Part shown: positions 1-64,000 of the stretch, in pieces
Numbering within the stretch: the stretch's first letter is position 1
Layout: each line of letters starts with the position of its first letter
Source of the DNA: Thermoanaerobaculum sp.
GTDB taxonomy: Bacteria; Acidobacteriota; Thermoanaerobaculia; Multivoradales; UBA5704
Reading direction: 5' to 3'
Length of the DNA: 64,000 nt
Assembly: GCA_021154885.1 (NCBI GenBank)
Contig: JAJKHS010000013.1
Span: 1 to 64,000 of the forward strand
Made by a program: the position numbers and the translations under genes
The notes under the pieces: generated by a model
The model's input: only the letters and a program-made list of their open reading frames with translations
What the model was told of the DNA's origin: nothing
Databases searched by the model: none

Positions 1-145
1 ATCACCCCGGCCCTCTTCTCCCGCCCCCTCCCAACCCCCCTCCCCGGGAGAAGAGGGAGACCAGCAAGACGGCTCCAACCGGGTTCCCCTCTCCCGGGGA
101 GCATGGGCGGGAGAGGGGACAGGGGTGAGGGCCCTCGGGTGGGGG
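1..145. repeat. GC-rich interspersed repeat, copy 1 (inside a gene)
   Basis: This stretch is rich in CCCCTCTCCCGGG and GGGCGGGAGAAGAGGG blocks and ends in ACAGGGGTGAGGGCCC. The same arrangement recurs at 59016-59164 and 61248-61612, and partly at 53098-53293. Here it is read in frame within the glycosyltransferase on the minus strand. No transposase gene accompanies any copy. Confidence 0.75.
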
Positions 146-735
146 CGCTCTGAGGCCAAGCTCAGGTGGTGCGGAACGGTTGCGACGCGCGCCAGCGGAC
201 GGCTCGCCAGCACCCGGTCGAGGGTGAACCCGTTGTGGACGATGATCCCCAGGCTCGCGTCCACCACCCGCTCGAACAGGGGATAGCTCCACGGATCGAG
301 CGGCACGCCCGTGGCGACGCACCGCCGCGCCGCGGCCTCGCCGGTGCGGCCGTAGGCGTAGCGCATCTCCTGCACGTATTCGTCCGGGCGGCCGGCGTGG
401 AGGGTCAGCTCCCGCACCATGTGGTGGATCAGGTACTCGTGAAGCACCACAACGCCAGGGTTCTCCAGCAGGGTCCGGTAAATCGAGGCGTGGTAGTCGG
501 GGTTGTTTCCGAGCTGATATAGGACGACGTCGAACCGTCCCTCCGCCAGCAGACGGGGCAGAGCCCGGTGCCCGTGGACGGCGAAGCTCCCGGCGAGGGC
601 CGGATCGGGGCGGAGCCCCTCGTCCACGATCAGCTCGACCTCGCACTCCTCTGCCAGGTACGGCAGCAGCTCGGCGCTGTAGTCGGCGATCCCCGACTTC
701 ATCGGTGGCAGGGGGCTGAAGAAGGCGACGCGCAT
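1..735 (-). CDS. Glycosyltransferase family 4, N-terminal part (runs off window)
   Basis: The reading frame opens at the ATG at 735 on the minus strand and stays open to base 1, so the C-terminus lies outside the window. The start MRVAFFSPLPPMKSGIADYS is typical of the N-terminal Rossmann domain of GT4 glycosyltransferases, which transfer sugars from nucleotide-activated donors. Later segments also fit GT4: VVLYQLGNNPDYH, VVLHEYLIHH, and the inter-domain stretch IIVHNGFTLDRVL...VATVPHH. About residue 197 onward (bases below about 146) the frame runs into a GC-rich repeat that occurs elsewhere in the window in intergenic DNA. The protein is therefore either interrupted there or carries the repeat as an in-frame insertion. 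It is the outermost member of the polysaccharide locus. Family assignment is firm; whether the gene is functional is unknown. Confidence 0.8.
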   Translation of the reverse strand, partial: MRVAFFSPLPPMKSGIADYSAELLPYLAEECEVELIVDEGLRPDPALAGSFAVHGHRALPRLLAEGRFDVVLYQLGNNPDYHASIYRTLLENPGVVVLHEYLIHHMVRELTLHAGRPDEYVQEMRYAYGRTGEAAARRCVATGVPLDPWSYPLFERVVDASLGIIVHNGFTLDRVLASRPLARVATVPHHLSLASERPHPRALTPVPSPAHAPRERGTRLEPSCWSPSSPGEGGWEGAGEEGRGD

Positions 736-770
736 GGGGGGATTGTAGTCCGCGGTCTCCCCTCAGGACC

Positions 771-818
771 GCGACCAGCATTATGCAGAACAGCATTATG
801 CTGGTCCGCATAATGTCG
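771..818. repeat. Intergenic inverted repeats around CATTATGC
   Basis: GACCAGCAT is matched by ATGCTGGTC a few bases downstream, and CATTATGC / GCATAATG occurs as an outer pair. The element sits between the stop of the 131-residue protein and the start of the partial glycosyltransferase. It could form a hairpin in RNA of either strand. No function is assigned. Confidence 0.5.
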
Positions 819-829
819 CGAAGTCGGTC

Positions 830-1225
830 TCAGTGGTCCACCGCCAGATACCACCGCGCCCCGGCCCTCTCCGCCTCGGCGAGGATGCGCTCCATGTCGC
901 CCAGATCTTCGAGCACGGCGGAGCGTGCCTGGTCCCGCAGGGCCTCGCGCAGGGCGCGGATCGTGGCCAGGCCGTCGGTCGGCGGGAACCAGGCCTCCGT
1001 GGTGGAGGGCTCCCGGCCGTCCAGGTCCCCGAAGTCGTCGAGATCATCCAGGGGATCGGCGACGTCGAGCGGGTCGACGCTGTAGAACGACCAGAGGTCA
1101 CGCACGCCCAGACGCTCGCAGTGGGCGGTGACCACCTCCTCGGCAGCGGCGAGCGCCTTGCCGTTCATGAACGTATCGAGACCCGGAACCTCGCGATCCA
1201 GAACGATGTAAAGAGCCGAACTCAT
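830..1225 (-). CDS. Hypothetical protein, acidic, 131 aa
   Basis: I do not recognise this family. The ATG at 1225 is chosen because a GGAGGAG box lies just upstream; longer in-frame starts have no ribosome-binding site. The protein begins MSSALYIVLDREVPGLDTF and has an acidic middle (DPLDVADPLDDLDDFGDLD). The C-terminal half looks helical, with LATIRALREALRDQARSAVLEDL followed by ERILAEAERAGARWYLAVDH. There is no signal peptide or membrane segment, so it is probably cytosolic. It lies downstream of a broken addiction-module gene on the same strand. It could be an immunity-type or unknown accessory protein, but the sequence alone does not decide this. Confidence 0.7.
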   Translation of the reverse strand: MSSALYIVLDREVPGLDTFMNGKALAAAEEVVTAHCERLGVRDLWSFYSVDPLDVADPLDDLDDFGDLDGREPSTTEAWFPPTDGLATIRALREALRDQARSAVLEDLGDMERILAEAERAGARWYLAVDH

Positions 1226-1292
1226 GGGGACTCCTCCTCGGTGTTGGCCGCTCCAGGGATACGAGGGATTGTAGGGCCAGCCCCGCAGGCGG

Positions 1293-1449
1293 TCAACGCG
1301 TACGGCGCTGGCGCAGCTTTTCCAAGATCTCATCGCGGACCTCGTCCCAAGGTCTACTTTCGGGAGGGCTTGGCGCGATGGGACTTCAGGCGCTCCTCTA
1401 TTATCTTTCGATGCCAATCGGGTATCGGAACAGATTCCTCGTCAGCCAT
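1293..1449 (-). pseudogene. Frameshifted addiction-module (antitoxin-like) protein
   Basis: From the ATG at 1449 the first frame reads IPDWHRKIIEERLKSHRAKP and stops at 1354. The neighbouring frame continues with PWDEVRDEILEKLRQRR and stops at 1293. Joined, the two pieces match the usual plan of small addiction-module proteins: an I-P-x-W-H...ERL helix followed by PW(E/D)EV...ILEKLR. A single indel near 1354-1362 therefore separates the halves. No RelE-type toxin follows. The start overlaps the end of the upstream glycosyltransferase gene by 8 bp. Confidence 0.6.
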
Positions 1450-2506
1450 TGCTTGATCCCCCTACCCCCGTCAACTTCTCAATCACCCGATCCCAAGTAA
1501 TCTCCCGCACCTTCTCCTGACCGGCGAGCCCCATCGCGCGGGTCATCTCGCGATCGCGATACAGGGCGTCGATCCGCGCGCCGATCTCCCTCGGAGAGTC
1601 CGGCGGGCAGACGTAGCCGTTGCGGCCGTCTTCCACGAACTCCAGGACACCGCCGGCGTCCGCGGTGGTGATCACCGGCTTGGCCGCTTTATAGGCTTCG
1701 ACGGTGACGTAGCCGTAGTCCTCGTCGTAGGGCGCGTAGCAGACGCCCAGGCAGTTGGCGTAGTGCTCGACGACGTCGCAGTCCTTCACCCAGCCGAGGA
1801 GCTCGACTTTCTCCTGGAGGCCGAGACGGGCGATCAGATCGGTCAGCGCCTCCCGCTCGGGGCCGGTGCCGGCGATCTTGCAGCGCACGGGGGTCTCGGT
1901 GTGCTTCATTGCCCGGACGAGGAGATCGAAACGCTTCAGCGGATCGAGACGGCCGACGGTGAAGACATAGTCGCCCGACGGGCCGGGGTGAACCAGGGCA
2001 TCGAGCTTCGGCGGCGGATAGAGCACCTCCGCCTCCACGCCGTTGTTGCGACGCAGACGGTCCGCCACGTTGCCGGAGATCGTGTAGACGGTGCGCGCTT
2101 CGGAGAGGGTGCGGCGGTCCATGGCGCGGATCATCTCCAGCACCTTGGCGTCCCGCGGCTGGCGGTCCGTGAAGTCGCTGTAGCGTGTGCCCAACAGGTC
2201 GTACGCCTGGCGGAGCTGGTGGATGAGCCAGACGACTTTATTGGGGTGCTTGATCAGATAGGACGGAAAACGCGTGGCGATCACGAGGTCGATCCGCTGG
2301 CCGCCCGCCTCGTCGAGGTTCACCAGCCGCCAGGCGAGGCTCCCCTTGAGCAACTCGACTCGCGAAGGCCAGTTGAAAGGAATGGCCGCCACGTCCACCT
2401 CGAAGCCGCGGGCCTTCAGTTCGTCGCGCAGAGAATCGACCAGCATCTCGGCGCCGCCGTGGGCGAAGGGCACCTGGGTGGCGCAGATGACGATGCGCGG
2501 TTTCAC
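1442..2506 (-). CDS. Glycosyltransferase family 4, 354 aa
   Basis: This is a retaining GT-B glycosyltransferase, expected at the cytoplasmic face of the membrane in polysaccharide assembly. The N-terminal Rossmann domain opens with IVICATQVPFAHGGAE. The C-terminal donor-binding domain starts near residue 175 with FTVGRLDPLKRFDLLVRA and includes IAGTGPEREAL, VELLGWV and the Glu-containing segment YGYVTVEAYKAAKPVITT, ending in DGRNGYVCPP. The start is GTG at 2506 and overlaps the previous stop in a GTGA motif, which indicates translational coupling to the 145-residue gene upstream. Sugar specificity cannot be read from the sequence. Confidence 0.9.
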   Translation of the reverse strand: MKPRIVICATQVPFAHGGAEMLVDSLRDELKARGFEVDVAAIPFNWPSRVELLKGSLAWRLVNLDEAGGQRIDLVIATRFPSYLIKHPNKVVWLIHQLRQAYDLLGTRYSDFTDRQPRDAKVLEMIRAMDRRTLSEARTVYTISGNVADRLRRNNGVEAEVLYPPPKLDALVHPGPSGDYVFTVGRLDPLKRFDLLVRAMKHTETPVRCKIAGTGPEREALTDLIARLGLQEKVELLGWVKDCDVVEHYANCLGVCYAPYDEDYGYVTVEAYKAAKPVITTADAGGVLEFVEDGRNGYVCPPDSPREIGARIDALYRDREMTRAMGLAGQEKVREITWDRVIEKLTGVGGSSNG

Positions 2507-2940
2507 ACGCCGTCCCCGCCGCAGTCTGTTTCCTCCAGCCGCTGCTCCAGGGCCTCGAGGCGTGCCGAGACCTGCCGCAACTCGCGCGCCGTGCGGTCGT
2601 TGGCCTCCACCAGGTCTTCAATAAGCCGCGCCGCGGCCTGGTTGAAGCCGTTCTGCTGCTCCAGCACCGGCCGCAGGAACCACTTGAGGAAGACGTGGAA
2701 GAACGCCTTGCGAACGAAGACGATGAGCCGCCCCCAGCGCGGCCGGTGGGAAAAGGCCACCGGCTCCTGGACGTACTCGCGCGCCTTCAGGGCGAGCAGG
2801 CCGTTGCGGGTCTCCTCGCCGCCGGCCGCCAGGGTGGTGGACTCGGCCCGGCGCTGCCGCACGCCGGAGCGGACCTTCTGGAGCACCTCGGCGACGCGGA
2901 GGTCGTCGGGCGCCGGAGGGGACGGGGAGTCGGAGGGCAT
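2503..2940 (-). CDS. Hypothetical coiled-coil protein of the glycan locus, 145 aa
   Basis: The N-terminus is Pro/Ser-rich. A hydrophobic-aromatic segment near residues 75-93 (GRLIVFVRKAFFHVFLKWF) could associate with the membrane. The C-terminal third is a predicted coiled coil (ARLIEDLVEANDRTARELRQ continuing to about residue 137). Proteins of this shape often precede GT4 genes in polysaccharide clusters, where they may hold enzymes at the membrane; that role is inference. The gene overlaps the downstream glycosyltransferase by 4 bp and is divergent from the GT4 gene that starts at 2969. Confidence 0.75.
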   Translation of the reverse strand: MPSDSPSPPAPDDLRVAEVLQKVRSGVRQRRAESTTLAAGGEETRNGLLALKAREYVQEPVAFSHRPRWGRLIVFVRKAFFHVFLKWFLRPVLEQQNGFNQAAARLIEDLVEANDRTARELRQVSARLEALEQRLEETDCGGDGV

Positions 2941-2968
2941 CGGGGGTCAACGATACACTCTTCCCCGC

Positions 2969-4261
2969 ATGGCCGAGAAACCCCGCGCCGTCCTCCGCGC
3001 CGTCCTGCGCTTCGGCTCGCCCCGCCGGCTGCGGCGGACGTGGGCCTGGCTGCGGGGGATCGCGGCGGAGGTCCGCCGCCGCCGGGCGGAGCCGCGGCTG
3101 ACGGTGGCGGTGGACGTCAACTCCTTCTACGAGCCGCTCACGGGGGTGGGCTGGTACCTCCACCAGATCCTCGTCCACCTCGCGGGGAGAGACGACATCC
3201 GCCTGCGCCTCTACGGCCAGAGCCTGGTGGAGGGGGACCCGGGGGCGCCGCGGCCGGTGGTGGACTTCCCCGCCGGTCCGGCCGTCGAGAGGGTGGTCTA
3301 CGACGCGCCGGACGGACTGGTGATCCCACCCTGGCGGGCCCGGCAGGTGCTCCGCCGCCTCGCCCCGCTGCTGGCAGCGGCGGATGGCAACCAGGTCCTC
3401 TTCGCCCCCAACTATCTCTTTCCCTCGCTCTTCCGGCTGGCCCGGGGCGCGCGGGTGGCCACCATTCACGATCTCGGAGTACGGAAGGTGCCCTGGGCCG
3501 TGCGCCCCGATTCGGGGGAGGCGTTGCTCGAGCGGCTGGACCGGACGCTCTTCGAAGCGGACCTCCTCCTCACCCCCAGCGAAGCCGTGCGCCAGGAGCT
3601 GATCGAGATGGGGGTCGCGCCGGGCCGGGTGCGGGCCATCCACCACGGCACGGGGCTGGTGGCGGAGGGCGAAGCGACGACGACGCCCGCACGGACTCCC
3701 CCCCGCTACGCCCTCCACGTGGGCACGGTGGAGCCGCGGAAGAACGTCTCGACTCTCCTCGCCGCCTGGCGGTTGCTGCGCCTGCGCCGGGCCGAGCCGC
3801 CGCCGCTGGTGCTCTGCGGCGGCTTCGGCTGGCAGGCGGAGGCGGCGCGGCGGGAGATCGGCGCGGCCGAGGCCGAGGGGTGGCTCGTCCATCTCGGCTA
3901 CGTGAGCGCGGAGGAGCTGGCGGCTCTCTACCGCGGAGCCGAGATGGTGGCCCTACCCTCCTTCTACGAAGGCTTCGGCCTGCCGGCCGTCGAGGCCCTG
4001 CGGGCAGGCGCGCCGCTGGTGGCGAGCGATCTGCCGGTGCTGCGGGAGGTGGCGGGCGACGCGGCCCTCTACGCCCCGCCGGACCGGCCCGACCTGTGGG
4101 CGGACCGCGCCGGCGAGCTGCTGGTGGATGACGGTTTGCGAGAAGAGCTTCGCCGCCGCGGGCGGGAGCGCGCGCGCCTCTTCGACTGGGGGCAGGCGGC
4201 GGCGGAGACGGCGCGGGCCTTTCGCGCGGCGGCTGACCCGCCCCTACCCGAAGCTTTGTGA
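2969..4261 (+). CDS. Glycosyltransferase family 4, 430 aa
   Basis: The open frame extends far upstream, but the plausible start is the ATG at 2969 (MAEKPRAVLRAVLRFG), which opens a basic N-terminal helix before the Rossmann domain (LTVAVDVNSFYEPLTGVGWY). Hallmarks are ATIHDLGVRKVPWAV, LLTPSEAVRQELIEMGV, the linker to the second domain ALHVGTVEPRKNVSTLLAAW, and the donor-site segment ALPSFYEGFGLPAVEALRAG. It therefore resembles the mannosyl- and rhamnosyltransferase subgroup that starts with a GVG(W/R)Y loop. It is followed after 12 bp by a membrane protein gene on the same strand. The acceptor and donor sugars are unknown. Confidence 0.9.
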   Translation: MAEKPRAVLRAVLRFGSPRRLRRTWAWLRGIAAEVRRRRAEPRLTVAVDVNSFYEPLTGVGWYLHQILVHLAGRDDIRLRLYGQSLVEGDPGAPRPVVDFPAGPAVERVVYDAPDGLVIPPWRARQVLRRLAPLLAAADGNQVLFAPNYLFPSLFRLARGARVATIHDLGVRKVPWAVRPDSGEALLERLDRTLFEADLLLTPSEAVRQELIEMGVAPGRVRAIHHGTGLVAEGEATTTPARTPPRYALHVGTVEPRKNVSTLLAAWRLLRLRRAEPPPLVLCGGFGWQAEAARREIGAAEAEGWLVHLGYVSAEELAALYRGAEMVALPSFYEGFGLPAVEALRAGAPLVASDLPVLREVAGDAALYAPPDRPDLWADRAGELLVDDGLREELRRRGRERARLFDWGQAAAETARAFRAAADPPLPEAL

Positions 4262-4273
4262 AACACTTCCTCA

Positions 4274-6508
4274 ATGCGATCGGCCGCCCTCGCCACACTC
4301 GCGACCGCCGCCGTCCTCATCGCCGGAGCGCTGATTCCAGGGCCTCCCCGCGCCCTCCAGATCCTGGTGGCGTTCGCGATGCTCGGCGCCCTGGGAGCCG
4401 CGGGCGACCGGCTGGCCCGCTGGCTTGTCCCGGATTTCGGGCTGCTGTCGCGGGCCGTGGCCGCGTTCACCTTCGCCGTGGCGCTGGCCGTGGTGCCCGC
4501 CACCTGGATGGGGCACTGCGGAGTGATGCGGCCGGCGCCATTCCTGCTCTGGACCGCCGCGGCGCTCCTGCTCAGCCGGCTGCTGCCGGCGAGGACCGGG
4601 GAAGGGCCGAGCGAGGCTCCAGCCATCCTCAACCGATGGGACCACTGGGGCCGCGCCGAGTGGGCGCTGCTCCTCGCCGCCACGGGAGCCGTCGCCCTGG
4701 TCGGCGTCAAGTCCATGTTCCACTACCGCTGGGCACCGGTGGGGCTGGGACCGGACGACGAGTCCTACCACCTCGCGGCCATGGCCGTCTGGCACCGGTT
4801 CGGCGACCTGCGGATGATCAAGTTTTCGATGGGGGACACCAGCACGACCTTCTATCCCGTCGGCGGCGAGGTCTGGTCGTGGGTGCTGCTGGCGCCGTTC
4901 CGGGACAGCGACGTCCTCGCCCGCTGGGCCCAGCTTCCGTTCGCCGTCTTCTCGCTCGTGGCCACCGCGGCCATCGGCCGGCGCCTCGGGCTCTCGCCGC
5001 GGTCCGCCGTGCTGGGAGCGCTCCTCTTCGCCGCGATCCGGCGGGCGTTCCCCGTCCTGGCGCTGACGGCCGGCAACGATCACAGCGCGTCCTTCTTCAC
5101 CCTGGCGGCGATCGACGGCACCCTGGCGCTCGCCGCCCAGCCGGCGGCCGGGGTGGCGGTCTATGCGGGCGCGGCCCTGGGGCTGCTCCTGGGCACCAAG
5201 TACACCGGCCTCCTCTTCGCTCCGGTAATCCTCGGCCTGCTCGCCCTGGCCGGCCTGATCGCCAGACTGCGCGCCTCGCCGGGTGAACGGCTCCCCGTCC
5301 GCACCCTGACGGGGATCGCTGTCCTCCTGGCTGTGTCGGCCGCCGTGGCAGGCGGCTACACCTACCTGCGCAACTGGGTGACGACGGGCAATCCCATCTT
5401 CCCCGCGCCGGTGAGCCTCTTCGGACTGCAGATCTTCCCCGGCTGGGAGGGGGCGACGCTGGCGTCGCGGCGCAACGCTCCCGAGTTCCAGATCGACGTC
5501 TGGAGCTTCCTGCTCCGGCGGACGGACCTCCTCGGCTCGTTCTTCCCCTACACCATGCTGCCCGCGGCGCTGGCGGCGCCGCTGGTGGCGCTCTGGCGGC
5601 GGGCATGGCGGGACGCCCTGGTGCTGATCCTGCCCGTGGTCTTCTTCCTCGAGTTCCTCTACCTGATGCACGATCACCGGGACATGCGCTACTTCCTCCC
5701 CGGGGTGGCGCTGGCGGCGATGGCCTTCGCCTGGCTGCTGGAGCAGGCCGGCCCCAGGGCCTCGGCCCTGCGCATCCTCCTGCTCCTGGCGCTGACCTTC
5801 CACGTCACCCGCAAGCTCGACCGCAGCGGCGCCCTGGAGGCGGCGGTGGCGCTCGCGCTGATCGGCCTGGGGTGGGCGGCTGTCCGCTGGGGACCGCGGC
5901 TGGCGGCGGCCCTGGCCCGGCCCGCCGCGCGGCCATGGCTGGCGGCGGGTACCGCGGCGGCGGTCGCCGTGGCGGCCCTCCCCCTGGGGGCCGCGGTGAC
6001 GAAGTACCAGGCGGTCAAGCTCACTCAGCGGCCGCCGGCCTTCGCCCTGGAACGGATGGCGGGACCGGACGGCGCGGCGGTGGCGTACGCCGGCCTCAAC
6101 AAGCCGTACCTGTTTTTCGGCAGCCGGCTGCAGAACGACCTCCGCATCGTTCCCAGGAAGGGCGAGCTGGAATCCCAGTACTACCAGTGGGGCGGAACGG
6201 TGGAGTTCCCCTTCGCGTTCGAGGAAGACGACTATCTCCGCTGGCGGCGACGCCTGGAGTGGCTGGGCATCGACTTCGTGGTGATCCACCGCTCACCCTC
6301 GGAGGATCCGGAGCGGGCCTGGATGGTGGGGCGTCCGCGAGCGTTCAGGCTGGAGTACTTCGACCCCGCAACCGAGATCTGGCGAGTCGTGCCCGCGCAG
6401 GAGAGAGCCCTGCGGCGCCACGGAGAAGGCTCGCCAGAGCCAGGGACAGGAGGAGAAGGAGCGGCACCGACGCCTGGACGAGGAAGCGGTTCCAACTCGT
6501 CCGGATGA
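4274..6508 (+). CDS. Large polytopic membrane protein, glycosyltransferase-like, 744 aa
   Basis: There are many hydrophobic segments (for example TLATAAVLIAGALIPG near the start, and several between residues 270 and 560) and a large loop containing GPDDESYHLAAMAVWHRFG. This acidic loop after the early membrane segments resembles the first periplasmic loop of GT-C enzymes such as ArnT/PMT. A role as a polyprenyl-sugar-dependent transferase or glycan-modifying enzyme is likely, but the family is not pinned down. The C-terminal soluble part contains YAGLNKPYLFFGSRLQ and WRRRLEWLGIDFVVIHRSPS. The last roughly 36 codons overlap the convergent gene at 6345-7790, and recognisable protein character ends near IWRVVP. 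Confidence 0.75.
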   Translation: MRSAALATLATAAVLIAGALIPGPPRALQILVAFAMLGALGAAGDRLARWLVPDFGLLSRAVAAFTFAVALAVVPATWMGHCGVMRPAPFLLWTAAALLLSRLLPARTGEGPSEAPAILNRWDHWGRAEWALLLAATGAVALVGVKSMFHYRWAPVGLGPDDESYHLAAMAVWHRFGDLRMIKFSMGDTSTTFYPVGGEVWSWVLLAPFRDSDVLARWAQLPFAVFSLVATAAIGRRLGLSPRSAVLGALLFAAIRRAFPVLALTAGNDHSASFFTLAAIDGTLALAAQPAAGVAVYAGAALGLLLGTKYTGLLFAPVILGLLALAGLIARLRASPGERLPVRTLTGIAVLLAVSAAVAGGYTYLRNWVTTGNPIFPAPVSLFGLQIFPGWEGATLASRRNAPEFQIDVWSFLLRRTDLLGSFFPYTMLPAALAAPLVALWRRAWRDALVLILPVVFFLEFLYLMHDHRDMRYFLPGVALAAMAFAWLLEQAGPRASALRILLLLALTFHVTRKLDRSGALEAAVALALIGLGWAAVRWGPRLAAALARPAARPWLAAGTAAAVAVAALPLGAAVTKYQAVKLTQRPPAFALERMAGPDGAAVAYAGLNKPYLFFGSRLQNDLRIVPRKGELESQYYQWGGTVEFPFAFEEDDYLRWRRRLEWLGIDFVVIHRSPSEDPERAWMVGRPRAFRLEYFDPATEIWRVVPAQERALRRHGEGSPEPGTGGEGAAPTPGRGSGSNSSG

Positions 6509-7790
6509 TGAATTCCGGGGTCAGGCTGATCGTGTAGGAGATCCAGGCGATTCCCAGAGGAGCGGCGGCAGCGAGCAGCAGGGGGAGGGTGGCGCGCCGC
6601 CGCAGGCCCCGCCAGCCGGCGGCCAGCACCAGGGGCACCGTCCACCAGAAGATCCCCCATTCCGTGAAGCTCTTCATCTCGACGCCGGCCCTGGCCGCGA
6701 TCCGCGGCGCGCGGGTGAGGAGCCCCGGCCACAGCAGGGACCAGGAGACGATCTTCTCGTAGCTCTCGAAGCGCTCGGGAATGCCGGCCCGCCAGGAGAA
6801 GAGCAGCACCAGGGCGAGGACGAGCGGCAGGGCCGCCAGGGCGAGCGGTCGCCAATGACGCCGACATCGTCGCCAGCGCGAGAAGGAATAGAGACCGGCG
6901 AAGACGAACGCCGCCGGAGCGAGCGCCGCGCCTTCGGCCTTGGCGAGGGCGGCAGCCGCCAGGAGGATGCCCGCCGCGAGACCCGCCGAGGGGCGCAGCC
7001 GCGGCGCCAGGAGGAGCGCGAGGCCGCCCCCATAGAAGCACGCCAGCGGCAGGTCGCTGTAGGCGGAGATCGCGCCGCCCGACAGCTCGAAGGCCGGGCA
7101 GGGGAGCAGGGCGGCGGCCAGCGTCGTCCAGCCGGCGGCGGCGCGCCCCGCGAGCTCCCGCGCGCCGCCATAGACCACCAGCAGCCAGACGGGAAAGAAG
7201 GCGGCGTACAGCGGCCGGAAGGCGGGGTCGTCCCAGTCCGCCCGCGTCGTCTCCAGCACGGCCACCTGCGCCACCGGCAGCAGCAGCGGGTACCAGGGGT
7301 GGGTGATGTACCAACCCTTCCGCGTCAGCACGCTCGCATCGACCGTCCCCTCGTGGCGCACGTAGCGGGCCTGGGCGGCCCAGGTCATCCAGCCGTCCCA
7401 GTCGAGCACGGGTTGGGTGAGGGCCTCGCAGAGGACGGCGAGGGAGATCACGGCGCAGACCGCCACCACCGCCCACTCCCAGAGCCTCAGCGCATGCACC
7501 GGAGCAGCCAGAGACCGTAGATGACGGCGGCGCAACCACGAGACCACTCCCGCCGCCACCGGTGCACCGGCCACGGCCAGGATGGCGGGAGGGCGTAGGG
7601 GCACGGCGAGGAGGTGGGAGAGGGCGTAGAGCATCCCGGCCGTCCAGGCGACGCCCAGCAGCCAGGCATAGGCGAGGTGACGGCCCGGCCGCAGAGCGCG
7701 TACTGCCGGGAGGATCTCGGCGAGACCGGCTCCCGGCACGGCGAAGAGCGCCACTCCCGCGAGGCCGGCGAGGGCCTCAGCGGCGACCAA
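6345..7790 (-). CDS. Polytopic membrane protein, cassette copy A, 481 aa
   Basis: About ten hydrophobic segments alternate with short loops. Conserved features are DWDGWMTWAAQARY and GWYITHPWYPLLLPVAQ, which look like the acidic and aromatic periplasmic loops of GT-C type glycosyltransferases. A second copy with the same architecture lies at 9518-10960. The start is TTG at 7790, overlapping the upstream 155-residue gene by 14 bp, exactly as in the second cassette. The C-terminus extends about 18 residues beyond where its paralogue ends, and this tail lies inside the convergent gene ending at 6508. The likely role is in cell-surface glycan synthesis; the substrate is unknown. Confidence 0.75.
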   Translation of the reverse strand: MVAAEALAGLAGVALFAVPGAGLAEILPAVRALRPGRHLAYAWLLGVAWTAGMLYALSHLLAVPLRPPAILAVAGAPVAAGVVSWLRRRHLRSLAAPVHALRLWEWAVVAVCAVISLAVLCEALTQPVLDWDGWMTWAAQARYVRHEGTVDASVLTRKGWYITHPWYPLLLPVAQVAVLETTRADWDDPAFRPLYAAFFPVWLLVVYGGARELAGRAAAGWTTLAAALLPCPAFELSGGAISAYSDLPLACFYGGGLALLLAPRLRPSAGLAAGILLAAAALAKAEGAALAPAAFVFAGLYSFSRWRRCRRHWRPLALAALPLVLALVLLFSWRAGIPERFESYEKIVSWSLLWPGLLTRAPRIAARAGVEMKSFTEWGIFWWTVPLVLAAGWRGLRRRATLPLLLAAAAPLGIAWISYTISLTPEFIIRTSWNRFLVQASVPLLLLLSLALASLLRGAAGLSPARARLARSRLRGRSTPA

Positions 7791-8244
7791 GCTTCCCCTT
7801 CAACCAGCGCGGGAGAGCGGAGCGGTCGACGAGCACCGGCGGCCTGCCAGGATAGGCGACGACCACCCAGCGCGGTCCGGCCGGGAGGCTGGCTACCCAC
7901 CGTGGCGACTCGACCACCTCGCTCAGCCGTCCCGCGAAGCGGGCCCGCCGCGGCGCGAGCTGATAGCGCAGGAAGAGCGTGGCCCCCTGCCGCTCCGCGC
8001 CGCCGTCGACGAGCAGGTACTCGCCGTCCGGCGGAACGGCGCGGCGGATCTCCTCCTCGGCGTCCACCCAGGCGGCGCCCAGCGCCCGGCGGCGGGCCTG
8101 GCGGGAGTCCTCCCCCAGCCGCGACGCGGCCTGGACGATCCGCACGCGGGCGTTTCTCCACGCCTGTGGAGTCGCCACCAGCAGAGCTACGGCGAACAAG
8201 GCCAGGATCGAGACCCGGAACAAGGCACCAGCGCGGGAGAGCAC
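7777..8244 (-). CDS. Membrane-anchored small protein, cassette copy A, 155 aa
   Basis: A single N-terminal hydrophobic helix (GALFRVSILALFAVALLVAT) is followed by a soluble domain facing the periplasm. Notable segments are DGEYLLVDGGAERQGATLFL, LRYQLAPRRARFAG and AGPRWVVVAYPGRPPVLVDR. The start is GTG at 8244. The gene is translationally coupled (14-bp overlap) to the polytopic membrane protein downstream and has a paralogue of identical length at 10947-11414. I do not know a named family; the fixed pairing suggests that the two proteins act as one unit. Confidence 0.7.
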   Translation of the reverse strand: MLSRAGALFRVSILALFAVALLVATPQAWRNARVRIVQAASRLGEDSRQARRRALGAAWVDAEEEIRRAVPPDGEYLLVDGGAERQGATLFLRYQLAPRRARFAGRLSEVVESPRWVASLPAGPRWVVVAYPGRPPVLVDRSALPRWLKGKLGRR

Positions 8245-8268
8245 GGCGGTACTCTACAATGCCGCGCC

Positions 8269-9384
8269 ATGCCAGACCGCCCCACCGTCGCCGTCGACCT
8301 CCGGGCCCTGGTGCCCGCCGCCACCGGCATCGGCGTCTACACCCGCTCGCTGCTCCTGGGACTGGCGGCCCGCGGCGGCCTGCGTTACTTGGGGATGGCG
8401 CACCGCCCGCCGCGCGAGGCCGGCGAGCTCGCGGCGGCGGGGATCGGCCTCGAGCACCAGGAAGCTCCGCTCGGCGTGATCTGGCAGCAGCTCCGGCTGC
8501 CGCGCCGGCTGGCTCGCGGCGACGTCGACCTCTTCTGGTCGCCGCTCATCACCCTGCCCCTGCGCTGTCCGGTCCCGGCCGTGGCCACGGTGCACGACCT
8601 GACGGCCATGCTCATGCCCGAGATGCACACGCTCAAAGTGCGGTGGAGCCTCCTCCCCTTCCTGCGCTCCTCCTTCGAGCAGGCCCGGCGGCTGGTGACC
8701 ATCTCCAGGGCCACGGCGGACGACCTGGCGTTCCATTTCCCCCAGTGCCGGGAGAAGATCCGGGTCGTCTACCCCGGGATCGACCCCGAGTTCCGGCCGG
8801 GCGAGCCGGCGGAGATCGCGGCCACCCGGGCGGAGCTGGGAGCGCCGGAGGGGTACGTCCTCTTTGTGGGGACCCTTGAGCCGCGCAAGAACGTGGGCAT
8901 CCTGATCGATGCCTGGGAGATGCTGCGGGCGGAGGACCCGCGCCTCCTCCCCCTCGTCCTCGCCGGCCCCAGCGGCTGGGGGAGCGAGCGGCTGGCGCGG
9001 CGCATCCAGGCCCTCGCTCCCCTGGGGGTCCAGTCGCTGGGGCGAGTGGAGCGCTCGCGGCTGGTGCGGCTGTTCCAGGCCGCCCGCGTCTTCGTCTACC
9101 CGTCGCTCTACGAGGGCTTCGGCTTCCCCGCCGCCGAGGCCCTGGCCTGCGGCGTGCCGGTGGTGGCCTCCAACAGCTCCAGCCTCCCCGAGGTGGTGGG
9201 TGACGCCGGCCTGCTGGTGGAGCCGGGCGACGCCGGCGCCTTGGCGGCGAAGATCGCCTCCATCCTCGGCCACCCCGGCCGCGAGGCCGAGCTGCGGGCC
9301 CGCGCTCCCGGCCAGGCCGCTCGCTTCCGCTGGGACCGGGCGGCGAGGGAGATGGAAGAGGTGTTCTTCGAGGCGCTGGGTTAG
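8269..9384 (+). CDS. Glycosyltransferase family 4, 371 aa
   Basis: This is a GT-B fold enzyme with all expected landmarks. The N-terminal domain starts VAVDLRALVPAATGIGVYTR. It continues with TVHDLTAMLMPEMHTL, VTISRATADDLAFHFP, the linker YVLFVGTLEPRKNVGILIDA, and the donor-binding segment VYPSLYEGFGFPAAEALACG near residues 280-300. It is divergent from the membrane cassette A gene (24 bp apart) and convergent with cassette B. The GIG(V/T)Y loop groups it with the genes at 2969 and 11598. Mannosyl- or rhamnosyltransferase activity is plausible but not provable here. Confidence 0.92.
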   Translation: MPDRPTVAVDLRALVPAATGIGVYTRSLLLGLAARGGLRYLGMAHRPPREAGELAAAGIGLEHQEAPLGVIWQQLRLPRRLARGDVDLFWSPLITLPLRCPVPAVATVHDLTAMLMPEMHTLKVRWSLLPFLRSSFEQARRLVTISRATADDLAFHFPQCREKIRVVYPGIDPEFRPGEPAEIAATRAELGAPEGYVLFVGTLEPRKNVGILIDAWEMLRAEDPRLLPLVLAGPSGWGSERLARRIQALAPLGVQSLGRVERSRLVRLFQAARVFVYPSLYEGFGFPAAEALACGVPVVASNSSSLPEVVGDAGLLVEPGDAGALAAKIASILGHPGREAELRARAPGQAARFRWDRAAREMEEVFFEALG

Positions 9385-9403
9385 GGCTAGGAGCCCGCGC
9401 CAC

Positions 9404-9512
9404 CAGGGACTGCAGGGACTCCAGAGACTGCAGGAACATGAAGACCAGAGCCGAGACTGGAGCTTCCTCGTCCTGCTGTCCCTGGTGTCCCTGCTGTCCC
9501 TGTCTTCGGCAT
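9404..9512. repeat. Imperfect inverted repeat between convergent genes
   Basis: The left arm (9404-9438), CAGGGACTGCAGGGACTCC and onward, is matched by the reverse complement of the right arm (about 9474-9511), which contains CCTGCTGTCCCTGGTGTCCC. Each arm is itself built of short CAGGGAC-type repeats. The element fills the gap between two convergent genes, so it may act as a two-way transcription barrier or be a small mobile palindrome. Confidence 0.6.
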
Positions 9513-9517
9513 TTCTC

Positions 9518-10960
9518 CTAGGCCCTCAACGCTCGAGGCAGCCACCCCGCCCGCCGCAACAGGTCCCGCAGGCTCAGGGCGAAGAGCACGAGCAACGGCA
9601 CCGAGGCCTGGAGCAGGAAGCGGTTCCAGGTCGACATTACGACGAAGTCCGGCCGCAGGCTGATCGTGGCGTAGATCCAGCCCACGCCCAGAGGAACCCC
9701 GGCCGCAAGGAGCAGGGGGAACACTGGCCGCCGGCGCAGCCCGCGCCAGCCGGCGGCCAGCACCAGGGGCGCCACCGACCAGAAGAGGCCCCAGTTGAGG
9801 AAGCTCACCATCTCGGCGCGCGCGTCCCGGGCGAGCCGCGGGACGCGCGTCAGGATCCCCGGCCAGAGCAGTGACCGGGACGTGGCCTGCTCGAAGCTCT
9901 CGAAGCTCTCGGGGATGCCGGCCCGCCAGGAGAGCAGCAGGATCAGGGCCAGCGCGACCGGCAAGGCCGCGAGGGCGAGCGCCCGCCAGCGCTGTCGCCA
10001 GAGGCGGCGGCGCCGCTCGCGCCCCCTTCCCGGAACGAGAGGATAGAGGGCGGCCAGCACCAGCGCCACCGGCGCGAGGATCTCGCCCTCGGCCTTGGTG
10101 AGCACGGCGGCGGCCAGCAGGATCCCCGCCGCCAGCCCCGCGGACGGCCGCAGGCGGGCATGCGGAGAGTGGAGGAGCAGCAGCAGGCCGCCGCCGAAGA
10201 AGCACGCCAGCGGCAGGTCGCTGTACGCAGACGCCGCTCCCCCCGCCGCTGCGAAGGCGGGAAAGGAGAGCAGGGCGGCGGACAGGGTCGTCCACGCGGC
10301 CGCGGCACGGCCCGCCAGAACCTCGGCACCACTGTAGATCAGCAGCAGCCAGACAGGGAAGAAGGCGCCATACAGAGGCCGGAAGGCGTGGTGGTCCAGG
10401 TCCGACCGGGTCGCCTCGAGCACCGCCACCTGGGCCACGGGCATCAGCAGCGGATACCAGGGGTGGGAGACGTACCATCCCCGCTGGGTCAGCGCGGCCG
10501 GGTGGACCGTCCCCTCGCTGCGCACGTAGCGCGCCTGGGCGCTCCAGGTCATGCGCCCGTCCCAGTCCGTCAGCGGATGGCTCAGGGTGTCGCAGAGCAG
10601 GGCCAGGGAGACCAAGACGCCGGCCCCCAGCGCCAACCATTCCACGAGCCGCTTCGGCCTCTTTCGCTTTCGCCGGGCGACCGACGGCGGCCGGCGGCGG
10701 CGCAGCCACGAGACGGCCCCCGCGAGGACCGGCGCGGCGGCCACTGCCAGAATGGCCGGAGAGCGCAGCGGCACGGCCAGCCAATGGGAGAGAGCGTAGA
10801 GCGCTCCCGCCGTCCAGGCGACGCCCAGGAGCCAGGCGTGAGCCAGGCGGCGGGCCGCCGGCAGCTCGCGCACCGCCGGCAGGAGCTCGGCGAGGCCGGC
10901 GCCCGGAGCGGCGAAGAGCGCCACGCCGGCGAGCCCTTTCAGGGCCTCAGCCGGGACCAT
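9518..10960 (-). CDS. Polytopic membrane protein, cassette copy B, 480 aa
   Basis: This is a paralogue of the protein at 6345-7790, with the same order of hydrophobic segments and shared motifs: DWDGRMTWSAQARY, GWYVSHPWYPLLMPVAQ, AYSDLPLACF and SWRAGIPESFESFE. The start is ATG at 10960, overlapping the upstream gene by 14 bp. It ends WLPRALRA, shorter at the C-terminus than copy A. The architecture suggests a GT-C-like transferase or flippase-associated enzyme of the glycan locus; the exact reaction is unknown. Confidence 0.75.
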   Translation of the reverse strand: MVPAEALKGLAGVALFAAPGAGLAELLPAVRELPAARRLAHAWLLGVAWTAGALYALSHWLAVPLRSPAILAVAAAPVLAGAVSWLRRRRPPSVARRKRKRPKRLVEWLALGAGVLVSLALLCDTLSHPLTDWDGRMTWSAQARYVRSEGTVHPAALTQRGWYVSHPWYPLLMPVAQVAVLEATRSDLDHHAFRPLYGAFFPVWLLLIYSGAEVLAGRAAAAWTTLSAALLSFPAFAAAGGAASAYSDLPLACFFGGGLLLLLHSPHARLRPSAGLAAGILLAAAVLTKAEGEILAPVALVLAALYPLVPGRGRERRRRLWRQRWRALALAALPVALALILLLSWRAGIPESFESFEQATSRSLLWPGILTRVPRLARDARAEMVSFLNWGLFWSVAPLVLAAGWRGLRRRPVFPLLLAAGVPLGVGWIYATISLRPDFVVMSTWNRFLLQASVPLLVLFALSLRDLLRRAGWLPRALRA

Positions 10961-11414
10961 GGCTCACCGCCATCCGGCGCAGGAAATCGTCGCGATCGAG
11001 CAGCACCGCCGGATGGTGGGGGAACGCGATGACCACCCAGCGCGGCCCGGCCGGCAGGCTCCACGGCCGCCGGGCCGGGCCGGCCAGCTCGCTCAGCCGG
11101 CCCACGTAACGGGCCCGCCGGGGCGCGAGCTCGAAGCGCACCCAGTAGGTCGAGCCCTGCCACTCCTCGCCGCCGTCGAGGAGCAGGTAGTCGCCGCCGG
11201 CCGGGATGGCGCGGCGGATCGCGTCCAGGGCGGCCGCCTCCGGGGCTCCCAGCACGCGCACATGGGCGCCCCGGGCGTCCTCCCCCGCCAGCGACACGAC
11301 CTCGAAAAAGCGGCGCGCGACGCGGGTCGCCGTCAAAGGGAGAGCCGCCAGCAGCGACACCGCCAGCAGGGCCAGCGCCACGGTGCGGAATACGGAACCC
11401 GCGAAGGAGAGCAC
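10947..11414 (-). CDS. Membrane-anchored small protein, cassette copy B, 155 aa
   Basis: This is a paralogue of the protein at 7777-8244. I choose GTG at 11414 because it gives LSFAGSVFRTVALALLAVSL aligned with the start of copy A and an identical length of 155 residues; an ATG at 11432 would add six residues. A single N-terminal membrane helix precedes a soluble domain with the shared motifs GGDYLLLDGGEEWQGSTYWV and AGPRWVVIAFPHHPAVLLDR. The gene is coupled to the following membrane protein by a 14-bp overlap. The function is unknown. Confidence 0.7.
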   Translation of the reverse strand: MLSFAGSVFRTVALALLAVSLLAALPLTATRVARRFFEVVSLAGEDARGAHVRVLGAPEAAALDAIRRAIPAGGDYLLLDGGEEWQGSTYWVRFELAPRRARYVGRLSELAGPARRPWSLPAGPRWVVIAFPHHPAVLLDRDDFLRRMAVSHGPG

Positions 11415-11437
11415 GGCGGCATTGTCTATCATGATTT

Positions 11438-11525
11438 CCCTGGGACCGCCGGCGTCCCGCCGGCCTGCTGACTTTGTTTTTAAAAAAGAAGTTAGTAGCC
11501 GGCGGGACGCCGGCGGTCCCAGGGG
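11438..11525. repeat. Palindromic intergenic element, copy 1 of 3
   Basis: An arm containing TGGGACCGCCGGCGTC is followed by an AT-rich centre (TTTGTTTTTAAAAAAGAAG) and the reverse complement GACGCCGGCGGTCCCA. The same arms flank different AT-rich centres at 20188-20290 and 57494-57590. All copies sit between genes. This is the layout of REP or MITE-like elements. Confidence 0.8.
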
Positions 11526-11597
11526 TACAATGCGCCGCGCACTGTCCGGTATACGGGACAGGCACTAGAATCAGACCAGCAACCCGCGGAGCAGGCC

Positions 11598-12734
11598 TTG
11601 CCCTATACGATCGGCATCGACGCCAGGAAGATCCAGGACTTCGGCATCGGCACCTACGTCCGGAACCTCGTCCGGTCGCTGGCCGCCATCGATTCCGAGA
11701 ACCACTACGTGCTGCTGGCCAAGCCTGGCGATCGCGAGGGGCTGCTCGACCTGCCGGACAACTTCCAGGTCGCCCTGGAGAGCTCGCCCGTCTACTCCCT
11801 GCGCGAGCTGGTGGCCCTCTCCTGGCACCTCTACCGGCGCAAGCTCGACCTCTACCACTCCACTCACTACGTGCTGCCGGCCTGGGTCGGGTCGAAGGTG
11901 GTGGTCACCATCCACGACATCATCCACCTCCTCTACCCGGAGTTCCTGCCGAGCCACCTGGCCTTCCTCTATGCCCAGCGGATGATTCGCCGCAGCCTCA
12001 CCCGCGGCGACCGCATCATCGCCGTGTCGCAGAACACGAAGAACGACTTGGAGCATCATTTCGAGGTTGGCCGCCGCAAGATCCAGGTCATCCACAACGG
12101 CGTCGAGGACATCTTCCGCCACCGCCTGCCGGTGGAGGACCTGCAGCGCTGGCTGCGCGACCTGGGAGTCGCCCAGCCCTACCTGCTGTTCGTGGGCAAT
12201 CCTGCCAAGCCGCACAAGAACCTGGATACCGTGGTGCAGGCCTACGCCCGCGCCCGGCGCATGGCCCAGTTCGACGCGCCGCTGATCTGCGTCGGCAGCC
12301 GGGAGGGGTCGGAGTTCAAGATCCGGCAGCGGGCCAACTACCTGGGGATCGGCGACAAGGTCCGCCTGCTGGGCCACGTGGCGCACGAGGCGCTGCCGGC
12401 GATCTACCAGGGGGCGACGCTGTTCCTCTACCCGACGCTCTACGAGGGGTTCGGGCTGCCGGTGATCGAGGCCATGGCCTCGGGGGTGCCGGTGATCACC
12501 TCCAACACCTCGGCGCTCAAGGAGATCGCCGAGGGGTATGCCCACCTCGTCGACCCGCTGGACCTCGACGGCATTGCCAAGGCGATCGCTCATCTCATGG
12601 GTAACCCCGAGGCGCGGGCGAAGCTGATCCAACTCGGCGAGCGCCGAGCCGAGGACTTCCGCTGGGACGAGACGGCGCGGCGGACGCTGGACGTCTACCT
12701 CTCAGTCATCGAGGGCCGGGGAGAGGCGGGGTGA
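11598..12734 (+). CDS. Glycosyltransferase family 4, 378 aa
   Basis: The start is TTG at 11598 (YTIGIDARKIQDFGIGTYVR), with GGAGCAGG upstream. Landmarks are TIHDIIHLLYPEFLPSH, IAVSQNTKNDLEHHF, VIHNGVEDIF, the linker LLFVGNPAKPHKNLDTVVQA, and LYPTLYEGFGLPVIEAMASG with the donor-binding Glu. The protein is soluble or peripheral and acts on lipid-linked glycan at the cytoplasmic face. The stop overlaps the GTG of the next gene (GTGA), so the two glycosyltransferases are translated together. The palindromic element lies upstream. Confidence 0.92.
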   Translation: MPYTIGIDARKIQDFGIGTYVRNLVRSLAAIDSENHYVLLAKPGDREGLLDLPDNFQVALESSPVYSLRELVALSWHLYRRKLDLYHSTHYVLPAWVGSKVVVTIHDIIHLLYPEFLPSHLAFLYAQRMIRRSLTRGDRIIAVSQNTKNDLEHHFEVGRRKIQVIHNGVEDIFRHRLPVEDLQRWLRDLGVAQPYLLFVGNPAKPHKNLDTVVQAYARARRMAQFDAPLICVGSREGSEFKIRQRANYLGIGDKVRLLGHVAHEALPAIYQGATLFLYPTLYEGFGLPVIEAMASGVPVITSNTSALKEIAEGYAHLVDPLDLDGIAKAIAHLMGNPEARAKLIQLGERRAEDFRWDETARRTLDVYLSVIEGRGEAG

Positions 12735-13891
12735 TCCCGTTCCAATTTCCGCCGGCGCCGCCGCGACCGGGGCCGCCCCGGCCGCGGGTGGCCCTGGTGC
12801 ACGACTGGCTGACCGGCATGCGCGGCGGCGAGAAGGTGATCGAGGTGCTGGGCGCGCTCTACCCCGACTCTCCCCTCCACACCCTCTTCCACTTCCCTGG
12901 CAGCGTCAGCCCGGCGATCGAATCGCACCCCATCCGCACCAGCTTCCTGCAGAAGGCGCCGGGGATCCGCCGCCATTACCGCAGCTACCTCCCCCTCTTC
13001 CCCGCCGCCATCGAGGAGTTCGACCTCTCGGGCTTCGACGTCGTCTTAAGCTCCAGCCACTGCGTGGCCAAGGGGGTCATCGCGCCGCCCGACTCCTTCC
13101 ACCTCTGCTACTGCCACACCCCCATGCGCTACGCCTGGGACCAGGAGCACGCCTACTTTCCGAAACGCACGGGCGCGGGGCCGCGGCTGCGATCGCTGGC
13201 GCTCACCGCCCTGCGCGCCTGGGACGTTTCGTCCGCGGCGCGCGTAAACCTCTTTGTCGCCAACTCCCGCTTCGTGGCGCGGCGAATCGAGACCTACTAC
13301 GGCCGCCCCGCCGAGGTGGTGCATCCACCCGTGGACGTGGAGTTCTTCACTCCCGGCAAGACCCGCGACCGGGACAGCCGGGAGAAGGGATACTGTCTGA
13401 TGGTCTCCGCCCTGGCGCCCTACAAGAAGGTCGAGCTGGCCATGGCGGCGTGCGAGAAGCTGGGCCTCGAGCTGCGCATCGTGGGCGAGGGGCCCGAGCG
13501 CAAGCGCCTGGCCGGTATTGCCCGGGGGGCCACCGCGAACGTCCGCTTCCTGGGGAAGGTCGGCGCCGGCGAGCTGCGCGAGCTCTACCGCGGTGCCCGG
13601 CTCTTCCTGCAGCCCGGCGTGGAGGACTTCGGCATCGCCTCGGTGGAGGCCCTCGCCTGCGGCACGCCGGTGGTCGCCGCGGCGCGCGGCGGCATCCTCG
13701 ACGTGGTGGAGGATGGCCGGCACGGCGTGCTCTACGCGGACTGGGAGGGACCCTCGGCCCTGGCCGGCGCGATTGACAAAGCCAGCCGGATCGGATTCAA
13801 TGAATTGGACCTGCGCGATCGGGCGGAGTCGTTCTCTGTCTCGCGATTCACCGCGCGCATTCGCGCTCTTTTATCTCATCGGCTTAGCTGA
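12731..13891 (+). CDS. Glycosyltransferase family 4, WbaZ-like, 386 aa
   Basis: The start is GTG at 12731, overlapping the previous stop by 4 bp. After a Pro-rich N-terminus the sequence RVALVHDWLTGMRGGEKVIE is the signature of the mannosyltransferase subgroup related to WbaZ. It is followed by HCVAKGVIAPP, CYCHTPMRYAWDQ, VANSRFVARRIETYYGR, VSALAPYKKVELAM, IVGEGPERKRLAGIA and the C-terminal LQPGVEDFGIASVEALACGT. In this subgroup the donor-site motif reads GVEDFGI rather than YEGFG. The gene precedes the priming sugar transferase by 13 bp, which is a typical exopolysaccharide operon order. Confidence 0.92.
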   Translation: MIPFQFPPAPPRPGPPRPRVALVHDWLTGMRGGEKVIEVLGALYPDSPLHTLFHFPGSVSPAIESHPIRTSFLQKAPGIRRHYRSYLPLFPAAIEEFDLSGFDVVLSSSHCVAKGVIAPPDSFHLCYCHTPMRYAWDQEHAYFPKRTGAGPRLRSLALTALRAWDVSSAARVNLFVANSRFVARRIETYYGRPAEVVHPPVDVEFFTPGKTRDRDSREKGYCLMVSALAPYKKVELAMAACEKLGLELRIVGEGPERKRLAGIARGATANVRFLGKVGAGELRELYRGARLFLQPGVEDFGIASVEALACGTPVVAAARGGILDVVEDGRHGVLYADWEGPSALAGAIDKASRIGFNELDLRDRAESFSVSRFTARIRALLSHRLS

Positions 13892-13904
13892 GGGTGCCTC
13901 TCCT

Positions 13905-15332
13905 TTGATCCAGGAACGACACAGGAAGACGGCTGGTCTCTACCTCTTCACGGACGTCGCGGCGACACTGGCCGCCTTCTTCGCCGCCTGGCTGCTGCGC
14001 TTCGAGGTCGCCGTGATCCCGGTGACCAAGAACGTCCCCGAGTTCGGCCCCTATCTACAACTGGTGCCGTTCGTGATGATTTTGTGGCCGGTGGTCTTCT
14101 ACTTCCACGGCCTCTACCAGAGCCGCCGGGGCCGGAGCCGGGTGGACGAGGTGCTCACCATCGGCCTCGCCGTGCTCCTGGCCACCGTGCTCCTCTCGGT
14201 GGTCATCGCCTGGTACCGGCCGCCGGCGTGGCCCGGCAGCCGCGAGTACTTTACCTACAGCCGCGCCTTCGTCGGGCTGTTCGCGCTGGTGGACCTGGGT
14301 CTCGTGGCCTCGTCGCGCATGGTGGTGCGCTCAGGGTTGCGGCGCGTGCGCAGCTCCGGGCACAACCTGCAGCGCATCCTGGTGGTGGGCGCGGGATTGC
14401 TGGGCCGCGAGATCACCACCAAGATCCTCGCCCACCGCGAGATGGGCTTCGAGGTCGCGGGCTTCCTCGACGACGATCCCGGCAAGCAGGGGACGACGAT
14501 CTGCGGCGTGCCCGTGCTCGGCACTCTGCGCCAAGCCGAAGAGGTCGTCGGGACGCAGGGCATCGATCAGGTTTTCATCACCCTGCCCCTCGAAGCCCAC
14601 AAGAAGGTCCTGCAGCTCATCGACCTGATGGCCCGCGAGTGCGTGGAGATCAAGCTGGTGCCCGACATCCTTCAGTACGCCACCTTGAAGGCGGCGCTCG
14701 AGGACCTCGACGGCACGCCGGTGATCAACCTCTCGCAGGTGCCGCTCCAGGGCTGGAGCAGCATGGTCAAGCGCACCATGGACCTCACGATCGCCTCGGC
14801 CGCGGCGGTCGTGCTGCTGCCGCTGTTCCCCGTCATCGCGCTCGCCATCTGGCTCGAGGACCGCGGCCCCATCTTCTACCGCCAGGAGCGTATGGGGCTC
14901 GACGGCCGTTCATTCATGATCCTCAAGTTCCGTTCCATGCGCGTCGACGCCGAAGCCACCAGCGGTCCGGTGTGGGCGATCAAGGACGATCCGCGCCGCA
15001 CGCGCGTCGGCAGCCTGCTGCGCCAGTGGTCGTTCGATGAGTTGCCGCAGGTCTGGAACGTCCTCACCGGCGACATGTCGATCATCGGCCCACGCCCCGA
15101 GCGGCCGACGTTCGTGCGGGAGTTCAAGCACAAGATCCCGCGCTACATGCTGCGCCACCGCGTGAAGTCGGGCATCACCGGCTGGGCCCAGGTGCACGGC
15201 TGGCGCGGCAACACCTCGATCAAGAAGCGCATCCAGTACGATCTCTACTACATCCAGAACTGGTCGCTGTCGCTCGACTTCAAGATCCTCTGGATGACCC
15301 TGCGCTACGCGCTGCGCTTCAACGCCTACTAG
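13905..15332 (+). CDS. Undecaprenyl-phosphate sugar phosphotransferase (WcaJ-like), 475 aa
   Basis: This enzyme primes glycan synthesis by moving a sugar phosphate onto undecaprenyl phosphate. Four to five N-terminal membrane segments (GLYLFTDVAATLAAFFAAWL and following) precede a CoA-binding-like Rossmann domain (ILVVGAGLLGREITTKIL). The C-terminal catalytic domain of the bacterial sugar transferase family begins VKRTMDLTIASAAAVVLLPL and contains GPIFYRQERMGLDGRSFMIL, KFRSMRVDAE, SFDELPQVWNVLTGDMS, GPRPERP and the final YDLYYIQNWSLSLD. A start at TTG 13905 with GAGGG upstream gives the usual family length; the longer open frame lies inside the previous gene. Confidence 0.92.
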   Translation: MIQERHRKTAGLYLFTDVAATLAAFFAAWLLRFEVAVIPVTKNVPEFGPYLQLVPFVMILWPVVFYFHGLYQSRRGRSRVDEVLTIGLAVLLATVLLSVVIAWYRPPAWPGSREYFTYSRAFVGLFALVDLGLVASSRMVVRSGLRRVRSSGHNLQRILVVGAGLLGREITTKILAHREMGFEVAGFLDDDPGKQGTTICGVPVLGTLRQAEEVVGTQGIDQVFITLPLEAHKKVLQLIDLMARECVEIKLVPDILQYATLKAALEDLDGTPVINLSQVPLQGWSSMVKRTMDLTIASAAAVVLLPLFPVIALAIWLEDRGPIFYRQERMGLDGRSFMILKFRSMRVDAEATSGPVWAIKDDPRRTRVGSLLRQWSFDELPQVWNVLTGDMSIIGPRPERPTFVREFKHKIPRYMLRHRVKSGITGWAQVHGWRGNTSIKKRIQYDLYYIQNWSLSLDFKILWMTLRYALRFNAY

Positions 15333-15512
15333 CCCCTTGCGGGCAAATCCTTATTCCGCGGGTATTTCACGGACTGTCGGCGGCGACTTGCAAAGTCGTG
15401 CGACGCCGGCGGAGCCGCGCGCGGCGCCCCTTGCGTCACGCTCCCGGCCCGCTTTCGCGAGCCGCGCGCGGCCACGGGGACAGGGACACTAAGGGTAGAG
15501 GCGTAAAAGCAC

Positions 15513-15542
15513 TTGACGCCCAAGATGTAGTGGGCGTAACCT
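15513..15542 (+). promoter_or_regulatory. Candidate sigma-70 promoter for the H1-like gene
   Basis: TTGACG (15513-15518) is separated by 18 bp from TAACCT (15537-15542), about 50 bp upstream of the H1-like start. The -35 is close to consensus and the -10 is weaker. Nothing else coding is seen in 15333-15595. Confidence 0.45.
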
Positions 15543-15595
15543 AAACGCATCACCACATGCCCGAACGTTGGGCATCCTTCAAAAAGGAGATCGGA

Positions 15596-15871
15596 ATGGC
15601 TAGCGCAAAGAAGTCTGCCAAGGCCCCTGCGAAGAAGGCCGCTGCCGCGAAGCCGGCAGCGAAGAAGACCGCGGCGAAGAAGACCACCGCCAAGAAAACC
15701 GTCGCCAAGAAGCCCGCCGCCAAGAAGTCGGCCAAGACTGCGACGGCGACCAAGAAGACCGCGGCCAAGAAGACCACCGCCTCCAAGAAGGTCACGGCTC
15801 CGAAAAAGGCTGCCAAGAAGACCACCGCCAAGAAGCCGGCGGCAAGAGCGTCTGCCAAAAAGGAGCAGTAG
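15596..15871 (+). CDS. Histone H1-like Ala/Lys-rich protein, 91 aa
   Basis: Almost the whole protein is built of AAKK, PAKK and TAKK repeats (ASAKKSAKAPAKKAAAAKPA and onward), as in bacterial H1-like nucleoid proteins and the tails of HupB-type proteins. There is no globular domain, so it should be a disordered polycation that binds DNA or RNA. A strong AAAGGAG box lies 6 bp upstream of ATG 15596. It stands alone between the polysaccharide locus and the pentose phosphate operon. The repetitive codons could promote slippage between relatives. Confidence 0.85.
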   Translation: MASAKKSAKAPAKKAAAAKPAAKKTAAKKTTAKKTVAKKPAAKKSAKTATATKKTAAKKTTASKKVTAPKKAAKKTTAKKPAARASAKKEQ

Positions 15872-16027
15872 GGCGGATTCAGAGAGGTTCAAGAAGGCGA
15901 CGTTCTGGACTTTTCCGGGGCGCTGTTTCTTTGTCGACCTCCATGGCTTGCATCACCAGCGTCGCCTAGCACGGCGTCACCGCCTCCGCCCCGAGACGAG
16001 AGCGTCGTGCCGGCTCCAAGAAGTCTT

Positions 16028-16795
16028 TCAGGCGGCCGTAGCCAGCAGGCGTGCCGCCGCTCGATCCACCAGCCACAAACGATTCCCTTCGACGATCTGC
16101 GCGGGATAGCGGTCGGGATCGCGCGGGCCTTCGAGCACCGCGCGCAGGGGCTCGGCCTTGTCTTCACCGCTGACCAGGAAGGCGGCGAGGCGCGCGTGGT
16201 TGAGCACCGGCGGCGTCAGCGTGATCCGGAAGGTGTGCTGCGCCTCGACCCACGGCGCCACGACGAGGCGCTCACTTTCGTGCACGGCCTCGCCGCCCGG
16301 AAACAGCGACGCGGTGTGCGCGTCCTTGCCGAGGCCGAGCAGCACGAGATCGAATCGCGGCCATTTGTCCCCAGCGTCGGCCGGCGCGAGATGAAAGAAG
16401 GCGCGCAACTCCGTTTCATAGGCCGCCGCCGCAACGGCCGCGTCCGGCTCCTCGGCGCGGATGCGATGGACGTTCTCCGCCGGCAGCGGCACCGCGTCGA
16501 GCATCGCCTCGCGTGCCATGCGAAAGTTGCTGTCGGGATGATCGGGCGGCACGTGGCGCTCGTCGCCCCAGAAGACATGGATGACGCTCCACGGCAATCG
16601 ATCGCGATACGGCGGGCTCGCCAGCATGCGATAGAGATCGCGCGGCGTGGAGCCGCCGGAGAGGACCCACGCGAAAAGGCCGCGCTCGCGCACCGCCTCC
16701 TCGGCGCGTTGCGCCACCTCTTCGGCCGCGGCGCTCGTCAGCTCCGCGGCATCGGCGAAAACGGCGAAAACACGGACCTCGCTCAACCCCGCCAT
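16028..16795 (-). CDS. pgl: 6-phosphogluconolactonase
   Basis: This enzyme hydrolyses 6-phosphogluconolactone to 6-phosphogluconate, the second step of the oxidative pentose phosphate pathway. Family landmarks are [56 protein letters not shown] and [19 protein letters not shown]. The usual DG(H/D)xASLFP motif appears as [11 protein letters not shown]. The start is ATG at 16795 ([13 protein letters not shown]), overlapping the end of zwf by 13 bp; longer frames upstream are zwf shadow. It is the last gene of the gnd-zwf-pgl operon. At 255 residues it has normal length. Confidence 0.93.
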
Positions 16796-18333
16796 TTCCG
16801 TCCGTCCTTCTGGATCAGCTCTTCGGCTTCCTTCGGCCCCCACGTGCCGGCGGCGTAGTTGGGGAAGTTGCGGGGCGCGAGCGCCTGCCACACGTCGAGG
16901 ATGGGCGTCACCACGAGCCAGCCCGCCTCCACCATGTCGCTGCGATGGAAGAGCGTCGAGTCGCCGATCATGCAGTCGTAGAGCAGGGTCTCGTAGCCGG
17001 TGTGCGGCTGGGCGCCGAAATAATCGGCGTACTCGAAGTGCATCCTCACCGTGCCGAGCCGCACCTGCGGACCGGGCACCTTGCCTTCGAAGCGCAGCGA
17101 GATCCCTTCGTCCGGCTGGATGTGCAGCACCAGGAGGTTGGGACTGAGGCGCTCGACCGGCGTGTCGCGGAAGAGCATCAGCGGCGCGCGCTTGAACTGG
17201 ATGGCGATCTCGGTGGCGCGCTTGGGCAGCCGCTTGCCGGTGCGCAGATAGAACGGCACGTCGGCCCAGCGCCAGTTGTCGACGAACAGCTCGAGCGCGG
17301 CGAACGTCTCCGTGTTGGAGGTGGGCGAAACGGATTTCTCCGCGCGATAGGCGGGCACGTGCTCGCCGTCGCGCTTGCCCTCAATCATGCCTTCGCCATA
17401 CTGGCCGCGCACCGTGAGACGCAGCACGTCCTCGGGCGTGAACGGCCGGATGGCCGAAAGGACCTTCACCCGCTCGTCGCGCACCGTGTCGGCGGCGAAC
17501 GACACCGGCGGCTCCATGGCGGTCAGGGCGAGGAGCTGGAACATGTGATTCTGCACCATGTCGCGCAGCGCGCCGGCCTCTTCATAATAGGCGCCGCGCC
17601 CTTCGACGCCCACGGTCTCGGCGACGGTGATCTGCACGTGATCGACGTAGCGGCGGTTCCAGATCGGCTCGAAGATGCCGTTGCCGAAGCGGAACGCCAT
17701 GATGTTCTGCACCGTCTCCTTGCCGAGGTAGTGATCGATGCGATAGATCTGCTTCTCGCCCAGCACCTCGCGGATGTCGCGGTTCAGCTTGCGGGCCGAA
17801 TCGAGGTCGTGGCCGAACGGCTTCTCGATGATCACCCGCCGCCATCGCCCTTCCTCCTCGCGGGTGAGGCCCGCCTCGCCGAGGCGGTGAACGTAGTCGC
17901 AGAACAGGTTCGGCGGCACGGCGAGGTAATAGAGATAGTTGCCGGCCGTGCCGAGCTCCGCGTCGGCCTTCGTCAGCGCCTCGCCCAGGCGGTGGAACGT
18001 TTCAGGATCCTCCAGGTCGCCCGCCACGTAGCGCAGGCGCTGCAGCAGCCAGCCGATCCTGGCGTCGTCGACCTCGACGGTCGCGAAGTGCCGCAGGTCC
18101 TCCTCCATGCGCCTCCGGAAATCCTCCTCCGACAGCGGCGAACGGCCGATGCCGACGACGGCGAATTCGTCCGGCAGCAAACCGTCGGCGACCAGGTTGT
18201 AGAGCGCCGGCATGAGCTTGCGTTTCGTCAGGTCCCCCGTGGCGCCGAAAATCACCATGGCGCACGGCGGCGCCGGCCGCGCCTTCGACTCGTCCGTTCC
18301 TTCCAAAGTTTCGCTGGCAACCGGAGAGGTCAT
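16783..18333 (-). CDS. zwf: Glucose-6-phosphate 1-dehydrogenase
   Basis: This enzyme oxidises glucose 6-phosphate to the lactone with NAD(P)+. The dinucleotide-binding motif [20 protein letters not shown] is near residue 28. The substrate-site signature [14 protein letters not shown] is present, as are [35 protein letters not shown] and the C-terminal [12 protein letters not shown] 18333 gives 516 residues, with a short N-terminal extension before the Rossmann fold. It lies 4 bp after gnd and overlaps pgl, so the three genes are most likely co-transcribed. Confidence 0.96.
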
Positions 18334-18337
18334 GGCG

Positions 18338-19321
18338 TCAACCCTTGGCCGGGTGCTCGACGTGGCCGCCGAACTTGTTGCGCATGGCGGAGAGCATCTT
18401 GTCGCCGAAAGTGTGGTCCTGGCGCGAACGGAAACGATCGAACAGCGAGGCGGCGAGGACGTTGACGGGCACCGCCTCCTCGATGGCGGCCTGGAGCGTC
18501 CACCGCCCTTCTCCCGAGTCCTCGACCTGGCCGGTGAACTCCGCAAGCTCGGGGCTCTCGGCGAGCGCGCTCGCCGTCAGGTCGAGCAGCCATGAGGCGA
18601 CGACGCTGCCGCGCCGCCACAGCTCGGCGATGTCGGCGAGGTCGAGCTCGAAGCGGTGGCCGTCGGGCAGGGCCTTCGAAGTGGCGTTCTTGAAGATGTC
18701 GAACCCCTCGGCATAGGCCTGCATCAGGCCGTACTCGATGCCGTTGTGCACCATCTTCACGAAATGGCCGGCGCCGACCGGGCCGCAGTGCAGCCAGCCG
18801 TCCTCGGCCGTGCTCTTCTTACCTTCGCGGCCGGGGGCCGGCAGGACGTCGCCGCGGCCGGGCGCCAGCGTCTTCCAGATCGGCGCCAGCCGCTCAACCG
18901 CCTCGGTCTCGCCGCCGATCATCAGGCAGTAGCCCCGCTCAAGGCCCCACACGCCGCCGCTGGTGCCGGCGTCGACGTAGAAGACGCCCTTCTCCGCCAG
19001 CGCGCGGGCGCGCCGCACGTCGTCCTTGTAGTAGGTATTGCCACCGTCGACGATCGCGTCCCCCTTCTCCATCCTCTCGCCCAGCGCCTTCACCATGCTT
19101 TCCGTCGGATCGCCCGCGGGCACCATCACCCACGCTGTGCGCGGCGGCCGGAGCCGCGCCACGAACTCGTCCAGCGTCCCGGATCCCGCTCCACCCTCGG
19201 CCACCAGCTCCGCCACCGCGCTCGGGTTCAGGTCGTAGACGACGCACTCGTGCCCGCCCCGGAGCAGGCGGCGGACCATGTTGCCGCCCATGCGCCCGAG
19301 GCCGATCATGCCGATCTGCAT
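18338..19321 (-). CDS. gnd: 6-phosphogluconate dehydrogenase (short, GndA/YqeC type)
   Basis: This enzyme carries out oxidative decarboxylation of 6-phosphogluconate. The NAD(P)-binding site is [18 protein letters not shown] at the very N-terminus. Active-site segments are [20 protein letters not shown] and [20 protein letters not shown] with the catalytic Lys. At 327 residues it belongs to the short form found in many bacteria rather than the 470-residue E. coli form. The start ATG 19321 is preceded by GGGAGGAC. It is the first gene of the gnd-zwf-pgl operon. Confidence 0.93.
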
Positions 19322-19457
19322 TGGAGTCCTCCCTTTCTGACGACGGTTGACCCCTCCTCCTTGGCGCCAACTGCCAGCCGGGAGGGAGCCGTGAAAGTCT
19401 ACTATCGCGGGGCGGTCCCGGCTTTGCAAGCGTGAGACGGCCGAGGAGGACGTGAGA

Positions 19458-20159
19458 ATGGGCAAGCTCAAGATCGGAACGAAATACGCCATCCTGTGGC
19501 TGGCCGTCCTGGCCGCCCCGGCGATCCCGGCCGCGGCCGAGGTGGCCGTCACCGCCAAGGCCGGCACCCTGGGCGGTGGCGCGGAGCTGACGGTGGGCCT
19601 CTCCCCGCAGTGGAACGTCCGCCTGGGCGGCAACGCCTTCGACTACACCGACAACCGCCGCGAGGTGAGCGGCATCTTCTACGACGCCACGGCGCATCTG
19701 CGCACCGCCGAGGCCCTGCTCGACTTCCACCCCGGCGGCGGGGGTTTCCGCCTGTCGGCCGGCGCGATCTACAACGACACGCGGATCGACGGCAACAGCC
19801 TGGTGCCGGCTTCGGGGTTCTACGACCTCGGAGGCGTGCAGGTGCCCGCGAGCCTGGTGGGCACGCTCGACGGCCAGATCAAGTTCGATCCGGTCGTCCC
19901 CTACGCCGGCCTCGGCTGGGGGAACGCGGTGGGACCCGGCCGGCGGGTGCGCTTCGCCGCGGACCTCGGCGCCATCTTCCAGGGCAAGGGCAAGGCCACC
20001 CTGACGCCACGGATTCCGGCCGGCAGCCCGCTCAACGCGCCGGTCGCCCGCCAGGCCCTCCAGGTCCTCCTCGACCGCGAGCAGGCGGAGATCGAGAAGG
20101 ACGTGGCCGATTACACGGTCTATCCCGTGGTGTCGATCGGCGTCTCGTACCGGTTCTAG
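19458..20159 (+). CDS. Small outer-membrane beta-barrel protein, 233 aa
   Basis: The signal peptide [23 protein letters not shown] has a likely cleavage site after AAA. It is followed by alternating amphipathic strands ([50 protein letters not shown]) and a final [10 protein letters not shown] with the terminal Phe used for outer-membrane assembly. GAGGAGG at 19443-19449 favours ATG 19458 over GTG 19452. The family is uncertain (an OmpW-like or general barrel). It is divergent from the pentose phosphate operon. Confidence 0.8.
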
Positions 20160-20187
20160 GCGGAGGGCGGATGCCGGCCGCCCTAGA

Positions 20188-20290
20188 CCCCCTGGGACCG
20201 CCGGCGTCCCGCCGGCTACTAACTTTTCTTCTTTTTGGCAAGGCAAAAGCGGAGTAAGTGGCCGGCGGGACGCCGGCGGTCCCAGGGGGG
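20188..20290. repeat. Palindromic intergenic element, copy 2 of 3
   Basis: It has the same arms as at 11438-11525 (TGGGACCGCCGGCGTC and its reverse complement), here around an AT-rich centre followed by AAAGCGGAGTAAGTGGCC. The element lies between the outer-membrane protein and the DUF885 gene. The transcript could fold into a long hairpin. Confidence 0.8.
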
Positions 20291-20310
20291 TGCGATAGGA
20301 TTCCTTCTCC

Positions 20311-21543
20311 ATGAACCGTGCCGCCGAATCCTACGTCAAGCTGGTGCTCGCCGTCGGCCAGCACGACGCCGACTACGTGGACGCCTTCTACGGGCCGGCG
20401 GAGTGGCGTAGCGAGGCCGAGGCGCACAAACGACCACTGAGCGAGATCCGCGCCGAGGCCGAGACTCTGATCGCCACGATCTCCAGCCGCCCGGCGGGCC
20501 GCGATGAGCGCCACGAGAACGACGAGCTCGAGCGCCTGCGGCACGCTTATCTGCTGCGCCAACTCCAGTCCATGGTGGCGCGGATCGATTTCCTGTCGGG
20601 AAAGCGGATGAGCTTCGACGAGGAGTCGAAGGCCCTCTACGACGCCGTGGCGCCCACCTACGGCGCGCCGCACTTCCAGCGGATCCTCGACCGGCTCGAA
20701 ACAGCCGTACCCGGCGAGGGTACCCTCCCGGAGCGGGTGGAGGCCTTCCGGCAACGCTTCGTCATCCCCCGCGACCGGCTGGACGCCGTGTTCAAAGCCG
20801 CGATCGACGAGTGCCGCCGGCGCACGGCGCAGCATATCGAGCTGCCGGCCGGCGAGAGCTTCGTCGTCGAGTACATCACCAACAAATCATGGGGCGGCTA
20901 CAACTGGTACAAAGGCGGGTTCCACAGCCTGATCCAAGTCAACACGGACCTGCCGATCTTCGTCGACCGCGCTGTGGACCTCGCCTGTCACGAGGGCTAC
21001 CCGGGACATCACGTCTACAACGCCCTGCTGGAGCAGCACCTGGTGCGAGGTCGCGGCTGGCCCGAGTTCTCCGTCTATCCGCTCTTCTCGCCGCAATCGC
21101 TCATCGCCGAGGGGACCGCCAACTTCGGTATCGAGGTCGCCTTCCCCGGCGCGGAGCGCACGACCTTCGAACGCGAGCGTCTCTATTCGCTGGCCGGCCT
21201 CGATGCCGCCACAGCGGACCGCTACGCCGAGGTGCGGGACCTCCTCCAGCAGCTCGGCTACGCCGGCAACGAAGCGGCCCGCGGCTATCTCGACCGCAAG
21301 TTGTCCCGTCAGGACGCCGAAGCCTGGCTGGTGCGCTATGCCCTTATGTCCCCCGAGCGGGCGGCGCAACGGGTGCGCTTCATCGAGCAGTACCGGAGCT
21401 ATGTCATCAATTACAACCTGGGGCAGGACCTGGTGCGCGAGTACATCGAAAAGCGCGGCGGCACCGCCGACCATCCGCAGCAGCGCTGGGAGGAGTTCGC
21501 GAAGCTCATCTCCTCGCCGCGGCTGCCCTCGGGACTGCGGTAA
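20311..21543 (+). CDS. DUF885-type metallohydrolase-like protein, 410 aa
   Basis: The motif ACHEGYPGHHVYNALLEQ near residues 228-245 is the zinc-binding helix of DUF885 proteins (HExxxxH-like), with a downstream Glu in LIAEGTANFGIEVAFPG as a likely third ligand. There is no signal peptide, so it is probably cytosolic, unlike many DUF885 members that are exported. The N-terminal half is mostly helical. The family is annotated as uncharacterised or carboxypeptidase-like, so peptide hydrolysis is an inference. The ATG at 20311 directly follows the palindromic repeat. Confidence 0.8.
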   Translation: MNRAAESYVKLVLAVGQHDADYVDAFYGPAEWRSEAEAHKRPLSEIRAEAETLIATISSRPAGRDERHENDELERLRHAYLLRQLQSMVARIDFLSGKRMSFDEESKALYDAVAPTYGAPHFQRILDRLETAVPGEGTLPERVEAFRQRFVIPRDRLDAVFKAAIDECRRRTAQHIELPAGESFVVEYITNKSWGGYNWYKGGFHSLIQVNTDLPIFVDRAVDLACHEGYPGHHVYNALLEQHLVRGRGWPEFSVYPLFSPQSLIAEGTANFGIEVAFPGAERTTFERERLYSLAGLDAATADRYAEVRDLLQQLGYAGNEAARGYLDRKLSRQDAEAWLVRYALMSPERAAQRVRFIEQYRSYVINYNLGQDLVREYIEKRGGTADHPQQRWEEFAKLISSPRLPSGLR

Positions 21544-21549
21544 AAACGC

Positions 21550-22329
21550 CTACGGATTCATCGTCGACAGCGCGTCCTGGAAGCTTCCGGGTTGAACGGC
21601 GTCGCTCCCCACCAGCGGCCCGTCCAGCGCGAAGATAAGGAAGATGCTCAAGCCGATGACGACGCTGAGAGCGACGGTCAACAGCGCCTGGATGGCGAGC
21701 TTGTCGGTGCAGAAGAAGAAGGTCAGGCCGATGGTGAGCGCGGCCCCCAGGAGCACGATCAGCCACATCAGCCTGGACAGCCCGTCGTCGACGGCCTGAA
21801 GCCGCTGCCGGCGCAGGGACAGGACGGAGTTGAGCTGCCGCAGGCTCTCGCCATGGGCGATCTGCTGGCCGGGAGTGGCAGGCTCGAAGGTGACCATCCT
21901 GTGCACGAGCTGGTCCACGGGGCCGACGACTTTCGCCGGAGATTCTCCGCGCAGTTGCAGCGGCCACTCTTTCTCGATCACGGCTTGGACGTATTGCCGC
22001 AGCAGGCCTCGCAGCTCCTCCCGCAAGGGAGAGGGATAGGCCTCGACGTCACGGTAGAGATCGGAGACCGCGACCGCCTCGCCGGTGACGACGTCCTCGA
22101 TTCGCGAGTGGTTCTCCCAGGTCGCCACCGCGATGAGGCCCATGAGCAGGGCGTAGAAGACGCCGACCGCGGCGAAATAGTAGTTGCCGAGCTCGTTGGA
22201 GTCGCTGCAATGCTTCCTGACCCAGGGCCGCGTCAGCCAGAAGCCGGCCAGAGAGACGGCGACGAAGATCCCGACCACCAGAAGACCCGCCCAGAACGTG
22301 GGCCACTGATGAAGCCAGCGCATGCTCAT
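21550..22329 (-). CDS. DUF4239 / bestrophin-like membrane protein, 259 aa
   Basis: Two N-terminal helices (FWAGLLVVGIFVAVSLAGFW and YYFAAVGVFYALLMGLIAVA) and two C-terminal helices (LMWLIVLLGAALTIGLTFFF and ALLTVALSVVIGLSIFLIFA) flank a roughly 110-residue soluble segment. This order, with VGVFYALLMGLIAVATWE, is characteristic of DUF4239, which is distantly related to bestrophin channels. Transport function is unproven. It is convergent with the DUF885 gene. Confidence 0.75.
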   Translation of the reverse strand: MSMRWLHQWPTFWAGLLVVGIFVAVSLAGFWLTRPWVRKHCSDSNELGNYYFAAVGVFYALLMGLIAVATWENHSRIEDVVTGEAVAVSDLYRDVEAYPSPLREELRGLLRQYVQAVIEKEWPLQLRGESPAKVVGPVDQLVHRMVTFEPATPGQQIAHGESLRQLNSVLSLRRQRLQAVDDGLSRLMWLIVLLGAALTIGLTFFFCTDKLAIQALLTVALSVVIGLSIFLIFALDGPLVGSDAVQPGSFQDALSTMNP

Positions 22330-22913
22330 GCGACAGTCCTCCTGTCCTGACGAACGAGTTGTGGAATGATCTTAGCAGACATCAGATCTCTGTCCCGCAG
22401 CTTCGGAGACGCGGCATCCTTGCCATCGCGAGACCGATCCGTAGAGACGCCCCAGCCCGTTACGACGCCCTTTCCACTATCACGGGGACGGCGGGACGTC
22501 TCCGGCGCGGCGATGTCGCTCCGATCCTCCCCCACCTCCGGCGTCGCGCCCCATTCCCAACGCCCGAGGTGTGAATAGATCGGACCGGCATCACCGCTTC
22601 GGAGACGACCCGCCGTCCCTGTGGCCTCCGAAAGGAGATCGTATCGGGTCTGGGATCGTCTCTACGGAACCTCGGAGACGCGGCCAGAGACAGGGATTAC
22701 GGAAATTGTTGGGAGATTCCGTTCATGCCCCCCGCAATCGCCATCCTTGACCATCGAGAGACCGGGCGTGAACGGGACTTCGACGCCGAGACTATGGCCC
22801 TCGGCATCGGCGAGCCGAGCGCGGTAGCCCTGGTCTGCGGCGGCGAAGAGGACGCGGAGGTCTTTCATGGCTGGGATGAGCTCCCAGCAGTTTATCACCG
22901 CCTCGCCGCCCGC
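22330..22913. other. 584-bp intergenic region with inverted repeats
   Basis: No convincing gene was found. CCGTAGAGACG at 22439-22449 has its reverse complement at 22657-22667, so a 229-bp segment is bounded by 11-bp inverted ends, as in small non-autonomous elements. GGAGACG-type words recur throughout. The stretch 22774-22870 resembles 41074-41169 (GGGACTTCGACGCCGAG and GGACGCGGAGGTCTTT are shared), so both may carry fragments of one decayed sequence. Confidence 0.4.
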
Positions 22914-23852
22914 TCAGCCGCCCGTCGTCAACCCGCCCATCTCCTGAAGCACGATGCCGGTGACGTAGGAGGAGTCGGCGTCGCTGGCCAGGAAGACGTA
23001 CGCCGGGGCGATCTCCTCCGGTTGGGCGGCGCGCTTCATCGGCTGCTTGGCGCCGAACTTCTCGATTTTTTCAGGGGTCGTGCCCTGGTCCGCGGGGTTG
23101 AGCGGCGTCCACACCGGGCCGGGGGCCACCGCGTTGACGCGGATGCCCTTCTCGGCCAGTTGCTGCGCCAGCGACTTGGTGAAGGCATTGATGGCCCCCT
23201 TGGTCGCCCCGTAATCCAGCAGCGCCTTCTCGCCCATGAGGCCCACCTCGGAGCTGGTGGCAATGATCGCGCTGCCCGGCTGCATGTGCTTGACGGCCGC
23301 CTTGGAAAGGTGGAAGTAGGCGTCGACGTTGGTGCGGAAGGTGCGGTGCCACTCCTCGTCGCTGATCTCCTCGAGGCTCGCCTTGCGGTTCTGCCAGGCG
23401 GCGTTGGAGACGAGGACGTCCAGCCGGCCCAGCTCGCGCACGGTGCGCTCGACGGCATCGCGGCAGAATTGCGGATCGGTCAGGTCGCCGGGGAGGTCGA
23501 GGCACCGCCGCCCCTCCTCTTCGATGGCCCGGCGCGTCTCGTCCGCGTCCCGCTGTTCCTGGGGCAGATGGACGATGGCCACGTCCGCCCCCTCGCGGGC
23601 GTAGAGATAGGCGACGGCCCGGCCGATGCCGCTGTCGCCGCCGGTCACCAGCGCCACCTTGCCCTCCAGCTTGCCGGCAGCCTTGTATTTCGGGGCCCGC
23701 CACCGCGGCTGCTGCTCCATCTCCGCCTCGAGGCCCGGCTTGTTCAATTTCTGTTGCGGGTACGGCGGCTTGGGCTCGGCCTGAATCTGCGGTTGCTCCT
23801 CCAGCGTCTGCGTGGCGCCGCCTGCCTGTCCCTGACTGTCGCTTCGTGCCAT
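22914..23852 (-). CDS. SDR-family oxidoreductase (YghA/YhxC-like), 312 aa
   Basis: This is an NAD(P)-dependent short-chain dehydrogenase. A Gln/Pro-rich N-terminal extension of about 55 residues is followed by ALVTGGDSGIGRAVAYLYAR (cofactor site), VSNAAWQ, the catalytic Ser in IIATSSEVG and Tyr/Lys in LDYGATKGAINAFTKSLAQQ, and RVNAVAPGPVWTPL. The extension and WRAPKYKAAGKLEGKVAL match the subgroup of stress-related SDRs represented by E. coli YghA. Start ATG 23852 has AGGAGGAGG just upstream. The substrate is unknown. Confidence 0.9.
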   Translation of the reverse strand: MARSDSQGQAGGATQTLEEQPQIQAEPKPPYPQQKLNKPGLEAEMEQQPRWRAPKYKAAGKLEGKVALVTGGDSGIGRAVAYLYAREGADVAIVHLPQEQRDADETRRAIEEEGRRCLDLPGDLTDPQFCRDAVERTVRELGRLDVLVSNAAWQNRKASLEEISDEEWHRTFRTNVDAYFHLSKAAVKHMQPGSAIIATSSEVGLMGEKALLDYGATKGAINAFTKSLAQQLAEKGIRVNAVAPGPVWTPLNPADQGTTPEKIEKFGAKQPMKRAAQPEEIAPAYVFLASDADSSYVTGIVLQEMGGLTTGG

Positions 23853-23929
23853 GGTGTCCTCCTCCTGTCGTTGAAGCGCATAGGAACGGACTTCAAATGC
23901 AAGAGCGGTACCCACCAGGGCCCGGCCTG

Positions 23930-24589
23930 TCACTCTTTATTCCGGTGCTCGAGCGGCGCCACGCCCATGCGCAGGGCATGGAGCGCCGCCGCGACCCGGT
24001 TCGCCGCACCCAGCTTGTCGAGGATGTGACTCACGTGAGTGCGGACCGTCGCCTCCACGATATTGAGGCGGACCGCGATCTCGCGGTTGCTCAGCCCGCG
24101 GGCGAGGAGGGCAAGGACCTCGGCCTCGCGCGGCGAGAGCGGCTCGGTGGGCTCCTCCTCGTCATGCTGCGACCGCAAACCGGCAATCAGCCCGCGCATG
24201 CCGGCCGAGGGCAGCGCCGGGTCGCCGCCATGGACCTGGCGGATGGACCGGATCAGCTCGCTTGCAGGCTCCGACCTGGAGACATACCCGTAGACTCCCG
24301 CCCTGACCGCGGCGAGCGCCCTGGCGTCGCCGTCGCCGTCGCTCAAGGCGACGATCCGTACCTCGGGATAATGGGTCAGAAGCGTCCGGATCATCTCGAA
24401 TGCATCCGCACGCTGCAGGTCCAGAAAGACGATATCCGGCCGCAGGCGTCCCGTTGCCGCGAGCACCTCGGCTCCATCGTCTGCCGCCCCGACGGCTTCG
24501 ATGCCTTCCGCCTCCTCGAGGATCGCCAGCACTCCCCGACGGACGAGAGGTTGATCTTCCACGATGAACACCCGGATCGGCAGCTTCAT
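23930..24589 (-). CDS. NarL/LuxR-type response regulator, 219 aa
   Basis: The receiver domain (residues 1-120) has the acidic pair in VFIVEDQPLVRRG, the phospho-acceptor Asp in DIVFLDLQ and the conserved Ser/Lys region GYVSRS; the usual Lys of the KxxP loop is replaced by Arg-Ser. The output domain is LuxR-type HTH: LSPREAEVLALLARGLSNRE followed by VRTHVSHILDKLGAANR. ATG 24589 has GGGAGAAATATC upstream. No sensor kinase lies next to it. It is divergent from the RiPP operon, 259 bp away, so it may regulate it (inference). Confidence 0.9.
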   Translation of the reverse strand: MKLPIRVFIVEDQPLVRRGVLAILEEAEGIEAVGAADDGAEVLAATGRLRPDIVFLDLQRADAFEMIRTLLTHYPEVRIVALSDGDGDARALAAVRAGVYGYVSRSEPASELIRSIRQVHGGDPALPSAGMRGLIAGLRSQHDEEEPTEPLSPREAEVLALLARGLSNREIAVRLNIVEATVRTHVSHILDKLGAANRVAAALHALRMGVAPLEHRNKE

Positions 24590-24608
24590 GATATTTCTCC
24601 CTACCGGA

Positions 24609-24614
24609 AGTATA
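24609..24614 (-). promoter_or_regulatory. Candidate -10 box of the response regulator
   Basis: On the minus strand the sequence reads TATACT about 20 bp upstream of ATG 24589, in a locally AT-rich stretch. A -35 match is poor (TTGCCG with a 19-bp spacer). Confidence 0.4.
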
Positions 24615-24786
24615 GCAAAAAATTCTAAACAAGCGGCAAAGGATCGTCCGATTCCAATAGGGCTCTTCGGTAATTTGTCCGCGATCTGTTCGGGTCGCCT
24701 CAACTTTTGTCGTAGCCAAAAATCATCGCAGTGCTGATGCTTTGGAAGGCGGAGTCGCTTAAGCTCAATTACACATCGCGCACCGT

Positions 24787-24816
24787 GAGGATGCAGCACG
24801 TGGCTATCGCATCCTC
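24787..24816 (+). promoter_or_regulatory. Hairpin in the leader of the RiPP operon
   Basis: GAGGATGC (24787-24794) and GCATCCTC (24809-24816) form an 8-bp perfect stem with a 14-nt loop, 32 bp upstream of the precursor start. No U-run follows, so it is not a classical terminator. It might protect or attenuate the operon mRNA. The region between 24590 and 24786 shows no gene. Confidence 0.4.
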
Positions 24817-24848
24817 TTCCTTCAAAGCCTACAGGAAAGGAAGGACCC

Positions 24849-25016
24849 ATGAAGCGCCACAAGATGGAAAAGCTGGACAACGAGCTGTTCACTCCTCTGA
24901 CGACCGAAGAGGCCCGCAGGGTGGGCGGGGGCAACGACATCGATACGTTCGTCCATGTCAAAACAAATGTCTTGGGCATCGAAGATTCGATTCGTGTCAG
25001 AGACGACCTCCTGTAG
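24849..25016 (+). CDS. Grasp-with-spasm RiPP precursor peptide, 55 aa
   Basis: This short peptide, preceded by AAAGGAAGGA, reads MKRHKMEKLDNELFTPLTTE for its first 20 residues, followed by EARRVGGGN. The leader has the LxxxxFxxLTxEExxxVGGG plan seen in GG-type leaders, and the predicted processing point is after Gly28. The 27-residue core contains possible donors for ester or amide links (Thr33, Lys38, Thr39, Ser47) and acceptors (Asp30, Asp32, Glu45, Asp46, Asp52, Asp53), but no Cys. The next genes encode an ATP-grasp ligase and a SPASM protein, which supports assignment as their substrate. Core boundaries and ring pattern are inferred. Confidence 0.8.
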   Translation: MKRHKMEKLDNELFTPLTTEEARRVGGGNDIDTFVHVKTNVLGIEDSIRVRDDLL

Positions 25017-25082
25017 TCGCTAGCTCGGAAGGGAGTGGTGACGCCACTAGCCGCTCCCTTCCTCTCCATCGCAGAGGCTGCA

Positions 25083-26108
25083 ATGATCCTGGTGTTGAGT
25101 CAATCCTCCCACGAGCTGACCACGGAAGAGGTCATGGACTGGCTGGAGGACCTCGGGCTGCCGTGCCTGCGCCTCAACGGAGAGGACCTCGACGCGGACT
25201 CCTCGTGGAGCGCCAGAGTCCCCGGAGGAGACTTTGAGATCACCCTCGACGGTCGCACGCTGAAGCTGGCCGCAGGGGACATCCAAGCGGTGTGGTTTCG
25301 CCGCTGGGCGCATGGACGGCGCGATCAACCCGTCGAGCTCATCCTCGACGATTCGCGAGAGCGCCAGGAGGCTCAGCGCGAGATCTCCAGCCACCTCGAC
25401 CAGGAAATGGCGAGGCTGAGCGGTTATCTCTTCTCACAGCTCCACGACGCCGCCTGGCTCAGCCGACCCTCCATCACCAGGCTCAACAAGCTGGAGGTGC
25501 TGGAGGAGGCCGCACGCGCCGGGCTCGAAGTGCCGGCAACGCTGATCACGACCCGCAAGAAGCACCTCGAAGAGTTCATGCGAACGCACGGTGGCATCAT
25601 CACCAAGTCGATCGGGGAGTCGCGGGCCCTCCACCTGGGAGACTACTTCCATACGATGCTGACGGCCGAGATCGGCACCGACCTGATCGCTCAACTGCCC
25701 GAGGATCTGTTTCCGTCTCTCTTTCAGGAGAAGCTCGACAAGCGATACGAGATCAGAGCCTTCTATCTTGCCGGTGAGCTCTACTCGATGGCGATCTTCT
25801 CGCAAATCGACGACCAGACCAGGGTCGATTTCCGCCACTATAATAACGTGAAACCGAACCGGGTCGTCCCCTTCAAGCTGCCCGCCGACATCGCCGACAG
25901 GATTTCGCGGCTGATGGGGGCGCTGGAGCTCGAAACGGGGTCCCTGGACCTGGTGAAGACGACCGACGGCCGTTACGTCTTCCTCGAGGTGAACCCCGTC
26001 GGCCAGTTCGGGATGGTCTCCAAACCCTGCAACTACCACCTGGAGCAGAGGGTCGCGGAGATCCTTGCCAGAAAGGCCCGCCATGGAAACTCCCCCCAAC
26101 CTGTTTGA
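25083..26108 (+). CDS. ATP-grasp peptide ligase, grasp-with-spasm type (GwsG-like)
   Basis: Enzymes of this family join side-chain hydroxyl or amine groups of a precursor peptide to Asp/Glu carboxylates using ATP (graspetide chemistry). The N-terminus MILVLSQSSHELTTEEVMDW is typical of MvdD/GwsG-type ligases. ATP-grasp landmarks are ARLSGYLFSQL, LNKLEVLEEAARAGLEVPAT, GGIITKSIG with the nucleotide-binding Lys, FQEKLDKRYEIRAFYLAGEL, and the metal-binding end FLEVNPVGQFGMVS. I prefer ATG 25083 (GAGG upstream) over the GTG at 25035, which would add 16 residues. It follows the precursor by 66 bp and overlaps the next small gene by 26 bp. At 341 residues it has family-typical length. Confidence 0.88.
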   Translation: MILVLSQSSHELTTEEVMDWLEDLGLPCLRLNGEDLDADSSWSARVPGGDFEITLDGRTLKLAAGDIQAVWFRRWAHGRRDQPVELILDDSRERQEAQREISSHLDQEMARLSGYLFSQLHDAAWLSRPSITRLNKLEVLEEAARAGLEVPATLITTRKKHLEEFMRTHGGIITKSIGESRALHLGDYFHTMLTAEIGTDLIAQLPEDLFPSLFQEKLDKRYEIRAFYLAGELYSMAIFSQIDDQTRVDFRHYNNVKPNRVVPFKLPADIADRISRLMGALELETGSLDLVKTTDGRYVFLEVNPVGQFGMVSKPCNYHLEQRVAEILARKARHGNSPQPV

Positions 26109-26289
26109 GATCCTCACCGAGGATGCGAAGGATCGGGTCCCCGTGGCCTACCGTGCCGTCGAGCCGATTCCGATCGCAGGCGCGCCGGAGCTGCGCCTGG
26201 TGGAAAGCCGGTCTTATCGTGCCAGGGGCTACTTCTGCAAGGCGTTCTACAAACCTGTCTCCAAATGCGTGGCGCCGGAGCCGGATTAG
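26083..26289 (+). CDS. Small unknown protein inside the RiPP operon, 68 aa
   Basis: The frame METPPNLFEILTEDAKDRVP to CKAFYKPVSKCVAPEPD lies between the ligase and the SPASM protein. It overlaps the former by 26 bp and ends 6 bp before the latter. A coding reading is favoured by this tight packing and the lack of any other frame filling the gap. The C-terminal tail carries two Cys (FCKAFYKPVSKC) and many basic residues. It has no GG leader. It could be a partner or recognition protein, a second substrate, or a separated part of the maturase; I do not recognise the family. Confidence 0.55.
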   Translation: METPPNLFEILTEDAKDRVPVAYRAVEPIPIAGAPELRLVESRSYRARGYFCKAFYKPVSKCVAPEPD

Positions 26290-26295
26290 ACGGCG

Positions 26296-27315
26296 ATGCA
26301 AGACAAGAGCCGGATCTTCATGCTCTTCGCCTGCTGCATTCCCGTGCTCGGGGCGCGCCGCAGCACGATCTGTGACCTCCAGCGCCAGACGTTCCGGTTC
26401 ATTCCCAACGGTCTCCACGAGATCCTCACAGAGCACCGCGGCAAGACGGTCGCCGGGATCGAAGCCGCCTATGGCCATGAATACGACGCCGAGATCGCGG
26501 AGTACTTCGAGTTCCTGATCGCCCACGAGCTCGGCTTCTGGTGCGACGACCCCGACTGCTTTCCGGAGATCGACCTCACCTGGAAGGCCCCGGAGCGGAT
26601 CACCAACGCCATCCTCGACGTCGACGCGGAGTCGCGGCACGACTTCGACAAGATCCTCCGCGAGTTGGACGACCTGGGCTGCAAAGCGCTTCAGATACGC
26701 TTCTACGACGCCGTCGGGCTCGCCGAGTTGGAAAGAGTCCTGGAGCTTGCGCGCTATGGACGCCTGCGGTCCATCGATCTCCTGGTGCGCTACAGCGAGG
26801 AGATGGCGGAAGTCGACCTGGAGCCGCTGCTGAGGAAACATGGACGCCTGAGCAGCATCGTCGTCCATTCGGCGCCGGAGGACCGTTTGAAGAGACTGCC
26901 AAGCGGCGCGCTGCTCTCCTACCGCACGAAGAGCGTCGATTCTCCGCACTGTTGCGGGGAGGTCCACCCGCGATACTTCGTGACCAACATCGGGTGCTTT
27001 TCAGAAGCCCAGAAGCACAACACCTGCCTCAACAAGAAGATCTCCGTCGATACCCGGGGCGAGATCAAGAACTGCCCTTCGCTCGCCAGGTCGTTCGGCA
27101 ACATCCGCACAACGTCCCTTCACAACGCCCTGGCGCACCGGGATTTTCGGGAGCTGTGGTCGATCAACAAAGACCGGATCGACGTGTGCAGGGACTGCGA
27201 GTTCCGCTATGTCTGCACCGACTGCAGGGCCTACATCGCGGAACCGCAGAACCTCTACTCCAAACCTTCCAAGTGCACCTATGATCCTTATACCGCCGCG
27301 TGGCGATCCGCTTGA
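26296..27315 (+). CDS. SPASM-domain peptide maturase, grasp-with-spasm type (GwsS-like)
   Basis: The C-terminal SPASM domain carries the cluster-binding pattern Cys244-x15-Cys260, then Cys298-x2-Cys301-x5-Cys307-x2-Cys310 and Cys327 (DVCRDCEFRYVCTDCRAY). The N-terminal half begins RIFMLFACCIPVLGARRSTI and shows no CxxxCxxC radical SAM motif. To my knowledge this fits the SPASM proteins of grasp-with-spasm cassettes, which accompany a GG-leader peptide and an ATP-grasp ligase. The role may be precursor binding or iron-sulfur-dependent modification; the chemistry is unproven. It starts 6 bp after the small gene and closes the operon. Confidence 0.85.
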   Translation: MQDKSRIFMLFACCIPVLGARRSTICDLQRQTFRFIPNGLHEILTEHRGKTVAGIEAAYGHEYDAEIAEYFEFLIAHELGFWCDDPDCFPEIDLTWKAPERITNAILDVDAESRHDFDKILRELDDLGCKALQIRFYDAVGLAELERVLELARYGRLRSIDLLVRYSEEMAEVDLEPLLRKHGRLSSIVVHSAPEDRLKRLPSGALLSYRTKSVDSPHCCGEVHPRYFVTNIGCFSEAQKHNTCLNKKISVDTRGEIKNCPSLARSFGNIRTTSLHNALAHRDFRELWSINKDRIDVCRDCEFRYVCTDCRAYIAEPQNLYSKPSKCTYDPYTAAWRSA

Positions 27316-27397
27316 ACCGGGCCGTGGCTAGGGGGCCTTCGGGTCCAGGAACGTCCGCCTCCGTGGGGGGCGTCGTGTCCGCCCTCCTGTTTCAGAT

Positions 27398-28489
27398 TCA
27401 CCGGGCCCGTCCGTACTGGACCGGCAAAGCCGCCGGCACGCCCATCTCGCGCTGCGCTCTGAAAACCCAGTACGGGTCCCGCAGCAGCTCCCGGGCGAGG
27501 AAGACGAGGTCGGCGTCGCCATTCCTGATGATCTCATTGGCCTGCTGCGGCTCGGTGATCAGCCCGACGGCCCCGGTCAGGATGCCCGCCTCGTGGCGGA
27601 TGCGCCGGGCGAACGGCACCTGATATCCCGGGGCGACCGGGATGCTCACCTTCGCCAGCGTCCCGCCGGAGGAGACGTCGATGAGGTCCACGCCAATCTC
27701 CTTGAGCCGCTTCGCCAGCTCGACGGACTGCTCGACGTCCCAGCCGCCCTCCGCCCAGTCAGTCGCCGAGATCCGCACGAAGAGCGGCAGCTCCCCGGGC
27801 ATTACGCCGCGCAGGCGCTCGGCCACCCGCAGCAGCAGGCGCATCCGGTTCTCCAGGCTGCCGCCGTAGCGGTCCTGCCGGTGGTTGGAGAACGGCGAGA
27901 GGAACTCGTGCAGCAGGTAGCCGTGGGCGCCATGGATCTCGAGGACCCGGAAGCCCGCCGCCAGGGCGCGCCGGGCGGCGGCCTCGAAACCGGCGACCAC
28001 CTCGTCGATGCCGGCCTCGTCCAGCGGCACCGGCACCGGACCGCCCTCGGCGAACGGGATCGGACTGGGACCCGCCACGGTCCAGCCGCCCTCCTCGGGC
28101 GTCAGGAGAGGACCCCCGCCCTTCCACGGCGGCTCGGTGCTCGCCTTGCGCCCGGCGTGGGCCAGTTGGATGCCGGCGACCGCGCCCTGCGAGTGGACGA
28201 ACCGCGCGACTCGGGCCAGGGGCTCGACGTGCGCGTCGCTCCAGATTCCCATGTCGGCCGGAGAGATCCGGCCGTCGCGGGTGACGGCCGTGGCCTCGAC
28301 CATGACCAGGGCCGCCCCGCCCACGGCCCGGCTGCCGAGGTGGACCAGGTGCCAGTCGTTGCACAAACCCTCCTCGGCGCTATACTGGCACATGGGGGAC
28401 ATGACGATCCGGTTGCGGAGAGTCACACCGCGGATCGTCAACGGGCTGAGCAGGTCGGGCGCGGGGGGTTCCTGAGGCCGGTCGGTCAT
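27398..28489 (-). CDS. Old Yellow Enzyme-family NADH:flavin oxidoreductase (YqjM-like), 363 aa
   Basis: This is an FMN-binding TIM-barrel ene-reductase. Landmarks are [18 protein letters not shown] with the Cys typical of the YqjM class, [32 protein letters not shown], the His pair region [39 protein letters not shown], and [22 protein letters not shown] 28489 gives the standard length; the longer frame upstream has no ribosome-binding site. The protein is cytosolic and probably reduces activated alkenes or electrophiles. It is divergent from the amidase gene. Confidence 0.93.
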
Positions 28490-28592
28490 CCGTGCATGGT
28501 AGCTCAGGGACGACGCTCTGTCCCGCAGCCCGGTCCTGCCGCACCCTAGAGTTAGAGATGTACCTTTCATGCTCCAACCCGGAGGCAAACCC

Positions 28593-30251
28593 ATGAAACG
28601 AACCAGGATCCTGCTGTTGGCGGTCACGGGGCTCGCGGTGGCGTTTTTCGCGCAACGGGTCGCCGCGGAAGAGGACGTCGAGCTCAAAGCGCGGCTTCAG
28701 CTCGTGGAGGCCACGGTCGCGCAGTTGCAGCACGCGATGAAGGTGGGGCTCATCACGCCGGCGCAGCTCGTGCGGATGTACCGCGCGCGCATCGACGCCT
28801 ACGACAAGGCGGGGCCCCACGTGAACGCGTTCCTGTTCGTGAACCCGAAAGCCGAAGCGCAGGCGAGAGCGCTGGGCAAGCAGCCGGACGGAGATAAGTC
28901 GCGCCCTCTCTTCGGGATCCCCATCCTGCTGAAGGACAATATCGACACGGCGGACATGCCGACGACCGCCGGCTCCGTGGCCCTCGCCGGATCCATTCCG
29001 CCCGACGACGCCTTCATTACAAAGAAGCTGCGGCAGGCGGGCGCGATCATCCTGGGCAAGGGTACGCTCACCGAGTTCGCGAACTTCATCGCGCTCGCCA
29101 TGCCCACCGGCTACAGCTCGCTCGGCGGCTTTGGATTCAATCCCTATGATCCGCGCGAGCTGCCGGGCGGCGACGGCCGCCCGGTGCTGCAGACGGGGGG
29201 CTCGAGCTCAGGCCCCGGCATCAGCGTGAACGCCAACCTCGTCACGATCGCGATCGGCACGGAGACCTCCGGGTCGATCCTCAGCCCGGCGAGCGCCAAC
29301 GGCGTGGTCGGCATCAAGCCCACCGTGGGGCTGGTCAGCCGCAACGGCATCATCCCGATCACGGCCGACCAGGACACCGCCGGCCCCATCGCGCGCACCG
29401 TCACGGACGCGGCCCTCCTGCTCGGCGTCATCGCCGGGCACGATCCCGCCGATCCCGCGACGGCCGCGTGCCTCACGCCAGGCAAATGCTTCAGCAACTA
29501 CACGCGGTTCCTCCACAAGAACGCGCTCAAGGGTGCCCGCATTGCCGTGGTGACGCCCATCCCCGCGAACCGGGCCGACATCATGAACGCGGCGATGGAC
29601 GTCCTGCGCGCTCAGGGCGCCCATGTCGAGCTCCTGCCGTCGCCGTTCCCGGCGCAGCTCGGCACCTGCGTGAGCGTCCCGGCTCCCACAGACTGCTCCA
29701 CCGTTCTCCTCTACGGTCAGAAGCGCGACCTGAACGCGTATCTGGCGGCCACGCCCGGCGCTCCCCGAAAAACGCTGGGCGAGATCGTCGCGTTCAACAG
29801 CACCTTCAATCCGCCGATGAAGTATGGGCAGGCGATCTTCGAAGCGGCGCAGCAGCTCGACGTCTCGCCCGGCAGCGCGGACACGCTACGCTACCAGGCC
29901 GACCGCGCGGAGGACCTCAAGCGGTCGCGGGGCGCGCTGGACGCCGTGTACAACGGACCGGACGGCATCAAGGGCACCGCGGACGATTTCGACGCCATCC
30001 TCGCCTCGGCGAACAACTTCGCGGCCACCCCCGCGAAGGCGGGGTATCCAAGCATCACCGTGCCCGGCGGGTTCGTGCCCCCGACCGCGCCCATCGCGAA
30101 CCCGTTCCCATCGGGAGTAACGTTCTCCGGTCCGGCCTTCTCCGAGCCGACGTTGATCGGTCTGGCCTACGCCTTCGAGCAGGCGACTCACCATCGCCAG
30201 CCGCCCGCAAGCACGCCGCCGCTGCCCAGCGACAGCGTGTCTCGGCCGTGA
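28593..30251 (+). CDS. Exported amidase-signature hydrolase, 552 aa
   Basis: A signal peptide ([20 protein letters not shown]...AAE) precedes an amidase-signature domain. The catalytic Lys is in [10 protein letters not shown], and the Ser-rich region reads [14 protein letters not shown] then [14 protein letters not shown] with the nucleophilic Ser. It is followed by [17 protein letters not shown] and [19 protein letters not shown]. The protein therefore hydrolyses an amide bond, in the periplasm or outside the cell. ATG 28593 is chosen because GGAGG lies 8 bp upstream. Substrate specificity within this broad family cannot be told from sequence. Confidence 0.9.
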
Positions 30252-30264
30252 CCGGGGAAGAACC

Positions 30265-32040
30265 TCATGAGGAAACTGTACCTGGCCGGCTTTTCATGGC
30301 CTCGCGCACGCAAGCCTCGATAGCCGCCTCGACGCCGGCGAGGTCGGGCAGCAGGTTGCGGCGGAACTCGGGCCGCAGCCGGCGGTGGAGCCGGCGGACC
30401 TGGCGCCGCGCCGCGTCGGCCCGCCGCTGGAGGGCCGCGAGCGGGCCGGCCGGCGAGGCCGCGGCGAGCTCGGCCATGCGCTCGACCTGCTGGTAGCCGG
30501 CGAGCGCGGCCTGGCGGAAGTCGTGGGCCGCCAGGGTCTGCTCCGTGAACTTGCGGAAGTGCAGGCCCTTGATCGCCAGGGCCACCGCGTGATCGAAGCG
30601 CGACGGCCGGTGGAGCAGGGTGCGCGCGAGGAACTTCAGATACGCCGGCCCCTGGCGCGAGAAGACCTGCCGGCGCAGCGAGCGCAGGAGGGTGAGCAGA
30701 TCGGCCCTGGCGATCCGCCCGCGACGCCGGGGCCGGTGCCGGTCGCCGAGCCGGGAGAGGAGCGTCCAGCAACGCTCGAAGTAGCTCTCGAGGCCGCGGC
30801 CGTAGAGAGAGTCGAGCACCCGGCGATAGCCGTCGACGAGCACTTCGAGCTCGAGCTCGGGCCGGAAGTTGACGGTGATTTCGACGTTGTTGCCGCTCGA
30901 CTCGGCGAGCAGACGTCCCTCGCGCTCGAGCCGGGTGTAGAGATCCGTCCCGCGCAGGGCGGTGAGCAGGCCGACCATCGCCATCGGGATGCCGGCCTCC
31001 TGGATGAAGGCGACCTGAGCGTCGAAGACCTCGGGACCGTCGCCGTCGAGGCCGAGGATGAAGCCGCCGGAGACCTCGATCCCCTTCTCCTGGATCTTCC
31101 GCACCGCGTGCAGGAGGTAGTGGTCGTCGCCGCGGTCGGTGTTCTGGGCCTTCTTCGTCTGCTTCAGGGCCTCGGGGTTCGGGCTCTCGATGCCGAGGAA
31201 GGTCATGGTGAAGCCGGCCTCGACCATGGCGTCGAGCAGCGGCTCGAGCTTGGCCAGGTTGACGCTCGCCTCCGTGTAAAACTCAAAAGGGTGGCCGTGC
31301 TCGCGCTGCCAGGCGGCGAGCGCGGGCAGCAGGCGCAGCGCCTCCTTCTTGTTGCCGATGAAGTTGTCGTCGACCAGGAAGACGGACCCGCGCCAGCCGA
31401 GCGCGTGGAGACAGTCGAGCTCGGCGAGCATCTGCTCGTTGGACTTCGTGCGCGGCACCCGTCCGAACAGCTTGGTGATATCGCAGAACTCGCAGTCGAA
31501 GGGACAGCCGCGCGAGAACTGTAGCGCCATCGAGGTGTAGGCGTCGAGGTCGAGCAGATCGAAGCGCGGAACCGGGGTCGCGGTGATCGCCGGCTTGCTC
31601 TCCGGCCGGTAGATCCGTTCGGCGCGCCCCGCCTCCCAGTCGGCGACGAAGCGCGGGAAAGTCTCTTCGACCTCGTCGAGCAGATAGTGGTCGGCACCGG
31701 GGATGTCGGCGTGGAAGGTCGTGGGGTGAGGCCCGCCGACCGCCACCGGCTTGCCCTTGCGATTGCACCGCGCGATGACCTCGCGCAGGGAGCCCTGCTG
31801 CACCACCATGGTCGAGGTCAGCACCAGGTCGGCCCAGTCGAGGTCCTCGTCGGCGAGCTCGGCAACGTTCATGTCCACCACGCGGAGCTGATAGCGCTCG
31901 GGGAACAGGGCCGCCACCGTCACCAGGCCGAGCGGCGGCATGGCTGAGCGCTTGCCCGCGAGCTCAAGGGCGTAGCGGAAACTCCAGTACGAGGGTGGAA
32001 ATTCGGGATAGACGAGGAGCGCCTTGGGGGCTTCGGTCAC
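30265..32040 (-). CDS. B12-binding radical SAM protein (DUF4070-type), 591 aa
   Basis: The N-terminal cobalamin-binding-like domain (about residues 5-150) includes PPLGLVTVAALFPERYQLRV and VAVGGPHPTTFHAD. The radical SAM motif is SRGCPFDCEFCDITKLFGRV near residue 178, followed by VFLVDDNFIGNKKEA, MTFLGIESPNPEALKQTKKA and GGFILGLDGDG. The order resembles the family that includes the hopanoid methylases HpnP and HpnR, but a methylation substrate is not implied. The C-terminal 170 residues are basic and helical. The start is GTG 32040. It is convergent with the amidase. Confidence 0.88.
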   Translation of the reverse strand: MTEAPKALLVYPEFPPSYWSFRYALELAGKRSAMPPLGLVTVAALFPERYQLRVVDMNVAELADEDLDWADLVLTSTMVVQQGSLREVIARCNRKGKPVAVGGPHPTTFHADIPGADHYLLDEVEETFPRFVADWEAGRAERIYRPESKPAITATPVPRFDLLDLDAYTSMALQFSRGCPFDCEFCDITKLFGRVPRTKSNEQMLAELDCLHALGWRGSVFLVDDNFIGNKKEALRLLPALAAWQREHGHPFEFYTEASVNLAKLEPLLDAMVEAGFTMTFLGIESPNPEALKQTKKAQNTDRGDDHYLLHAVRKIQEKGIEVSGGFILGLDGDGPEVFDAQVAFIQEAGIPMAMVGLLTALRGTDLYTRLEREGRLLAESSGNNVEITVNFRPELELEVLVDGYRRVLDSLYGRGLESYFERCWTLLSRLGDRHRPRRRGRIARADLLTLLRSLRRQVFSRQGPAYLKFLARTLLHRPSRFDHAVALAIKGLHFRKFTEQTLAAHDFRQAALAGYQQVERMAELAAASPAGPLAALQRRADAARRQVRRLHRRLRPEFRRNLLPDLAGVEAAIEACVREAMKSRPGTVSS

Positions 32041-32153
32041 AGCATCCTCCGGGCGTCGACGTTGGCGGTCCGCTCAGCATTGAGCGGCCGGTGGGCCAGC
32101 CTGCGGGCCCGGGCGACGATCTTCCGTACAAGAATCGCGCCAGGCCGAGGATC

Positions 32154-32720
32154 TCAATCCGAGGAGACCGGCGCTCCGATCGCCTGGCGGATCCGCCGGA
32201 TCTGCGCCAGATGCCGCAGGTCATGGCCGGCATACATGGGGATCATCTGGCTGCCCAGCGACTCGTCCCCGCGCTCGGAGTGGCGCATCACCCGCCGGAG
32301 GTCGTCCGGCGTTGCTCGCCGGAGAAGACGGAGGTTCAGGGCCCGCAGGGTCGCGAAATCGGCCAGAGCGGTCTCGAGGTCGGCGTCCTGATACCGCAGG
32401 CGCTCCGCCCAGAGATCCTGATCGTAGCCGGGCAGCTCGGGCGCATCGTGAGCCAGGACCATGCGAAAGCGGAAACCGCCGACCAGCTCGGAGTCGGCCA
32501 GATGCTGCACCACCTGCCGGACGGACCACTTCCCCGGCCGCTCCGGAGTGCCCTCCTGGACTGGCGTGAGGCCCGCCACGGACCGGCGGAGCGCCGCCGG
32601 AGTTTCCGCCAGCACCTCCAGCGGCTCCCGCGAGCCGAGAGCCTCGAACAGAGAGTTGACGTAAACCCGGACCTGGTCCGGCTGGGCTGCGGTGGATGCG
32701 TTGTTGGAAAGCTCCGACAT
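32154..32720 (-). CDS. DinB-family protein, 188 aa
   Basis: The helical-bundle metal-binding fold of DinB/YfiT is indicated by GKWSVRQVVQHLADSELVGG (first His), RRVMRHSERGDESLGSQMIP and MYAGHDLRHLAQIRRIRQAI (His pair). Members include thiol transferases and damage-inducible proteins of unknown role. ATG 32720 has AAAGGAGTCGAC upstream. It sits upstream of the radical SAM gene on the same strand, with a 113-bp gap. Confidence 0.82.
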   Translation of the reverse strand: MSELSNNASTAAQPDQVRVYVNSLFEALGSREPLEVLAETPAALRRSVAGLTPVQEGTPERPGKWSVRQVVQHLADSELVGGFRFRMVLAHDAPELPGYDQDLWAERLRYQDADLETALADFATLRALNLRLLRRATPDDLRRVMRHSERGDESLGSQMIPMYAGHDLRHLAQIRRIRQAIGAPVSSD

Positions 32721-33026
32721 GTCGACTCCTTTCGAGGAAGGCTGCGCCTGTATCTTAGAGGATGTCTCGAAAGTCCGACCAGTCACGGATTCAGCAGGCA
32801 CTTTCGAGACACTCTCTTAGGGCATGTCTGGTGCCTGCTCGCCCCTCTCGTAGGTGCCCACGTGGGCTCGCAGGCGCGTCGCGCCGACATGCCGGTTGTC
32901 CTCCTGGACCCTGGATGCGGCACCTTCTCTCTAGTCTCAGAGTCTCAACAACCATCTCCGTCCCGCACCGTGTCGCGCCGCCCGGGAGCGCCGGTCGGCG
33001 GATGCCAACCAAGAGAGAAGGACGAA
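32721..33026. repeat. 306-bp intergenic region with two small inverted-repeat elements
   Basis: TGTCTCGAAAG (32763-32773) is matched by CTTTCGAGACA (32801-32811). Next to it GGCATGTC (32821-32828) is matched by GACATGCC (32886-32893). Both hairpins are preceded by TCTTAG, so they look like tandem copies of related palindromic insertions or an insertion-sequence end. No coding frame with a ribosome-binding site is seen until AGAGAGAAGGA at 33012. Confidence 0.45.
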
Positions 33027-34661
33027 ATGCACGAGAACGAACGTTTCGACGTAGCCATCCTGGGAGCGGGTATCGGCGGGACGATGCTGGCGGCGATCCT
33101 CGCGCGTCAGGGCAAGCGTGTGCTGGTGCTGGAGAAGGGGAGCCATCCGCGCTTCGCGGTCGGCGAAGCGTTGCTGCCCCAAAGCACGCTGTGGATGTGG
33201 ATCCTCGCCCATCGCTTCGACGTGCCCGAGATCCAGCACCTGACCCGGTTGGATTCCATCTACGAGCACGTCGCGCCGACCTGCGGGATCAAGCGCGCGC
33301 TCGGCTTCCTTTATCATGAGGATGGAAAGCGGCAGGATCCCCTGAAGTCCAACCTGCTCATCGCGCCGAGCACGCCGCTGACCAGCGAGAGCCACCTCTT
33401 CCGCCAGGACGTCGACCTCTACCTGCTGAACGCGGCGATACGCTATGGCGCCGTTTACCGTGATCGCGTGGACGTCCACGAGCTCGAGGTGGACGACGCC
33501 GGCGTGCGCCTGCGCACCGACGCCGGCGACGAGTACTCGGCGCGCTTCCTGGTCGACGGAGCGGGCTATCGCTCGCCGCTCGCCGAGCGCTTCGGCCTGC
33601 GCGAGAAGCCGACCCCCCTGGAGACCCAGTCGCGTTCCATCTTCACCCACATGACGGGAATCAAGTGCTACGACGACTTCCTGCTGCCGGGAGAGTCGCC
33701 CGGGCTCTCGGCCGGCTGGTCCGAAGGCACGCTCCACCACGTCTTCGAGGGCGGCTGGTTCTGGATGATCCCCTTCAACAACGTCCCCGGCTCGCAGAAC
33801 CCGCTGTGCAGCGTCGGCCTGACGCTCAACATCAAGCGTCACCCCGACACCGGGCTGCCGGCGGAAGAGGAGTTCTTCCGCTTCGTCAATCGCTATCCGA
33901 GCATCGCCCAACAGTTCGAAGGCGCCACCGCCGTCCGCGACTGGGTGAAGACCGGCCGGCTGCAGTACTCGGCGACCGGTGGCGCCGGGGATCGCTACTT
34001 CCTCATGGCGCACGCCCACGGCTTCATCGACGCGCTCTACTCGCGCGGCATGATCACCACCTTCGAGGTGCTCTCCGCCCTCGCCGGTCCGCTGCTCGCG
34101 GCGCTGGACGAGGACGACTTCTCGCGCGACCGCTTCGCCTACGCCGAGCGACTGCAGCACGCCATGCTGCGCCAGAGCGACCGCGTGGTCAACAACTCCT
34201 ATCGCGCCTTCCCGAGCTTCCCCTTGTGGAACGCCTGGCTGCGCGTCTGGCTGATCGCCGAGATCTTCGGCGACCTGCGACTCTTCAGCATCTGTGTCAA
34301 ATACCTGGAGACCCAGGACAAGTCGCTCTTCGACCGGCTGGAGGCGGATCCCCTGATCGGTTGCAGCGCACCGGGGGAGGACGAGGTCACGGATCTGGTC
34401 AATCACGCCGAGGAGGTGCTCGCCCGCTACGAGCGCGGCGAGTTGGACGAGGAGGCCGGCGCGGCGTCGATCCTCGCCTCCCTCGACCGCGCCGCTTGCA
34501 TGCCACCGGTCCACGGCTGGGGGGACCCACAGGATCTCCACCTCGACTACATCCCCGAGAAGCTGGCGCGCACGATCGGCTGGGGTCTCACCGCGGCGCC
34601 GCAGCGCATCCGCGACCGCTTTTTCATCTTCAACCCCGCCGTGCTTGGCATGGGGGCTTGA
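33027..34661 (+). CDS. Flavin-dependent halogenase-like monooxygenase, 544 aa
   Basis: The FAD-binding motif FDVAILGAGIGGTMLAAILA at residues 7-26 is followed by VGEALLPQSTLWMW. The segment GGWFWMIPFNN near residue 241 matches the WxWxIP motif that distinguishes flavin-dependent halogenases from ordinary monooxygenases. Further family segments are FLVDGAGYRSPLAERFGL and the helical C-terminal region around YAERLQHAMLRQSDRVVNNS. ATG 33027 follows AGAGAGAAGGA; the much longer open frame upstream is not coding. The substrate is unknown and there is no flavin reductase beside it. It may instead be a non-halogenating relative. Confidence 0.78.
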   Translation: MHENERFDVAILGAGIGGTMLAAILARQGKRVLVLEKGSHPRFAVGEALLPQSTLWMWILAHRFDVPEIQHLTRLDSIYEHVAPTCGIKRALGFLYHEDGKRQDPLKSNLLIAPSTPLTSESHLFRQDVDLYLLNAAIRYGAVYRDRVDVHELEVDDAGVRLRTDAGDEYSARFLVDGAGYRSPLAERFGLREKPTPLETQSRSIFTHMTGIKCYDDFLLPGESPGLSAGWSEGTLHHVFEGGWFWMIPFNNVPGSQNPLCSVGLTLNIKRHPDTGLPAEEEFFRFVNRYPSIAQQFEGATAVRDWVKTGRLQYSATGGAGDRYFLMAHAHGFIDALYSRGMITTFEVLSALAGPLLAALDEDDFSRDRFAYAERLQHAMLRQSDRVVNNSYRAFPSFPLWNAWLRVWLIAEIFGDLRLFSICVKYLETQDKSLFDRLEADPLIGCSAPGEDEVTDLVNHAEEVLARYERGELDEEAGAASILASLDRAACMPPVHGWGDPQDLHLDYIPEKLARTIGWGLTAAPQRIRDRFFIFNPAVLGMGA

Positions 34662-34767
34662 AGCGAGGCGTCGAGCAGCGCCGGCGGCCACCTCGAGCCG
34701 GCCGGGCGGCGCTGATCGGCGACTCCAGGGTAGCGTTCGGGCGGCATTTCATTCTAATCTGTCTCGC

Positions 34768-35718
34768 ATGAGCACGAACACCGACTGGTATCAGGCACAA
34801 CGGAGCGGCATTGAGGCGTGCTGCCGGCAACTGACGACCGAGGGGGTGATCGAGCTGCTGTCGACGGACGAGGGGGAGACGAGAGACTGGATGCGGCGGG
34901 AGCTCGCGTCGCTGGTCGAGGGTCACCTCCACATCCAACTCGACGACACTCTGTCCGCGGAAGAGCGCCTGGCCTATGAATGTAGTGTCAGCTACGACGG
35001 CCGCCCTCTCGGGAGCCCTCACGGTGGGTGGTACAGCCTCCCGTTCTGGCTGCTCGCCGACGGCAGGCGCGTCGGCACCATCGCCATCGGCACGATGTAC
35101 TCAGGGATCGATCTCCTCTCCATCGCGAGCCTGTACGTCGATCCGGCCGAACGGAGGCGGAACATCGCCCGCCACGCCCTCGAAGCGGTTTTCCGCGCCA
35201 CGATCGCCAGTGGCGCCGGGGGTATCCGGCTCGACACGAACTGGACCTGGCAGCCGGCCGTGCGCTTCTATGCTCGCATCGGGATGTGGATCTGGATGTG
35301 GAAACACAATCTGGTCTTCACCTGGCAGCCGGACCTGCCGCCGTACCGCGTCGAGATCGGCGACTCCCAGGCGCGCTTCCTGATCCACCAGGAGGGTGAA
35401 TGGCGTGCCGTGGTCACCGCCCGCAATCTTGGCGAGCGTCTCGGCTGGGAGGAGCCCGCCGACCTCAACAGCCTGCCCATCGATATGTCTCATGCCATTC
35501 CCGGCACCTTCGCCATTCACCTCGCGCTCGCCGGCTGGCCGCTCATACGCTCCGAGGAAAACTGGGAGCACCGCTACCACTGGTCCGACGCGGGCGAACC
35601 CGAGGGTCTCGCCTGCAAGATCGAAATCTTCGAGGCCGTGTTCCGCGAGCGTGGCTTCGAGATCCGCACCCCGCGCATCCCAGGGCTCCAGTACCGCGAC
35701 CTCGACGAGATCGAGTGA
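34768..35718 (+). CDS. GNAT-like acetyltransferase, 316 aa
   Basis: The central part resembles a GNAT domain: GTIAIGTMYSGIDLLSIASL, YVDPAERRRNIARHALEAVF (the acetyl-CoA loop region, here RRRNIAR) and the helix ending in AVRFYARIGMWIW. N- and C-terminal extensions of about 80 and 130 residues are not recognised. ATG 34768 is chosen because upstream sequence looks non-coding. It follows the halogenase-like gene by about 106 bp on the same strand, but a shared pathway is only a guess. Confidence 0.55.
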   Translation: MSTNTDWYQAQRSGIEACCRQLTTEGVIELLSTDEGETRDWMRRELASLVEGHLHIQLDDTLSAEERLAYECSVSYDGRPLGSPHGGWYSLPFWLLADGRRVGTIAIGTMYSGIDLLSIASLYVDPAERRRNIARHALEAVFRATIASGAGGIRLDTNWTWQPAVRFYARIGMWIWMWKHNLVFTWQPDLPPYRVEIGDSQARFLIHQEGEWRAVVTARNLGERLGWEEPADLNSLPIDMSHAIPGTFAIHLALAGWPLIRSEENWEHRYHWSDAGEPEGLACKIEIFEAVFRERGFEIRTPRIPGLQYRDLDEIE

Positions 35719-35872
35719 GGCCGGTTGGCCCGGCCGACCCGCATTCAGAATCTGACGCCTGGCGTTGCGGTGCCCAGACGTCTCATTGAATAAGGGTGCT
35801 GCGGGCGACCGATCCCGAGCCCGTAGCGCGGCAGGCTCCCAGCGCAGGGCAGGACCCCTGGTCGGCGCCATG

Positions 35873-35892
35873 CCGTAAATTTACGGTATACT
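35873..35892 (+). promoter_or_regulatory. Palindromic operator candidate abutting a -10 box
   Basis: CCGTAAATTTACGG is a perfect 14-bp palindrome at 35873-35886, directly followed by TATACT (35887-35892). The start codon of the Cys-rich repeat protein is 30 bp further on, with AAAGGAGG between. A repressor bound here would block the promoter spacer. The -35 is poor, which fits a regulated promoter. Confidence 0.55.
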
Positions 35893-35921
35893 TGCTTAGA
35901 CTCAGAAAGGAGGCGAGCTCC

Positions 35922-36368
35922 ATGAAGCTCTTGTTTTCTTCGATCGTCATTGCAGTCCTCTTTGCCGCACCCGCAACACCCGTACTGGCAAAGGTCTGCC
36001 ACGGCGGACCCTCGAATGGGGTAACCTGCACCGCGAGCAGCCAATGCACGAGAACGTGCAGTGGCGGACCCTCGAACGGGGTTGTCTGCACTCAGGACTC
36101 GCAATGCACGAGGACGTGCAACGGGGGACCCTCGAACGGGGTTGTCTGCACCCAGGACTCGCAGTGCACGAGGACGTGCAACGGGGGACCCTCGAACGGG
36201 GTTGTCTGTACCCAGAACTCGCAGTGCACGAGAACGTGCAGTGGCGGACTCTCGAACGGGGTTGTCTGTACCCAGGACTCGCAGTGCACAGGCGGCACTT
36301 GTCCCGTCATCGCCTGCCAGATCTTTCCCTGTCAGGTCTTCGCGTGTCAGATCTTCGCCTGTTCCTAG
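35922..36368 (+). CDS. Secreted Cys-rich tandem-repeat protein, 148 aa
   Basis: A signal peptide (KLLFSSIVIAVLFAAPATPV, cleavage near LAK) is followed by five near-identical 20-residue repeats of the form CxGGPSNGVxCTxxSQCTRT, then a tail with ACQIFPCQVFACQIFACS. Each repeat has three Cys, so the mature protein would be disulfide-rich and extracellular or periplasmic. The repeat resembles short Cys motifs found in secreted proteins of Acidobacteria and Myxococcota (general impression, no match run). AAAGGAGG lies upstream of ATG 35922. The function is unknown. Confidence 0.78.
   Translation: MKLLFSSIVIAVLFAAPATPVLAKVCHGGPSNGVTCTASSQCTRTCSGGPSNGVVCTQDSQCTRTCNGGPSNGVVCTQDSQCTRTCNGGPSNGVVCTQNSQCTRTCSGGLSNGVVCTQDSQCTGGTCPVIACQIFPCQVFACQIFACS
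36000..36295 (+). repeat. Five in-frame 60-bp tandem repeats
   Basis: Units begin at about 36000, 36060, 36120, 36180 and 36240. Copies 2-4 differ by only a few bases, mostly silent, indicating recent expansion or gene conversion; the first and last are more diverged. The period is exactly 60 bp, so copy-number change would keep the frame. Confidence 0.9.
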
Positions 36369-36491
36369 GAGCGTCCCCCACCTCGTCTCGCACGATCTGC
36401 CGGCTTCCGCCGGGCGGATCACCCTGCCCTGGTGCGCGGAGGCCCCGGGTGGCGATGGGAAGACCGCGGAACCCTTGATTGGATAATCCCG

Positions 36492-36845
36492 ATGACCCGG
36501 ACGATCACGGACCGGCTGCGGGAGATCTGCCTCTCCTTCCCGGAGGCCACAGAGCAAGAGGCCTGGGGACATCCCACCTTCCGGGTCCGGGACAAGATTT
36601 TCGCTGCCTGCGGCAGCGAGGAAGAGCGGCTGTCGATGTCCTGCAAGGCCCCATCCGGCGCGCAGGAGCTGCTCGTGGCCGCGGACCCACAGCGTTTCTT
36701 TCGGCCCGCATATGTCGGGCACCGGGGCTGGGTCGGTGTGCGCCTCGACCCTCCCATCGACTGGGACCAGATCACCGACCTGGTGGAGGAAAGCTATCGG
36801 ATGACGGCACCCAAAAAACTCTCGGCGCGGCTCGATTCCACTTGA
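36492..36845 (+). CDS. MmcQ/YjbR-family protein, 117 aa
   Basis: The sequence TDRLREICLSFPEATEQEAW and FRVRDKIFAACG match the start of YjbR-like small proteins with the CyaY-like fold. It continues with FFRPAYVGHRGWVGVRLD and the terminal helix VEESYRMTAPKKLSARL. The DNA-binding role is by family only. ATG 36492 gives a normal length. It is convergent with the P1 peptidase. Confidence 0.85.
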   Translation: MTRTITDRLREICLSFPEATEQEAWGHPTFRVRDKIFAACGSEEERLSMSCKAPSGAQELLVAADPQRFFRPAYVGHRGWVGVRLDPPIDWDQITDLVEESYRMTAPKKLSARLDST

Positions 36846-36871
36846 GAGCCGGCGGGGTAGATCCTGGCACT

Positions 36872-38044
36872 TTATTCTTGCACCCTTTGCTGCTGGGGCG
36901 CCCGGCCCTCCCTCAGGAGCTCCCGCAGCTTGTCGATCGGGAGCGCCTCACTCTTGTGTCCCTCCGCGCCGGTGATGTCGGCGGCGCGGAGGAGAGAGTT
37001 GTAGACCGCCTCTTCGACGGCTTCGACGGCGGCGAGGAACAACGGGCTCATGGCGTCGTTGTGGACCTCCTCGACGGTTCGGGTGAGCGGCTTCGGCTCG
37101 AAGGGGACCAGGTTGCGCGTCGAAAAGGCGATCACGAAGTCGCCGGAGCCGTTGCTCAGGAAGGAGCCCGTGCGGGCCAGGCCCAGGATCGCCCGCTGGG
37201 CCAGACGCTCCAGGTTGCGCGAGGAGAGCGGCGCATCCGTCGCCAGCACGATCATGCACGAGCCGTCGCCGCGATCCTTCTCGATCGCATCCTGGAATGG
37301 ATAGCGGCCGAGCTTCTTGCCGACCGGCACGCCGTCGAGGGACAGCACGCCCCCGAAGTTGGTCTGGACCAGGGCGCCGACGGTCCAGCCGCCCAGGCTC
37401 CTGGGCAGCAGGCGCGAGGAGGTGCCGATCCCTCCTTTCCAGCCGAAGGCCATGGTCCCCGTCCCCGCGCCCACACTCCCCTCCTCCACCGGCCCCGCCG
37501 CAGCGGCGGCCAGGGCGGCGCGCACGTCGGCCACGGTCACGTGCCGGCCGCGGATGTCGTTCAGATAGCCATCATTGGTCTCTCCCACCACCGCGTTGAC
37601 GGAGCGGACCTGCTCGTTTCCCGGCTGCTCCAGCGTCCAGCCGACCAGAGCCTCCACCGCCGTTCCAACCGCCAGCGTATTGGTCAGGACGATCGGGGTC
37701 TCCAGGTTGCCGAGCTCCCGGACCTGCAGGAACCCCGCCGCCTTGCCGAAGCCGTTGCCGACCCAGACGGCCGCAGGCACCTTGTTCTGGAAGAGATTGC
37801 CGCCGTGCGGGACGATGGCGGTGACACCGGTGCGCACCGCCTCGCCGCGGATCAGCGTGCGGTGCCCGACGCGGACCCCTGCGACGTCGGTGATCGCGTC
37901 GTTCTTCCCCGGCGGGAGCACACCCGGCTGGAGCCCGAGATCGCGGACCCGTGGACGCGCCTCAGGCCCTGCGGCCTGGCCGAGCAGCGGGAAAAGCAGC
38001 AGGACGATAACCACCAGGAGTCGGTTTCGCATCTCTTGACTCAT
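36872..38044 (-). CDS. P1-family (DmpA-like) peptidase, exported, 390 aa
   Basis: DmpA-type enzymes are self-processing N-terminal nucleophile aminopeptidases. The signal peptide is RNRLLVVIVLLLFPLLGQAA. Core motifs are NDAITDVAGVRVGH, VTAIVPHGGN, GSVGAGTGTMAFGWKGGIGT and the predicted autocleavage Gly-Ser in RGDGSCMIVLATDAPLSSRN, followed by NDAMSPLFLA. The Ser would become the N-terminal nucleophile of the small subunit. Starts at 38044 or 38032 are both possible and only change the signal peptide by four residues. Activity on small peptides or beta-peptides is expected. Confidence 0.9.
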   Translation of the reverse strand: MSQEMRNRLLVVIVLLLFPLLGQAAGPEARPRVRDLGLQPGVLPPGKNDAITDVAGVRVGHRTLIRGEAVRTGVTAIVPHGGNLFQNKVPAAVWVGNGFGKAAGFLQVRELGNLETPIVLTNTLAVGTAVEALVGWTLEQPGNEQVRSVNAVVGETNDGYLNDIRGRHVTVADVRAALAAAAAGPVEEGSVGAGTGTMAFGWKGGIGTSSRLLPRSLGGWTVGALVQTNFGGVLSLDGVPVGKKLGRYPFQDAIEKDRGDGSCMIVLATDAPLSSRNLERLAQRAILGLARTGSFLSNGSGDFVIAFSTRNLVPFEPKPLTRTVEEVHNDAMSPLFLAAVEAVEEAVYNSLLRAADITGAEGHKSEALPIDKLRELLREGRAPQQQRVQE

Positions 38045-38499
38045 GCCTCCTTACGCAGCCTTGCCAGATCTTAACCCTACGGACGCACAGACAAAGTCCG
38101 CGGACCCCGGCCACCCCCGGGGCCCGCGGCAAACCCCCCGCGATACAGCTTGAGCCGGGGGAGTGGTTGGACTCCCAGTCCCCCGGCGGATTCAGTTGTC
38201 AAAGAGCGGCCACGCAACGGCTTGGATGCAGGTACAGGAGAACGAAGTCAGAAAATCTGTCGAGACCCCCTTGACAAGCTTCGCCTGGTCATGCACCATT
38301 CCCTCGTTGCTGCCGCATAGTACAGCAGAATCGACGTGGAAGCAAGCCGTCGATGTGCATAGGTCCTCGAAGTGGAGCCTCCAGGCGGTATCGCTGGCCT
38401 GGAAGCGAGATGCGGATCTGGTTCGTCTGAGAGTGGTTACGATTTCCGGCAATGACGCCGGAATTTAAGCCCCCACGGGGGCACGAAAGGAGAAGCACA
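38045..38499. other. 455-bp intergenic region with a strong hairpin
   Basis: CCGGGGGA (38155-38162) and TCCCCCGG (38179-38186) form a stable stem with an inner alternative stem GAGT/ACTC. A less GC-rich stretch follows, containing TTGTCAAAGAGCGGC. I see no gene: a minus-strand frame at 38192-38452 lacks a ribosome-binding site and family features. A structured leader or small RNA for the gene at 38500 is possible. Confidence 0.35.
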
Positions 38500-38964
38500 A
38501 TGGCAACCGAGAGGACGTACACAGGGAAGATGGGAGGGCTGCAGCGGCTCAACACCGCGCTGGCAGCCAACAGCGGGGACCTCCAGGATCTGGAGGGCAC
38601 CCGCAACAAGCTGGCCGGGCTGCAGACTCAGGCCCAGGACGCGGTGAAGCGGCAGGCGGAGCTCCGGGCGGAGAAGCAGGAGCTCTCCCGGCAGCTCAAG
38701 ACCGTGTTCACCGAGAGCGACCGGCTGGCCAACGTGGTGCGCAAGGCGTTGAAGGCGCACTATGGCATCCGGGCGGAGAAGCTCGTCGAGTTCGGCGTGC
38801 AGCCGTTCCGCGGCCGCAAGCTGGCCAAGACGGCTCCTGAGACGCCGGGAACGCCGCAGCCGCCCGGTCCCGTCACTCCGCAGGCGCCCGGTTTCATCCC
38901 GGCGCACCCCACCGCGACCCTGGCGCAGCCCACCGCGCCGGCGGCCGGCACCACCACCCAGTAG
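38500..38964 (+). CDS. Hypothetical coiled-coil protein with Pro-rich tail, 154 aa
   Basis: I do not recognise the family. Residues 10-80 are strongly helical and coiled-coil-like (LEGTRNKLAGLQTQAQDAVK, then RQAELRAEKQELSRQLKTVF), residues 80-110 are basic, and the last 45 residues are a low-complexity PGTPQPPGP/PTA tail. No signal peptide is present. AAAGGAG lies upstream of ATG 38500, and a strong terminator closes the transcript, so it is a monocistronic, probably well-expressed gene. It may be a structural or phage-like accessory protein, but nothing specific supports that. Confidence 0.75.
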   Translation: MATERTYTGKMGGLQRLNTALAANSGDLQDLEGTRNKLAGLQTQAQDAVKRQAELRAEKQELSRQLKTVFTESDRLANVVRKALKAHYGIRAEKLVEFGVQPFRGRKLAKTAPETPGTPQPPGPVTPQAPGFIPAHPTATLAQPTAPAAGTTTQ

Positions 38965-38992
38965 TAGCCAAGCAGCATCACCAAGCAGCGAG

Positions 38993-39020
38993 GGGGCGTG
39001 CCCGGCACGCCCCTTTTTTT
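38993..39020 (+). terminator. Rho-independent terminator
   Basis: GGGGCGTG pairs with CACGCCCC around a CCCGG loop, followed by seven T. It lies 28 bp after the stop of the coiled-coil gene. Confidence 0.88.
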
Positions 39021-39179
39021 GCGCCCTTTCCAGAGTCTCCAGGGGGTGGGCGACCACCGCAGGTCCCTGGCACCTGGACGGCGAGAGAGGCCACGCCCCC
39101 ACCTCGCGCGGACGGAGTCGGAGACGCTTGCTACTGCTATTGACCTTAGCGAGCAGGGCAGGCTCTCGCCTGCCCTGCT

Positions 39180-39659
39180 TCACGTCTCTCTGAGGGTCCT
39201 CTCGGAACCCGGAACCACGACCTCGAGCCCCGCGCCTGCCAGCCTCTCGAAATGGGCTCGGTTGAACGTGAGGATCCTCTGCGCACCACCTTTGCGCGCG
39301 CAGGCGGCGATCAATCCGTCATAGCTCGTGGCGCCGGCGATCTGGCGTTGGCTGAGCTCTTCGATCAACTCCCAAGCTTCCTCTCCGTCGAGCCCGACGA
39401 CAATCGTCCGCTGCCGCAGGGAACCTTCCAGGACTGCGAGAGCATCTTTGACACTGAGCCGATGAGGACTGGGCAACCGAGTCATGACCGAGTAGGCTTC
39501 GACCAGCGCCTGGAGAGGGAGGATGACGTCGCCGGGCTCCGCCAGGAGGGCTGCCAGCTCGGCGGCAGCCGGTCCGTGATGCTCATGCGAGGAGAGGAGG
39601 CCAGCGACGATGACGCTGGCATCGAGGGCTGTGGCCTGCCGGACCTTCTCACTCTCCAC
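39180..39659 (-). CDS. PIN-domain toxin (VapC-like), 159 aa
   Basis: PIN-domain ribonucleases cleave RNA using an acidic metal site. Here the acidic residues are in TALDASVIVAGLLSS (first Asp), LPLQALVEAYSVMTRL (Glu), TSYDGLIAACARKGGA (Asp) and RILTFNRAHFERLAG, where the usual final Asp is Asn. The start is GTG 39659, overlapping the antitoxin gene by 11 bp, so the pair is coupled. Length and order (antitoxin first) match vapBC modules. A truncated duplicate of the junction between the two genes lies at 43342-43487. Confidence 0.85.
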   Translation of the reverse strand: MESEKVRQATALDASVIVAGLLSSHEHHGPAAAELAALLAEPGDVILPLQALVEAYSVMTRLPSPHRLSVKDALAVLEGSLRQRTIVVGLDGEEAWELIEELSQRQIAGATSYDGLIAACARKGGAQRILTFNRAHFERLAGAGLEVVVPGSERTLRET

Positions 39660-39915
39660 GCTCGCGGACCTTTCGGAGGACCTGCTCGACCGTCGTCTCG
39701 GAGAGAGGTGGCCCCTCCTCGGCAGGTACCGCGATCCAGAGGGGGCCTCGCTGAACGATCTTGACCTCACGGGGAAGCGGCTCGATCTCGACCTTCCCCT
39801 CCTGGACCGTGATCCGCAGCGTCATCCCGGGAAGGATTCCGGCCTCGTCGCGGACCGCTTTGGGGAGGACAAGCCGGCCGGCAGAGTCGATGGTCGTTTG
39901 AATGGTATCTCTCAT
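39649..39915 (-). CDS. AbrB/MazE-type antitoxin (VapB-like), 88 aa
   Basis: The N-terminal swapped-hairpin DNA-binding domain reads TTIDSAGRLVLPKAVRDEAG and LPGMTLRITVQEGKVEIEPL. The C-terminal half is the toxin-binding tail (GPLWIAVPAEEGPPLSETTV, EQVLRKVRERGE). It precedes and overlaps the PIN toxin gene. It is expected to neutralise the toxin and repress the operon, and the inverted repeat at its start codon is a candidate operator. Confidence 0.87.
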   Translation of the reverse strand: MRDTIQTTIDSAGRLVLPKAVRDEAGILPGMTLRITVQEGKVEIEPLPREVKIVQRGPLWIAVPAEEGPPLSETTVEQVLRKVRERGE

Positions 39916-39933
39916 GGTGTTCAGAGTACCATG
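39913..39933. promoter_or_regulatory. Candidate operator of the vapBC-like operon
   Basis: CATGGT (39913-39918) and ACCATG (39928-39933) form an inverted repeat with a 9-bp spacer that covers the antitoxin start codon. On the minus strand TACTCT lies inside it as a possible -10 box. This arrangement suits autorepression. Confidence 0.45.
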
Positions 39934-40098
39934 AGGCGTTCCCAACCGCCAGATCGTGTCACCAGGTCGCGGCCGCCAAGGGGCGGCACCTTTCCTGCAT
40001 CTCGTTGAGGACGTCAGGCGTGCCGTGCGGTCCGGTGAACACCCTATCCAGATAGGCGGCCTCTGCCGGCGGCGCCGGATCTCTGAAAGGAGGACGAC

Positions 40099-40287
40099 TT
40101 GAAAAAGAAGCTCTCGAAGAAGCTCGTGCTCAGCCGAGAGACGCTGGCTCGGCTCAATCAGGGTGAGCTCTTGAAGGCGAAAGGGGGTTTTACTCCGTTC
40201 ACCTGCCAGGCCCCACCTGCCTGCGAGTACAGCGGTCAGAATACGTGTCCCACCTGTAATCTGACCTGTACGACCAATCGGTGTTGA
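40099..40287 (+). CDS. Orphan Cys-rich lanthipeptide-like precursor, 62 aa
   Basis: The start is TTG at 40099 with GAAAGGAGG 6 bp upstream. The leader KKKLSKKLVLSRETLARLNQ followed by GELLKAKGG has the L-S-(K/R)-E-T-(L/I)-x-x-L plan of class I lanthipeptide-type leaders found in Bacteroidota and Acidobacteriota, ending in a GG processing site at residues 29-30. The 32-residue core has six Cys (36, 42, 50, 53, 57, 62) and eight Thr/Ser, enough for several thioether rings. No dehydratase, cyclase, peptidase or transporter gene is in the window, so processing would have to act in trans. A terminator follows. Confidence 0.75.
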   Translation: MKKKLSKKLVLSRETLARLNQGELLKAKGGFTPFTCQAPPACEYSGQNTCPTCNLTCTTNRC

Positions 40288-40328
40288 CCTCGCCTCGACG
40301 GCAGGAACTGGCGGGAGCTTGAGAGGGA

Positions 40329-40356
40329 GGGGGCGTGCTTGGCACGCTTCCTTTTT
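40329..40356 (+). terminator. Rho-independent terminator after the peptide gene
   Basis: GGGGGCGTGC and GCACGCTTCC pair (with G-T pairs) around TTG, followed by a five-T run. The stem core GGCGTGC/GCACGC resembles the terminator at 38993. Confidence 0.78.
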
Positions 40357-40424
40357 ACGCTTCAGATTTCGAGTTGACCGGAGGGCTGGGAAGGAGCATG
40401 CCGGCAGCATGCTAGACTCTCAGC

Positions 40425-40643
40425 ATGGCAAATCTCCAAGTCAAGAATCTGCCCGAGCCTCTCCATACTCGCCTGCGGCGCTATGCGCGGCAACATCACC
40501 GGACGCTCAGCGACGTTGCACGGGCCGCTCTCGAGCGTGAGATGAATCGCTGCGAATGGTATGAACGCCTCGCCCAGCGTCCGCCGACCGACCTCGGCGT
40601 CTCGGCGGCCTCGCTGCTTGAGGAGGAGCGGAGGCAACGGTAG
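40425..40643 (+). CDS. FitA-like ribbon-helix-helix antitoxin, orphan, 72 aa
   Basis: NLQVKNLPEPLHTRLRRYAR and HHRTLSDVARAALEREMNR are typical of the FitA/Arc-type antitoxin that normally precedes a PIN toxin. A -10-like TAGACT at 40413-40418 would place transcription start at or next to the ATG, so the mRNA may be leaderless. No intact toxin follows; the next frame is another, damaged antitoxin-toxin region. The gene may be a leftover that still blocks a toxin elsewhere. Confidence 0.8.
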   Translation: MANLQVKNLPEPLHTRLRRYARQHHRTLSDVARAALEREMNRCEWYERLAQRPPTDLGVSAASLLEEERRQR

Positions 40644-40665
40644 CGTCCACCTATGGCCGCCCCTC

Positions 40666-41061
40666 TTGAAACACATCGACCTGCTACTCGACGAGGACCT
40701 CATCACGCGGCTCGAAGAGGAGTCCCGACTCCGACAGGCAAGTGTATCGGATGTGGTGCGCAATCTCCTGGCTCGTGATCTGGGAATGATCCGGCCAACT
40801 CGTGGGTTCGTGGAGCGGATCCGAAGGCTCCACGCAACGATCGGCCCGATCCCCCTGACGGCACCGAGATCATCCGCGAATCCCGAGATCGCGGATGGTG
40901 AAGCGGTGCTCGACACCAGTGTAGTCGTGAAGTGGTTCTTCGTCGAAGAAGGACCCGATCGGGTGGAGATCTTTCTCAGAGAGTTGGAGGCAGAGGCCGC
41001 GAGAGTGATTGTTCTCTTGCCCCTCTTCTACGACCAAATGGGCACAGTCTCACCGAGGTGT
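40666..41061 (+). pseudogene. Decayed VapB-VapC region, fused in one frame
   Basis: The first part, IDLLLDEDLITRLEEESRLR and ASVSDVVRNLLARDLG, is an RHH antitoxin. It runs without a stop into a PIN toxin start, EAVLDTSVVVKWFFVEEGPD followed by LRELEAEAARVIV. The PIN domain then loses sense: after PLFYDQMG the expected continuation is in another frame (HSLTEVCFTLWD). Only about the first third of the toxin remains. This is either decay of a vapBC module or a fusion with a truncated toxin, and decay is far more likely. Confidence 0.65.
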
Positions 41062-41164
41062 GTTTTACCCTATGGGACTTCGACGCCGAGCCTATTTTTG
41101 TCGGCATCAGCAGCGGCGATGAAGATAGCCTTGATTTGAGGCGGGGAAAAGGACGCGGAGGTCT

Positions 41165-42769
41165 TTATGGTGTAATGGCCGGACCAACCTCCTGCGGCAG
41201 GAGCCTCTCAGGTACTTCCAGGACGGCCCTTTCGAAGTCGCCTATCCGAACGCGTTTCGCCTTCAAGAGCAAAGAGGGTGAAAATCGCAGGTAGCCTTTC
41301 AGTGTGCCGTTATTCGTTGTGACATAGTCTAGAGCTAGGACACTGCGGCTCACAAGATGTGGTAGGCTCCAGACCGGCTCAAGCACCGCCGAGACAATGC
41401 CACGGGAGAGGTTCAGGCTGCGGAGGACCTCTTCGTTGGCAAGATGCGCCTCGGAGCATTCCATTTCATCCTTGACCGCGCGCAGGGAAACCTCACGATT
41501 GCCAGGCAAGTGCACGGCGGCAAGTCCCTTCGAGGTCGTGAGGATCAGCGTCTTCAACTCATTGGTTAGCGGAACCCCACGTGATCGCGCTGCATCTTCG
41601 CACGAGACGACTTCGGTTTCGGTGAAGTATGTCTTCATGCGCAACCCTGGTGCCTGTCCGCCAGACGTCTCAGCCTGTTGAGGAGCGAACTTGCTAGCAG
41701 TCGGGACTTCACGAGCTCCAAACCAAACTCGCTCTAGTCGTCTAAGCTGCCCACCACACCATTGCTCATCAAGGTGCATAGTACCGCAGCGAATCCGTTT
41801 CAGATTGTCAAACGCGGGATGGGCTGAGTAAGCTCGGATTCTTCCGGTGAGTCTATCCTTGAAGATCACGATATCCTCCAAGGTGTGATGCTCGCTCAGA
41901 ACCGAGCGCGATGCCTGACGGATCTCTATACCCGCCCGAATCTGCTCTTCGATGAGAGGACGAAGCTTGCCACGGTGCCCGTCAGGCAAAGCGAACAGCC
42001 GCCTTATCTTCACACCTCTTGCTGCGGCCCTTAGATTTCTGCTCCGGTATTCCCCCTGCTGTTGATCGTCTGACCAGATCAAGGAAGAAAGGGTCGCCAC
42101 AGCCCAGACCTCGGTGCCCTCACCCGCGGAATCCATCTCACGAAAGAGTTCCGCATAATACTCCTGAGGACGGAGAAGGATCTCTCCCCTACAGGCCTTT
42201 ACCATCCTTTCGTGGAATGGATCGAGAACAAGCCGTTCAATCTCGAGTTGCCAAGTTGGAGGCAATTGGAGAATGCGTCTGTGCGGGGCTAACAACCTTT
42301 GGGCGGAATACCCTCCGGCAGTGGTTATGGCCCTCAGCCGTGAAACCCATGCGTGGAGTTGCGGTTCATATCGCTCCGGTTTTGAAGGATCAAGCACAAT
42401 GACATTCAGGCCGGCGAGATCGCTGGGCAAAGCCGGGTCGATCTGACCTTCTGGCGCTACCCTCACGATACCGGCTCGCTGTCTCCCGAAGACGGCGAGA
42501 AAAATCCCGGCTTCCAAGAGGATGTTGTCACGTGGCGTCATCCTAGAAACACCTCGGTACTCCTGCTGGTCGTCAGATGTCGCAAGCAGAAGAGCGCCGT
42601 CGACTTCCATAGACATGTCCAAAAGGGCATCGAGCAGGTACTCACCTGGTGGTACGACACTGCTCCAAGGCACGGGAGTCACACCCAATCGTTCAAGAGC
42701 TAACCGCACCTGTTGATCGATAGCTTCGGCCTCACTTGAGGAGCCAACAAAGACACGCGGCTGCTGCAT
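41165..42769 (-). CDS. TIR-like / YbaK-like multidomain protein, candidate defence effector, 534 aa
   Basis: Three parts can be seen. Residues 4-130 form a TIR-like nucleotide-binding domain of the CBASS Cap12 / Pycsar-effector type: RVFVGSSSEAEAIDQQVRLA, PGEYLLDALLDMSMEVDGAL, and RDNILLEAGIFLAVFGRQR with Glu86 at the position of the NAD-cleaving Glu. Residues about 165-350 (YRSRNLRAAARGVKIRRLFA, LEDIVIFKD) form a middle domain weakly reminiscent of PLD-like sensor modules without HKD motifs. Residues 378-520 resemble YbaK/EbsC aminoacyl-tRNA deacylase domains (GVPLTNELKTLILTTSKGLA, HLPGNREVSLRAVKDEMECS, LRSLNLSRGIVSAVLEPVWS). ATG 42769 follows AAAGGG; an ATG at 42787 lacks a ribosome-binding site. 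Base composition here is visibly less GC-rich than the neighbours, suggesting transfer. Confidence 0.72.
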   Translation of the reverse strand: MQQPRVFVGSSSEAEAIDQQVRLALERLGVTPVPWSSVVPPGEYLLDALLDMSMEVDGALLLATSDDQQEYRGVSRMTPRDNILLEAGIFLAVFGRQRAGIVRVAPEGQIDPALPSDLAGLNVIVLDPSKPERYEPQLHAWVSRLRAITTAGGYSAQRLLAPHRRILQLPPTWQLEIERLVLDPFHERMVKACRGEILLRPQEYYAELFREMDSAGEGTEVWAVATLSSLIWSDDQQQGEYRSRNLRAAARGVKIRRLFALPDGHRGKLRPLIEEQIRAGIEIRQASRSVLSEHHTLEDIVIFKDRLTGRIRAYSAHPAFDNLKRIRCGTMHLDEQWCGGQLRRLERVWFGAREVPTASKFAPQQAETSGGQAPGLRMKTYFTETEVVSCEDAARSRGVPLTNELKTLILTTSKGLAAVHLPGNREVSLRAVKDEMECSEAHLANEEVLRSLNLSRGIVSAVLEPVWSLPHLVSRSVLALDYVTTNNGTLKGYLRFSPSLLLKAKRVRIGDFERAVLEVPERLLPQEVGPAITP

Positions 42770-43341
42770 CGTACCCTTTCTCGCCATCAGGCAGTAACTG
42801 CTAACATTAATCTAACCCATGATAGCTATGCGAAGATACCTTCTGGGCGACCCGGTTAGGACCGCACAAGCGGTGTCTCAGCATCAACTTAGGCATAAGC
42901 GTAGCGACTCGGCAAGAGCCGCGTCAACGACATGAACGCATAGCAATAAGAGTTCCAACTTTGCGGATTGGTGTTCGATTAGGTGCGCGAGCCGACGCTG
43001 ATCGACAGCACGCCCCCGAGGGGCAACTTCCACCCAGTGGCCGCTTCCCGGCCACTCTGCTGTTCGCGGCGGGATATTCCCCTCGCTTCCGCTTTGCCAG
43101 CCACTACCGCCGTAACCTCGACAGGGTGAATTCGGTTGGGCTCGCTCGGGTCCTACGTCAACTCGACCGTGAGCCTCTTGCCAAGTCGCGGCGGCACCGA
43201 ATAACGCGCCCCGTTGGGGCGCACGCCAGAGGGATCGGTCTGGACCCCAGCCCGTTGGGCTGGGCTGAGGGAGCCCGGACCTTCGGCCCGGAACCGCCGG
43301 TCCATTTCATCCCCCGAGATGTTGCGAGCGGCATCAAGGAC
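42770..43341. other. Intergenic region, AT-richer then palindrome-rich
   Basis: The part upstream of the TIR-like gene (42788-42960) is relatively AT-rich and likely holds its promoter. From 43000 to 43320 there are several short GC palindromes (GCGCCCCGTTGGGGCGC, CCCAGCCCGTTGGGCTGGG). An open frame spans this stretch but its translation has no family character or ribosome-binding site. I see no real gene here; it may be debris of a mobile element. Confidence 0.4.
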
Positions 43342-43487
43342 CTAGCTCGAGGGCTGTGGCTCTCCGGACCTTCTCACTCTCCACGCTCGCGGACCTTTTG
43401 GAGCCCCTGCTCGACCGTCGCCTCGGAGAGAGGTGGTCCCTCTTCGGCGGGTACCGCGATCCAGAGGGGGCCTCGCTGGACGATCCT
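43342..43487 (-). pseudogene. Truncated duplicate of the vapBC junction
   Basis: On the minus strand this encodes the antitoxin tail GPLWIAVPAEEGPPLSEATV then EQGLQKVRERGE and stop. It overlaps a toxin start VESEKVRRATALE that ends at a TAG at 43342. It matches 39628-39766 closely at DNA level. Both genes are cut: the antitoxin lacks its DNA-binding half and the toxin has only about 14 codons. It is a relic of a second module or of a local duplication. Confidence 0.8.
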
Positions 43488-43503
43488 CCGATACACTAGG
43501 GAC

Positions 43504-43725
43504 ATGGCCACGCCGAAAGAGGAGTTGATTGCCGCCCGGTTCAAGACCACCCTGGCTCTCTTCGAGATGGGAGAGGCGATGCTGCGGCAGAAGCTGAGAA
43601 GGAAGCATCCCGAAGCCAGCGAGACTGAGATTGAGGCTCACGTTCGGGAGTGGCTCGAGCGGCCGCCGGGCGCCGAGCATGGAGACGGGGTCGGGCGCCG
43701 TGTGGCGTGGCCTCGCCGTTCGTGA
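43504..43725 (+). CDS. Small helical antitoxin-like protein, 73 aa
   Basis: The sequence TPKEELIAARFKTTLALFEM, GEAMLRQKLRRKHPEASETE and IEAHVREWL is a pattern common in short proteins encoded before nucleotidyltransferase or PIN toxins (Rv0078B-related antitoxin type). It ends with the typical GAEHGD...GR segment. No toxin gene follows; the next item is a frameshifted antitoxin of another family. It therefore looks orphaned. ATG 43504 has weak ribosome-binding potential. Confidence 0.6.
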   Translation: MATPKEELIAARFKTTLALFEMGEAMLRQKLRRKHPEASETEIEAHVREWLERPPGAEHGDGVGRRVAWPRRS

Positions 43726-43762
43726 ACCCTCTCGAAAACGTCCTTAGTCCTTGGAGGTCGAT

Positions 43763-44001
43763 GTGGTCACCGTCAACATCCATGAAGCCAAGACCCAGCT
43801 TTCGAAGCTGGTCGATCAGGCCGTCAAGGGCGAAGCTTTCGTGATCGCCAAGGCGGGCAAGCCGCTGGTGAAGGTGGCGGCGCTGAATGCCCCTCCCGAG
43901 CCGCAACGGCTGGGCTTCCTGGCAGGCGAGATCGACGTGCCCGAAGATTTCAACGTATGGGCGAAGCCGAGATCACGGCCCGGTTCGGGAGCGGAGCGTG
44001 A
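43763..44001 (+). pseudogene. Frameshifted Phd/YefM-type antitoxin
   Basis: From GTG 43763 (GGAGG upstream) the frame reads VTVNIHEAKTQLSKLVDQAV, GEAFVIAKAGKPLVKVAAL and GFLAGEIDVPEDFNV, a normal Phd antitoxin. The conserved end would be MGEAEITARFGSGA and stop at 44001, but it lies in the next frame, so a one-base change near 43955 breaks the gene. The broken frame continues to 44218 into repeat DNA. The expected PIN toxin is absent; a 16-codon frame with a good ribosome-binding site (44040-44090) and then the tandem array follow. Confidence 0.75.
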
Positions 44002-44120
44002 AGCTCGGCTGGATCTCTTCTTGCGAAGGAGAGAAATCCATGGCAACCGAAACCCAGGCCCAGTCCCAGGTCAGCGCCCCGAGCTCGTAGAGGCCAACTT
44101 CTTCGAGCTTCGACCCGCTT

Positions 44121-44640
44121 TCCCCGGAGTCTCCAGACATTGGTCCGGAGTCTGTAGATCCAGGCGGTTGTCTCCAGACATCGGACCGGCGTCTACAGAT
44201 CCAAGCCGTCGTCTGTAGATCCAGACCGATGTCCACAGACTCCAGACCGGCGTCACCAGACATCGGTCCAGCGTCTACAGATCCAGAGAGTTGTCTGTAG
44301 AGCCAGGCCAGCGTCCACAGACATCGGTCCGATGTCTACAGATCCAAGCCGTTGTCCACAGACTCCAGACCGGCGTCTCCAGACATCGCTCCAGCGTCTG
44401 CAGATCCAGAGCGTTGTCTGTAGATCCGCGCCGATGTCTGTAGATCCAGGTCAGCGTCTATAGACATCAGTCCGACGTCTATGAATCCAGGCCGATGTCC
44501 ACAGACTCCAGGCCGGCATCGCCAGACATCGATCCAGCGTCTACAGATCCAGAACGATGTCTGTAGAGCCACGCCGATGTCTGCTTGCACTGGACGGCGT
44601 CTCCATACATCGGAGCGTTGTCCGTAGATCCAGAGCGTCG
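44121..44640. repeat. Array of about 25 short tandem repeats, 20-21 bp
   Basis: Units follow a loose consensus GTCTRYAGATCCAGRCCGRT, alternating with 21-bp variants containing CCAGACATCGG or CAGACTCCAGACC. The mean period is about 20.5 bp. A higher-order pattern is visible: the CAGACTCCAG block recurs at 44236, 44359 and 44502. No frame stays open across the array. It lies between a broken antitoxin and the mazEF-like pair. It is not a CRISPR array because there are no unique spacers. Confidence 0.88.
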
Positions 44641-44719
44641 CCCCCCACGCCGGAGCGGCTCACCCAGCCCCTGCCATGAAGGATTTCCTGTATACTGCTT
44701 TGTCGACAGGAGGTTCGAG

Positions 44720-45013
44720 ATGGGTAGCGCCATGGTCCGCATCAGCGATCAGACCCGTGAAGCTCTTCGGGAGATCGCGCACGTCGAGCAGCAATCCATG
44801 CAGGCTGTCCTCGAAAAGGCCGTCGAGCAATACCGCCGCAAGCGTCTCTTCCAAGAGCTCGATGCCGCCTACTCCAAGCTGCGGGAGGACCCGGAGGCTT
44901 GGCGATCCCTGGAGGCTGAGCGAAAGGGCTGGGACGTCACCCTTGAAGATGGGCTCCCCCGGGGGGAGAGGTGGGGAGAGAATGGAGCTCCTGAAGTCCA
45001 AGGCAAGAAGTGA
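44720..45013 (+). CDS. Antitoxin of a MazEF-like pair, 97 aa
   Basis: MVRISDQTREALREIAHVEQ and QSMQAVLEKAVEQYRRKRLF form a ribbon-helix-helix-like DNA-binding domain. The C-terminal tail (AYSKLREDPEAWRSLEAERK) is the usual toxin-binding extension. ACAGGAGG lies upstream of ATG 44720 and TATACT at 44691-44696 is a likely -10 box. It overlaps the toxin start by 32 bp. Confidence 0.82.
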   Translation: MGSAMVRISDQTREALREIAHVEQQSMQAVLEKAVEQYRRKRLFQELDAAYSKLREDPEAWRSLEAERKGWDVTLEDGLPRGERWGENGAPEVQGKK

Positions 45014-45353
45014 CACCACGCCCGCTCGGGGTGAGATCTGGCTTGCGGATCTCGATCCGACCCGCGGCCACGAGCAAGCCGGCAGGCGTCCGGTCCTCGT
45101 GGTCTCCGAGGATCCCTTCAATCGGTCGAAGGCGGACTTGGTGATCGTTCTGCCGGTGACCTCGACTCTTCGACCGATCCCGTTCCGTGTGCGGCTTTCG
45201 CCTCCGGAGGGCGGTCTCAAGGTAGAGAGCGATGTGCTCTGCGAAGCGATCCGCTCCATCTCGAAGGATCGCCTTCTAACCCGCCTGGGTTCCGTGCAGA
45301 TGGAGAGCATGGCCGTCGTGGAGGACCGTATCCGGATACTGCTCGGTCTTTGA
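44982..45353 (+). CDS. MazF/PemK-type endoribonuclease toxin, 123 aa
   Basis: The fold signature ARGEIWLADLDPTRGHEQAG, RRPVLVVSEDPFN and VLPVTSTLRPIPFRVRL is complete, with the conserved Arg and Thr of the active site (GRRPVLVVS, LPVTST). The end LLTRLGSVQMESMAVVEDRI fits the final helix. The start ATG 44982 lies within the antitoxin gene (32-bp overlap). This is the only intact MazF-type module in the island. Confidence 0.9.
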   Translation: MELLKSKARSDTTPARGEIWLADLDPTRGHEQAGRRPVLVVSEDPFNRSKADLVIVLPVTSTLRPIPFRVRLSPPEGGLKVESDVLCEAIRSISKDRLLTRLGSVQMESMAVVEDRIRILLGL

Positions 45354-45379
45354 CGAACGCCTGAATCAGCCTATTTCTT

Positions 45380-47461
45380 CTACCCCGCCTTCCGCATCCC
45401 CTTCTCCGCTTCGTCCAACGCCGCCTTGAGCGCCTCGATCTCCTCGTCTTCCAGGGCTTGGCCGCCGAAGCTCTCCCGCAGGTAGAAGTCGATGACCCGG
45501 GCGGTGGGCTCGGCGGCGGCGGGATAGCGGGCCGCGGCTTCGCGCCGCACGGAGAGGGGCGGCGCCGACTCCGGCAGCGCGGCACCCGCCTTCCGGACGA
45601 GCCGCCGGCGCAGGCGGCGATAGGCGGCCGTGGCCGTCAGCGGCGGCCGCAGACGCAGGTAGAGGACCCAGACGGCCGCGGCGAGCAGCGTCAGACCCAG
45701 GGCCAGGGGCAGCGGCACGTCGGGCAGACCCCGGTGCGGCGAGGTCCCCGCGGCGCCGGGTCCCGACGCGCCCAGACTGGAGGTGGACCGCGACGGCTCC
45801 GGTTTCTCTTCATGGTGCAAGCGGGACCAGAAATCGTTCCAGAGCTCCCGCAGGCCGCTGAAGATCTGGATCTGATCGCCCAGGCCGAAGGTCAGGACGT
45901 AACGGTCCCAGCGGAAGAGGACGAAGTCCCACGCCTGCTGCATGAGCCGGAAGCGCCCCTCGCCCTCGGCCGCCGGCCGGCCCGCGGGCGGAGTGGGATC
46001 GAAGATCCGCCACCCCTCGCCGGGGAGATAAGCCTCCACCCAGGCATGGGCGTTGTTGCCGCGGACGATGTAATAACCCTCGAACGGGTTGTACTCGCCG
46101 CCCAGGAAACCGGTCACCAGCCGCGCCGGCACCCCCTGGGAGCGCAGCATCAGCACCATGGAGGAGGCGAAGTACTCGCACTGCCCGCTCTTGTAGCGGA
46201 AGAGGAAGTCCTCGATGGGGTTGTCCGCCGAGCGGCCCGCGAAGTCCAGGGTGTACTGGTAGCTCTCGGTGAGGAAGTTTTCGAGGCGCCGGGCTCGCTC
46301 CGGCGCACTGGCCTGGCCCATCACCTGGGCTGCCAGGGCCGCGATGCGGGGCGTCACGCCGGTCAGATCGAGGGCGGGGTCCGGGCTGCGGTCGGGGACG
46401 ACGCCGGTGAGCACCGCCCGGCGCGCCAGTCCCACCCGGTACTCGGAGACCTCGAGCGGGCTGAAGGGAAAGGACACGGCGCCGCCGTCGTCGACCGCCA
46501 GGGCCGGCGTGCGGGGCTCGACCACGGCCGTCTCCACCGGCAGCGGCACGCTCTGGCTGTGGAGCGGCTGCAGCCAGATCCGCGCCCAGTGCACGGGCTT
46601 CTCCGGGCTCAGGCGGAAGCGGACGCCCTGGCTGCGCGGCAACAGGTTCCGCACCGGCGAACGGCGCCAGTTCCCCTGCAGGTAGACGTCGTAGGTGGCG
46701 GCCTTGAAACGCCACTCCGCGTCGGGGCTGGCGCCCGGGCCCTCCTCCTGCACACGCATGGCCACCTCGCGGCTGCCGCGGATGCGGTCGATGGAGTCGA
46801 GCGACACCTGGTCGGAGAAGCCGGCGGCCTCCAGGGTCGCTCCCGTGCCACCGCCGCGGCCCACGACGAACGGCGCGCGCACTCGGGGGAGGAGGAGGAA
46901 GAGGGGAATGGCCAGCAGCACGGCGGCGCCGCCCACCAGAGCCAGGAAGCCGCGCAGCGGGATGTGGGCCAGGGCTGGATCCTCGCGGCCGAAACCGGCG
47001 AGGACGTGGAGGAACGCGAAGCGCGTCAGCAGCACCAGCGTCAGCATCAGGAAGGCGACGAGGTAGAGCACGATCGCCGGATGGACGCTGGTGCCCATGG
47101 CCGCCAGGAACAGGAAGAAGACGCCGATCGACGCCTGCCACTTGTCGCGCTCGCGGACGATGGCGAAGAGTTTCACCAGCAGGGCGAAGAGGCCGAGGTG
47201 GAGGACCGGCTGCACTAGGCCGCGCGGGAAGACCAGCAGGTCGACCAGGAAGATCGGGATGTAGATCAGCCCCAGGACGTTCATCCCCCAGGCCGGCAGC
47301 CAGCGCGGCGGGTCGAGGCTGGCCCGCCGCAGCAGGTACAGGACGCCGGCCATATAGACCGCCACCACCGGCCAGCCCACCACGCCGTTGAACGGCAGCG
47401 GCAGGGGCGCCAGCAGGGCCAGCCAGCCCAGCAGCAGTCGCTTCTGGCGGCCGAAGCTCAT
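45380..47461 (-). CDS. TgpA-like transglutaminase with membrane domain (DUF3488), 693 aa
   Basis: About eight N-terminal helices (DUF3488-type) are followed by a periplasmic region and a transglutaminase core. The catalytic Cys is in YKSGQCEYFASSMVLMLRSQ near residue 425, the His in YYIVRGNNAHAWVEAYLPGE and the Asp in WRIFDPTPPAG. A further helix (LPLALGLTLLAAAVWVLYLR) and a cytosolic C-terminal domain close the protein. It is the last gene of the moxR-DUF58-tgpA operon, starting in an ATGA overlap with the DUF58 gene. The substrate is unknown; such operons are linked to envelope functions. Confidence 0.9.
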   Translation of the reverse strand: MSFGRQKRLLLGWLALLAPLPLPFNGVVGWPVVAVYMAGVLYLLRRASLDPPRWLPAWGMNVLGLIYIPIFLVDLLVFPRGLVQPVLHLGLFALLVKLFAIVRERDKWQASIGVFFLFLAAMGTSVHPAIVLYLVAFLMLTLVLLTRFAFLHVLAGFGREDPALAHIPLRGFLALVGGAAVLLAIPLFLLLPRVRAPFVVGRGGGTGATLEAAGFSDQVSLDSIDRIRGSREVAMRVQEEGPGASPDAEWRFKAATYDVYLQGNWRRSPVRNLLPRSQGVRFRLSPEKPVHWARIWLQPLHSQSVPLPVETAVVEPRTPALAVDDGGAVSFPFSPLEVSEYRVGLARRAVLTGVVPDRSPDPALDLTGVTPRIAALAAQVMGQASAPERARRLENFLTESYQYTLDFAGRSADNPIEDFLFRYKSGQCEYFASSMVLMLRSQGVPARLVTGFLGGEYNPFEGYYIVRGNNAHAWVEAYLPGEGWRIFDPTPPAGRPAAEGEGRFRLMQQAWDFVLFRWDRYVLTFGLGDQIQIFSGLRELWNDFWSRLHHEEKPEPSRSTSSLGASGPGAAGTSPHRGLPDVPLPLALGLTLLAAAVWVLYLRLRPPLTATAAYRRLRRRLVRKAGAALPESAPPLSVRREAAARYPAAAEPTARVIDFYLRESFGGQALEDEEIEALKAALDEAEKGMRKAG

Positions 47462-48489
47462 ACCGCCAGTCGCTCCCTGGGCTCGGCGTCCATGTGGACC
47501 CGGAGCTGCGGCGCCCGCGGATCGCTCGCGAGCAGCGGCTCAAGGCTGCGGGAGCGCGGCTGGACGAGGGCCAGGGCCTCCAGCACGGCCAGCCGCTGGC
47601 GCGGCCCGCCGGCGAAGGCGAGGCTGCGGTCGCGCGTCACCAGCTCCACCTCGTAGCCGCGGGAGAGGTGGTCCAGGGCGGTGGTGGCGGCCTCGCTCAC
47701 CAGCCGCTCGAAACGGCTCTGCAGGTCCGCACGCCCGAGCTCGCCCACGGCGTTGTCGAACACGATGGAGAGGCGGCGGCTGCGCTCGGTGGCCCGCTCG
47801 GTGAAGATCAGCTCGCCGGTGCGCGCCGTCTGCTTCCAGTGGATGCCCCGCGGGTCGTCGCCGCGGCGGAAGAGACGCAGGGCGTGGAGGTCGTGCCCGT
47901 GGCCGCTGCGCCGGCTGGTGTCGTCGCCCATCTGCTCCGACTCCTCGGGGTGGCTGTCGGCGGCGGCGAAGATCTCGGGGAAGACCAGCACTTCGAAGTC
48001 GACGCGGTAGCGCACCCCCTTGCGGAAGAAGCCGAAGGGGAAGAGGCTGGAGACGTGGACGTAGGGGAAGCGGTGGAAGCCGCGGCTGCCCACCATCATC
48101 TCGAGCCGGCCGGCGCTCTTGCCCCGCCGCGGCAGGTAGGGGATGAGCAGCGGCTGGGCCGACCGCGCCAGCGTGAAGAGCAGGAACCAGCGGGGGAAGA
48201 TCAAGGCGCGGCTGCGCAGCACGAACCCCACCGCGAACGGCCGGTTGGCGAACACCTCGCCCGGCATCTCCAGCTCCGCCTCCAGACCCCGCACGTTCTC
48301 GCGCGACACGACGCCGGAGAGGATGAGCACGGAGAACATCAACGCCAGGACCATGTAGAGAGCGTTGTTGCCGGTGTTGGTCGCGGCGATGGCCACCAGG
48401 ACGGTGAACAGGACATACCAAAGCCCCACGGTGGTGATGCGAATGCCTTCGGGAACCGCGCGGCGGCCGCGGCGGCCGGGCAGCTTCAC
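47458..48489 (-). CDS. DUF58-domain membrane protein, 343 aa
   Basis: Two N-terminal membrane helices (GLWYVLFTVLVAIAATNTGN and ALYMVLALMFSVLILSGVVS) precede a domain ending in the DUF58 core: HALRLFRRGDDPRGIHWKQT and RTGELIFTERATERSRRLSI, which lead into a vWA-like fold (IVFDN). The start is GTG 48489, coupled by a GTGA overlap to moxR; the longer open frame lies inside moxR. It is thought to work with the MoxR ATPase as a chaperone or metal-insertion unit (family knowledge). Confidence 0.9.
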   Translation of the reverse strand: MKLPGRRGRRAVPEGIRITTVGLWYVLFTVLVAIAATNTGNNALYMVLALMFSVLILSGVVSRENVRGLEAELEMPGEVFANRPFAVGFVLRSRALIFPRWFLLFTLARSAQPLLIPYLPRRGKSAGRLEMMVGSRGFHRFPYVHVSSLFPFGFFRKGVRYRVDFEVLVFPEIFAAADSHPEESEQMGDDTSRRSGHGHDLHALRLFRRGDDPRGIHWKQTARTGELIFTERATERSRRLSIVFDNAVGELGRADLQSRFERLVSEAATTALDHLSRGYEVELVTRDRSLAFAGGPRQRLAVLEALALVQPRSRSLEPLLASDPRAPQLRVHMDAEPRERLAV

Positions 48490-49448
48490 AGGGGTACCGG
48501 GGTCGCCGCCACCACCCGCTCGATGGCCTTGCGCGACTGGTCGAGGTCGGCCGTGCCCCGCTTGAGCACCACGCGGTGGGCGAGGACGGGAGCCACCAGG
48601 CGCTGCACGTCGTCCGGAATGGCGTAGCCGCGACCCTCGCACAGGGCCAGGGCCTGGGTCGCCCGGAACAGCGCCTGCAGGCCGCGGGTCGAGACGCCGA
48701 GGATGAAGTCGCCGCCATGGCGGGTGGCTTCGGCGAGGGAGAGCATGTAGTCGGCCAGCTTGTCGGCCACGCGCACGCGGGCCACGCGCTCCTGGAGGTC
48801 GAGCAGCCCCTCCTGGCTGACCACCGGCCGCAGGTGCTCCAGCACGTCCTCGACGCCGCCTGAGAGCAGCAGGTCCCGCTCGTCGGCCCGCGGCGGATAG
48901 CCCAGCGAGAGCGACATGAGGAAGCGGTCGAGCTGCGACTCGGGGAGCGGGAAGGTCCCCTGGTACTCCAGCGGGTTCTGGGTGGCGAGCACGACGAACG
49001 GCTGCGGCAGCGCGTAGCGCTTGCGCTCCACCGACACCTTGCGCTCGCTCATCGCCTCCAGCAGCGCCGACTGGGTCTTCGGCGTGGCGCGGTTGATCTC
49101 GTCGGCCAGCACCACGTTGGCAAAGAGCGGGCCGGGGACGAACTCGAAGGTCTGGTTCTTCTGGTTGAAGATCGACACCCCGATGATGTCCGACGGCAGC
49201 AGGTCGCTGGTGAACTGGATGCGCTGGAACGACAGCCCGAGGGACCGCGCCAGGGCCTGCGCCAGGGTGGTCTTGCCCACGCCGGGGACGTCCTCGACGA
49301 GGATGTGGCCCCGGGACAGCAGGCAGACGGTGGCGAGGCGGATGACCTCACGCTTGCCGCGGATGACGCGGGCGACGTTCTCCTCGAGCTGACGGATCGG
49401 CTCGGCGGCGTGAAGGGCGTCGCTGGTTTCGACGGCGATGGATTCCAT
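48486..49448 (-). CDS. MoxR-family AAA ATPase, 320 aa
   Basis: The Walker A motif is EDVPGVGKTTLAQALARS and the Walker B is ANVVLADEINRATPKTQSAL. The sensor region is VLATQNPLEYQGTFPLPESQ and the lid is STRGLQALFRATQALALCEG. It is a chaperone-like ATPase acting with the DUF58 and transglutaminase proteins encoded downstream. ATG 49448 is the first gene of the operon. A promoter with -10 TATACT on the minus strand (49493-49498) lies upstream. Confidence 0.93.
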   Translation of the reverse strand: MESIAVETSDALHAAEPIRQLEENVARVIRGKREVIRLATVCLLSRGHILVEDVPGVGKTTLAQALARSLGLSFQRIQFTSDLLPSDIIGVSIFNQKNQTFEFVPGPLFANVVLADEINRATPKTQSALLEAMSERKVSVERKRYALPQPFVVLATQNPLEYQGTFPLPESQLDRFLMSLSLGYPPRADERDLLLSGGVEDVLEHLRPVVSQEGLLDLQERVARVRVADKLADYMLSLAEATRHGGDFILGVSTRGLQALFRATQALALCEGRGYAIPDDVQRLVAPVLAHRVVLKRGTADLDQSRKAIERVVAATPVPL

Positions 49449-49468
49449 CGTGCTGGTCTACGCGACAG

Positions 49469-49602
49469 TCAGAGATTCGGTTCTAGGGTGAAAGTATAGT
49501 GAAGAATCTCTGATTCCGTCACCGGCGTCTTCGCCGTCACGCGAGATCCTCCTCGACTGTCTCCCAGAACGCGGCGAGGTCGAGGTGGATTTCCGGCAGC
49601 AT
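49469..49602 (-). other. Two tiny overlapping reading frames upstream of moxR
   Basis: A 21-codon frame (MLPEIHLDLAAFWETVEEDL, ATG 49602) overlaps by GTGA a 23-codon frame (TAKTPVTESEILHYTFTLEP, ending at 49469). TATACT sits just upstream of the first. They may be upstream peptides or the remains of a lost toxin-antitoxin pair. No homology is visible. Confidence 0.25.
49470..49512 (-). promoter_or_regulatory. Inverted repeat flanking the moxR promoter
   Basis: CAGAGATTC (49470-49478) and GAATCTCTG (49504-49512) form a perfect 9-bp inverted repeat. On the minus strand the -10 box TATACT (49493-49498) lies between the arms, and a -35-like TGACG lies outside. A dimeric regulator could bind here. 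Confidence 0.5.
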
Positions 49603-49667
49603 GGGGTAAGTATACCGTGGAGGCGCAGAGCGGCACCGTCCGGACTTCCTTGTTAGAGGGGTCGCCA

Positions 49668-49696
49668 TTGACCTAACTCTAAGTCCCTGCTACACT
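49668..49696 (+). promoter_or_regulatory. Near-consensus promoter of a candidate small RNA
   Basis: TTGACC (49668-49673), a 17-bp spacer and TACACT (49691-49696). No protein-coding gene follows on this strand, only a short stretch ending in a terminator hairpin. Confidence 0.6.
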
Positions 49697-49702
49697 AACC
49701 TA

Positions 49703-49788
49703 ACTCCGCGTAACACCCGACCCGGCACCGACGGGCAGGATTTCCAGGCTAGCGGAGATATCAGGTCGCCTACGGGCGGCCTTTTTGC
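49703..49788 (+). ncRNA. Candidate small RNA of about 85 nt
   Basis: The stretch begins about 7 bp after a good -10 box. It contains an internal hairpin candidate (CCCG...CGGG around 49709-49738) and ends with GGTCGCC-TACG-GGCGGCC, a stem capped by a UNCG-type tetraloop, followed by five T. No open reading frame with a ribosome-binding site fits inside. It matches no riboswitch or 6S-type consensus that I can recall. The end lies 10 bp before the convergent DUF4276-type gene, so it could instead be antisense regulation of that transcript. Confidence 0.5.
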
Positions 49789-49795
49789 TTCCTGT

Positions 49796-50482
49796 CTACG
49801 CCCACCGGGCGAGGGAGGCGATCAGTTTACGGAAAGCAGGTACTTCCTTCAAAGGAGACTCCAGTCCTACGTCCAGGTGCATCGCGATTTCCTGTCGTAG
49901 CCTGGCATCCAGTGGGCGCCCCCCGCCGTAGCGCTGCAACCATCTCTCCAGACATCGCTTCAGATCCCCCTGTCGTTCCGGATGCACGGAGGAGCAGCGT
50001 GGCAATCCGCAGGCATCCTCCAGCGGCTCTTTACCGCAGGTGAACAGGACCTCGAACTCGGGCTCGAAGACCAGAGGAATGATCCGGTCCTGCAACTCCC
50101 GGGAAACCCGGCTCAGCGCCCTCTTGAAAGCCTGGACTCGATCGCCATCGACGCTCAGCACGACCAGCTCGGCTGCGGGCCAGGATGGCGGCGAACGCTT
50201 GGCGGGCCTCAGCAACTCGTTCAGAAGGCGCGCCAAGAGGTTTTCGTCAGCCAGCAGCTCCACTGCTTTCGGGGGTTGACTCCAACGATTTCTGACCGGC
50301 GCCAGCCAGCCGACAGGTACGGCGGCTCTCCCAAACCTTTCGAGCAAGAGCCGCTCCACCAGGGTCACCAGTCCACCCCGAAGGGCGTTCTTGGGCAGAG
50401 GAGACAATAGCGGGCCTTGAGATGACGCGCCGTGCTCGTCCCGCCCTTCTCCGACGACCGCGAATCGCACCGGCTCCCGCAT
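49796..50482 (-). CDS. TOPRIM-like partner of the AAA ATPase (DUF4276-type), 228 aa
   Basis: The N-terminal strand VRFAVVGEGRDEHGASSQGP has the conserved E-G-x-x-(D/E) of TOPRIM-like nuclease families such as DUF4276. It is followed by ELVVLSVDGDRVQAFKRALS, where an acidic D-x-D replaces the second metal motif, and by IPLVFEPEFEVLFTCGKEPL. It starts directly after the stop of the ATPase gene (TAA-ATG, no gap), so they are one unit. Two-gene AAA ATPase plus TOPRIM systems, for example PARIS with a DUF4435 partner, defend against phage; the assignment here is by analogy. Confidence 0.68.
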   Translation of the reverse strand: MREPVRFAVVGEGRDEHGASSQGPLLSPLPKNALRGGLVTLVERLLLERFGRAAVPVGWLAPVRNRWSQPPKAVELLADENLLARLLNELLRPAKRSPPSWPAAELVVLSVDGDRVQAFKRALSRVSRELQDRIIPLVFEPEFEVLFTCGKEPLEDACGLPRCSSVHPERQGDLKRCLERWLQRYGGGRPLDARLRQEIAMHLDVGLESPLKEVPAFRKLIASLARWA

Positions 50483-51745
50483 TTACGAGCCCTCATCCGG
50501 CTCCGGCCGCGGCGGAACGGCTCCGAGGGCCCCGGAATACCAGGCCAATCCCAGGTTGCGGTCATACTGTTCGTAGACGCGCACTAGATCCTCCTCGTTG
50601 GCCAAGCGATGAATCCGTGTACCTTCTCCGGGACCCAGATGCTCCACGAAACGAAGGATGCTCAAGGCCTCCTCCTTCTCAACCCACCGCAGCAGATCGA
50701 TGGAGTGGGTGGTCGCCACGATCTGAAGAGGTGCATGAGCCGGTGACGTCTTCACTAGCTGCCGTAGCAACTCCAGTCGGCCGCGTTGAAAAAAGGGATG
50801 CGTCCCCGCCTCTGGCTCTTCAAGTCCAACACAAACCGGAACCGGCCCTCCTTCGCCCTCAAGGCCACCCAACAAGTAGGGCAGAGAGCTGAAAAACAGC
50901 GCCAGGTTGACTCCGTCGGATTCCAGTTGCGCCGGCAAAGCTCGCTGATAGCGATCGGTCGTGTACTCGAGGTAGAGAGCGGAAGGCCCGCCCCGGAAGC
51001 CAAGGCTCTTCACGTGGGGAAAGAGAGCTCGCAACCATGGTGTGATCCTCTCCTCCAACACCTCCCGCCCCAAGCTCGTCAAAGCAAACCGCGCCAGGGT
51101 ATGAATGAAACCCGCGCCGGTTTCATCCACATACGGTCTGTCCGGGCTGATCCACTCAGGAAGGCGTGGAGAGATCAGGGTTGGCGTGCCGATCCGGAAG
51201 GCGCGTGATAATCCTAATTGCCGCTGAAAGTCCAGCAGAGGCTGGATTGTGCCCAGGGCATGCCGATCCCGGCGGAACGCATAGGCGAGGTACGGTAGAG
51301 TCCCGGCGCGGGGCGGCTGCCCAGGCGTCTCCCAGCGGATCGTGCCGCGACGTTCCGTGGCAAACTCTACCGGGCCCTCGCGGCTGTCGTAGACGAGGCC
51401 GGCAAACCGCAACCGTTCTTCGGCTACGTGCCAGAGGTCATCTCTTGTGGCTAGCGCCAGCTCATACGCAGGGTCACCCTGCGGGTCCTCCAGCCAGACC
51501 GAAAACCGAACCTCGCGGGACAGGTCGCCAAAGGAAACCAGCTCACCGAGAGTCGCGTGGTCGATGTTGAACTCGCCTTTCGGTCCTCGCAAAGCCGCCC
51601 GCATCAACTTGGTCAAAGCGCGAAGGGCGCGGATGAACATCGTTTTGCCGGATGCGTTCGGCCCTACCAGGAGGATCAGAGGACCGAGAGGCACGTCAAC
51701 ATCGACGAGACTGCCAAAATTCTGGATCCTGATACGGGTGATCAT
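50483..51745 (-). CDS. AAA-family ATPase of the AbiL/AriA/OLD group, 420 aa
   Basis: ITRIRIQNFGSLVDVDVPLG followed by the Walker A GPNASGKTMFIRALRAL is typical of SMC/OLD-like single-subunit ATPases. The signature region is QLESDGVNLALFFSSLPYLL, the Walker B is VCVGLEEPEAGTHPFFQRGR and the D/H-loop is IVATTHSIDLLRWVEKEEAL. The protein carries no nuclease domain of its own, which fits a partner supplying it (next gene). It is divergent from recA. A role in phage defence is inferred from architecture. Confidence 0.82.
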   Translation of the reverse strand: MITRIRIQNFGSLVDVDVPLGPLILLVGPNASGKTMFIRALRALTKLMRAALRGPKGEFNIDHATLGELVSFGDLSREVRFSVWLEDPQGDPAYELALATRDDLWHVAEERLRFAGLVYDSREGPVEFATERRGTIRWETPGQPPRAGTLPYLAYAFRRDRHALGTIQPLLDFQRQLGLSRAFRIGTPTLISPRLPEWISPDRPYVDETGAGFIHTLARFALTSLGREVLEERITPWLRALFPHVKSLGFRGGPSALYLEYTTDRYQRALPAQLESDGVNLALFFSSLPYLLGGLEGEGGPVPVCVGLEEPEAGTHPFFQRGRLELLRQLVKTSPAHAPLQIVATTHSIDLLRWVEKEEALSILRFVEHLGPGEGTRIHRLANEEDLVRVYEQYDRNLGLAWYSGALGAVPPRPEPDEGS

Positions 51746-51843
51746 GAGCGTGGCCTCCGGACTTTCAGTCTAACCCAAGAGGAGCTTCCCCGTACTCTCT
51801 TTCCGAGCCGGTGCCTTGCTGTAGTCAGCTCCTCACGGTATCT

Positions 51844-51872
51844 TTGACGGATCTCGGGAGTTTTCCTATACT
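51844..51872 (+). promoter_or_regulatory. recA promoter
   Basis: TTGACG (51844-51849), a 17-bp spacer and TATACT (51867-51872). Transcription would begin near 51879, leaving a leader of about 140 nt before the recA start. No clear LexA-type box was recognised. Confidence 0.8.
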
Positions 51873-52021
51873 GGAAGATGATGGCTGAGCCTGCAACGAA
51901 GCCGGTCTGGGCCGACAGTGTCGAGCCATCGCCCGATTCCGATTTGACCGCCGCATTTACGTCTTCTAAGATGTACCCGGCATCCCACCGCGACCGGGGC
52001 CCAAAGGAGCGAAGGAATCTC

Positions 52022-53059
<1,038 letters not shown>

Positions 53060-53097
53060 AAGCCGCGCCCCCCCGCCGGTGCCCCGGCGGCCCTCAC

Positions 53098-53293
53098 TCT
53101 CCCAACCCTCTCTCTCCCAGCCTCCCCCCCACCGGCCGGGAGAGAGAGGGCTTGAAGAAAAAACGGAGTAAGTGGCCCGCGAGACGCCGGCGCTCCCAGG
53201 GGGCTTGTTTCTGACTAACCCCTCCCTCTTCTCCCGGTGAGGGGGGTGGGAGGGGGCGGGAGAAGAGGGCCGGGGTGATGAGGGTCTTGGGAG
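53098..53293. repeat. GC-rich repeat, partial copy 2, with half of the palindromic element
   Basis: 53098-53150 and 53214-53293 match pieces of the GC-rich element (CTCTTCTCCCGGTGAGGGG, GGGCGGGAGAAGAGGG). Between them, 53151-53204 is a decayed right half of the palindromic family (AAACGGAGTAAGTGGCC ... GACGCCGGCGCTCCCAGG). It looks like repeat on repeat. Confidence 0.7.
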
Positions 53294-53317
53294 GGGGCGC
53301 CGACGGTGCGCTAATGC

Positions 53318-54433
53318 CTACGACGCCAACCGGAACATCCGCCGCCACCACCTCTGAAGGGCCGGCTGGCCGCGCTCCTCGGCCTGGGCCTCCAGCCGGT
53401 CGACGGGAGCGGGGAGGATGGCCAGCCGCCCCTTTTCGAGCTGCAGGAGCAGCAGGTCCATCTCCCGGCCCCGCTGGCGCAGATCGCTGGAGAAGGCCTC
53501 GCCCAGAGGGGTCCGGCCGTCGAGGCGGGCGTAGAAGTCGCGGGCCCGCGCCGGCATCCGCGTCCGCTCCTCCGTCGCCGGCTCCTCCACCCAGACCGGG
53601 TAGCTGCGCTCCAGCAGTTGGAGGGGCACCGCCATGTGGCGCCGTGCCACCAGCGCCTGCTCCTCGGTGGCCTGCTCCAGCAACAGGTCATAGACGCTGA
53701 GCTCGTGCGTGGTGCGCTCGACCGAATCGCGGACCTCGGCGACGTCCAGCGCGCGGTCGATGCAGAGCCGGAAAGTGGATTCGAGGAAGCGGAAGTAGGA
53801 GCCCTTGACCTTCTGGTACACCTCGTCCAGGGTCCGCTCGCCCTCCACCGCCGCCACAATCCGGCATTCAAGCGGTGTGCGCTCCGCCGCGCCGCGGTCC
53901 GCCAACTCGCCGCGCCGCAGCACCACGTCGTCGTGGACGAGCACGCGGCGGATACGGGAGGTCTCGTCCAGCCAGCGCCCCCCTTCCATCACCAGGCCCA
54001 GGACGTTGATGGGCTCGGGGAGGATCTCCTCCTCCGGCGGCAGCTCCGCCACGAAGTAGAAGACCCCCCGCTTCCAGAGGAAGAGGTCGCAGATCTGGTC
54101 CTCGATCTGCGCCCGCAGCGACCGCTGAATCACCTCGGCCGGCAGCAGCCCCATCTCGCGCAGGGCCACTCCCAGGCGGACGCCGCGGGTCGTGCAGAAG
54201 CTCAGCGCCTGCGACAGCCGGGCCTCGTCGAGACGGCCATGGAGGAGCAGGTACTGGCCGAAGAACTCGGCGGGGTCGTTCGACATGCACCCCACCACCT
54301 GCCCGGCGCTGAAGTAGACGCGCTTCTCGCGATGGCTGCGGCGAATGACGAGCGCGCCCGTGCAGGCCTCGTTGCGAGCCCACTGCAGGAGATCGGCCAT
54401 GGGGAAGGCGGCCAGCCTGCCGGAGAATTCCAT
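53318..54433 (-). CDS. DUF4388 (PatA-like) domain protein, 371 aa
   Basis: EFSGRLAAFPMADLLQWARN and EACTGALVIRRSHREKRVYF are typical of the N-terminal DUF4388 domain found in signalling proteins of Myxococcota and Acidobacteriota. FSAGQVVGCMSNDPAEFFGQ and the helical region with LSQALSFCTTRGVRLGVALR and QIEDQICDLFLWKRGVFYFV complete it. The C-terminal half is mostly helical and not recognised. There is no membrane segment. The start ATG 54433 is preferred over longer frames, which run antisense to the divergent gene. Confidence 0.78.
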   Translation of the reverse strand: MEFSGRLAAFPMADLLQWARNEACTGALVIRRSHREKRVYFSAGQVVGCMSNDPAEFFGQYLLLHGRLDEARLSQALSFCTTRGVRLGVALREMGLLPAEVIQRSLRAQIEDQICDLFLWKRGVFYFVAELPPEEEILPEPINVLGLVMEGGRWLDETSRIRRVLVHDDVVLRRGELADRGAAERTPLECRIVAAVEGERTLDEVYQKVKGSYFRFLESTFRLCIDRALDVAEVRDSVERTTHELSVYDLLLEQATEEQALVARRHMAVPLQLLERSYPVWVEEPATEERTRMPARARDFYARLDGRTPLGEAFSSDLRQRGREMDLLLLQLEKGRLAILPAPVDRLEAQAEERGQPALQRWWRRMFRLAS

Positions 54434-54518
54434 AAGAGTTAGGGGCGATTCTAGCCGATTCCAGCCAGGAATTTTGGGGAGAATTTCCCGCGCGAGGGCG
54501 GCTGTTATGCTTGCTGCC

Positions 54519-57485
54519 ATGCATCGTGCCCAGCGCTTTCTGCTCGCCAGCATCCTGCTCTGCCTGCCCGTCCTGGCGCTCCCGGTGGGAGCCGCCGAGA
54601 TCCCTTGTCGCCCTTGCGCCGGTCTCCGTCTCGATCCCGCGACCGCGGCCGCCGGCGCCTCCGACATTGCGCGCGTCCTCAAGGAGTCCGGACATCTGGA
54701 GCCGGGGACCCCGCTCTTCGTGGCCTGGGAGGTCCCGCTCGACGGCACGGGCGCGGGCACGACGGGCGCGGAGACCGCCACCGCCGTGCACGACAGCGGC
54801 GCGACTCCCTGGCTCTCCCTCGTCTTCCGCACCCCGCCCCCCCTCGCCCAGAACGCGGAGCGGCTGCAGACGGAGCTGCGGGCCGCCGCCGACCTCGCCG
54901 GCCGCGCCCCCGCCGGTACCTGGTTCCAGGTGGACTGGCGGCCGGAGGGCGCCGAGGCCCAGGCGTTCTCTCCCACCGAATACGCCTTCCTCCTCAAGCG
55001 CGCCGCCGTGGCCCTGACCGGCGCCCGGCCGAACGTCCTCGTCGCGTCGCAGCCCCTGCCCGCAGACGCCGCGGCCCTCCGCGCCCTCTACGGCCAGGAG
55101 GTGGCGGCCTACCTGGAGGCTGTCGCCCTGCAGCCGGCGGAGCCCACGGCATTAGCGGCGGCGGTGGCGGCGGTGCAAGAGGCCGACCCCGGCCGGCCGG
55201 TGGTAGTGGATTCGCTTCCCCTGCCGGCCGTGCCCGCCGAAGCCCTCGCAGGAGCCGCCCGCGAGGCCGCCCAGGGAGTCGACCTGACGCTGTTTCAGGC
55301 GCCGGCGCTAGGTGCCACGACGATCGTCCCGGCGCTGGCGCCCTTCGCTCTGCTGGCGCGGGAATTCAAGGGGGACCTCTCCTACGATCCCTCCTCGTCG
55401 CCGGCCGGCGCCGCCGAGGCGTGGACCTTCGTGCGCGGCAAGGACCTGTCGATGCGGGTGATCGCCCTGGTACCGGAAGGGGCGCAGACGCTGACCCTCC
55501 GCTTCAACGATCCGCAGCTCCGGCGCCCCGTCCGCTTCCCCATCGGCGGCGAGCAGGTGCCGCCGCCGAGCGGCCGGGTGGCGGGCCAGGAGCTGGAGCT
55601 CCAGGTGGACTCCCCCGGCCGGGTGGCCGTCCTCGGCCTGGACCGTCCCACCGCCGCCGAGCGCCACGGCGTCGAAGCAAAGGTGACGGTCTCCGAGCAG
55701 CGGGAGATGCCAGTGGAGGAGATCCTGCGCCGCCTCCAGGCCTTCGAGGACGCGCAGGGGCGGCGCCTCGACCACTACAGTGCCATCGATACGACGGCGC
55801 TGCGCTTCCAGCCCACGGCGGGGGCGCAGACGTTCGAGGCGACCCTCCAGGGGCCGCTCTTCTTCAGCCCGAAGACCGGCTCCGACTGGGCCTGGGAGAC
55901 GCTCTACGTCAACGGCGTGAAATGGCGGAGCAAGCAGCTCCCGGAGATCCCCCTGATCCAGCCGGAGAAGGCGGCGGCCCTGCCGCTGGAGATCCACTTC
56001 ACCAAGGAGTACCGCTACCGTCTGCGCGGCTCGGACTCGATCGACGGCCGCGACGCCTGGGTGGTGGACTTCGCCCCCTCCGGCCCCGGGGTCGCCGGCA
56101 AGCTGTACCAGGGCTCGGTCTGGGTCGACAAGCAGACCTACGCCCGGCTGCGCACCCGGGCGGTGCAGATCGGCCTCGAGGGCGAGGTGCTGTCGAACGA
56201 AGAGACGATGTACTACTCGCCTATCGACGCGGCCGGCAATCCCGCGCCGTGGGCGGCCGGGAGCTTCATCCTCCCCCTGCGGCTCGTTTCGCAGCAGATC
56301 CTCTCGGTGGTCAATGCCACCACCGTCGTCGAGCGGGACACCCGGCTCACCGACGTCCGCGTCAACGGCCCCGGCTTCGAGGAGGCCCGCAAGCAGGTGG
56401 AGGGCTCGGATGTCACCATGGTGCGGGACACCGACAAGGGCCTGCGCTACCTGGTGAAAGACGAGAAGGGCGAGCGCGTGGTCAAGGAGGGGTTCAACCG
56501 CAGCAAGCTCTTCCTGGCCGGCGGCGTGTTCTACGACAATGCGCTCGACTACCCGCTGCCGCTCGCCGGCATCAACTATTTCTCCTTTGACTTCAAGGGG
56601 ACGGGCAAGCAGGTCAACCTCTTCTTTGGCGGCGCCCTGCTCCTCGGCAGCTTCGCGGAGCCGCGCCTCTTCGGCAGCCGTTTCGACGCCGGAGCCAACG
56701 TCTTCGCCCTCGCCGTGCCGACCACCGACACGCTCTATCACAACGGCAAGGTGGACAACTCGCAGGACGTCAAGCTGCGTCCTGCGACCCTCGGCTTCCG
56801 GCTCGGCCACCCCATCGGCAACTTCGTCAAGATCGAGACCGAGTACGAGCTCCTGTACTTCGGCTATCAGAAGACGAGCGACACGCGGCGGGATTTCGTG
56901 ATTCCGAGCAGCAACCTCACCCAGTCGCTGGATGTCTCGGCCTCGTTCTCCCGCTCTGGCTACGGGCTCTCCGCCGATGCCAGCTACAACCGGCGGTCGA
57001 AGTGGGACTTCTGGGGACCGCCCGGCAACCCCGACTGGGATCCGAACAAGCAGGACTTCCTGCGCTGGGAGGCGCGGGCGAGCAAGAACTGGTACCTGCC
57101 GAAGTTCCAGAAGGCGGGCCTCGAATTCGACTACGCCGGCGGCTCGGACCTCGATCGCTTCAGCAATTACCAGTTCGGCTTCTTCGGCGGCACCCGCGTC
57201 CACGGCTACAAGAGCAACAGCGTGAGCGCCACGCAGGTGTGGGCCGGCCACGCCTCCTACGGCTTCGGAGTCGGCGAGACCTTCCACCTGGAGGGGATCG
57301 CCGACGCGGCCCTCGCCACGGACAAGATCAACGGCTTGCGGAACAAGCTGCTGGGGGGCCTGGGCGTCCAGGGGACGTTCGTCGGGCCCTGGCAGACGGT
57401 GGTGAACCTGGACCTGGGCACGCCGGTCGTCGGCCCGGATCACGGGGTGGTGCTGTATCTGGTGTTCCTGAAACTGTTCCGGTAG
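54519..57485 (+). CDS. Large exported protein with predicted outer-membrane barrel, 988 aa
   Basis: The signal peptide HRAQRFLLASILLCLPVLAL...GAAE is followed by a periplasmic region of about 360 residues (TIM-barrel-like alternation, e.g. TWFQVDWRPEGAEAQAFSPT). A middle region (residues about 400-650) contains FEATLQGPLFFSPKTGSDWA and a lipoprotein-carrier-like VDKQTYARLRTRAVQIGLEG. The last 300 residues are alternating beta-strands (FVKIETEYELLYFGYQ, GLEFDYAGGSDLDRFSNYQF), ending LVFLKLFR with an aromatic near the end. An ATG at 54507 would add four residues. The function is unknown. Confidence 0.75.
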   Translation: MHRAQRFLLASILLCLPVLALPVGAAEIPCRPCAGLRLDPATAAAGASDIARVLKESGHLEPGTPLFVAWEVPLDGTGAGTTGAETATAVHDSGATPWLSLVFRTPPPLAQNAERLQTELRAAADLAGRAPAGTWFQVDWRPEGAEAQAFSPTEYAFLLKRAAVALTGARPNVLVASQPLPADAAALRALYGQEVAAYLEAVALQPAEPTALAAAVAAVQEADPGRPVVVDSLPLPAVPAEALAGAAREAAQGVDLTLFQAPALGATTIVPALAPFALLAREFKGDLSYDPSSSPAGAAEAWTFVRGKDLSMRVIALVPEGAQTLTLRFNDPQLRRPVRFPIGGEQVPPPSGRVAGQELELQVDSPGRVAVLGLDRPTAAERHGVEAKVTVSEQREMPVEEILRRLQAFEDAQGRRLDHYSAIDTTALRFQPTAGAQTFEATLQGPLFFSPKTGSDWAWETLYVNGVKWRSKQLPEIPLIQPEKAAALPLEIHFTKEYRYRLRGSDSIDGRDAWVVDFAPSGPGVAGKLYQGSVWVDKQTYARLRTRAVQIGLEGEVLSNEETMYYSPIDAAGNPAPWAAGSFILPLRLVSQQILSVVNATTVVERDTRLTDVRVNGPGFEEARKQVEGSDVTMVRDTDKGLRYLVKDEKGERVVKEGFNRSKLFLAGGVFYDNALDYPLPLAGINYFSFDFKGTGKQVNLFFGGALLLGSFAEPRLFGSRFDAGANVFALAVPTTDTLYHNGKVDNSQDVKLRPATLGFRLGHPIGNFVKIETEYELLYFGYQKTSDTRRDFVIPSSNLTQSLDVSASFSRSGYGLSADASYNRRSKWDFWGPPGNPDWDPNKQDFLRWEARASKNWYLPKFQKAGLEFDYAGGSDLDRFSNYQFGFFGGTRVHGYKSNSVSATQVWAGHASYGFGVGETFHLEGIADAALATDKINGLRNKLLGGLGVQGTFVGPWQTVVNLDLGTPVVGPDHGVVLYLVFLKLFR

Positions 57486-57493
57486 GCCCCCTG

Positions 57494-57590
57494 CCCCCCT
57501 GGGACCGCCGGCGTCCCGCCGGCTGCTAACTTCTGTTTTAAAAAAGAAGCGGAGTAAGCAGCCGGCGGGACGCCGGCGGTCCCAGGGGGG
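57494..57590. repeat. Palindromic intergenic element, copy 3 of 3
   Basis: Arms with TGGGACCGCCGGCGTC and its reverse complement flank TTCTGTTTTAAAAAAGAAGC. The element is located between two convergent genes and may act as a terminator for both. It shares the inner word AAGCGGAGTAAG with copy 2. Confidence 0.82.
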
Positions 57591-57591
57591 G

Positions 57592-58959
57592 TCAGTCGCC
57601 CGACCGCTTCGCCTTGACCTCTTCCCGCAGGGCCCGGAACCGTTCCAGCCGGGCTCTCAGCTCCGCCTCGAACCCGTCGCCCTTGGGCTCGTAGAACCGC
57701 GTCCCCTGGAGCGATTCGGGGAGACAGTCCAGCCCGCCCACGCCCTCCTCGGTGTGGGGAGCGTAGACGTAGCCGGCGCCGTAGCCCACGCTCTTCATCA
57801 GCCGGGTGGGAGCGTTGCGGATCGCGAGCGGCACCGGATCGGCCGGGCGCTCCTCCACCGTTCGCCGGGCCGCTTTGTACCCCTCGTAGACGGCGACGCT
57901 CTTGGGCGCCAGGGCGAGGTAGAGCGCGGCCTGGGCGAGGGCCAGCTCCCCCTCGGGCGAGCCCAGACGGTGGTAGGCCTCCCAGGCCGTGAACGCCTGG
58001 ACGAGGGCCTGCGGATCGGCGAGGCCCACGTCCTCGCTGGCGAAGCGGATCATCCGCCGGGCGAGGTAGAGCGGGTCCTCGCCCGACGCGAGCATACGGG
58101 CGAGCCAGTAGAGCGCCGCGTCCGGATCGCTCTCCCGCAGCGACTTGTGAAGGGCCGAGATGAGGTTGAAGTGCTCCTCCCCCGACTTGTCGTAGAGCAG
58201 CACCTTGCGCTGGGCCACCCGCCGCACCGCTTCCGCGTCCACCCGGCCGCCTTCGGCGTCGGCCACGGCCAGCTCCAGGAGATTGAGCGCCTTGCGGGCA
58301 TCGCCGGAGGCGAGCTGCGCCAGGACCTCCAGAGCGTCGTCGTCCGCCCCGGCACTGCTCCCTCCCAGCCCGCGCTCGGGGTCGGCGAGAACTCGGCGCA
58401 GCAGAGTCGTCAGCTCCTCCGGGCTCAGCGGCTCGAGGACGATCACCCGGCAGCGGGAGAGGAGCGCGGCGTTGAGCTCGAAGGAGGGGTTCTCCGTGGT
58501 GGCCCCCACCAGCACCACGTCGCCGCTCTCGACGTAGGGAAGAAAGGCGTCCTGCTGGGCGCGGTTGAAACGGTGGATCTCGTCCACGAAGAGGAGGGTG
58601 CGGCGACCCTGGGCCTTGCGCAGACGGACGGCCTCGGCCATCACCTCCTTGACCTCTTTGATGCCGGAGGTGACGGCCGAGAAGGGGACAAAATGGGACG
58701 AGGTCTCGGTGGCAATGATGCGCGCCAGCGTCGTCTTCCCCGTCCCCGGCGGTCCCCAGAAGATCAGCGACGGAACGCGATCGGCGGCGATGGCCCGGCG
58801 CAGGAAGCCGCCCGGCCCCACCACCTTCTGCTGACCCACCACCTCGTCGAGATTGCGGGGACGGATGCGCTCGGCCAGGGGGGAGGCGGCGGCGGGAGGC
58901 GCCTGCGCCCGCGAGGCGGAGGCAGAGGGTTCTTGATCGTCAAAGAGAGAGCGAGCCAT
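57592..58959 (-). CDS. rarA: Replication-associated recombination protein A (AAA ATPase)
   Basis: RarA (MgsA) acts at stalled replication forks. PLAERIRPRNLDEVVGQQKV, the Walker A SLIFWGPPGTGKTTLARIIA, the Walker B TLLFVDEIHRFNRAQQDAFL, VLVGATTENPSFELNAALLS and the C-terminal EEHFNLISALHKSLRESDPD, ARRMIRFASEDVGLADPQAL are diagnostic. At 455 residues it has normal length. It is convergent with the large outer-membrane gene, with the palindromic element between. Confidence 0.95.
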   Translation of the reverse strand: MARSLFDDQEPSASASRAQAPPAAASPLAERIRPRNLDEVVGQQKVVGPGGFLRRAIAADRVPSLIFWGPPGTGKTTLARIIATETSSHFVPFSAVTSGIKEVKEVMAEAVRLRKAQGRRTLLFVDEIHRFNRAQQDAFLPYVESGDVVLVGATTENPSFELNAALLSRCRVIVLEPLSPEELTTLLRRVLADPERGLGGSSAGADDDALEVLAQLASGDARKALNLLELAVADAEGGRVDAEAVRRVAQRKVLLYDKSGEEHFNLISALHKSLRESDPDAALYWLARMLASGEDPLYLARRMIRFASEDVGLADPQALVQAFTAWEAYHRLGSPEGELALAQAALYLALAPKSVAVYEGYKAARRTVEERPADPVPLAIRNAPTRLMKSVGYGAGYVYAPHTEEGVGGLDCLPESLQGTRFYEPKGDGFEAELRARLERFRALREEVKAKRSGD

Positions 58960-59015
58960 GATGGGGTGATTTTACTTCGTCAGATGCCGGCATCATCAGA
59001 GCGGCCCCCGCCCAA

Positions 59016-59164
59016 GGGCCCTCACCCCTGTCCCCTCTCCCGCCCCCTCCCAACCCCCCTCACCGGGAGAGGGGAACCCGGTTGGAGCGGTCTTGCTGGT
59101 CTCCCTCTTCTCCCGGTGAGGGGGGTGGGTGGGGGCGGGAGAAGAGGGCCGGGGTGATGAGGGC
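59016..59164. repeat. GC-rich interspersed repeat, copy 3
   Basis: CCTCACCCCTGTCCCCTCTC ... GGGAACCCGGTTGGAGCGG ... GGGCGGGAGAAGAGGGCCGG, ending near GGGGTGATGAGGG. It has the same content and order as copies 1 and 4, and lies between rarA and the molybdopterin oxidoreductase gene. Confidence 0.82.
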
Positions 59165-59198
59165 CAACGGCGCTGCCGGGCAAACCGGCAAGATCGCG

Positions 59199-61211
59199 TC
59201 AAGCTCTCGTCACCTCCACCCGCGCGTCGTTGAAGCACGCCCCCTCGCCGAGGTCCGTATAGGTGTCCGGCGCCAGGGCGTTGGCGGTATTGCCCGAGAG
59301 GCTGTTATGGCTCCACATCCCCTTGGGCAGGAGGACGACGCCCGGCTTCAGGTCCGGATTGAGCCGCGCCTTCACCCGCACCTCGGCGAGGTCGTTCCAC
59401 ACCCGCACCTCGTCGCCGGAGGCGATCCCCCTGGGTGCCGCGTCGCCGGGGTGGATCTCCAGCGGCGTCTGCCGGCGCACGAGCTGGCCGAAGGTCGAGC
59501 TGATGGTGCGGCTGGTGGCTGGCGAGATCAGGGCCAGGGGGTAGCGGTCGCTCGCCGGCTCCTCCTGGAAGAAGTAGAGGCCGTGCGGGGCCTCGCGGTC
59601 CAGGGCCTCGGGGACGAGATGCACCCTGCGGTCCGGCGTCAACGGGAACGAGTCCACAAACTGGATGGGCGACGGGCCGCAGTCGGGGGAGGCGATGCCC
59701 TCCCGCTCCAGCTCGGTGCGCATCCGCTCGGAGCGCCGGAGGAGGGCCGTGGCCAGCTCGTCCGCCGTCTCCGGATCTCCCGGCCGGGCGAGCCCCAGGC
59801 GCCGGCCGATCTCGGCGAAGACCTCGACGTTCGAGCGCGCCTCGCCGGCCGGCGTGGCCACGGCCGGAGACCGCTGGAGCACCAACGCGCCATAGCCGCG
59901 GGACATCTCCTCGTGCTCCAGGAAGTGGGTGGCCGGCAGCACCAGGTCCGCCCAGCGCGCGGTGTCCGTCCACACCTGGTCGAAGGCGATGGTGAACAGA
60001 TCCTCGCGGGCGAGGCCGCGCCGCACCTTCTCCTGGTTCGGCATGGTCGCCAGCGGGTTGCAGTTGTAGGCGAAGAGGACGGTGACGGGCGGGTCCTGGC
60101 GCTCCAGCAGGACCTCCCCCAGGCGGTTCATGTTGATCACCCGGGTGGAGGGCTCCGGCTCGCCCACCGCCGCCGCGCGATCGAAGGCAAAGGCGCCGGA
60201 GTTGCTGAGGACGTAGCCGCCGCCGCGCACGCCGAACTTCCCCCCCACCGCCGGCAGGGCCAGCACGGCCGCCACGGCCGAGCCGCCGTTGCGGTTGCGC
60301 TCCAGGCCCCAGCCGCACCGCACCAGGGCCGGCGACGACTCGGCGTAGAGGCGGGCGAAGCGCTCGATCTCCACCGCCGGCACACCGGAGGCCTCGGCCG
60401 CCCGCGCTGGCGTCCACGGCTCCGCCCGCCGGCGCAGCTCCTCCCCGCCCGTGGCATGGGCGGCGAGGAAGTCCAGGTCGGCCTTCCCCTCCGCGAAGAG
60501 CCAGCGGATCACCGCCAGGGCGAGGGGGAGGTCCGTCCCGGGTTTTGGCGCCAAGTGGAGATCCGCCTTCTTCGCCAGGTTCGTGCGGCGCGGATCGACC
60601 ACTACCAGCCGCGCCCCCTGGCGCTGTGCCTCCTGGAGGAGAGAGACCTGATGGATGCCCGAGGCCGAGGGGTTCACGCCCCAGAGCACGATGAGCCGCG
60701 CGTGAGGAAAGTCCGTGAAGGCGACGCCGGGCATCTTGCCATAGAGCCCCGTGGCCGCGCGGCCGGTGGCGGCGGCGCAGACGGTGCGAGCCAGACGGGA
60801 GGCGCCCAGCCGGTAGAACAGCCGCGCGTCCGTGGTCTCCTGGGTCAGCAGCCCGTTCGAGCCGCCATAGTAAAAGGGGAGGATGGCCTCGCCGCCGTGC
60901 CGCTCCCGCGCCTCGCGCATCTTCGCCGCGGCGAGGTCCAGGGCCTCGTCCCAGGAGATCACCGCGAAATCCCCCGAGCCTTTCGGACCCACCCGCCGGG
61001 CCGGGTGGAGGATGCGGTCCGGCCCGTAGAGGTGCTCGGGCAGGTGCCGGACCTTGGAGCAGATGTAGCCGTCGGTGACGGGGTTCAGGCGGGTGCCGTC
61101 GACCTTCACCACCCGCCCATCCTCCACCCGCACCTCCAGGCTGCAGGCGTCGGGGCAGTCGAGGGGGCAGGCGGAGGCGAAGACCTCGGGAGCACGGAGT
61201 GATGTCGTCAT
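59199..61211 (-). CDS. Molybdopterin oxidoreductase with [4Fe-4S] site, 670 aa
   Basis: The N-terminal cluster motif is ACPLDCPDACSLEVRVEDGR with a fourth Cys in DGYICSK. It is followed by the molybdopterin-binding core (FAVISWDEALDLAAAKMREA, FYYGGSNGLLTQETTDARLF, RLIVLWGVNPSASGIHQVSL, VRCGWGLERNRNGGSAVAAV). The C-terminal domain has PLEIHPGDAAPRGIASGDEV and VRVWNDLAEVRVKARLN. There is no twin-Arg signal, so it is cytosolic. It belongs to the DMSO-reductase superfamily; the substrate is unknown. ATG 61211 is used. It stands alone between repeats. Confidence 0.9.
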   Translation of the reverse strand: MTTSLRAPEVFASACPLDCPDACSLEVRVEDGRVVKVDGTRLNPVTDGYICSKVRHLPEHLYGPDRILHPARRVGPKGSGDFAVISWDEALDLAAAKMREARERHGGEAILPFYYGGSNGLLTQETTDARLFYRLGASRLARTVCAAATGRAATGLYGKMPGVAFTDFPHARLIVLWGVNPSASGIHQVSLLQEAQRQGARLVVVDPRRTNLAKKADLHLAPKPGTDLPLALAVIRWLFAEGKADLDFLAAHATGGEELRRRAEPWTPARAAEASGVPAVEIERFARLYAESSPALVRCGWGLERNRNGGSAVAAVLALPAVGGKFGVRGGGYVLSNSGAFAFDRAAAVGEPEPSTRVINMNRLGEVLLERQDPPVTVLFAYNCNPLATMPNQEKVRRGLAREDLFTIAFDQVWTDTARWADLVLPATHFLEHEEMSRGYGALVLQRSPAVATPAGEARSNVEVFAEIGRRLGLARPGDPETADELATALLRRSERMRTELEREGIASPDCGPSPIQFVDSFPLTPDRRVHLVPEALDREAPHGLYFFQEEPASDRYPLALISPATSRTISSTFGQLVRRQTPLEIHPGDAAPRGIASGDEVRVWNDLAEVRVKARLNPDLKPGVVLLPKGMWSHNSLSGNTANALAPDTYTDLGEGACFNDARVEVTRA

Positions 61212-61247
61212 GGGGGTATTCTACTCGGAAGCGGCCTGCCCTCCGAA

Positions 61248-61612
61248 GCCTCACCCCCGGCCCAAGACCCTCATCACCCCGGCCCTCTTCTCCCGCCCCC
61301 TCCCAACCCCCCTCACCGGGAGAAGAGGGAGAACAGCAAGACCGCTCCAACCGGGTTCCCCTCTCCCGGGGAGGGGGGTGGGGAGGGGGCGGGAGAGGGG
61401 ACAGGGGCATAGGCGCTAACTTTGGCCTCGACGCTTAGGGTAGGGGCGGGTCTGGACGGCAGGTTGGGGGCTCGACCCGCCCCCTGGGGGGGACATTTCG
61501 TCGTTGCAGGGCGGGTCGAGCCCCCTCCCGCCCGTCCAGACCCGCCCCTACCCTAGGCTTAAAGTTAGCGCCTATGGGGGACAGGGGTGAGGGCCCTCGG
61601 GCGGGGGCGCTT
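61248..61612. repeat. GC-rich interspersed repeat, copy 4, split by an insertion
   Basis: The left part (61248-61407) and the right part (61577-61612) together reconstitute the element seen at 1-145 and 59016-59164, with ...GAGAGGGGACAGGGG then ACAGGGGTGAGGGCCC. The 169-bp inverted-repeat element interrupts it. Confidence 0.82.
61408..61576. mobile_element. 169-bp MITE-like inverted-repeat element with 11-bp target duplication
   Basis: The ends are CATAGGCGCTAACTTT (61408-61423) and AAAGTTAGCGCCTATG (61561-61576). Internally GGGTAGGGGCGGGTCTGGAC is mirrored by GTCCAGACCCGCCCCTACCC, and GGGGGCTCGACCCGCCC is mirrored too, so nearly the entire element could fold back on itself. GGGGACAGGGG stands on both sides (61397-61407 and 61577-61587), as expected of target-site duplication. 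No transposase is encoded. The host sequence is GC-rich repeat copy 4. Confidence 0.85.
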
Positions 61613-61629
61613 TGAGCGCAAGGCAGTGC

Positions 61630-62643
<1,014 letters not shown>

Positions 62644-62647
62644 GGCT

Positions 62648-63955
62648 TCACACTTTCTCTCTCAATCGCTCTTCAACCGCCAGGGGATAGCGCAGGGTCT
62701 TCCGCAGCCACTCGCCGTTCTCCTTCACCTGCCGTGCCAGCTCCGCCACCAGGCGCTCCCGGGAGTCGTAGAGACGGTACCCGTCGCGGGGTCGGAGATA
62801 GCCGCGGGCCTTGGGCTCCTCGGCGAACAGCGCCTCCTCTCCCACCTCCACCGCCCGCCGGGCATAGCGCTCGCGGTTGTCGAGCAGCGCCTTGACCAGG
62901 AACGGCATGAGCATGGAGTAGTCGGCCTGCACGCTCTCGGTGGTCTGCTGGTAGGTCTCGCGGTCCACCTTGCCCCAGGTCACGGCCTCGGCCGGCGGAC
63001 AGGAGGAGAGCGACCCTTCGGTGATGGGCGCGGTGACGATCTGGACGTCGAAAGCGTAGCCGCTGACGTTCTCCAGCCCCAGGATCTGTCCCAGGGCCGG
63101 CTCCGGCTGCAGGTTGAAGTTCTTGGGCACGCCGCCACCCAGGATGAAGGTGGCGAGGGTGCGCGCCGGGCTCTCGAAGAGGCCCCAGTAATGGTAGGCG
63201 CAGGACTCGAAGACCTCGGCGTGGAGGTCGAGGGAAAACGCGTAGTTTTCGAGCAGGCCGGCCTGCTTCATGGCCCACAGCTTCATCGAGTTGAGGAACA
63301 GGCTGCCGTCCCCGGGCGCCCCCACCAGGATGGGGATGGCCAGCCGCTGGCAGGTCGCGAGCAGCCCCGGAGCCACGCCGTTGCGCTCCTCCTGGGCGGC
63401 GTAGATCCGCCCCAGCAGATGGCGCAGCTCGGTGCCGGCCATGGTCTTCTGGAACTCGGGCCGTAGCAGACAGGCGGTCATGAAGCGGTCCTGCTGGAAG
63501 AGGACGTCCTCGTCGAAAGCCATGTCGGTGACGCGGATCGTGTGCTCGTCGCGCAGCGCACCGTCGTCGCCGAAGATGGGGACCTCGAAGATGGGTCCCT
63601 CGCGGTGCTCGTCCAGGCTGCGGTGGCCGTCGTGATAGCAGACGGCGTCCGTGGTGCTGAGATACGCGATCCACCCCGTCTCCAGCAGGGGGATGAGCCA
63701 CGCCTGGTGCTGCCCCGAGACCGTTACCGGACCGGCGATGGCGAGCGTCAGCGGGCACCCCGCGCCGATGGCGGCGTCGAGGATGGTGTAGAGGCGCCGC
63801 AGGTAGGCGCCGCCAAAAGCCGGCAGGCAGTGATTGAACAGCTCGTCGAGCGTCCCGCACTCGTCGACCCGGCGCACCTCGACCGGCCGCCGGGCCTTGA
63901 GGTCGAGGCCTACAGGATCGCGAGGATGGGAGTGCTGATGGTGCCCGTCGCTCAT
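62648..63955 (-). CDS. Deoxyhypusine synthase-like protein, 435 aa
   Basis: PLTLAIAGPVTVSGQHQAWL and TGWIAYLSTTDAVCYHDGHR are the NAD- and spermidine-site regions of deoxyhypusine synthases. ATFILGGGVPKNFNLQPEP and PPAEAVTWGKVDRE carry the catalytic Lys equivalent (EAVSWGK in eukaryotes). Bacteria have no eIF5A, and related bacterial proteins can be homospermidine synthases, so polyamine metabolism is the more likely role. It overlaps no other gene but lies 4 bp upstream of the isocitrate dehydrogenase gene. A His-rich N-terminus (DGHHQHSH) may bind metal. Confidence 0.88.
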   Translation of the reverse strand: MSDGHHQHSHPRDPVGLDLKARRPVEVRRVDECGTLDELFNHCLPAFGGAYLRRLYTILDAAIGAGCPLTLAIAGPVTVSGQHQAWLIPLLETGWIAYLSTTDAVCYHDGHRSLDEHREGPIFEVPIFGDDGALRDEHTIRVTDMAFDEDVLFQQDRFMTACLLRPEFQKTMAGTELRHLLGRIYAAQEERNGVAPGLLATCQRLAIPILVGAPGDGSLFLNSMKLWAMKQAGLLENYAFSLDLHAEVFESCAYHYWGLFESPARTLATFILGGGVPKNFNLQPEPALGQILGLENVSGYAFDVQIVTAPITEGSLSSCPPAEAVTWGKVDRETYQQTTESVQADYSMLMPFLVKALLDNRERYARRAVEVGEEALFAEEPKARGYLRPRDGYRLYDSRERLVAELARQVKENGEWLRKTLRYPLAVEERLREKV

Positions 63956-64000
63956 GGGGCGGTACGGTATAAGGTCCGGCGGGGGGACGCAACCGGGGCC

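Follow-up and report, generated by a model that had tools for sequence, protein, structure and literature searches.

Why a peptide-modifying operon should keep a SPASM protein without the CX3CX2C motif of radical SAM enzymes is the question raised by this locus, a small grasp-with-spasm operon in the genome of a soil-type bacterium and one of three such loci found there. The window, meaning the whole stretch of DNA that was analysed, spans 64,000 nucleotides of a Thermoanaerobaculum sp. contig, and the features of the operon within it are listed in Table 1. The answer proposed here, judged on balance to be probable, is that the locus is a graspetide-type operon in which a non-radical partner, formed by the LPL and SPASM proteins, presents the leader and core of the precursor to a ring-closing ATP-grasp ligase.

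Table 1. Features of the grasp-with-spasm operon, with positions in the window and the basis of each assignment.
Feature	Position	Strand	Basis
Ribosome-binding-like sequence AGGAAAGGAAGG	24833-24844	+	Read from the sequence
Precursor peptide, 55 aa	24849-25016	+	Leader profile; leader common to the paralogous loci
Precursor leader MKRHKMEKLDNELFTPLTTEEARRVGGG	24849-24932	+	
Precursor core NDIDTFVHVKTNVLGIEDSIRVRDDLL	24933-25013	+	
13-bp hairpin in the precursor/ligase gap	25027-25062	+	Fold z-score -2.7; equalled by 3 of 200 shuffles
ATP-grasp peptide ligase GwsG, 341 aa	25083-26108	+	TIGR04192, PF21068, alignment
LPL-type protein, 68 aa, with conserved FYKPVSKC region at its end	26083-26289	+	LPL profile; position
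SPASM protein GwsS, 339 aa, without the radical SAM CX3CX2C motif	26296-27315	+	TIGR04193
Winged-helix part of GwsS resembling an RRE (RiPP recognition element), about residues 7-85	26314-26550	+	Modest-confidence structure model
Degenerate radical SAM-like barrel of GwsS, about residues 100-226	26593-26973	+	Structure model
SPASM domain of GwsS	26953-27303	+	PF13186 and TIGR04085, above cut-off

The first-pass annotation had described a complete grasp-with-spasm operon consisting of a 55-residue precursor with a GG leader, an ATP-grasp ligase and a SPASM protein lacking CX3CX2C. The coordinates and order of these three genes, all on the plus strand, agree with the open reading frame (ORF) listing and the sequence, the leader carries GGG at residues 26 to 28, and the radical SAM motif is absent both from the window protein and from its 22 relatives. 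The family assignment was borne out by a TIGR04192/TIGR04193 search, in which both enzymes passed the equivalog cut-offs, and the gene order, GG leader and missing radical SAM motif all fit a grasp-with-spasm system. Completeness held for the three named genes, but a 68-aa gene between the ligase and SPASM genes had been left undescribed, even though the test suggested at the time spoke of four genes. The earlier reading is supported with two refinements, namely the addition of a fourth, conserved gene of the LPL type and the interpretation of the SPASM protein as better read as a non-radical partner. All four frames are intact, with GC3 of 75-84%, and the operon has a GC content of 54-62% against a window mean of 67.7%. 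Several neighbouring genes were also noted: a LuxR/NarL-type response regulator (PF00072, PF00196; 23930-24591, minus strand) that is divergent from the precursor gene and a possible regulator, a B12-binding radical SAM protein with DUF4070 (30265-32040, minus strand) lying 3 kb off the operon with no link to it seen, and an FAD protein with a weak tryptophan halogenase match (PF04820; about 33050-34661, plus strand) that is possibly a separate tailoring enzyme.

Against TIGR04192 (cut-off 230) the ligase GwsG reaches 291.9 bits, and it falls far under the cut-offs of other ATP-grasp maturase models. It contains the PF21068 pre-ATP-grasp domain and the motifs VDFRHYN and LEVNPVGQF, which are kept in the alignment of relatives; the first includes the DFR motif named as critical for graspetide ligases (PMC13097080). 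Two starts are possible, a GTG at 25035 given by the ORF listing and an ATG at 25083, the latter being favoured because it agrees with where the TIGR04192 model and the aligned relatives begin. The precursor and ligase share one frame in the window, and a model of their read-through chain was discarded as a source of interface information, the precursor part having a pLDDT of about 30 with no interface readable. A fourth, distant ATP-grasp match occurs in the same genome (G000:C32:124635-125156), at 71.5 bits on TIGR04192 and below the cut-off.

The precursor ATG is preceded at 4 nt by the good ribosome-binding sequence of Table 1. A leader profile built from 19 precursors, all from other genomes, was scored against the 454 ORFs of the window and ranked the 55-aa ORF first (E 1.2e-5; runner-up E 14), which places the assignment beyond chance. 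The window leader KMEKLDNELFTPLTTEEARRVGGG is close to a leader from a Bacteroidota locus, MKFEKINDEKFTPMTKEQLNNLRGG. The precursor matched no NCBIfam family at E <= 1 and no Pfam family, and most precursor clusters of branch 5 likewise match no model (PMC8939145). The core contains the Thr, Lys and Ser donors (T33, K38, T39 and S47) and the Asp and Glu acceptors (D30, D32, E45, D46, D52 and D53) that had been pointed out for side-chain rings; it has no Cys, a residue present in the cores of some relatives. A gapless alignment with the core from contig C136 of the same genome pairs D32, T33, D46, I48, R49 and D52, however none of the comparisons of the window core with paralogous cores was significant; the best, with the C136 core, gave p 0.09, its alignment being reached by 9% of shuffles, and the other cores gave 50-80%. 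A ring pattern drawn from this alignment was dropped for that reason, and since the core comparison is too weak no particular ring pattern is supported.

The three loci of this 8.2 Mb genome (the window locus on contig C13 and those on contigs C136 and C81) differ in their arrangement. In the C136 locus the order is ligase, LPL, SPASM, with two precursors at the end, while C81 has a precursor, a ligase and a single 435-aa ORF in which an LPL sequence (MPDSR...KPISRCC) is joined through a linker of about 30 residues to a SPASM protein. This natural fusion is a direct hint that the LPL and SPASM proteins act together. Measured against the window proteins, those of C81, C136 and a congener (G001) are 60-68% identical for SPASM, 51-52% for the ligases and 39-44% for LPL, and the precursors are 24-38% identical with the leader best conserved. 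About 4 kb off the grasp-with-spasm locus of the congener, two small ORFs (L041, 1552-1725 and 1355-1624) encode a GG motif and Cys-rich C-termini (MKKTTRKLSLSRESLRRLDEEELRRADGGAATSPCPYTLQVLACYSRDVHTCYTCTV and a relative), and may represent another RiPP precursor family.

The 68-aa ORF begins before the ligase gene has ended, and 6 nt separate its own end from the SPASM start. A profile of 19 LPL-position proteins, none from the window genus, ranked it first of the 454 window ORFs (E 3.5e-5; runner-up E 4.3). In 22 of 22 relative loci with both enzymes, either a small ORF of 40-85 aa separates the ligase and SPASM genes, at the same place in nearly all of them, or, as in C81, the small protein is fused to the SPASM protein. 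Because of this rank and conserved position, the ORF is, on sequence grounds, a real gene in the position of the LPL family. That family, known from Bacteroidota loci, was named in an earlier survey, according to which its genes invariably come immediately before the SPASM gene; a PqqD-like role was guessed at there (PMC8939145). The LPL protein had no match among solved structures. The idea that the C-terminal LPL cysteines supply extra cluster ligands was abandoned, as most Bacteroidota LPL proteins have no such Cys.

Of particular interest is the SPASM protein itself. GwsS scores 341.4 bits on TIGR04193 (cut-off 175), and CX3CX2C occurs nowhere in any of 23 family members. The SPASM ligand patterns CX9-15GX4C and CX2CX5CX2-3C...C are present within residues 244-327. 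An AuxII-like set (C298/C301/C307/C327) is found in all 23 GwsS proteins, and an AuxI-like set (C220/C244/C260/C310) is kept or lost as a block, with all four residues in 17 of the 23 and none in the other 6. By comparison with SPASM enzymes such as anSME, these sets presumably bind auxiliary clusters II and I ([4Fe-4S]), respectively. The block-wise loss suggests that each ligand set forms a site of its own and that the family can do without cluster I. SAM cleavage by GwsS would be unexpected since the radical SAM cluster motif is absent, and this absence throughout the family, together with the universal AuxII-like set and the block-wise AuxI-like set, supports the non-radical reading.

A structure model was built from the LPL-SPASM read-through chain, which is one frame in the window; rows in which a joint alignment of LPL and SPASM fragments had misplaced the small proteins were left out of the models. 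With a mean pLDDT of 55 the model is of modest confidence: about 65-89 in the barrel, about 51-77 in the N-terminal part, mostly below 55 in the SPASM part and about 30 in the LPL part, where no interface with GwsS could be read. Its best PDB match by Foldseek is CteB, a maturase of the RRE-radical SAM-SPASM kind, with LynD and TruD next. The N-terminus of GwsS (model positions 74-165, approximately residues 3-94) best matches the RREs of TbiB1 (Z 7.8) and PbtF (Z 7.5), with further fold matches to LynD (7.3), TruD (7.1) and MccB (5.9), although Z scores under 8 may by themselves reflect a common fold arrangement. Searches by sequence found no RRE in GwsS with Pfam or PDB profiles, and alignment by hhalign with three PqqD proteins of the same genome was unconvincing, its score being reached by 3 of 100 shuffles. 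Because the listed matches are RREs of RiPP proteins, the modelled N-terminus is likely an RRE, a beta3-alpha3 winged-helix domain that binds leaders. The barrel part resembles radical SAM barrels and TIM barrels of other kinds, with Z scores of 5.8-7.5.

The presence of an LPL-position gene in 22 of 22 two-enzyme loci and the in-frame C81 fusion support the reading of GwsS and LPL as a partner of the ligase. A counterpoint to this is that the Fe-S clusters could have a redox role instead of a structural one. GwsS would then be a true second modifying enzyme, acting on the peptide by Fe-S redox chemistry or together with a radical SAM enzyme encoded elsewhere, as might be expected from its conserved Cys ligands, of which there are up to eight for two clusters, from the cysteines in the cores of some relatives and from the published survey, which labels the SPASM protein a radical SAM-kind peptide maturase (PMC8939145). 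This is considered unlikely, however, given a family with CX3CX2C in 0 of 23 members and an AuxI-like cluster that 6 of them dispense with as a block, a window core free of Cys, and operons in which, among those examined, no radical SAM gene was seen between the genes. It is also conceivable that the LPL protein is not a partner but a second precursor, as it is small, adjoins the enzymes and has a conserved Lys-Pro-Ile-Ser-Lys region that places Ser and Lys near the C-terminus, with Cys in this genus. The protein has no GG leader, however, is always in single copy directly before the SPASM gene, forms one reading frame with the SPASM protein in C81, and is conserved in its C-terminal part whereas cores vary; this explanation is regarded as highly improbable.

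No promoter match was found for the operon, and in one sister genome from the genus no copy is present, as would fit a system decayed or silent in this genome; nevertheless, four intact frames with the GC3 noted above, and the retention of three loci with SPASM proteins 60-68% identical and matched precursors, make decay very unlikely. A strong hairpin directly 3' of the precursor gene or genes, as in the window, is also present in C81, C136 and the congener, and is thus kept in four of four genus loci whether precursors come first or last. This hairpin may keep precursor mRNA in excess of enzyme mRNA.

No exporter adjoins the window locus. Three C39 peptidase genes are present in the genome, and a complete NHLP exporter (TIGR03794, TIGR03796, TIGR03797 and a TolC-like protein) lies within the 74000-85725 region of contig C81 (positions 1341-9259 of that region, L096), approximately 6-14 kb from the C81 locus; it could serve all three loci. 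In the phylum, the window genome was the only one of 396 sampled genomes to exceed the TIGR04193 cut-off. Matches occur in two of three genomes of the genus and in another lineage of Acidobacteriota (L050, MO_135.B14), which has one, and 12 of 395 sampled genomes of Bacteroidota, the phylum of Yeosuana marina, are over the cut-off. A tree built from 23 SPASM proteins joins the window clade (support 0.993) to the L050 protein and a Microscillaceae protein with support 1.0, and this tree and the low GC of the operon are compatible with past transfer between phyla. The MO_135.B14 lineage also carries a 1446-aa ORF (L095 4971-9311; G401:C125) in which an N-terminal part like that of GwsS and a SPASM domain are joined to a middle part containing an HEIIH motif and to an ABC exporter (PF00664, PF00005). 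Its neighbours are a small ORF and an ATP-grasp gene of the MvdD type; from its domains, it is possibly an all-in-one protein for modification, cleavage and export.

We infer the product, the ring number and the role of the partner, and the pathway may be pictured as follows. The 55-aa precursor would be made first, its transcript possibly favoured over that of the enzymes by the hairpin. GwsS, having lost the radical SAM cluster and kept a leader-binding-like N-terminus, one or two auxiliary Fe-S clusters and the remains of a barrel, would act with LPL as a non-radical partner, holding the leader and offering the core to the ligase. The ligase, by analogy with its ATP-grasp family, would phosphorylate Asp and Glu side chains and close ester or amide rings to Thr, Ser and Lys of the core. 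Cleavage after GGG and export would be provided in trans by the C39-peptidase NHLP exporter elsewhere in the genome. Extended to the whole family, this would make GwsS a former RRE-radical SAM-SPASM enzyme that is now an Fe-S scaffold and, with LPL, an obligatory leader-binding partner of the ligase, a generalization offered tentatively, at slightly less than an even chance.

Among characterized systems, microviridin and plesiocin share the MvdD-type pre-ATP-grasp domain, the DFR motif and a core rich in Thr, Ser, Lys, Asp and Glu, however no partner requirement is known for their ligases (PMC13097080) and their core patterns differ. Rosaritide synthesis (mir) likewise relies on an ATP-grasp ligase, and its MirC provides a precedent for a ligase that requires a partner, the N-domain of which weakly resembles an RRE (PMC13097080); the rosaritide partner is SurA/PpiC-like, whereas the window ligase would putatively depend on a degenerate radical SAM-SPASM protein and a small protein. 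CteB and related RRE-radical SAM-SPASM maturases have the same order of RRE-like domain, barrel and SPASM domain as the GwsS model, but GwsS has no radical SAM cluster motif. The closest likeness is to the grasp-with-spasm systems themselves (TIGR04192/TIGR04193; branch 5 of PMC8939145), probably graspetide group 14 of PMC13097080, with which the window shares enzymes above cut-off, an upstream GG-leader precursor and an LPL-position gene before the SPASM gene; no product of such a system was found in the open literature searched. Branch 5 has been called highly specific for Bacteroides (PMC8939145), whereas the window host belongs to Acidobacteriota, and the window system further differs from known examples in a precursor without an NCBIfam model and in the fusion of LPL and SPASM in sister locus C81.

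The operon therefore belongs to a known kind of system and, as far as the papers searched show, what is new is the host phylum, for which the survey has no branch 5 example, the LPL-SPASM gene fusion, and a domain anatomy that includes block loss of cluster I ligands and an RRE-like N-terminus. The Acidobacteriota loci are compact test cases, with short Cys-free precursors, three loci in one genome and one natural LPL-SPASM fusion, and the C81 fusion protein can be used as it stands for structure and binding studies. Where the published survey counts the SPASM protein among radical SAM enzymes, these loci offer a testable alternative, a cluster-bearing, leader-binding pseudo-enzyme.
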